In this document: in pieces, positions 1 to 20,512 of the stretch | Numbering within the stretch: position 1 is the first letter of the stretch | Layout: the number at the start of each line of letters is the position of its first letter | Virus record (IMG/VR): IMGVR_UViG_3300009176_000089 | Span: 1 to 20,512 of that record | DNA length: 20,512 bases | Reading direction: 5' to 3' (one strand) | Origin: a virus | Program-made: the position numbers and the translations under genes | Notes under the pieces: model-generated | What the model was told of the DNA's origin: nothing | Databases searched by the model: none | Seen by the model: the letters and a program-made list of their open reading frames with translations, nothing else

Positions 1-1
1 G

Positions 2-142
2 AACGGGCCGCGGCTCCAGCGGCGCTACGTCGTCGAGCGCGCCATCCGCATCGCGCGGCTGGTGCAACACGATCCGACGCAAGTGACGAACCTCGTCGGC
101 TGGCTCACTCGTATTCTCGGCTTCCTGCCGGTGGCGCAGTGA
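2..142 (+). CDS. C-terminal end of an unknown protein (partial, cut by window edge)
   Basis: An open frame enters from the left edge and ends in TGA after about 46 codons. The visible tail is basic and then hydrophobic (ending LTRILGFLPVAQ), with no recognisable domain. It is in the same direction as the next gene, whose ATG follows 9 bases after the stop, so it is probably the previous member of the same operon. The function cannot be read from this fragment. Confidence 0.5.
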   Translation, partial: NGPRLQRRYVVERAIRIARLVQHDPTQVTNLVGWLTRILGFLPVAQ

Positions 143-151
143 AAGGGTTGT

Positions 152-430
152 ATGGCTGAACTCCGGAGTTACAAAGACATTGGCGGCGACATGGCGGGCA
201 TGACGCTCGAGGCCGAGCTCCGCGCGGACTACACGGTGGCCGGTGCGAGCTTCCGCGGGATCGGCAAGTGGATGTACCGGCTCTGCTACACCGCGCAGAC
301 GAAAGGCGTCGAGGGCGCGCTCGTGCAACATCAGGCGGAGTGGCGCGCGGAGCTCGATCAAGCCGGTGGGCACGCCGTGCGCTGGCCGCCGCCGACCGTC
401 TTGCCCGTCTCACCAGCAGGCCCCCAATGA
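152..430 (+). CDS. Unknown 92-aa protein of the left operon
   Basis: The ATG is preceded by a GAAAGG-like ribosome binding sequence about 6 bases upstream. The protein has no signal peptide or membrane segment. Its first 70 residues look like a folded helical domain, and the C-terminus is a Pro-rich tail. The stop codon shares an ATGA with the next start, a coupling seen throughout this genome. I do not recognise the family. Position in a late-type operon upstream of a secreted phosphatase suggests a virion-associated or lysis-region accessory protein, but that is inference only. Confidence 0.6.
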   Translation: MAELRSYKDIGGDMAGMTLEAELRADYTVAGASFRGIGKWMYRLCYTAQTKGVEGALVQHQAEWRAELDQAGGHAVRWPPPTVLPVSPAGPQ

Positions 431-1110
431 CGGACATGATCGACGTGGCGACCGCGCAGATTGTCGACGCCCCTGACGTCCGCGACTGGCCCATCACGAC
501 GGCCATCACCCAAGTCAGCTTCGACGGCTCGGTGACGCGCGTCGCCTTCGACAAGCAGGACGGCCCGAATCGCTGGCCCGATGTGACGCCGCCCGGCTGG
601 GACGGCCCGCTGCAATACACGATCTGGCTCTTCAAGCAGGTGAACGGGCGCTGGGTCGGATCGGCGTTCGTGCAGATGTGGCACGGGCGCGACGGCTCGG
701 GCTCGCCGGGGGATCCGGACGTGCCGAGCCTCTATGCGGCGCACTGGTACTACAGCTCGCGCTGGGCACCGTTGTACGGGAGTGGCCCGATCCAGCCGGG
801 GGAAGTCATCGGCTTCATGGTGACGCCGGGCAACGCCCGCGACGGCGGCCAGGTGACGTTACGGGAGCGATCCAACCTCGTCACGTTCGCCGCGACTGAT
901 CACGGCACGTTGCTCTTCCCGGCCACGCCCGCCCCCGCGCCGGTGCCGGACCCCGAGCCCGTCCCGACTCCCGCGCCGGCCCCGACGCCGGACGTCACCG
1001 TGCAGCTCGCGCGCATCGAAGCCGCGCTGGCCGCCCTCGCGGCGAAACCGTGGCCGGTCTACACCGGCAGCGTCTTCGGGGCCTCGATTGTGCTGACGCC
1101 GAAGAAGTGA
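427..1110 (+). CDS. Unknown 227-aa protein with Pro/Ala linker and C-terminal helix
   Basis: The reading frame is open further upstream, but the ATG at 427 overlaps the previous stop as ATGA and begins the part that reads like protein (MTDMIDVATAQIV), so I chose it. Residues 1-155 are aromatic- and Gly-rich and beta-looking, with motifs such as WDGPLQYTIWLF, GRWVGSAFVQMWHGR and PGEVIGFMVTPGNARDGG. A Pro/Ala/Glu linker follows at about 165-190, then a short alanine-rich helix (QLARIEAALAALAA). The linker-plus-helix layout suits a protein anchored to or oligomerised on a larger structure. I have an unverified memory of similar uncharacterised proteins in environmental Acidobacteriota genomes. 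No function is assigned. Confidence 0.75.
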   Translation: MTDMIDVATAQIVDAPDVRDWPITTAITQVSFDGSVTRVAFDKQDGPNRWPDVTPPGWDGPLQYTIWLFKQVNGRWVGSAFVQMWHGRDGSGSPGDPDVPSLYAAHWYYSSRWAPLYGSGPIQPGEVIGFMVTPGNARDGGQVTLRERSNLVTFAATDHGTLLFPATPAPAPVPDPEPVPTPAPAPTPDVTVQLARIEAALAALAAKPWPVYTGSVFGASIVLTPKK

Positions 1111-1139
1111 GGAGTAACTGGCGGGACGCAGAGGCCACC

Positions 1140-1376
1140 ATGACGTATTTCAGCCCCGATCAACTCAAGCGCATCGTGTCCGAGACCTTGCCCCAGGCCG
1201 TCGGACCCGGGCACCACAACGCCATCGTCGTCGCCGTCGATCAGGCGGGCGCTCAAGTCGTGGCATCGTTCACGCGGCCCGCCTGGGAGGGGGCGACGTG
1301 GGCCGTGCAGGCCGCCGTCGCGCATCAGTGGACCGGCGACACCACGGCCGCCGCGCGCGTGGTGCTGTCGTGGTAG
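1140..1376 (+). CDS. Unknown 78-aa protein
   Basis: The ATG lies 5 bases after a GAGG sequence. It is a small soluble-looking protein beginning MTYFSPDQLKRIVSETLPQ, with a central beta-like stretch (NAIVVAVDQAGAQVVASF) and an Ala/Trp-rich C-terminal part. No signal peptide, membrane helix or known motif is seen. Its stop codon lies inside the start region of the following PAP2-like gene (7-base overlap), so the two are probably translated together. It is not a holin by sequence, as it has no hydrophobic helix of adequate length. Function unknown. Confidence 0.6.
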   Translation: MTYFSPDQLKRIVSETLPQAVGPGHHNAIVVAVDQAGAQVVASFTRPAWEGATWAVQAAVAHQWTGDTTAAARVVLSW

Positions 1377-1828
1377 GACGCACGCTGATCGTGGTGCTGT
1401 GTCTGCTCGTGGCGGTGCCGGTGCAGGCGGAAGACACGCCCGCGTGGGCGAAGTGGCGCGCGGGGGCGGACTGGCTATCGACGGGTCTGGACGTCACGGC
1501 GATCGGCGTGGAGTCGTGGCAGAACTGGCACGCCGTCGACCGCAAGAAAGCGTACACGCATCAGGCGTTGCGCGTCGGGATCGCCATCGCGGCGGCTGAG
1601 ATTACGAAGCTCTTCGTCCACCGCACGCGGCCGGATGCCTCGGACCACAAGAGTTTTTTCAGCGAGCACACCGCGCTCGCGGCGGCGTCGAAAGGGTTCT
1701 CGCTCGAGGTGAACGTCCCGCTGACGATGGCCGTCGGCTATCTGCGCATGGCCGCGGCGAAGCACTACCCGTCAGACGTGGGGGTCGGCGCGGCCGTCGG
1801 GGAAGTCCTCAGTCACGCCATCCCGTGA
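1370..1828 (+). CDS. Secreted/membrane PAP2-superfamily phosphatase-like protein
   Basis: 152 aa from a GTG at 1370, chosen because it directly precedes an N-terminal signal sequence (VGRTLIVVLCLLVAVPVQA, likely cleaved near residue 20). All three PAP2 signature motifs are visible: K-x6-RP (K80, R87, P88), a PSGH-like motif reading FSEH (S98, H100), and R-x5-H-x3-D (R126, H132, D136). PAP2 enzymes remove phosphate from lipid pyrophosphates such as undecaprenyl pyrophosphate, acting at the membrane or periplasm. The protein is short and has few long hydrophobic helices compared with typical PAP2 membrane enzymes. In a phage it could affect cell-wall precursor recycling, lysis or surface modification (inference). 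The replacement of P-G by F-E in motif 2 could alter activity. Confidence 0.8.
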   Translation: MVGRTLIVVLCLLVAVPVQAEDTPAWAKWRAGADWLSTGLDVTAIGVESWQNWHAVDRKKAYTHQALRVGIAIAAAEITKLFVHRTRPDASDHKSFFSEHTALAAASKGFSLEVNVPLTMAVGYLRMAAAKHYPSDVGVGAAVGEVLSHAIP

Positions 1829-2157
1829 AGTGGATCCTGATCGCGCTCATGTTCTCGGGGGACGCGTACACCATTCAGGCGACGCCGGTGGTGATGGTGG
1901 GCGGCGTGATCCGCATCATCTGCCACGTCCCCGAGCTCCCTCCCGCCACCCAGGACACCTTGCAAGTCGGCGTCGAGGGGTTCACGTCCAGCGTCTTTCA
2001 GATCCACGGCACGCCGTGGACGAAAGAGACGCGCTTCGATCACATGCCGTGCGATGTCGACACGGCGTTCTGCGCGACCGTCACCGACACCGCCACCCGC
2101 ATCGCGAAACAACTCATCCTCGTGGCCGGTTGCCACGACGAGCCCCCGCCTCGGTAA
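1825..2157 (+). CDS. Unknown 110-aa protein with hydrophobic N-terminus
   Basis: The GTG start overlaps the PAP2 gene stop as GTGA. The N-terminus MKWILIALMFSGDAYTIQA resembles a weak signal sequence. The remainder has four cysteines (in IICHVPELP, HMPCDVD, TAFCATV and VAGCHDE), which would suit disulfides in an exported protein. The protein ends just before a convergent minus-strand gene group and is the last + gene of the left operon. No domain recognised. Coupling to a secreted phosphatase suggests a partner in the same compartment, but this is inference. Confidence 0.6.
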   Translation: MKWILIALMFSGDAYTIQATPVVMVGGVIRIICHVPELPPATQDTLQVGVEGFTSSVFQIHGTPWTKETRFDHMPCDVDTAFCATVTDTATRIAKQLILVAGCHDEPPPR

Positions 2158-2180
2158 AGGAGTGGACTCGCGGAGTAGCC

Positions 2181-2483
2181 TCAGCGTTCGTCGGGCACGC
2201 CGAAGGGCGTATCCTTCGCGCCGAGGAAAATGCAGTACTTTTCGCCCACCGCCACGAGTCCCGCGGCCCCGCGCGAGGTGACGGTCGAGCCGTCGCGCGC
2301 CCGGGCGTAACACTGCCCGCCGATCCACTTCACTTCGTTCTGGCGGTCGGCGATATGCCAGTCCGTGTGGTCCATCGTGGCGGCGGTCGGCCGTGGCTTC
2401 GGCGGCTCGGCCTTGGTAAGCAGGAACACGAGGATCCACAACCCTGCGACGACGGCGCCAATCGCCAGCACAAAATTTCGCAT
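2181..2483 (-). CDS. Small single-pass membrane protein, 100 aa
   Basis: Starts at an ATG preceded by GTGAAAG; a GTG four codons further upstream would add MKVQ. Residues about 3-23 form one transmembrane helix (NFVLAIGAVVAGLWILVFLL), followed by a KAEPPKPRP linker and a small soluble domain with two cysteines (GGQCYARA and KYCIFLG) that could pair outside the membrane. The coding part reads well, with a compact beta-like C-terminus. It is the last gene of the minus-strand mini-cluster and converges with the + operon. A superinfection-exclusion or lysis-accessory role would fit size and topology but is not shown by the sequence. Confidence 0.6.
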   Translation of the reverse strand: MRNFVLAIGAVVAGLWILVFLLTKAEPPKPRPTAATMDHTDWHIADRQNEVKWIGGQCYARARDGSTVTSRGAAGLVAVGEKYCIFLGAKDTPFGVPDER

Positions 2484-2487
2484 CTGA

Positions 2488-2541
2488 ACTTTCACCGGCC
2501 GATGGGTTTACTTCTTGCCCGAGCCAGGTCGTGAGCAGGCG
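2488..2541. repeat. Diverged copy of a duplicated segment (copy 1)
   Basis: This stretch repeats 2708-2766. The first 26 bases differ at one position (ACTTTCACCGGCCGATGGG versus ...CACTGG...). The next 27-28 bases match except for one extra C here and a missing 6-base GGCGGT. Copy 2 is the 3' end of an intact ribbon-helix-helix gene plus its downstream spacer. In this copy the frame is disrupted, so it looks like the remnant of a duplicated gene end. Confidence 0.75.
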
Positions 2542-2547
2542 CAGTGA

Positions 2548-2652
2548 TTACGTCGCCAGCGCGGCGAGCAGAATGAAGAAGCAGCCGCCGAGAAACCCGA
2601 TCAACCCGAAGACCAGGCCCAGCGGGAAGAGCGCGAAGAACCCGACGAGCAT
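2548..2652 (-). CDS. Very small hydrophobic membrane peptide, 34 aa
   Basis: ATG to TAA gives a 34-residue peptide that is almost wholly hydrophobic (MLVGFFALFPLGLVFGLIGF then a Gly-Gly-Cys and a second hydrophobic stretch), enough for one or two membrane helices. It is too short for usual gene calling. No strong ribosome binding site is seen. It sits between the two copies of a duplicated segment within the minus-strand mini-cluster. A small holin-like or regulatory membrane peptide is possible. A chance open frame in GC-rich DNA cannot be excluded, although sustained hydrophobicity over the whole length argues for a real product. Confidence 0.4.
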   Translation of the reverse strand: MLVGFFALFPLGLVFGLIGFLGGCFFILLAALAT

Positions 2653-2707
2653 TAGCAGGATGCGGATTCCAGGAGGTCGACGGGGCGGGGGTCGTCGTCA
2701 TCAGAAT

Positions 2708-2766
2708 ACTTTCACTGGCCGATGGGTTTACTTGGCGGTCTTGCCGAGCCAGGTCGTGAGCAGGCG
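2708..2766. repeat. Intact copy of a duplicated segment (copy 2)
   Basis: Partner of 2488-2541. It contains the last codons of the 44-aa ribbon-helix-helix-like gene (encoding RLLTTWLGKTAK and the stop) and the following spacer. Because this copy preserves the reading frame, it is probably the parental one. Confidence 0.75.
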
Positions 2767-2862
2767 GAGGATCAAGTCTTTAATCGTCACGCCTTCCGCG
2801 GCCGCTTTGGACTTCACGCGGCGCCAGAAGTCGGGGTCGTTGTAGCGCAGGATATACGGCAT
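2728..2862 (-). CDS. Ribbon-helix-helix-like small DNA-binding protein, 44 aa
   Basis: A 44-residue frame starting MPYILRYNDPDFWRRVK. The order of a short strand (YILRYND), a first helix (PDFWRRVKSKAAAEG) and a second helix (TIKDLILRLLTTWLG) is the Arc/CopG ribbon-helix-helix layout, in which two chains pair strands to contact DNA. Its ATG lies one base after the stop of the upstream 44-aa zinc-ribbon gene, so the two form one unit. Tandem 9-base repeats upstream of that unit are a natural candidate operator. The function as a regulator is inferred from fold prediction by eye. Confidence 0.6.
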   Translation of the reverse strand: MPYILRYNDPDFWRRVKSKAAAEGVTIKDLILRLLTTWLGKTAK

Positions 2863-2863
2863 G

Positions 2864-2998
2864 TCAGAACTCCAGCTTGGCGACGCACGCGGGGCAGATG
2901 CCGTGCGTGGCGGGCAACGTGCCCGGCTGCAGGACCGTGTGGCACCAGGCGCACTCGCGCTGCATAGGGACGATCGCCGTGTCGCTCGTGGACGTCAT
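2864..2998 (-). CDS. Zinc-ribbon small protein, 44 aa
   Basis: The frame begins MTSTSDTAIVPMQREC and has two CxxC knuckles (CAWC and CPAC) about 20 residues apart, a compact zinc ribbon typical of small phage proteins. The start lies just downstream of an AT-rich promoter-like stretch with tandem TATCAAGAT repeats. A later in-frame ATG (MQREC...) is an alternative start. It is the first gene of the minus-strand mini-cluster adjoining the attachment site. The partner or target is unknown; nucleic-acid or protein binding are both possible. Confidence 0.6.
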   Translation of the reverse strand: MTSTSDTAIVPMQRECAWCHTVLQPGTLPATHGICPACVAKLEF

Positions 2999-3004
2999 AA
3001 GACG

Positions 3005-3050
3005 CAGTGTATATCAAGATTATCAAGATAGCAAGTGAGGCGACTCACTT
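3005..3050 (-). promoter_or_regulatory. Regulatory region: tandem 9-bp repeats plus inverted repeat
   Basis: Two abutting copies of TATCAAGAT occupy 3012-3029 and overlap an AT-rich promoter-like stretch reading toward the minus-strand mini-cluster (TATACA on that strand). Next to them is a perfect 7-bp inverted repeat with a 4-base loop (AAGTGAG at 3033-3039, CTCACTT at 3044-3050). The position between the attachment site and a ribbon-helix-helix gene suits an operator or excisionase/IHF-type binding sites. The hairpin has no T-run, so it is not a standard terminator. Confidence 0.45.
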
Positions 3051-3061
3051 CGGAGCGTCAA

Positions 3062-3084
3062 GGTCCCCACACTTTCCCCCACAC
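3062..3084 (+). repeat. Direct repeat flanking attP core (candidate integrase arm site, left)
   Basis: A 23-base sequence starting GGTCCCCACACTTTCCC is repeated without mismatch at 3306-3328 inside the integrase gene, with a shortened copy at 3098-3113. Direct repeats on both sides of a crossover core are the usual arrangement of arm-type sites for tyrosine integrases. Confidence 0.6.
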
Positions 3085-3097
3085 ACCAACTAATCGC

Positions 3098-3113
3098 GGT
3101 CCCCACATTTCCC
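3098..3113 (+). repeat. Shortened copy of the arm-type repeat
   Basis: GGTCCCCACATTTCCC matches the 23-base repeat except for loss of two bases. It lies between the left full copy and the attachment core, so it may be an additional weaker integrase site. Confidence 0.45.
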
Positions 3114-3132
3114 TGTAAGTTGTTGATTTGAT

Positions 3133-3177
3133 TGGAGCCGGCGACCCGACTTGAACGGGTGACCTGCTGATTACGAA
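3133..3177 (-). other. Phage attachment core (attP): 3' part of a tRNA-Thr(CGT) gene
   Basis: Read on the minus strand these 45 bases are the 3' portion of a tRNA: anticodon loop TTCGTAA (CGT anticodon, threonine), 3' anticodon stem TCAG, a T-arm with stem ACCCG/CGGGT and loop TTCAAGT, and the acceptor end GCCGGCTCCA. The 5' half of the tRNA is absent and is replaced by integrase coding sequence. Temperate phages commonly integrate into such 3' tRNA ends and carry a copy that restores the tRNA. The integrase stop TAA falls within the anticodon loop of this copy. Confidence 0.8.
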
Positions 3178-4547
3178 TTACGGGGTCTCGGGGTCAAGAT
3201 CGACGAATTCTCTAGCGAATTGGCTGAAATATCCGCTTTTGCCGGTTTCGGGCGTGCGAAAGTGACCACGCGTTTTGTTAGGTTTTTTGACGTTTTGTGG
3301 GAGGGGGTCCCCACACTTTCCCCCACACTTTTTTCGCGGGGGGAGTCCTTCTGCGCGACGGCCGCGCGCAGTCCCGGGAGGGTCGCCGAGAGGCGCTCGT
3401 GGGGGCCCGCCTGCACCGCCGTGTTGAGGTGCGTGTACTTCTGCGTCGTGCGGATCTCTTCGTGCCCCATGACGTCGGCGCGCAACCGCTCTGTCAGCGG
3501 ACCGACTAGGGTCGGGTTCGCCAGGATGGTCGCGATCGAGTGGCGCATGACGTGGAACGTCACGCCGTCGCGCAGCCCCCACGTGAGGCCGATCGCTTCG
3601 ACCGCGCGCCGGAGGCCCTTCTTCACCGCGGCGACCGGTTCTCCGCGCCACGTGATGACGAAGCGACTGGGAGCCTCGTCGTCCGCCTCGGCCTGACGAG
3701 CCTGGGCGGCGCGAATGTGCGTCAGGATGTCGCGGAGCTGATCGCTCACCGGCACGACCTGGTCGAGCCCGGTCGTATGGCTGGTCTTGTGATCGCCGAT
3801 CGTGATCGTCGTCAGGTCCGCATCGAGATGCGTCGCCCACTCAAGGGCGAGGATGCTCGCCAGGCGCAGCTTCGGCGCGAGGGCCGCGACGCACAGCGCG
3901 TGCGCAATGTGCCGCTCGGCTTCGTCCACCAGCGCGAGAATCTGCGCCGGCGTCAAGGCGACCACGCGCGCGCGCGTCGGGCTCCGCCGGATGCCGGCAA
4001 AGGGGTTCGTCGTGACGCCGGTCGTCGCGCGGTACTGCGGCTGCAAGGCGCACGTATAGAGGTCGCTGCACGCGCTGAGATAACTATTCCGCGTCGATCC
4101 GCTCACCTGCCGTTCGACCATCCATTGCTCGAAGCGTTCAAGCCAACTCGGCTCGGTGATCGGATCGCCGAGCCGGAGGTTGTGGTAGGGCCGCGTGCCT
4201 GGCTCGACGCGCGCGACGGCCGGCGGGCCGGTCGGCCGTTTCGGTTTCGCGCCCCAGAAGGCGAGCACCATCCGGAGCGTGCTCTCCAGCGTCGCCGGTC
4301 GCCTGATGAACTTGGCCTGGTAGTGGAGCGTGGTGTCCGCCCACGCGGAGAACGTCGGCGTTTCCAGCGCGGCCCCGGCGGGGACCAGGCCGCCGCGCTG
4401 CTCGCGGAGCTCCAGCTTCTTCTTCGCTTCGACGAGCAGGGCCGCCTGTCGGTTCGTCTGGTGCGTGGAGTCGCGATAGCGGTCGCCGTTGTACTCGAAA
4501 TCGTAGATGTAGGTCTTGTGTCGCTTGCCTGGGCGATAGACACTCAC
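3171..4547 (-). CDS. int: Tyrosine-family site-specific integrase
   Basis: 458 aa. The catalytic set is visible: R228 (in APKLRLASIL), K254 (GDHKTSH), H332 and R335 (FHVMRH), H362 (VMGHEE) and nucleophile Y371 (TTQKYTHL). Residues 1-60 resemble an arm-binding domain, about 64-175 the core-binding domain and 195-375 the catalytic domain. A long basic tail of about 80 residues follows. The GTG start is preceded by GAGGA and overlaps the upstream gene stop as GTGA. The protein would cut and join the attP core to the host tRNA-Thr gene. Oddly, its own stop lies within that core, and a candidate arm site (3306-3328) lies inside the tail-coding part, so the tail's sequence is partly dictated by binding-site DNA. 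Expression in the same direction as the repressor suggests it is made in lysogens. Confidence 0.95.
   Translation of the reverse strand: MSVYRPGKRHKTYIYDFEYNGDRYRDSTHQTNRQAALLVEAKKKLELREQRGGLVPAGAALETPTFSAWADTTLHYQAKFIRRPATLESTLRMVLAFWGAKPKRPTGPPAVARVEPGTRPYHNLRLGDPITEPSWLERFEQWMVERQVSGSTRNSYLSACSDLYTCALQPQYRATTGVTTNPFAGIRRSPTRARVVALTPAQILALVDEAERHIAHALCVAALAPKLRLASILALEWATHLDADLTTITIGDHKTSHTTGLDQVVPVSDQLRDILTHIRAAQARQAEADDEAPSRFVITWRGEPVAAVKKGLRRAVEAIGLTWGLRDGVTFHVMRHSIATILANPTLVGPLTERLRADVMGHEEIRTTQKYTHLNTAVQAGPHERLSATLPGLRAAVAQKDSPREKSVGESVGTPSHKTSKNLTKRVVTFARPKPAKADISANSLENSSILTPRPRNS
3306..3328 (+). repeat. Direct repeat flanking attP core (candidate integrase arm site, right)
   Basis: Identical over 23 bases to 3062-3084 and embedded in the integrase gene near its 3' end, where it encodes part of EKSVGESVGTP. 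It lies on the opposite side of the tRNA-derived core from the other copies. Confidence 0.6.
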
Positions 4548-4780
4548 TTGCTTTTCCTCGACGCGCGAAGCTCTTTACTAAGCTGGACCACAAGTGCGTC
4601 GAGCCGATCTACCGTCTCGCGCAAGTGTTCCTGCTCGCTGCCCTGGCAGACTGCCTCCGCGACGCGTGCGAGCGCTGCGACAGCACGGTTGAGTTCTTCG
4701 CCCGCGGCCTTCAGGCATAGGAGGGCCTCTGTCAATTCGTGCCCAGCGCGGCGGAATGAGTCGCGCATTGGCGGATTCAC
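4544..4780 (-). CDS. Unknown 78-aa helical protein of the lysogeny operon
   Basis: The GTG start overlaps the upstream stop and the TGA overlaps the integrase GTG, so it is coupled on both sides. The sequence is almost entirely helical with heptad-like hydrophobics (ELNRAVAALARVAEAV, LRETVDRLDALVVQLSKEL), suggesting a coiled coil or small helical bundle. The tail is basic (RASRKSK). Being immediately upstream of integrase it could be an accessory factor, but no family is recognised. Confidence 0.6.
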   Translation of the reverse strand: MNPPMRDSFRRAGHELTEALLCLKAAGEELNRAVAALARVAEAVCQGSEQEHLRETVDRLDALVVQLSKELRASRKSK

Positions 4781-5022
4781 GGATGCAGCTTCCCGACGCC
4801 CAACGCCCGGATCTGCGCCACTTGCGCGTCGGCGAACGACCAGACCATTTCGACGGCCGTCGCCATGTCCGTCGCCCGGCTGGCGATGAGGCTCGCCAGC
4901 TCGTACGAGAGCGCACTCGCGAGCACCCCAGGCGACACGGTGTCCGCGCAGACGAGGAGTGTCCCTCGGAGCGCCTCCTGCGTCGCGGTCAGGTCGTCGT
5001 CGATCTCGTCGTCGCCGGTCAT
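4777..5022 (-). CDS. Unknown 81-aa acidic helical protein of the lysogeny operon
   Basis: The open frame extends upstream, but the ATG at 5022 begins natural-looking protein (MTGDDEIDDDLTATQEAL) and leaves a 17-base gap from the preceding gene, so I chose it. The N-terminus is strongly acidic, and the rest is Ala/Leu/Ser-rich helix without charge clusters or a clear membrane span. Its stop overlaps the next GTG as GTGA. Position between repressor and integrase suggests expression in the prophage state. Function unknown. Confidence 0.55.
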   Translation of the reverse strand: MTGDDEIDDDLTATQEALRGTLLVCADTVSPGVLASALSYELASLIASRATDMATAVEMVWSFADAQVAQIRALGVGKLHP

Positions 5023-5039
5023 CAGGTGCTCGCCCCTGT

Positions 5040-5663
5040 TTAGGCGCTGCGAGCCAGCCGCCGCCGCGCGGCCGCGCTGTAGGCTTTCGCCATCGCGCTG
5101 CGCCGCTGCGCCTCGCGGCTCAACTGGTGGGCGCGTTGGGCCCTGACCTTCCGATCGGTGACGGGCGCCCCGAACCCCAGCGTGTCCATGATCCGCCGTG
5201 AATAGTGCGCCGTGATCGAGGCGGCATCGTCCCCAAGGACGCCGACTTGTAAGCCGTCGATCATTTTTTGGACATAGGCCCGCTGTGCCGGCTTGCACGG
5301 GGTGGTCCGGACAAGGGTCATCAGACGGTTGACGCGCGCCCTCACCAGTGACGTGACGTCTGTGGGATCCGCCCCGGCGCTTCGCGCCACGACGCCGATC
5401 GGGCCTCGTGCGTCTGCCGCGTCCGGCGCGTCATCTTCGAGCCCGCTGTCGTCGGGGGCCGGCATCCAGTCATCAATTTCCTGCCCGATAAGTCGCACCG
5501 CTTGAGGGTTCGCGGCCCCCAAGAAGGGCAGTTTCTGAATCGAGCGCGCCACGATCTCGTCCACATCGTCACGCGGATCGGCATGATCCACGGCGTCCCG
5601 CATCGCGGCCTTTACGGGCCCGCGCGCGCAAGGGTAACGAAACCTCAGAGGTGAAAGGGACAT
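5040..5663 (-). CDS. Unknown 207-aa protein of the lysogeny operon
   Basis: The ATG is preceded by a strong AGGAGGT with 5-base spacing, which decides the start over a TTG two codons upstream. The N-terminal half carries an acidic low-complexity stretch (DDSGLEDDAPDAADARG), the middle is helical (VRARVNRLMTLV), and the C-terminal 45 residues are very basic (Arg/Ala/Lys), suggesting nucleic-acid contact. It directly follows the repressor in the same direction. No known domain. Candidate roles are lysogenic conversion, exclusion or repressor modulation, none shown by sequence. Confidence 0.65.
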   Translation of the reverse strand: MSLSPLRFRYPCARGPVKAAMRDAVDHADPRDDVDEIVARSIQKLPFLGAANPQAVRLIGQEIDDWMPAPDDSGLEDDAPDAADARGPIGVVARSAGADPTDVTSLVRARVNRLMTLVRTTPCKPAQRAYVQKMIDGLQVGVLGDDAASITAHYSRRIMDTLGFGAPVTDRKVRAQRAHQLSREAQRRSAMAKAYSAAARRRLARSA

Positions 5664-5683
5664 CGACAACCTCCTACGACGGA

Positions 5684-6217
5684 TCAGGGCTTGTGGTTGG
5701 TGGGCGAGCGCTTTTCTTTAGTGCGCTCGTCGGCGAGCTTCTTTTCGTACTGTTCAAGGGCGAGGCGAAGATGTGTTTGCGCATGGTCGTCGAGTCGTTC
5801 GAAGCGTTCAAGAAAGAGAAGGCCGGCGTCGGTGCCGGTCAGGAGGAGCCGTTCGACGCGCAAGCGGGTGGGCGTCCGCGCCCGACTGTAGGCTTGCGCC
5901 AGCCGTAAGTCATCGTCGTTCAGCCCCTCGAGCAACGGATGGTCAGGCGTGATGGGTTGATCGGCCCGGAGCAATAAGTCGGGCGTCGTGCCGAGCGCCG
6001 CCGCGATCGCCTCGAACTTGGGGCGGCGGGTGTCGAGGTACGCGCGCTCGAGGCCGCGCACCGTGTTCGCGGTCACGTGCGCCGCGGCCGCGAGTTGCTG
6101 CTGCGTCCACGACTTTTTCAGCCGAAGGTCGCGAACACGCTTCCCCAGCGTGAAGCGATCGATCACCACGACATTCTCGGTGGGGCTGATTTTCGTGGCA
6201 ACCGCAAGTCTCAACAT
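5684..6217 (-). CDS. XRE-family phage repressor (CI-like, no self-cleavage domain seen)
   Basis: 177 aa from ATG 6217; a TTG 7 codons upstream is also open. Residues about 22-79 form an XRE helix-turn-helix (LGKRVRDLRLKKSWTQQQLA, then HVTANTVRGLERAY, then a LGTTPDLLL end). The C-terminal half is helical and charged with a Lys-rich tail, and no S24/LexA-type peptidase Ser/Lys motif is visible. If it is the lysogeny repressor, induction by RecA-stimulated self-cleavage is unlikely. It is divergent from a Cro-like gene across a 106-base control region, the classical switch arrangement, and heads the minus-strand operon that ends in integrase. Confidence 0.85.
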   Translation of the reverse strand: MLRLAVATKISPTENVVVIDRFTLGKRVRDLRLKKSWTQQQLAAAAHVTANTVRGLERAYLDTRRPKFEAIAAALGTTPDLLLRADQPITPDHPLLEGLNDDDLRLAQAYSRARTPTRLRVERLLLTGTDAGLLFLERFERLDDHAQTHLRLALEQYEKKLADERTKEKRSPTNHKP

Positions 6218-6247
6218 ACGCAGGTATTTACGCTCCAAGAGTGCCTA

Positions 6248-6276
6248 ACGATATGTGTGCTGTTGACAAAACGCAA
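6248..6276 (-). promoter_or_regulatory. Candidate repressor promoter (lysogeny operon)
   Basis: On the minus strand a TTGCGT -35 (6271-6276) and a TATCGT -10 (6248-6253) are separated by 17 bases, about 30 bases upstream of the repressor ATG. The -35 overlaps the half-site AAACGCAA, so operator occupancy would control it. Only moderate match to consensus. Confidence 0.4.
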
Positions 6277-6290
6277 GTACTTTTTATAGA
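6263..6290 (+). promoter_or_regulatory. Early promoter (sigma70-type) for the Cro-like operon
   Basis: Perfect TTGACA -35 (6263-6268), 16-base spacer and TATAGA -10 (6285-6290), about 34 bases upstream of the Cro-like ATG. This is the best promoter match I found by eye and lies in the only AT-rich part of the switch region. Confidence 0.7.
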
Positions 6291-6299
6291 GTTGCGTTT
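6269..6299. promoter_or_regulatory. Candidate operator: inverted repeat around the early -10 box
   Basis: AAACGCAA (6269-6276) and TTGCGTTT (6292-6299) form a perfect 8-base inverted repeat with a 15-base spacer that holds the early -10 element. A second inverted pair GTTGC (6291-6295) and GCAAC (6305-6309) and a related GCAAACG (6311-6317) follow. This suits binding of XRE repressor or Cro dimers to overlapping sites. Confidence 0.55.
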
Positions 6300-6323
6300 C
6301 GACAGCAACTGCAAACGGTAACT

Positions 6324-6551
6324 ATGGAACTCAAAAAATACCGTCGAATTGCGGGTTTGACGCAAGAGCAGCTCGCGCAAAAGTCCGGGGTGGACGCCAC
6401 GATCATCTCGCGCCTCGAGCGCGGCGAGCGGGGGGCGTCCTACGGAAACATCGTGCGCCTGGCGCGCGCGCTCAACCTTGAGCCGGAGGAACTTGTCGCC
6501 GTCGGGGTGGGGGAGTCACCGGCACCAGACGACCGACCGAGGCCGGTGTGA
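6324..6551 (+). CDS. Cro-like XRE-family regulator, 75 aa
   Basis: Residues 1-60 form one XRE helix-turn-helix: MELKKYRRIAGLTQEQLAQ, SGVDATIISRLERG, then IVRLARALNLEPEEL. Small size and lack of a second domain are as in Cro-type proteins. It is the first gene after the early promoter and is divergent from the repressor, so it probably binds the same operators and shuts off lysogeny functions. Its stop overlaps the next gene's GTG as GTGA, giving translational coupling. Confidence 0.85.
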   Translation: MELKKYRRIAGLTQEQLAQKSGVDATIISRLERGERGASYGNIVRLARALNLEPEELVAVGVGESPAPDDRPRPV

Positions 6552-6838
6552 AGGCGCCGACATCTCCCCCCGTCGTCCCGGCCCGCGGGCGCCTATTCCC
6601 GGCGCGCGAGGCGGCGGTGTACCTCGGCGTCACCGCGCACCGCGTCCGGCTGCTGATTGCCAGGGGCGAGCTTGTCGCCCTGCGAAACGCCAACGGCCGG
6701 CTTGAGGGCGTGTATCAAGCCGACTGCGACGCGTGGGTGGACGCGCACCGGCGCGTGGCGGAAACGTCGCGCCGACTCTCGATTGATGAACGAATCGAAG
6801 CCCTGTTGCCGCCCCCCCACGAGCGGCGCTTCGCGTAG
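6548..6838 (+). CDS. Excisionase/MerR-type helix-turn-helix protein
   Basis: 96 aa from a GTG sharing GTGA with the Cro-like stop. Residues 14-58 read as a HTH_17 domain: LFPAREAAVYLGVTAHRVRL, LIARGELVALR, then a wing with NANGRLEGVYQADCDAWV. This is the fold of many phage excisionases and small regulators. Second position in the early operon suits an Xis that supports excision through the repeats near attP, but a general transcription regulator is equally possible. Confidence 0.75.
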   Translation: MKAPTSPPVVPARGRLFPAREAAVYLGVTAHRVRLLIARGELVALRNANGRLEGVYQADCDAWVDAHRRVAETSRRLSIDERIEALLPPPHERRFA

Positions 6839-6855
6839 GAAGAGGAGGCCATGCC

Positions 6856-7116
6856 ATGCCGCTCTGGATCTGCGTCGTCGGGTATCTGGTGCTCCTGGTC
6901 GTCTATGTGGTGTGGCTCCTGGGCCGCGCTCTGCTGCGCCGTCCGGATCCGCCGGTGCGCGATCCGCGGCCATCACTGGACCTTGCAGCTCGAGCAGGCG
7001 CGCGTGCGACTGCACTGCACCATGTGTCACGCCGAGTCGCCCGGGTGGGACGTCTCGTTGACCCCGCCGCCCACACCGCCGCCTTTCGACGCCGTCCGTC
7101 GCCGCCACCGGAGTAA
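6856..7116 (+). CDS. Small membrane-anchored protein; C-terminal half possibly out of frame
   Basis: An AGGAGG at 6843-6848 sits 7 bases before this ATG, which decides the start over an ATG at 6851. Residues 1-25 (PLWICVVGYLVLLVVYVVWLL) are one clear transmembrane helix followed by basic GRALLRRPD. After about residue 38 the sequence becomes Arg/Ala/Pro-rich and looks like a shadow frame, while another frame over the same DNA gives a plausible CxxC-containing domain. Either the true product ends here with a poor tail, or a frameshift joins the membrane anchor to that domain. Confidence 0.5.
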   Translation: MPLWICVVGYLVLLVVYVVWLLGRALLRRPDPPVRDPRPSLDLAARAGARATALHHVSRRVARVGRLVDPAAHTAAFRRRPSPPPE

Positions 7117-7120
7117 CTGA
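6905..7120 (+). CDS. Overlapping frame with CxxC domain (possible frameshifted C-terminus)
   Basis: In the alternative + frame, from about 6968 the translation reads GHHWTLQLEQARVRLHCTMC followed by HAESPGWDVSL and a Pro-rich end. This looks like a real small zinc-binding domain (C..H..W with CTMC and a PGW motif). No well-placed start with a ribosome binding site is seen in this frame; ATG 6905 is the nearest. The simplest reading is that this is the C-terminal part of the membrane protein starting at 6856, reached by a frameshift or after an indel. The stop is one base before the next gene's GTG. Confidence 0.4.
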   Translation: MWCGSWAALCCAVRIRRCAIRGHHWTLQLEQARVRLHCTMCHAESPGWDVSLTPPPTPPPFDAVRRRHRSN

Positions 7121-7121
7121 T

Positions 7122-7430
7122 GTGCCCGCGTATGTCGCCTACGAGATCGTCCCCGGCCCGCACCAGGCGGCCGTGTTGATCACGGGCCCGAGCCGCCATG
7201 CGATCGCCGGGCGCTTGTGGGCGACGTGCGAGAAAGTGCGCGGCGCGAGCTTCCGCGCGATCACCGTCGACGGCGAAGAGTTCGGCACCAAGCGCCAGGA
7301 CGAGCAGCACGGCGTGAACCGCTGCCTCACCGAACGCTGTTCCTACTGTGCCCAGGAGTTCACGACGCCGCGCGCCGGCGAGGCCATCTGTCCCGGCTGC
7401 GGCGTGCTGATCGATGAGGGGAGGTTGTGA
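7122..7430 (+). CDS. Unknown 102-aa protein with C-terminal zinc ribbon
   Basis: The GTG start follows the preceding stop by one base. Residues 1-65 form a compact alpha/beta-looking domain (PAYVAYEIVPGP, AVLITGPSRHAIAGRLWATC, FRAITVDGEEFG). Residues 72-97 have two knuckles, CSYC and CPGC, forming a zinc ribbon. Zinc-ribbon tails on small early phage proteins often bind nucleic acid or RNA polymerase, but no family is recognised. It belongs to a run of short, coupled early genes. Confidence 0.6.
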   Translation: MPAYVAYEIVPGPHQAAVLITGPSRHAIAGRLWATCEKVRGASFRAITVDGEEFGTKRQDEQHGVNRCLTERCSYCAQEFTTPRAGEAICPGCGVLIDEGRL

Positions 7431-7666
7431 TGACGGACGGGTTTTATATCGACGGCGTCGGCGCGGATCGCTGCACGGCGTGCGGCGCCGTCCTGCGGCA
7501 CGGCGGCGAGCCGATGATCGCCATTCGCCTCAAGGACGCGGAGACGTTCGCGCGGATGCTCGCCGCGTCCTTCACCCGGCTCCCCCCGACGGACGACGAG
7601 ACGGCGCTGCTGACGCGCCTGGAGCAGACCGTGGGCCGCACGTTGCGGCAGATGGAGGCCCGCTGA
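7430..7666 (+). CDS. Unknown 78-aa protein with CxxC
   Basis: The ATG at 7430 is preceded by GGGGAGG with good spacing; a GTG one codon earlier is also possible. A CTAC knuckle near residues 15-18 is followed by a predicted helical C-terminal part (ETALLTRLEQTVGRTLRQME). Only one cysteine pair is present, so zinc binding would need dimerisation or other ligands. It sits in the tightly packed early operon. Function unknown. Confidence 0.55.
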   Translation: MTDGFYIDGVGADRCTACGAVLRHGGEPMIAIRLKDAETFARMLAASFTRLPPTDDETALLTRLEQTVGRTLRQMEAR

Positions 7667-7667
7667 C

Positions 7668-7856
7668 ATGGCGACCACGAATTTTCCGCTGTCGGAACCC
7701 GACGTGGTGATGGAGATGTTGTGCGACCTGGAGACCGCGGTGACGCACGCGTGCGCGGTGATCGATGCGTTGCGCCAGGAGATCCGCGGGCTCCGCGCGG
7801 AGCGCGACGCACTGCTCGAGCGCGTGGCGACGGTGGCCGTGAAGAAGCAGAGCTGA
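7668..7856 (+). CDS. Small coiled-coil protein, 62 aa
   Basis: Begins MATTNFPLSEPDVVMEML two bases after the preceding stop region. Residues 17-58 form a continuous amphipathic helix (ETAVTHACAVIDALRQEIRG, LRAERDALLERVATVAV) typical of a short coiled coil. The stop shares one base with the ATG of the MT-A70 methylase gene (TGATG), suggesting coupling. No specific function can be assigned. Confidence 0.55.
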   Translation: MATTNFPLSEPDVVMEMLCDLETAVTHACAVIDALRQEIRGLRAERDALLERVATVAVKKQS

Positions 7857-8863
7857 TGACCAAGTCGTCCAATGCGCTTATCCGCGTGACCGACGGCGCG
7901 GCGATGACGCTCGGCGCGTTCACGTTAACCGCGACGGGGCTCGACGTGAAGGGGAAGCCGTCCTTCGACGACTGGCAGGACTGCGGAGGCCTTCTGCAGC
8001 GCATGGAAGGCGCCGTCCAGTTCTGGATCGGTGACTGGCTGAACTACGGTGAGCACGCGTACGGCGAAAAGTACGCGCAGGCCGTCAACGATACACAAGC
8101 GGAGACGTGGCGCCACTATGCCTGGGTCGCGACGCAGGTTGAAACGTGTACACGTGTACACAATCTTTCATGGAGCCATCACCGTGAAGTGGCGAAACTT
8201 CACGGAACACCCGACGTACAACGCGCACTTCTCGAGCAAGCCGCCCCCGCACCTGGCGATATTCGGCAGCGACTATCGGTGACGGAACTGAAGGCGCTGG
8301 TTCGTGACTATCTTCACGGCGCGAAGGTGGCCGCAATCGCGGCTGGGAAACTGACGGCCGCTGAATACGACGTCGTCTGCGCCGATCCGCCCTGGCAGTA
8401 CGACAACAGCGGATTCAAGCAGTCCGCCGCCGAGCACTACCCGACGATGGACCTGCAGGCGATCTGCGATCTCCCCGAGACGGACGAGACGTTCCCCAAG
8501 TTTGCCGACCCGAGTGTGCTGTTTCTCTGGGCGACGTCGCCGCTCCTGCCCGCGGCCACGACCGTGATGGCCGCGTGGGGCTTCGATTACAAAGCCTGCC
8601 TGGTATGGGTCAAGGACCGGGCCCCCGGGCTCGGGTGGTGGCTGAACACTCGGCACGAATTACTGCTCGTCGGTTCCCGCGGCACGACGACGCCCCTCGA
8701 GAAGGTCGACAGCGTCATCAACGCGGCCGTCGCGGAGCACAGTCGCAAGCCGATCGAAGCGTACGCCGCCATCGATCGGATGTATCCACCCGGACTGCGT
8801 CGCGTCGAGTGTTTCGCGCGGACGCCGCGCGCCGGCTGGGAAGTGTGGGGGAACGAGGTATGA
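7856..8863 (+). CDS. MT-A70-family adenine-N6 DNA methylase with N-terminal helical domain
   Basis: 335 aa. The C-terminal half carries the MT-A70 core: YDVVCADPPWQYD with DPPW at residues 177-180, then VLFLWATSPLLPAAT, WGFDYKACLVWVKD, and a HELLLVGSRG strand before the RKP and ECFAR elements. MT-A70 enzymes transfer a methyl group from S-adenosylmethionine to adenine N6. Residues about 28-150 form a helical domain (DDWQDCGGLLQRMEGAVQFW, GDWLNYGEHAYGEKY, LSWSHHREVA) that in related phage proteins appears as a probable DNA-binding or regulatory region (from memory). It would modify phage or host DNA early in infection. It overlaps the next gene by ATGA. Confidence 0.9.
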   Translation: MTKSSNALIRVTDGAAMTLGAFTLTATGLDVKGKPSFDDWQDCGGLLQRMEGAVQFWIGDWLNYGEHAYGEKYAQAVNDTQAETWRHYAWVATQVETCTRVHNLSWSHHREVAKLHGTPDVQRALLEQAAPAPGDIRQRLSVTELKALVRDYLHGAKVAAIAAGKLTAAEYDVVCADPPWQYDNSGFKQSAAEHYPTMDLQAICDLPETDETFPKFADPSVLFLWATSPLLPAATTVMAAWGFDYKACLVWVKDRAPGLGWWLNTRHELLLVGSRGTTTPLEKVDSVINAAVAEHSRKPIEAYAAIDRMYPPGLRRVECFARTPRAGWEVWGNEV

Positions 8864-9261
8864 GCGAAAACAACAGCACCAGAAAAATGGACATCGAGTT
8901 CTTTGACAAGCCTGACGGATCGCGATGGATCCGCGTGCTGCTGTTGAAATACGGGCTGCCCCGTCCGTCACTCGTTCCATCGTTGCTGGACCTCCACCGG
9001 ATCCTTCAGGCGCTCGCCGTCTGTGAGGACGAGAAGTATCCACCGCCGGCGAAGGGCCGCACGTTCTTAGTCGAGTTTCTACAGGACGCCGTGCGGGAGC
9101 CCGATTGGTCCGTGCTGGCGCGCAAATACAAGATCCCAGATCGCGATGGCGATCGCGTCGTCAACAGTAACGGCGCGGCACTCGGTCCCACGGCGTCGCA
9201 CCCCCTGTTGCCGCTGTCTCGGCCACTTACCGCTGACGACATACCGTGGGGCTTGAAGTGA
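8860..9261 (+). CDS. Unknown 133-aa protein
   Basis: The ATG overlaps the methylase stop as ATGA and has ACGAGG just upstream. The protein starts MSENNSTRKMDIEFFDKPDG, with a helical middle (LVPSLLDLHRILQALAVCED) and a segment resembling a small DNA-binding helix pair (FLQDAVREPDWSVLARKYKI). It sits between a DNA methylase and an ssDNA-annealing protein, so a role in DNA metabolism is plausible by context only. No family recognised. Confidence 0.6.
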   Translation: MSENNSTRKMDIEFFDKPDGSRWIRVLLLKYGLPRPSLVPSLLDLHRILQALAVCEDEKYPPPAKGRTFLVEFLQDAVREPDWSVLARKYKIPDRDGDRVVNSNGAALGPTASHPLLPLSRPLTADDIPWGLK

Positions 9262-9335
9262 GCGTCGCTCCGCTCGAGTGGCCCGAGAGTCTACATGCGT
9301 CCGCCGCGCTGGCCCGCGCGCACACGGAGAATTCG

Positions 9336-10151
9336 ATGACGATGATGCCGATGAACGTCGCGCCACCCTCGAGCATGTCCGTATATGACTGCATCGTCGC
9401 CGTCTCCGCGGACATTGCGCAGGAGGGCGTCGCGAAAACGCGCAAGAATCTCCAGCAGGGGTATCAGTTCCGCGGCATTGACGAGGTGATGAACGCGCTG
9501 GCGCCGTTGCTCGCGAAGCACCGCCTCGCCATTCTCCCGCGCGTGCTGTCCCGCTCAGTCGTGGAGCGCGAAAGCAAAGGCGGCGGCGCGTTGTTTTACG
9601 TCACGGTCGAAGCGGAGTTCGACTTTGTCTCGGCGTGCGACGGCTCGAAGCACACCGTGAAGACGTACGGCGAGGCAATGGACTCCGGCGACAAAGCCAC
9701 AAATAAGGCGATGAGTGCGGCGTATAAGTACGCGGCGTTTCAGACGTTTTGTATCCCGACCGAAGGCGACAACGACGCCGACGCGCAGACGCACGAACCG
9801 AAAGGCTACGTCGTGCAACCGCCCGCCCCGGCACCAGCGCCCGCACCACCACCAGCGCCCGCACCCACCGGCACTGTGCTGATCGAGCGCGTGGATACAT
9901 CGCCGACGAAAAATCCGAACGTGACGAAGTATCTGATCACCGACAGCAACGGCCAGACGTTCTCGACGATCAAGGCGCAGCTCGGCTCCTTGTGCGAGCA
10001 ACTCTGCCAGGAGCAGTTACCCGTCACGATTGAAAGTAAACAAACGAAGTGGGGCCACGACCTGGTAGCGGTGCATCCGACCGAGCGCGTGATCCAGATT
10101 CAGCACGACGTCCACAGCGAGCCGGTGACCGATAAGGACATTCCGTTCTGA
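9336..10151 (+). CDS. erf: ERF-family ssDNA-annealing protein fused to a C-terminal OB-like domain with SSB-like tail
   Basis: 271 aa from an ATG with GGAG six bases upstream. The frame is open to a GTG at 9258 that overlaps the previous stop, so a 26-residue longer form is possible. Residues 15-145 show the ERF signature: QQGYQFRGIDEVMNALAPLL, ILPRVL, and GEAMDSGDKATNKAMSAAYK followed by FQTFCIPT. ERF proteins anneal single-stranded DNA in phage recombination and genome circularisation. A Pro/Ala linker (162-178) leads to a beta-rich domain (TVLIERV, TKYLITDSNGQTFSTIK, LPVTIESKQTKWGHDLVAV) that I read as OB-like. The protein ends VTDKDIPF, resembling the conserved C-terminal tip of bacterial SSB. 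It is followed at once by an HNH-like nuclease gene. Confidence 0.85.
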   Translation: MTMMPMNVAPPSSMSVYDCIVAVSADIAQEGVAKTRKNLQQGYQFRGIDEVMNALAPLLAKHRLAILPRVLSRSVVERESKGGGALFYVTVEAEFDFVSACDGSKHTVKTYGEAMDSGDKATNKAMSAAYKYAAFQTFCIPTEGDNDADAQTHEPKGYVVQPPAPAPAPAPPPAPAPTGTVLIERVDTSPTKNPNVTKYLITDSNGQTFSTIKAQLGSLCEQLCQEQLPVTIESKQTKWGHDLVAVHPTERVIQIQHDVHSEPVTDKDIPF

Positions 10152-10160
10152 GGAGGCGGC

Positions 10161-10604
10161 ATGAGTCTGCGGGATCTCCCCACGCTCGGCGAGTTACAAG
10201 CGCGGCCGCGAGCGACGCCGAAGCCGACGCCGCACCTCGTCACGAAGAAGTCGAAGCAGGCGACCCAGAAGCGGACAGAAGCCGCGTTTCGCGCGGCCGT
10301 GTGGAAGCGGGACGATGGCAAGTCGCGCGCGAGTGGCCGCAAGCTGAGTCGATCGGCCATGGATTGGGACACCCGCGGGGAAGTGCACCACGTGTTGAAA
10401 CGCAGCACCAACCCGGAAGGCAAGTGGTTGCCGGCGCGCGGGATCTTACTCTCGAAGACCGAACACAAGCTGGCGGAGACGCGCTGCCCACAAGCGCCCG
10501 AGCACCACATGCTCGAGATCCTCGGCGGCGGGGATCTGGGGCAACTGCAGGCGTTCGTCTGGCGCGACGTCAACGGCGTCGAATTGAAACGGCGGATCGG
10601 CTAG
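10161..10604 (+). CDS. HNH-like protein, 147 aa
   Basis: An AGGAGG directly after the ERF stop precedes this ATG by 4 bases. The N-terminal 40 residues are basic and Pro/Lys-rich. Residues 43-103 follow the HNH pattern: AFRAAVWKRDDGKSRASGRK, then RGEVHHVLKRS with H76/H77, then GILLSKTEHKLAE. The usual zinc cysteines (CxxC) are replaced, with SRAS where CxxC is expected, so the metal-binding knuckle seems lost while the beta-beta-alpha core is kept. It could be a nicking or structure-selective nuclease in recombination, partnered with ERF, or an inactive relative. Confidence 0.7.
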   Translation: MSLRDLPTLGELQARPRATPKPTPHLVTKKSKQATQKRTEAAFRAAVWKRDDGKSRASGRKLSRSAMDWDTRGEVHHVLKRSTNPEGKWLPARGILLSKTEHKLAETRCPQAPEHHMLEILGGGDLGQLQAFVWRDVNGVELKRRIG

Positions 10605-10916
10605 CAGAGCTCAGCACGACACGTCGGCAGGGGTAACCGGCTGGGACGTGACGTGGAACGGCGGGACACCAGGCGCCCGATCCCGCAACGTGGGTGCGCA
10701 ATCGATAGAGCGTGGCGAGCAGACGGTTCGGCCGTCTGAAGAGTCTGTCGAAGCGACGCGGCCGTAACCGACGTCGCCGAGGGTGAAAAGGGTGGCTCCG
10801 GAGGCGGTAACGCTTCGAGCGCGTTTCACTTTCTGAAGGTGCGCACGCCCAATTACAGGGAGTGCTTTCCTTCGGGATCAGGGTTCACCAGACACGGTAA
10901 CTAAAGAAGGCGCCTG
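10605..10916. other. 312-base gene-free region with hairpin and repeated GTAAC motifs
   Basis: No convincing coding frame on either strand. A perfect 7-bp hairpin with a 5-base loop occupies 10720-10738 (CAGACGG, loop TTCGG, CCGTCTG) without a following T-run. The pentamer GTAAC occurs four times on the + strand (10633, 10764, 10807, 10897). A CGACGTCG palindrome lies at 10769-10776. It separates the recombination genes from the replication-type gene, so an origin, an untranslated leader or a small RNA are possible; none is proven. Confidence 0.4.
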
Positions 10917-11237
10917 ATGTTCGATACCGACTTTGCTGAATTTTGGGCGCAGTTTCCTCGCAAGGTGGGCAAGCTGGCGGCCCGCAAGGAGTACGAGAAG
11001 GTGCGACGCGGCGGCATTACACAACACGCGCTCCTCGACGGGATCGCGTTGTATCTGGCGATGAAGCCGAGTTATGCCGACTTTTGCCATCCTCGAACGT
11101 GGTTAGCCCAAGGGCGCTGGATGGACGAGGCGCCCGCCCCGATGACGCGTGTGTATGAACCATGGGTGTGTCCCCACGAGCCGCACTGTAAGCACCGAGC
11201 GGCATGTGACTTTATTTCGATGAGGCAACGGGCATGA
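10917..11237 (+). CDS. Small replication-protein-like polypeptide with C-terminal Cys/His cluster
   Basis: The ATG follows AAGAAGG by 6 bases. The N-terminal motif FAEFWAQFPRKVGKLAARKE and the later HPRTWLAQGRWMDE are characteristic of the C-terminal region of phage replication initiator or helicase-loader proteins, here present alone without the usual N-terminal winged-helix part. Residues 85-97 (CPHEPHCKHRAAC) could bind zinc. It is the first gene after the gene-free region and couples to the next gene by ATGA. A replication role (loader or origin binding) is likely but unproven; a stand-alone remnant is the alternative. Confidence 0.65.
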   Translation: MFDTDFAEFWAQFPRKVGKLAARKEYEKVRRGGITQHALLDGIALYLAMKPSYADFCHPRTWLAQGRWMDEAPAPMTRVYEPWVCPHEPHCKHRAACDFISMRQRA

Positions 11238-11443
11238 CGACCTATGAACGCGCGTCGGCGTTGTGTTTCTGTGGGCGCTGCGGCCAGTGGATCCGGCGTG
11301 GCGATCGCCTGGCCGTGGTGGCCTTCCCGGCGCTGGCCGCCGGCCGGACGGTTCGCGTGAGAAAAATTCGCTGCGTGGCGTGCGCCAACACCGACGCCCT
11401 GACGGCGCGCAAGCCGCCGCCCCAGGATGAGGCCGAGGCATGA
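11234..11443 (+). CDS. Zinc-ribbon protein, 69 aa
   Basis: The ATGA overlap with the previous gene sets the start. Four cysteines form two knuckles: CFCGRC near residues 11-16 and CVAC near 47-50, separated by a basic beta-like stretch (RRGDRLAVVAFPALAAGR and VRVRKIRC). The tail is acidic and Pro-rich. This is one of several small zinc-ribbon proteins in the window. Nucleic-acid binding is plausible. Stop and next start overlap as ATGA. Confidence 0.6.
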   Translation: MTTYERASALCFCGRCGQWIRRGDRLAVVAFPALAAGRTVRVRKIRCVACANTDALTARKPPPQDEAEA

Positions 11444-11868
11444 TCCCGAAGCTGGAGCTCGTCGTCGTGTGGGACGGCGGCCGCGATGATCCGTCGAATG
11501 GCGGGTATCTGAACGTCGAGTTTTATCCCACGCGCGACGCACCCGCGCGGCCGGCGGCTCAGACGCTCCCGCGCGTCGCCTGCAATGCTGAGATCGCCAA
11601 GGCCCTCCACGCGCCCGTCCGCGTGCGTCTCCGCCAGCCGAACAATGTCGAAAAGAAACACGCCTTTCAGAACTGCATGACGCTCCTGGTCCAGCAGTTG
11701 CGCCAGCAGCCGTTGACGATCGCGCAGATCTCCGCGGTGACGGGCAAGAAGTATTGGAACGTGCGGCACTGCCTGACGCTCCTGAAGCACCAGGGGATAT
11801 TACGCAGTCGGCCGGTGAGCGCGACGCACGGCCGGCCGACGTGCGCGTTCTGGATCGAGCAGCTATGA
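11440..11868 (+). CDS. Winged-helix DNA-binding-like protein, 142 aa
   Basis: Residues 1-75 are a beta-rich N-terminal domain (KLELVVVWDGG, GGYLNVEFYP). Residues 78-142 look like a winged helix: MTLLVQQLRQQPLTIAQISA, then VTGKKYWNVRHCLTLLKHQG as the recognition helix pair, and a wing with ILRSRPV and PTCAFWIEQL. It lies between a zinc-ribbon gene and the cytosine methylase, overlapping both by ATGA. It could regulate the methylase/nuclease block or act in replication. No exact family named. Confidence 0.65.
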   Translation: MIPKLELVVVWDGGRDDPSNGGYLNVEFYPTRDAPARPAAQTLPRVACNAEIAKALHAPVRVRLRQPNNVEKKHAFQNCMTLLVQQLRQQPLTIAQISAVTGKKYWNVRHCLTLLKHQGILRSRPVSATHGRPTCAFWIEQL

Positions 11869-12653
11869 CGGTGGGCTCGCTGTTCGCGGGGATCGGCGGG
11901 TTCGATCTGGGCTTCGAGCGCGCGGGCTTTGAGATCACGTGGCAGGTGGAAATTGACCCGTTTTGTCGCGCGGTGCTGGCGCAGCACTGGCCCGACGTGA
12001 GGCGGTACGAAGATGTCCGAACGGTTGGAGCCGAGCTCGGCTACGTCGATGTGCTCTGCGGTGGCTTCCCCTGCCAGGACATCAGCGTCGCGGGACGCGG
12101 CGACGGCATCGACGGTGCCCGCAGCGGCCTCTGGTCCGAGTATGCCCGACTCATTCGCGAACTACGACCACGCTACGTCGTCGTGGAGAACGTCGCAGCC
12201 CTGCTTACTCGCGGACTGGGACGAGTCCTTGGCGACCTGGCCGCGTGCGGGTATGACGCGGAATGGGACTGCCTACCAGCAAGTGCCTTCGGCGCCCCTC
12301 ACCGGCGGGATCGACTCTGGCTCGTTGCCTACCCCCAGCGCGACGAGCTACGGGACCAACCAGGGCGGCGCGGCGGGCCGCGTGGGGTCAGTGCGTCCGT
12401 CCCTCGACACAATGGCGCGGCAGAACATGTGGCCGACGCCGACGATAGACGGGAATTACAACCGCAAGGGCGCATCTTCGACGAGCGGAGACGGTTTGGC
12501 GACGGCGGCTGGTGGCGCATTGAACCCCATGTGGGTCGAGTGGCTCATGGGATACCCGCTCGGGTGGACCGTCTGCGCGGGTTGGGAAACGCGATCGTCC
12601 CGCAGATCGCGGAATGGATCGCCCGGCAGATCCTCCACGCGGAAGGCGACTGA
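11865..12653 (+). CDS. C5-cytosine DNA methyltransferase (Dcm-type)
   Basis: 262 aa. Conserved motifs are in order: motif I SLFAGIGGFDLGFERAG (5-21), motif IV GGFPCQDIS with catalytic C70, motif VI VVENV (E108), motif VIII APHRRDRLWLVA (144-155), and motif X LRGLGNAIVPQIAEWI (237-252). The stretch between motifs VIII and X, where target recognition lies, is short (about 80 residues). The enzyme methylates carbon 5 of cytosine using S-adenosylmethionine. No paired restriction enzyme is recognised beside it, so protection from host restriction is likely. From about 12142 the same DNA is open in another + frame that also reads like a real protein (see next entry). ATGA overlap with the gene before. 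Confidence 0.92.
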   Translation: MTVGSLFAGIGGFDLGFERAGFEITWQVEIDPFCRAVLAQHWPDVRRYEDVRTVGAELGYVDVLCGGFPCQDISVAGRGDGIDGARSGLWSEYARLIRELRPRYVVVENVAALLTRGLGRVLGDLAACGYDAEWDCLPASAFGAPHRRDRLWLVAYPQRDELRDQPGRRGGPRGVSASVPRHNGAAEHVADADDRRELQPQGRIFDERRRFGDGGWWRIEPHVGRVAHGIPARVDRLRGLGNAIVPQIAEWIARQILHAEGD

Positions 12654-12660
12654 GCCATGA
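12142..12660 (+). CDS. Overlapping +1-frame protein inside the cytosine methylase gene
   Basis: An open frame shifted by one base lies inside the methylase gene. From ATG 12142 it gives 172 aa; an ATG at 12013 gives 215 aa. Its content is protein-like rather than shadow-like: SFANYDHATSSWRTSQPCLL, TWPRAGMTRNGTAYQ, LPTPSATSYGTNQGG, NMWPTPTIDGN, and LNPMWVEWLMGYPLGWT. I recall this WPTP/LNPxWVEWLMGxPxGWT pattern from phage cytosine-methylase loci (memory, not searched). Its stop overlaps the next gene's ATG as ATGA, exactly the coupling used elsewhere here, whereas the methylase stop does not. Possible roles are a methylase partner or target-recognition subunit. The start is uncertain. Confidence 0.55.
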   Translation: MPDSFANYDHATSSWRTSQPCLLADWDESLATWPRAGMTRNGTAYQQVPSAPLTGGIDSGSLPTPSATSYGTNQGGAAGRVGSVRPSLDTMARQNMWPTPTIDGNYNRKGASSTSGDGLATAAGGALNPMWVEWLMGYPLGWTVCAGWETRSSRRSRNGSPGRSSTRKATEP

Positions 12661-12977
12661 GCCTCAAGCGGTGGAATGCCAAGCGCGACACGACGGAACC
12701 GGCGATCTGTCTCGCGCTGAAACAAGTCGGCGCCGACTATCTCCAGCTTGACACGTTTGACTTACTGGTATGGTTCCGGGGCCAGCTCTACATGCTGGAC
12801 GCGAAGACGCCGCGCGGGAAGGGGCCCAAAGGGGCCCGAGGCCGTACGACGTTGACCCAGGACGCGTTGTTGAAACGGGGGTGGCCCCTGCACATGGTGG
12901 TGGACGCTCAAGGCGCCTTACAGGCGATTGGCGCTGTGCGAGAAGAGACGGACAACCCTCCCCCTCGCAGCGCATAG
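12657..12977 (+). CDS. VRR-NUC/PD-(D/E)XK-like small nuclease
   Basis: 106 aa. The arrangement RDTTEPAICLALKQVGADYL then FDLLVWFRGQLYMLDAKTPR matches the PD-(D/E)XK nuclease core used by phage resolvase-like enzymes: E14, D35, and D48-A-K50 as the D/E-x-K pair, followed by a Gly/Lys loop and a QDALLKRG helix. The metal ligand in the ExK position is Asp rather than Glu. Such proteins cut branched DNA or act as structure-specific nucleases. It lies between the methylases and HNH gene, so it could process replication intermediates; a restriction-like role with the methylase is less likely given its size. Confidence 0.65.
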   Translation: MSLKRWNAKRDTTEPAICLALKQVGADYLQLDTFDLLVWFRGQLYMLDAKTPRGKGPKGARGRTTLTQDALLKRGWPLHMVVDAQGALQAIGAVREETDNPPPRSA

Positions 12978-12989
12978 TGGAGAAGGCAG

Positions 12990-13208
12990 ATGCCTAAGTC
13001 CCCCGATTTCAATCGACTCGCTGATGTCTGCTTGTCGCGTGTCTACGAAGTCCGCGCCAAAGGACTAATCGCTGAGCACGACGTCGTCGCCGAGCAGCTC
13101 CGGCAGGTGTGGAATGCGCGCGGCGCCGCGGACGTGGCAGAAGCCGAACGGCACGACGAACACCCGAGGCAGTTGGTGGCTCACGCGATCAGGGCCTTAG
13201 ATGCCTGA
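12990..13208 (+). CDS. Unknown 72-aa helical protein
   Basis: The ATG is preceded by GGAGAAGG. The sequence is mostly helical and charged (FNRLADVCLSRVYEVRAKGL, HDVVAEQLRQVWNARGAADV) with no cysteine pair or membrane helix. Its stop shares one base with the HNH gene ATG (TGATG), so the two are probably coupled. No family recognised. Confidence 0.55.
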   Translation: MPKSPDFNRLADVCLSRVYEVRAKGLIAEHDVVAEQLRQVWNARGAADVAEAERHDEHPRQLVAHAIRALDA

Positions 13209-13612
13209 TGCCGCATGCACCCTCACACCCCTGTGCGGAACCTGGTTGTGCAGCCTTACTCCCTGCAGGGACGGCCAGGTGTCAGGCCCACGCACCCAAG
13301 GCGACCCATGGGTGGAACCCCAAGGCGCCCCGTATCCGAGGCGGCACACTGCAACGCATGCGTGCAAGGTTGTTCAGTTCGTACCCGTTGTGTGTGCTGT
13401 GCTTACAGAAGCAGCCACAGGTGATCAGTATCGCCACCATTCGTGACCATGTGGTCCCGTTAGCCGAAGGGGGCCGAGATGACACCACCAATGAACAAGC
13501 GTTGTGCCAGTACTGTTCCGATACGAAGACTCGAGAAGAAGCGAGACGCGGACGCCTGAGGAGAACCGAGGAGCCGGGGGGACCGAAAATGTTAGAAAAA
13601 AACCGGCCCTGA
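13208..13612 (+). CDS. HNH endonuclease (packaging-associated type)
   Basis: 134 aa. An N-terminal Cys/His cluster (C9, C14, C25, H28) precedes the HNH domain: LFSSYPLCVLCLQKQ with C62/C65, then IRDHVVPLAEGGRDD with D80-H81, N95, and ALCQYCSDTKTREE with C100/C103 and K107. In HK97-like phages an HNH protein encoded near terminase stimulates DNA cutting during packaging; here the gene is about 1.4 kb before the small terminase gene, separated by a methylase. A free-standing homing-type nuclease is the alternative. The tail is basic. Confidence 0.88.
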   Translation: MPHAPSHPCAEPGCAALLPAGTARCQAHAPKATHGWNPKAPRIRGGTLQRMRARLFSSYPLCVLCLQKQPQVISIATIRDHVVPLAEGGRDDTTNEQALCQYCSDTKTREEARRGRLRRTEEPGGPKMLEKNRP

Positions 13613-13666
13613 AACCATTCGCTTCCCGGCGCGCAACATTCCGCAGATCTGAGAGTGTTCTATCTT

Positions 13667-14875
13667 ATGCCGAAGCCGAAGACACCCGTTAAACCGCGTC
13701 ATGATGCCCCAGGACCGACGATCGGGCACGTCCGCGACCTCACGCCAGACCCGGCGAACCGGCGGGCCCACAACCCGCGCAATCTGGGGATGCTGGTGGA
13801 TGCGCTGCACAAGGTGGGAGCGTCACGGTCCATTGTCGTAGACGAGGACGGGGTAATCCTGGCTGGTAACGGTGTGGTTGAGGCGGCGTCAGAAGCCGGG
13901 ATCACGAAGCTGCAGATCGTCGACGCGGACGGGGACACGCTCGTCGCGGTGCGCCGGCGAGGGCTGACGCCGAGCCAGAAGCGAGAGCTGGCAATCTACG
14001 ACAACCGGACGGCGGAGCTGGCGGAGTGGAACGTGGAACAGCTCGCCGCGGACTTGCAGAACGGGGAGGACCTGACGGCGTTCTTCCTGCCGGACGAACT
14101 CAAGACGCTGCTGGCCGGCGCGGAGGGCGTCAAGGCGGGATTGACTGATCCGGACGATGTGCCGGAAGAACGGCCCACGGGCATCGTTCCGGGCGATGTG
14201 TTCGACTTGGGGTCACACCGGCTGTTATGCGGCGATGCGACCGGCGGCTCGTCCTGCGCCGTTGAGTGGGCGGCGGCGGCGTCCGTGCTCTGGGCGGATC
14301 CGCCCTATTCGAAAGACTACACATCGCGGGGCGATAAGGGGTCATGCGAACGGAGCGGACGCTTTGTAGACGTGCTCGCCTCGCTCGCAGAGTTCGGAGA
14401 TCTAGCGGGATCGTACTACGTGAAGCTACCGTGGTATGACACCGTCGCCGCGGTGCCGTTACTGCGCCCGTCGAATTTTCTCGTCTGGGCAAAGGTTGGA
14501 TTCGGTATGGGCGGCGGCGATTTTCGTACGCAGCACGAGATTATGCTTTACCGACGCAACCGCGGTATCTGTGCGGCCGCCGCGGACGTGGGCGACGTGT
14601 GGTCGTTTCCTGTGCCGTTCCGCGGGCGCATGCTGCACGTTGCCGAGACGCCCGTAGCGATTATCACGCAAGCTCTCCGATTTAGCAGCGTCGCCAGATC
14701 ATCAGTGTTCGATCCGTTCTGTGGCTCGGGCTCGAGCCTAATGGCCGCAGAGCAATTGGACCGCGTCTGTCACGCTATTGAAATCGAGCCGCGCTATTGC
14801 CAGGTCATCATCGATCGCTGGGAAGCCTTCACCGGCCAGCAGGCCGTCAAAGTCGGGGAGGCGATCCGTGCGTAG
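13667..14875 (+). CDS. ParB-like domain fused to N6-adenine/N4-cytosine DNA methylase
   Basis: 402 aa from ATG 13667; a GTG four codons upstream is open but no clear ribosome site decides. Residues 22-120 form a ParB/sulfiredoxin-like domain (HNPRNLGMLVDALHKVGASR, SIVVDEDGVILAGNGVVEAA, LTPSQKRELAIYDNRTAELA). Residues 170-390 are the methylase: GDVFDLGSHRLLCGDA, WADPPYSKDY with DPPY at 211-214, and VFDPFCGSGSSLMAAEQ carrying the cofactor-binding FxGxG, then IEIEPRYCQVIIDRW. Order DPPY before FxGxG is the beta-class permutation. It is the third methylase in the window and lies directly before the packaging genes. The ParB-like part may give DNA binding or regulate activity. Confidence 0.9.
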   Translation: MPKPKTPVKPRHDAPGPTIGHVRDLTPDPANRRAHNPRNLGMLVDALHKVGASRSIVVDEDGVILAGNGVVEAASEAGITKLQIVDADGDTLVAVRRRGLTPSQKRELAIYDNRTAELAEWNVEQLAADLQNGEDLTAFFLPDELKTLLAGAEGVKAGLTDPDDVPEERPTGIVPGDVFDLGSHRLLCGDATGGSSCAVEWAAAASVLWADPPYSKDYTSRGDKGSCERSGRFVDVLASLAEFGDLAGSYYVKLPWYDTVAAVPLLRPSNFLVWAKVGFGMGGGDFRTQHEIMLYRRNRGICAAAADVGDVWSFPVPFRGRMLHVAETPVAIITQALRFSSVARSSVFDPFCGSGSSLMAAEQLDRVCHAIEIEPRYCQVIIDRWEAFTGQQAVKVGEAIRA

Positions 14876-14966
14876 TCACTGGACGCACGGCTATTACCAC
14901 GACTGCGCGCACCGCTGGCGCTGGTCGGCGCGGCTCTGTCAACGGTGGAAACGGTGGTGGCGATGA
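14868..14966 (+). CDS. Trp/Arg/His-rich 32-aa micro-protein between methylase and terminase
   Basis: The GTG lies 8 bases inside the methylase gene end, and the TGA overlaps the small terminase ATG as ATGA. The product has 6 Trp in 32 residues plus many Arg and His (RSHWTHGYYHDCAHRW, KRWWR). It may be a real basic micro-protein or, more simply, a coupling leader that brings ribosomes to the small terminase start. Sequence alone cannot separate these. Confidence 0.35.
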   Translation: MRSHWTHGYYHDCAHRWRWSARLCQRWKRWWR

Positions 14967-15424
14967 AGGGCCGCAAGCCAGAACCCTCGGCGCTGAAACT
15001 CCTCCGCGGGTTGCCCGGGAAGCGGAAGCTGAGCGCCGACGAACCGCAGCCGGCGCCGCTCGTCGACCTCACCCCGCCGGCGTGGCTGGACCCGGAAGCG
15101 CAAGCCGAATGGCTGCGCCTCGCGCCCATGCTCGAGCGCCTCGGCGTCTTGACGGAGACGGACACCGGCGCCCTCACCGCCTACTGTGACGCCTGGGCGA
15201 CGTGGAAAGCCGCGACGCAGCAGATCCGGAAGTTTGGCATGGTGATCAAGGGCAAGGCGGATCTGCCGATCGTCTCGCCCTACGTGAAGATTGCGCATAA
15301 CGCCCTGCTCCAGATGCGGGCGCTCCTGACCGAGTTCGGGATGACGCCGAGCTCGCGGGCGCGGGTGCATGTGCCGACGAAGACGGAGAAGCCCGCCGTC
15401 TCCAAGTGGGTCGGGCTCAAGTGA
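14963..15424 (+). CDS. terS: Terminase small subunit (P27-like family)
   Basis: 153 aa starting MKGRKPEPSALKLLRGLPGK, the typical opening of P27-family phage small terminases, followed by PPAWLDPEAQAEWLRLAPML, then a helical GVLTETDTGALTAYCDAWATW segment and QIRKFGMVIKGKADLPIVSP. Small terminase recognises the packaging site in phage DNA and hands it to the large subunit. I chose the ATG at 14963 over an upstream GTG because it matches the family start and overlaps the preceding stop. Its own stop shares GTGA with the ATPase-half gene. Confidence 0.92.
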   Translation: MKGRKPEPSALKLLRGLPGKRKLSADEPQPAPLVDLTPPAWLDPEAQAEWLRLAPMLERLGVLTETDTGALTAYCDAWATWKAATQQIRKFGMVIKGKADLPIVSPYVKIAHNALLQMRALLTEFGMTPSSRARVHVPTKTEKPAVSKWVGLK

Positions 15425-16311
15425 CGCAAGCCGAGCGCGCGATTCGCGTGATTGGCAACCTGACCCACACCAAGGGGCCGTTCGCGCTTGAGCCGTTCAA
15501 TCTCCGCCCGTGGCAACTGCGCATCCTGCGGCAACTGTTCACCACGGGGAAGGACGGCCGGCGGGTGTATCGCCAATGCCTCCTGATGCTGCCCCGGAAG
15601 AACGGGAAGTCCGAACTCTGCGCGGCACTGGCGATTTACTTCCTGATGTTCGACGGGGAGATCGGAGGTGAGGTCTACTCAGCGGCGGCCGACAAGGACC
15701 AGGCGGCGCTGGTATTCAACGTCGCGGCGCAAATGATCCGCAACGACCCGGAGCTCGAGGCGCAAGTCGAGATCATTGATTCGCAGAAGCGCATCGTCCA
15801 CCGCGCCAGCAACAGCATTTACCGGGCGATTTCCGCGGAGGCGTACTCGAAACACGGGTTCAACGCGTCGGTGGTGATTTACGACGAGCTCCACGCGGCG
15901 CCGAGCCGGGACTTGTGGGACGTGCTGTCGACGAGCCAGGGCGCGCGGGCGCAGCCGCTGATGATGGCGATTACCACGGCCGGCTTCGATCGCCACTCGA
16001 TTCTCTGGGAACTCTACGCCCATGCGACGAAGGTGGCGGAGAACCCGTCCCTCGATCCGTCGTTTCTGCCGATTCTCTACGAGGCGCCGATCGGCGCGGA
16101 CTGGACGGACGAGCGGGTGTGGAAGAAGGCGAACCCGGCGCTCGGGGACTTCCGAAGCCTTGAGGAAATGCGGATCGCGTGCGCGCGGGCCCAGGAGATT
16201 CCCGCCCAGGAGAATACGTTCCGGCGGCTGTATCTCAACCAGTGGACGGAGCAGGCCTCGCGTTGGTTGGCGTTGGCGGCGTGGGATGCGTGCTGTGTGG
16301 TGACAGCATGA
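15421..16311 (+). CDS. terL: Terminase large subunit, ATPase half (split gene, part 1)
   Basis: 296 aa from a GTG overlapping the terS stop. This is the packaging motor ATPase of the Terminase_1 type: an adenine-binding region (FNLRPWQLRILRQLF), Walker A-like MLPRKNGKSE (K63), SAAADKDQAA, Walker B VVIYDELHAA with D155 and catalytic E156, and the coupling motif ITTAG (184-188). The protein ends shortly after LNQWTEQASRWLALAAWDAC, the point where related large terminases normally continue directly into the nuclease domain. Here it stops, and the nuclease half begins 365 bases later in a separate gene. Its stop shares ATGA with an inserted zinc-finger gene. Confidence 0.93.
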   Translation: MTQAERAIRVIGNLTHTKGPFALEPFNLRPWQLRILRQLFTTGKDGRRVYRQCLLMLPRKNGKSELCAALAIYFLMFDGEIGGEVYSAAADKDQAALVFNVAAQMIRNDPELEAQVEIIDSQKRIVHRASNSIYRAISAEAYSKHGFNASVVIYDELHAAPSRDLWDVLSTSQGARAQPLMMAITTAGFDRHSILWELYAHATKVAENPSLDPSFLPILYEAPIGADWTDERVWKKANPALGDFRSLEEMRIACARAQEIPAQENTFRRLYLNQWTEQASRWLALAAWDACCVVTA

Positions 16312-16679
16312 ACGTCATGTGCAAGTGCGGGGCGCGCCCTCGGCGGTGTTGGCGCTATTGCCCGATGTGCCGGCGGCGCGTGAACGTCGTGAGAACGTGC
16401 CGTCTGTGCGGACAGCCAGCGGCGTCCTCGACGGGATCGCTCTGCGCGAAACATCGGGCGGTGCCGCGTCCACGCGGGATCTGTCAAGCCTGCGGCAAAC
16501 CAGCCCTGAACACCAAATCCACGTGGTGCGAGTACCACGAGCCCGACGCGAACCGGCATCAACGCGAACCATATGGTCCGAAAGGCCCAAGGACCGACGA
16601 ACGATCACTGGCGGAGGCGGAGCTTCAAGCCGCGGCGCTTTCAGCCTTGACGGACGAGGAACTGCGAGAGTTGCTATGA
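16308..16679 (+). CDS. Multi zinc-finger protein inserted between the two terminase halves
   Basis: 123 aa that exactly fill the space between the terminase ATPase and nuclease genes, with ATGA overlaps at both ends. Three Cys/His modules are visible: a Cys-rich first unit (C5, C7, C18, C21), then two units with identical spacing C-x2-C-x11-C-x2-H (C31/C34/C46/H49 and C59/C62/C74/H77). A basic linker (NRHQREPYGPKGPR) and an acidic helical tail (residues 98-123) follow. I see no HNH, GIY-YIG or LAGLIDADG catalytic motif, so it is not an obvious homing nuclease. It could bridge the split terminase halves, bind packaging-site DNA, or be a passenger that broke the gene without loss of function. 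Confidence 0.8.
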   Translation: MNVMCKCGARPRRCWRYCPMCRRRVNVVRTCRLCGQPAASSTGSLCAKHRAVPRPRGICQACGKPALNTKSTWCEYHEPDANRHQREPYGPKGPRTDERSLAEAELQAAALSALTDEELRELL

Positions 16680-17338
16680 CGCGCGCAGAATACCGCGCCG
16701 CGCTGAAAGGCCGCCGCTGTTACCTCGGCCTCGACTTATCGAGCACGAAGGACTTGACGGCGCTCGTCGGCGTCTTCCCCGACGACGACGGCTTCGACGT
16801 CCTGGCGCAGTTCTTCGTGCCCAAAGACAGCATTCAGGAGCGCGCGAAACGCGACCGCGTGCCCTACGACCAGTGGGAACGCGACGGCTTTCTCATCGCC
16901 ACCCCCGGGAACGTCGTCGACTACGACTACATTCGCCAGACGCTGAAGGATTGGGCGGCCGAGTTCGCGGTGCGGGAGGTCGCCTTTGATCCCTGGAATG
17001 CCACCGACCTGGTAACGAAGCTTCAGGAGCAGGACGGGTTTACCTGCGTCCCCATGCGGCAGGGGTTTGTCTCGCTCTCCGCGCCGACGAAGGCGCTCGA
17101 GAAGGCGGTGCTCGGCCGCACGCTGCGCCATGACGGGCACCCGGTGCTCCGCTGGAATGTCTCGAATGTGTCGGTGGAGACGGACGCGACGGGGAACCTG
17201 AAGCCGTCGAAGAAGGTGTCCACGGAGCGCATCGACGGCGTCGTCGCGCTGATCATGGCGATCGATCGCATGGAACGGAACAACTCGACGACGACGCCGA
17301 CGTACACCATGCTCGTGTTAGGAGGCGGTAGCCGGTGA
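16676..17338 (+). CDS. Terminase large subunit, nuclease half (split gene, part 2)
   Basis: 220 aa. The open frame extends upstream, but the ATG at 16676 overlaps the zinc-finger gene stop and immediately precedes family-like sequence (YRAALKGRRCYLGLDLSST). The RNase H-like nuclease of large terminases is visible with acidic residues D20 (GLDLSSTKDL), D105 (EVAFDPWNATDLV) and D187 (STERIDGVVALIMAIDR); the FVSLSAPTKALEKAVL segment is also typical. This domain cuts concatemeric DNA during packaging and must work with the ATPase encoded upstream. Both halves keep their key residues, so a functional two-piece terminase is likely. The stop shares GTGA with the next gene. Confidence 0.9.
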   Translation: MTRAEYRAALKGRRCYLGLDLSSTKDLTALVGVFPDDDGFDVLAQFFVPKDSIQERAKRDRVPYDQWERDGFLIATPGNVVDYDYIRQTLKDWAAEFAVREVAFDPWNATDLVTKLQEQDGFTCVPMRQGFVSLSAPTKALEKAVLGRTLRHDGHPVLRWNVSNVSVETDATGNLKPSKKVSTERIDGVVALIMAIDRMERNNSTTTPTYTMLVLGGGSR

Positions 17339-17523
17339 AGCGCCCCCCTGGTCGCCCGCCTCTTGATGAGAAGGATCCGTCCGTGCAGATCACGGTGCGA
17401 CTGCCGTCGAAGCGGTACGACGAGCTCTGCGCGCTCGCGAAGCGCCAGGACATGAGTCTCCCGCAAGCCGTGCGGCTGCTGCTGTACGGCAACGTCTTCA
17501 TCCACCGCGAGAAAAAACCTTAA
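17335..17523 (+). CDS. CopG-type ribbon-helix-helix protein, 62 aa
   Basis: The GTG start overlaps the terminase nuclease stop. After a Pro/Arg-rich start (KRPPGRPPLDEKD), the part VQITVRLPSKRYDELCALAK and SLPQAVRLLLYGNV shows strand, helix, helix in CopG/Arc order. Such proteins bind DNA as dimers of strands. Location between terminase and capsid genes suggests a regulator of the head operon or a DNA-binding packaging accessory; no operator is evident nearby. Confidence 0.7.
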   Translation: MKRPPGRPPLDEKDPSVQITVRLPSKRYDELCALAKRQDMSLPQAVRLLLYGNVFIHREKKP

Positions 17524-17564
17524 AAATAGGCGTCTGCCCTAACTACCCGCACACTCAAGCGGTA

Positions 17565-19442
17565 GTGAACCGCGCCTATAGCCTGCTCGAAATCAAGTCG
17601 ATCGACGCGGAGCGCCGCGTCATCCGGGGCATTGCGACCACGCCCGCGCCGGATCGCCAGGGTGACAGCATCGATCCGCTCGGCGTCACGTTCACCAATC
17701 CACTCCCGCTGCTCTGGCAGCACGATCCCACAGCTCCGATCGGCGAGGTGACACTCGATCCGCCGACGGCGGACGGTGTCACGTTCACCGCGTCGCTCCC
17801 GCTGATCACCAAGCCGGGCAAGGCCAAGGACCGCGTCGACGAAGCGTGGGATTCGCTGACTTCGACGCCGCCGCTGATTCGCGGCACGTCGATCGGCTGG
17901 AAGCCCCTCGCGCCCCCGACGAAGCTCAAGTCCGGCGTCCTGCGCTGGGCCAAAACCATGATCGGCGAACTGTCGCTCGTCACGATCCCCGCGAACATGG
18001 AAGCCACGGTGCTTTCCGTCAAGCAATGCGACCTGGGCGCGTCAGCCCTCCATCCGCCCGGCGCCACGGGCTTGCCTGTAGTTACAGCGGTGAAGGCCGC
18101 GACGCCCATGACTATTCAAGACCAGATCACGCAATTCGAGAACACCCGCGCCGCGAAAGTGGCCGCGATGAACGACATGATGCTCAAGTCGGACGGGCAG
18201 ACGCTCGACGAGACGCAGGCCGAGGCGTACAAAACCCTCGAGCGCGAAGTCGAAAGCGTCGACGAACACCTGCCCCGCCTGCGCAAGCTCGAACAGACGA
18301 ACCTCACCAAAGCCCTGCCGATCACCGCGAAGACGCCCGACCAGGCGAGCACGCAGCGTGGCGGCGGCGTCATCCAGGTGAAGTCGCTGCTCCCGAAGGG
18401 CACCGCGTTTACCCGCTACGCGATGGCGATTGCGCGCAGCCGCGGCGACAAGATGGAAGCGATCGAATACGCGAAGCGGTGGCAGGACACGACGCCCGAA
18501 GTCGAGTTGATGATCAAGGCGGCCGTTGCGGCCGGCACGACCGTTGACGCGACGTGGGCCGCGCCGCTCGTCCCGTCCGTGCAGCACCTGATCGACGAGT
18601 TCCTCGAACTCCTCCGCCCGGCCACGATCATCGGCAAGATCCCCAGCCTGCGGCGCGTCCCGTTCAACGTCAGCGTCCCGTCACAGACGGCGGGGGGAAC
18701 GTATGGATGGGTGGGCCAGGGCCTCGCGAAGCCGGTGACGAAGCTCGGGTTCGGTGCGGTGACGCTCGGCATGAACAAGATTGCCGGGATCATCGTCCTC
18801 ACCGAAGAGCTCGTGCGCCTCTCGACGCCGTCCGCCGAAGAGACCGTGCGCCAGGACATGATCGCCGGCATCGCCGCGTTCATGGACGCGCAGTTCACGG
18901 ATCCCGCGGTGGCCGCGGTCGGCGTGATCTCGCCGGCCTCGATCACCAACGGCACCGTCGCGATTGCCTCGAGCGGGACGTCGTCCGCGAACGCCGTCAC
19001 GGATATCAAGGCGCTGATCGCCACCTTCGTCGCCGCGAACCTCGGCCTCGGCACCGCCGTGCTGCTGATGTCGGAAGCGAACGCCTTTGCGCTCTCGACG
19101 GCGCTGAACCCCCTCGGCCAGCCCATGTTCCCCAGCATCGGCACCAGCGGCGGATCGATCCTCGGGATCCCCGTCGTCACCAGCTCCGCGATGGGCACCA
19201 ACATCGTGCTGCTCGACGCCCGCGGGATTCTCTACGCGGACGACGGCGGCGTGACGATTGACGTCAGCCGCGAAGCCAGCGTGCAGATGGACTCCGCCCC
19301 GGATTCGCCCGCGGTTGCCACGACCGTCATGGTGAGTCTCTGGCAGAACAACCTCGTCGGCCTCCGCGCCGAGCGATTCGTCTCCTGGGCGCGCGCCCGT
19401 CTGGCGTCCGTCAAATACGTCTCCGGCGCCGCCTACGTGTAA
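17565..19442 (+). CDS. Fused prohead protease and HK97-type major capsid protein
   Basis: 625 aa from a GTG with no strong ribosome site. Residues 1-155 are a Peptidase_S78-like prohead protease: IRGIATTPAPDRQGDSIDP, LLWQHDPTAPIG with probable catalytic H53, IRGTSIGWKP with probable S109, and ELSLVTIPANMEA. Residues from M182 (MTIQDQITQFENTRAAK) are a helical delta/scaffold-like part. About 290-625 is the HK97-fold capsid protein (LVPSVQHLIDEFLELLRPAT, GWVGQGLAKPVTKLGF, ILTEELVRLS, PLGQPMFPSIG, GIPVVTSSAM, VSLWQNNLVGLRAERFVSW). An internal start at M182 (18108) could give separate capsid protein. Normally these are two genes. The protease would release the capsid from the scaffold during maturation. 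Confidence 0.93.
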   Translation: MNRAYSLLEIKSIDAERRVIRGIATTPAPDRQGDSIDPLGVTFTNPLPLLWQHDPTAPIGEVTLDPPTADGVTFTASLPLITKPGKAKDRVDEAWDSLTSTPPLIRGTSIGWKPLAPPTKLKSGVLRWAKTMIGELSLVTIPANMEATVLSVKQCDLGASALHPPGATGLPVVTAVKAATPMTIQDQITQFENTRAAKVAAMNDMMLKSDGQTLDETQAEAYKTLEREVESVDEHLPRLRKLEQTNLTKALPITAKTPDQASTQRGGGVIQVKSLLPKGTAFTRYAMAIARSRGDKMEAIEYAKRWQDTTPEVELMIKAAVAAGTTVDATWAAPLVPSVQHLIDEFLELLRPATIIGKIPSLRRVPFNVSVPSQTAGGTYGWVGQGLAKPVTKLGFGAVTLGMNKIAGIIVLTEELVRLSTPSAEETVRQDMIAGIAAFMDAQFTDPAVAAVGVISPASITNGTVAIASSGTSSANAVTDIKALIATFVAANLGLGTAVLLMSEANAFALSTALNPLGQPMFPSIGTSGGSILGIPVVTSSAMGTNIVLLDARGILYADDGGVTIDVSREASVQMDSAPDSPAVATTVMVSLWQNNLVGLRAERFVSWARARLASVKYVSGAAYV

Positions 19443-19452
19443 ACCCCCGTCC

Positions 19453-19482
19453 GCGGTGATGGCCCGACCGCCGTCACCGCGT
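19453..19482 (+). terminator. Intergenic hairpin after the capsid gene (attenuator-like)
   Basis: CGCGGTGA (19453-19460) and TCACCGCG (19475-19482) form a perfect 8-bp stem with a 14-base loop, 10 bases after the capsid stop and before the next ribosome site. There is no T-run, so it is more likely an RNA-stability or partial termination element that sets capsid level than a full terminator. Confidence 0.4.
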
Positions 19483-19501
19483 GTTCCTGAAAGTAGGTTC
19501 C

Positions 19502-19831
19502 ATGCCTCTCGCCATTACGTGCACGAACGAAGAGCAAATCACCGTCAACGCGAAGCCGCAGAGTTCGGCGGGGAAGCCCGCCACGATCGACGGCGCCCTC
19601 ACCATCGCCGTGCTGAGCGGGGACGGTACCTTCTCGCAGGATCCCGCGACGCCGCTGTCCTTCAAGGCGATCTCCGGGGACGCCGCCGCGGATACCGTCT
19701 ATGACGTGTCGGGCGATACGGACCTCGGCGCGGGCGTCGTCACGATTCATGACACCGTGACGTTGACCGTCTCGAGCGCCGTCGCCGCGAACTTCGGCCT
19801 GAGCGCCGGCGTGACCGAACCGAAGGCGTAA
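19502..19831 (+). CDS. Ig-like probable head decoration protein, 109 aa
   Basis: The ATG follows GAAAGTAGG; an upstream GTG at 19481 is less likely. The sequence is beta-rich and Gly/Ala/Ser/Thr-rich (EEQITVNAKPQSSAGKPATI, ALTIAVLSGDGTFS, VVTIHDTVTLTVSSAVAANF), resembling a bacterial Ig-like beta sandwich. Such small proteins encoded just after the capsid gene often decorate the head surface. That role is inferred from position and fold appearance only. Confidence 0.7.
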   Translation: MPLAITCTNEEQITVNAKPQSSAGKPATIDGALTIAVLSGDGTFSQDPATPLSFKAISGDAAADTVYDVSGDTDLGAGVVTIHDTVTLTVSSAVAANFGLSAGVTEPKA

Positions 19832-19835
19832 CGCG

Positions 19836-20195
19836 ATGAGCGCCGTCACTGACGCGATCGCGGAGATCGACGCGCAACTCGCGACCCTCGGCCCGGAGTA
19901 CGAAGGGCTGAAGGACTATGCCCGACTGAACATTCATCCGGACACGATGGCGGCCGTCCAGGCGGCGTTGGCGGTGTATGACCGCCGCGTCGGCCTGCTC
20001 GCCACGAATCGGGATCTGTTGAACCGCTTGCGGGACGACGGACACCCGACGCTGGCGGTGCAGCCGGTGACCGCGTCGGTCCTGGCCGACCTGCAAGAGA
20101 ACCAGGCCACCATCACGGCGGCGCTCGCGCAGTTCACGGCGGATCCAGCGGCGTCGCTCGGCTTGACGGCCGGCACGCCCGAGGGCAAGTCGTGA
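19836..20195 (+). CDS. Unknown 119-aa helical head-region protein
   Basis: Starts MSAVTDAIAEIDAQLATL four bases after the preceding stop. It is nearly all helix (TMAAVQAALAVYDRRVGLLA, SVLADLQENQATITAALAQF) with a Gly/Pro-rich end. It overlaps the next gene by GTGA. The place between a decoration-like protein and the portal start implies a structural or assembly role. No family is recognised. Confidence 0.65.
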   Translation: MSAVTDAIAEIDAQLATLGPEYEGLKDYARLNIHPDTMAAVQAALAVYDRRVGLLATNRDLLNRLRDDGHPTLAVQPVTASVLADLQENQATITAALAQFTADPAASLGLTAGTPEGKS

Positions 20196-20374
20196 TCACC
20201 GTTCGCTCGATCAAGTTTCACACCTATGACGGGATCGAGCGTCCGCCCAACGCGCGCTACACCATCGTCGACACGCCGCTAATCGGGGCGGCGGATCTCG
20301 CGGAGACGGTCCTGGCGCTCGGCCTGGCCGTGCGGGAGGATCCGCCCAAACCGCCGGCGAAGCCCAAGAAGTAA
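20192..20374 (+). CDS. Small 60-aa head-region protein
   Basis: The GTG start overlaps the preceding stop. The sequence ITVRSIKFHTYDGIERPPNA and RYTIVDTPLIGAADLAETVL is like short phage proteins with a strand-loop-helix layout found beside head genes; the end is Pro/Lys-rich (PPKPPAKPKK). No enzymatic motif. The portal ATG follows directly after its stop. Confidence 0.6.
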   Translation: MITVRSIKFHTYDGIERPPNARYTIVDTPLIGAADLAETVLALGLAVREDPPKPPAKPKK

Positions 20375-20512
20375 ATGCAGATCGGGCCCTTCACCATCGC
20401 ACGGACGAAGGCGCTCCCGCTCGCGCCGCTGTCGAGCCGCGGCGGCGGGTCGTGGTGGCCGATCATTCGCGAGTCGTTCACCGGCGCCTGGCAGCAGAAC
20501 GTCGAGATCCGC
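20375..20512 (+). CDS. Portal protein, N-terminal start (partial, cut by window edge)
   Basis: 46 codons are visible from the ATG, beginning MQIGPFTIARTKALPLAPLS and continuing to WWPIIRESFTGAWQQNVEI. The last motif, (I/V)RESFTGAWQ, is typical of the N-terminus of HK97-type portal proteins (from memory of the family). The portal forms the ring through which DNA enters the head. Its location after, rather than before, the protease-capsid gene departs from the usual terminase-portal-protease-capsid order. Confidence 0.75.
   Translation, partial: MQIGPFTIARTKALPLAPLSSRGGGSWWPIIRESFTGAWQQNVEIR

Follow-up and report, generated by a model that had tools for sequence, protein, structure and literature searches.

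A large terminase gene divided at the ATPase-nuclease linker, with a variable passenger gene or none at the junction, in metagenomic phage contigs

The window analysed here, a whole IMG/VR virus contig of 20,512 nucleotides (20.5 kb), carries on its plus strand the packaging genes in the order small terminase, ATPase half of the large terminase (TerL), zinc-ribbon ORF and nuclease half of TerL, followed 3' of the nuclease half by a 62-aa ORF and a protease-capsid fusion, with a GTGA or ATGA overlap at every step of the packaging-gene chain. The small terminase, of the Terminase_4/P27 type, occupies 14945-15424 (Pfam PF05119, 2.9e-29; phrog_83, 9.6e-48), and its stop overlaps the GTG start of the ATPase half in the GTGA at 15421-15424. 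The ATPase half (15421-16311, 296 aa; Pfam TerL_ATPase, 2.3e-25; phrog_9, 1e-96) has the motif LPRKNGKS with K60 and K63, DE at 155/156 and ITTAG at 184, and ends in WDACCVVTA*. Within its last codons lies GGTGA (16299-16303), a Shine-Dalgarno-like sequence for the next gene that also encodes the conserved VV, and the ATPase stop overlaps the start of a passenger gene (16308-16679) in an ATGA at 16308-16311, a geometry shared by nearly all split relatives. A second ATGA (16676-16679) joins the end of the passenger, a 123-aa zinc-ribbon/zinc-knuckle protein assigned to no family, to the nuclease half (16676-17338, 220 aa; Pfam TerL_nuclease, 9e-39), which begins with MTRAEYR and contains an RNase H-like triad of D20, D105 and D187. 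An earlier, sequence-only reading of the window had placed the three ORFs and their motifs in these positions, and the Pfam and PHROG matches agree with it; its description of a gap filled by the zinc ORF with ATGA at both junctions also holds, the distance from ATPase stop to nuclease start being 364 nt. Directly upstream of the terminase genes are an HNH endonuclease (13109-13612) and a ParB-like/N6-N4 methyltransferase fusion (13655-14875). Downstream, one 625-aa ORF (17565-19442) appears to be a fusion of the head maturation protease with the major capsid protein, and the window has no portal gene between terminase and capsid; in related contigs the portal gene lies elsewhere, in one of them (that of L143) about 4.6 kb downstream of terL.

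Both halves belong to the same family as TerL of HK97 (gp2, PDB 6Z6D; PMC9410871, PMC10359639), with which they share the two-lysine Walker A, the Walker B with DE, an RNase H-like nuclease with three catalytic Asp, a small terminase (TerS) gene directly upstream and capsid genes downstream, as well as an HNH gene, which in the window lies further upstream. The ATPase half aligns to chain residues 12-297 of 6Z6D (E 1e-37) and the nuclease half to residues 305-491 (E 7e-34), placing the cut at about native residues 288-296 of HK97 TerL (the chain numbering is offset, native D302 being 311 in the chain), a region that forms the linker from the ATPase lid to the nuclease (PMC9410871). Positions 6-85 of the Pfam TerL_nuclease profile match the ATPase half and 89-282 the nuclease half; because this model begins within the ATPase half, a small correction to the sequence-only reading, the cut again falls at the linker. 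Whereas HK97 TerL is a single polypeptide with a covalent linker, in the window the linker is replaced by a stop and a start, with or without an intervening gene in relatives, such that the protein is encoded by two or three ORFs in different frames.

Relatives were sought in IMG/VR using each of the proteins and DNA patterns matching both junction ends, and each junction was classified by script. About 46 contigs, the window included, are split at the same point and come from many metagenomes, which is more than chance would give; 66 unique fused sequences were recovered alongside them. In the empty form of the junction, represented by about 14 distinct split sequences (for example L018, L037, L095, L117 and L126), the ATPase stop and nuclease start overlap as ATGA directly or nearly so. 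In the filled form, 18 distinct inserts of 46-865 nt lie exactly at the ATPase/nuclease junction, 16 of them holding a single ORF that begins on or next to the stop of the ATPase gene and terminates over the start of the nuclease gene, against about 3.4 such gap-filling ORFs expected from dinucleotide shuffles summed over loci, a test in which short inserts are individually not significant. The inserts of L110 and L176 have no single gap-filling ORF.

The inserts vary in sequence, size and relative frame and have no recognisable family in common. They include a 37-aa hydrophobic (membrane) peptide in L084, a hydrophobic peptide of about 61 aa in L004, a Cys-rich ORF in L005, a Cys-rich ORF with a weak HTH-like match in L176, a 290-aa protein resembling phrog_15934 in L011, and, in L174 (2111-2635), a 174-aa Cys-/zinc-knuckle repeat protein of three units, for which no relative was found in IMG/VR or the phage records beyond its own locus. 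The 57-aa product of the L006 insert (1579-1752) resembles part of the phage capsid family (Pfam 2.5e-4, below the curated cut-off), as though the junction had acquired a fragment of a capsid gene; no closer source was found among the loci compared. All split phages are metagenome contigs, and no split was found at high identity in the set of isolate phages, where the best nuclease identity was about 51%. A distant TerL (45% identity) in the genome of Singulisphaera sp. GP187 (L190:4001-5454) likewise ends at this linker, its stop overlapping the next start as TTGA, which represents either an independent fission or a frameshifted gene. PHROG families 2699, 4914, 7331 and 37124 match TerL only in parts, hinting that terL may be fragmented, or interrupted at different places, in other phages too.

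The passenger of the window contains the motifs C31-x2-C-x11-C-x2-H49 and C59-x2-C-x11-C-x2-H77 together with a Cys-rich first unit (C5, C7, C14, C18 and C21), exactly as had been claimed, and thus the paired CxxC/CxxH ligand pattern of zinc-ribbon/zinc-knuckle proteins. Its best Pfam match is the double zinc ribbon (DZR) at 0.0099, below the cut-off; no match was found in NCBIfam, no significant one in the PDB and no relative in 50,697 phage records, and the structure model, with a mean pLDDT of 60, is not interpretable. In IMG/VR, the zinc insert was found in two further contigs besides the window, at the same locus only. The sequence-only reading held that this gene had split the terminase and that its product might bridge the halves or recognise DNA. 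Such a functional third subunit would suit the position of the gene, exactly between the halves with ATGA overlaps on both sides, and the occurrence of a second zinc-ribbon repeat protein (L174) and of Cys-rich ORFs (L005 and L176) among the 18 inserts. We nevertheless consider it improbable, since L084, whose halves are nearly identical to those of the window (99.7% protein identity for the ATPase, 96.8% for the nuclease), carries its hydrophobic peptide instead, the split relatives with empty junctions have no insert at all, and the 17 other distinct inserts are unrelated to the zinc gene; even the zinc proteins of the window and L174 could not be aligned convincingly. Given the empty junctions, the unrelated inserts and the different insert between the near-identical halves of L084, the zinc gene seems neither to have caused the split nor to be needed as a motor subunit, and its product is best described as a passenger, perhaps one that binds nucleic acid.

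Comparison of the window with L002 further indicates that the zinc gene travels separately from the terminase halves, which again tells against a third subunit. The zinc gene is identical at 363 of 364 nt between the two, while the ATPase half matches at 839 of 891 nt (5.8% different) and the nuclease half at 611 of 657 nt (7.0% different); at the flank rate, one difference or fewer in the insert has a probability of about 1e-9 to 7e-9. This near-identity may reflect a recent transfer; the alternative is that the zinc gene is under extreme constraint.

Split genes often turn out to be pseudogenes or errors of assembly, and the arrangement might on that ground be taken for a decayed, dead terminase or an artefact, an explanation we find scarcely credible here. 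Assembly error was rejected, as the split is shared by many independent contigs from many independent metagenomes. Median dN/dS is 0.16 in split and 0.18 in fused ATPase sequences and 0.20 in both split and fused nuclease sequences, and between the ATPase halves of the window and L084 dN is 0.002 at a dS of 0.32. The nuclease triad is invariant across 31 split and 60 fused rows, and the Walker and triad residues are invariant in all rows that cover those positions. No second terL was found in the 13 split contigs checked, of 20 to 57 kb, each of which has one ATPase match and one divided nuclease match; portal genes are present in split contigs where sought. In 31 of 32 split loci the overlapping start is immediately preceded by a Shine-Dalgarno match of 4-5 nt, compared with 33 of 264 sampled positions in fused relatives, and the conservation of the VV codons follows from the overlap of this site with the end of the ATPase gene. 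The split halves therefore look functional, and the split remains, as far as can be judged from these sequences, a real allele whose halves have not decayed. Thus the part of the sequence-only reading that described an apparently working, cleanly divided terminase stands, but not its inclusion of the zinc gene as a third working part.

Rejoining of the halves into a one-chain terminase by RNA splicing, protein splicing or programmed frameshifting is, in our assessment, very unlikely. Phages whose terL contains introns or inteins are well known, such as ICP1 (PMC10448857) and Campylobacter phage IBB_35 (PMC3322345); terL is likewise the target of inserted genes there, and the empty form of the present junction differs only by a -1 frame change at the ATGA. 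In those phages, however, terL is spliced back to one chain, whereas no splicing element was found here: Rfam gave only chance-level matches to group I or group II intron catalytic RNA, none above noise and all outside the insert, Pfam detected no intein (Hint) domain in the three proteins, and the 364-nt insert is an ORF with neither a ribozyme nor an intein match. The ATPase half ends 5 residues past WDAC, which is too short for an N-intein. Together with the residue check, these searches bear out the earlier view that the locus contains no intron or intein and has lost no catalytic residue. Moreover, the inserts differ in sequence, size and frame, some encode hydrophobic peptides, and the conserved ribosome-binding site would be pointless if the halves were rejoined. 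In the empty form some fused protein could in principle arise by -1 frameshifting at the ATGA, where no slippery site was seen.

Split and fused states are interspersed among close relatives. A tree built from both halves joined requires at least 18 changes between split and fused, 10 of them forced by supported branches; the ATPase tree requires 19 and the nuclease tree 14, all of these counts being rough owing to recombination. Two sister pairs, one of L013 (split, with a 201-base gap) and L024 (fused), the other of L039 (split, with a 301-base gap) and L063 (fused), have 97% protein and about 90% DNA identity across both halves and differ in state only between WDAC and GRRCY, with sharp breakpoints. 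The sequence-only reading had expected a continuous terminase gene in relatives to speak against a working split; many relatives are indeed fused, two of them (L024 and L063) 97% identical to their split sisters, yet the halves have not decayed. State and sequence are most strongly associated next to the junction, in the final codons of the ATPase half and the initial codons of the nuclease half (z 3.6 and 4.9), and less so elsewhere, and the correlation of ATPase and nuclease distances (0.66 in split versus 0.53 in fused forms) gives no sign of freer reassortment in split forms. Some fused genes have relic-like ends at the junction (WDACCV...M in L104, ...ADYRRALKGR in L131 and ...RAERAALKGRR in L016), suggesting that these are re-fusions that retain relics of the split ends. 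Because split and fused forms alternate among close relatives, fission seems to be reversible, or the junction to be exchanged by recombination.

Homing could also account for this distribution, if an endonuclease had opened the slot, its ORF had later decayed or been replaced, and homing with co-conversion had spread the split allele. The scattered occurrence of the split state across the tree (18 changes, of which supported branches force at least 10), the peak of association at the junction, the termini VVxA-ATGA ... TRAEYR common to split loci and the frequent presence of homing endonuclease genes near terL (PMC10448857) are all in keeping with such an origin. We regard it as unlikely, however, as no HNH, GIY-YIG or LAGLIDADG domain was found in any insert scanned, and ordinary homologous recombination through the conserved flanks yields the same pattern.

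The reading we prefer, to which we assign a probability of roughly 0.8, is that the locus encodes a natural two-polypeptide packaging motor with a slot for accessory genes at the terL junction. On this view, two co-translated genes would have arisen from terL through a cut in the short linker that connects the ATPase lid with the nuclease. At its 3' end the ATPase gene would provide the ribosome-binding site GGTGA together with an ATGA start coupling translation to the next ORF, either the nuclease half itself or a passenger ending in ATGA or GTGA over the nuclease start. Translational coupling within one operon would yield two chains that meet non-covalently in the motor ring, presumably arranged as in HK97 with the nuclease ring under the portal and the ATPase ring below it, and this two-chain motor would both translocate and cut DNA. 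Homologous recombination via the conserved flanks in terL would swap the content of the slot, and the split or fused state itself, between phages. HK97 TerL has a β-strand between the lid and the nuclease domain that packs against the nuclease's auxiliary hairpin (PMC9410871). Judged by sequence, the equivalent of this strand may fall within SRWLALAAWDAC, a segment retained by the ATPase half, making it possible that the halves dock by strand addition. The model of the fused relative L007 matches 6Z6D overall (E 1e-44) and has coil and a short helix at the strand segment, at a pTM of 0.63 and with poor inter-domain confidence. Against the function of a split motor stands T4 gp17, whose separated domains, as PMC9958956 relates the work of Kanamaru 2004, keep ATPase and nuclease activity but lose translocation; that split was engineered, whereas the present one is apparently natural.

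More tentatively, and with the odds somewhat against it, the junction may be a mobile cassette with fixed ends and a variable passenger, which converts fused terL to split and back and leaves a motor without a covalent link between ATPase and nuclease. The proposed ends are the ATPase tail with its built-in ribosome-binding site and stop/start, and the nuclease head MTRAEYR. If it exists, such a cassette would give phages a protected, late-expressed accessory slot inside an essential operon.

The nrdA gene of Aeh1, with mobE, is an example of genes in pieces. In phage nrdA, ribonucleotide reductase is split by a homing endonuclease into two functional chains (PMC10448857). Like nrdA, the locus described here has an essential enzyme divided between two chains at an insertion; purifying selection and the retained catalytic residues agree with halves that may together keep their function. 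Unlike nrdA, its inserts across the split phages are 18 unrelated small genes, among which no nuclease could be recognised, and many of the splits are empty; no homing endonuclease gene was found in the gap, either in the window or in the other inserts scanned. A split DNA polymerase, likewise a core phage gene, consists of two ORFs with a small uncharacterised ORF between them, but that is a different gene, and the account of it describes no series of alternative passengers. In the open-access literature we found no published report describing a large terminase made from two genes in this way or a cargo slot within terL, and the split terL with a cargo slot is likely to be new.

These observations bear on both phage genomics and the packaging mechanism. 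Surveys based on terL may count split genes as truncated, and a hypervariable slot within a highly conserved phage gene is a place to seek new small accessory genes. In packaging models, ATP hydrolysis is coupled to DNA movement through a hinge connecting the ATPase with the nuclease domain; halves that are kept separately and are under normal selection provide a natural test of the need for a covalent link in HK97-type motors.
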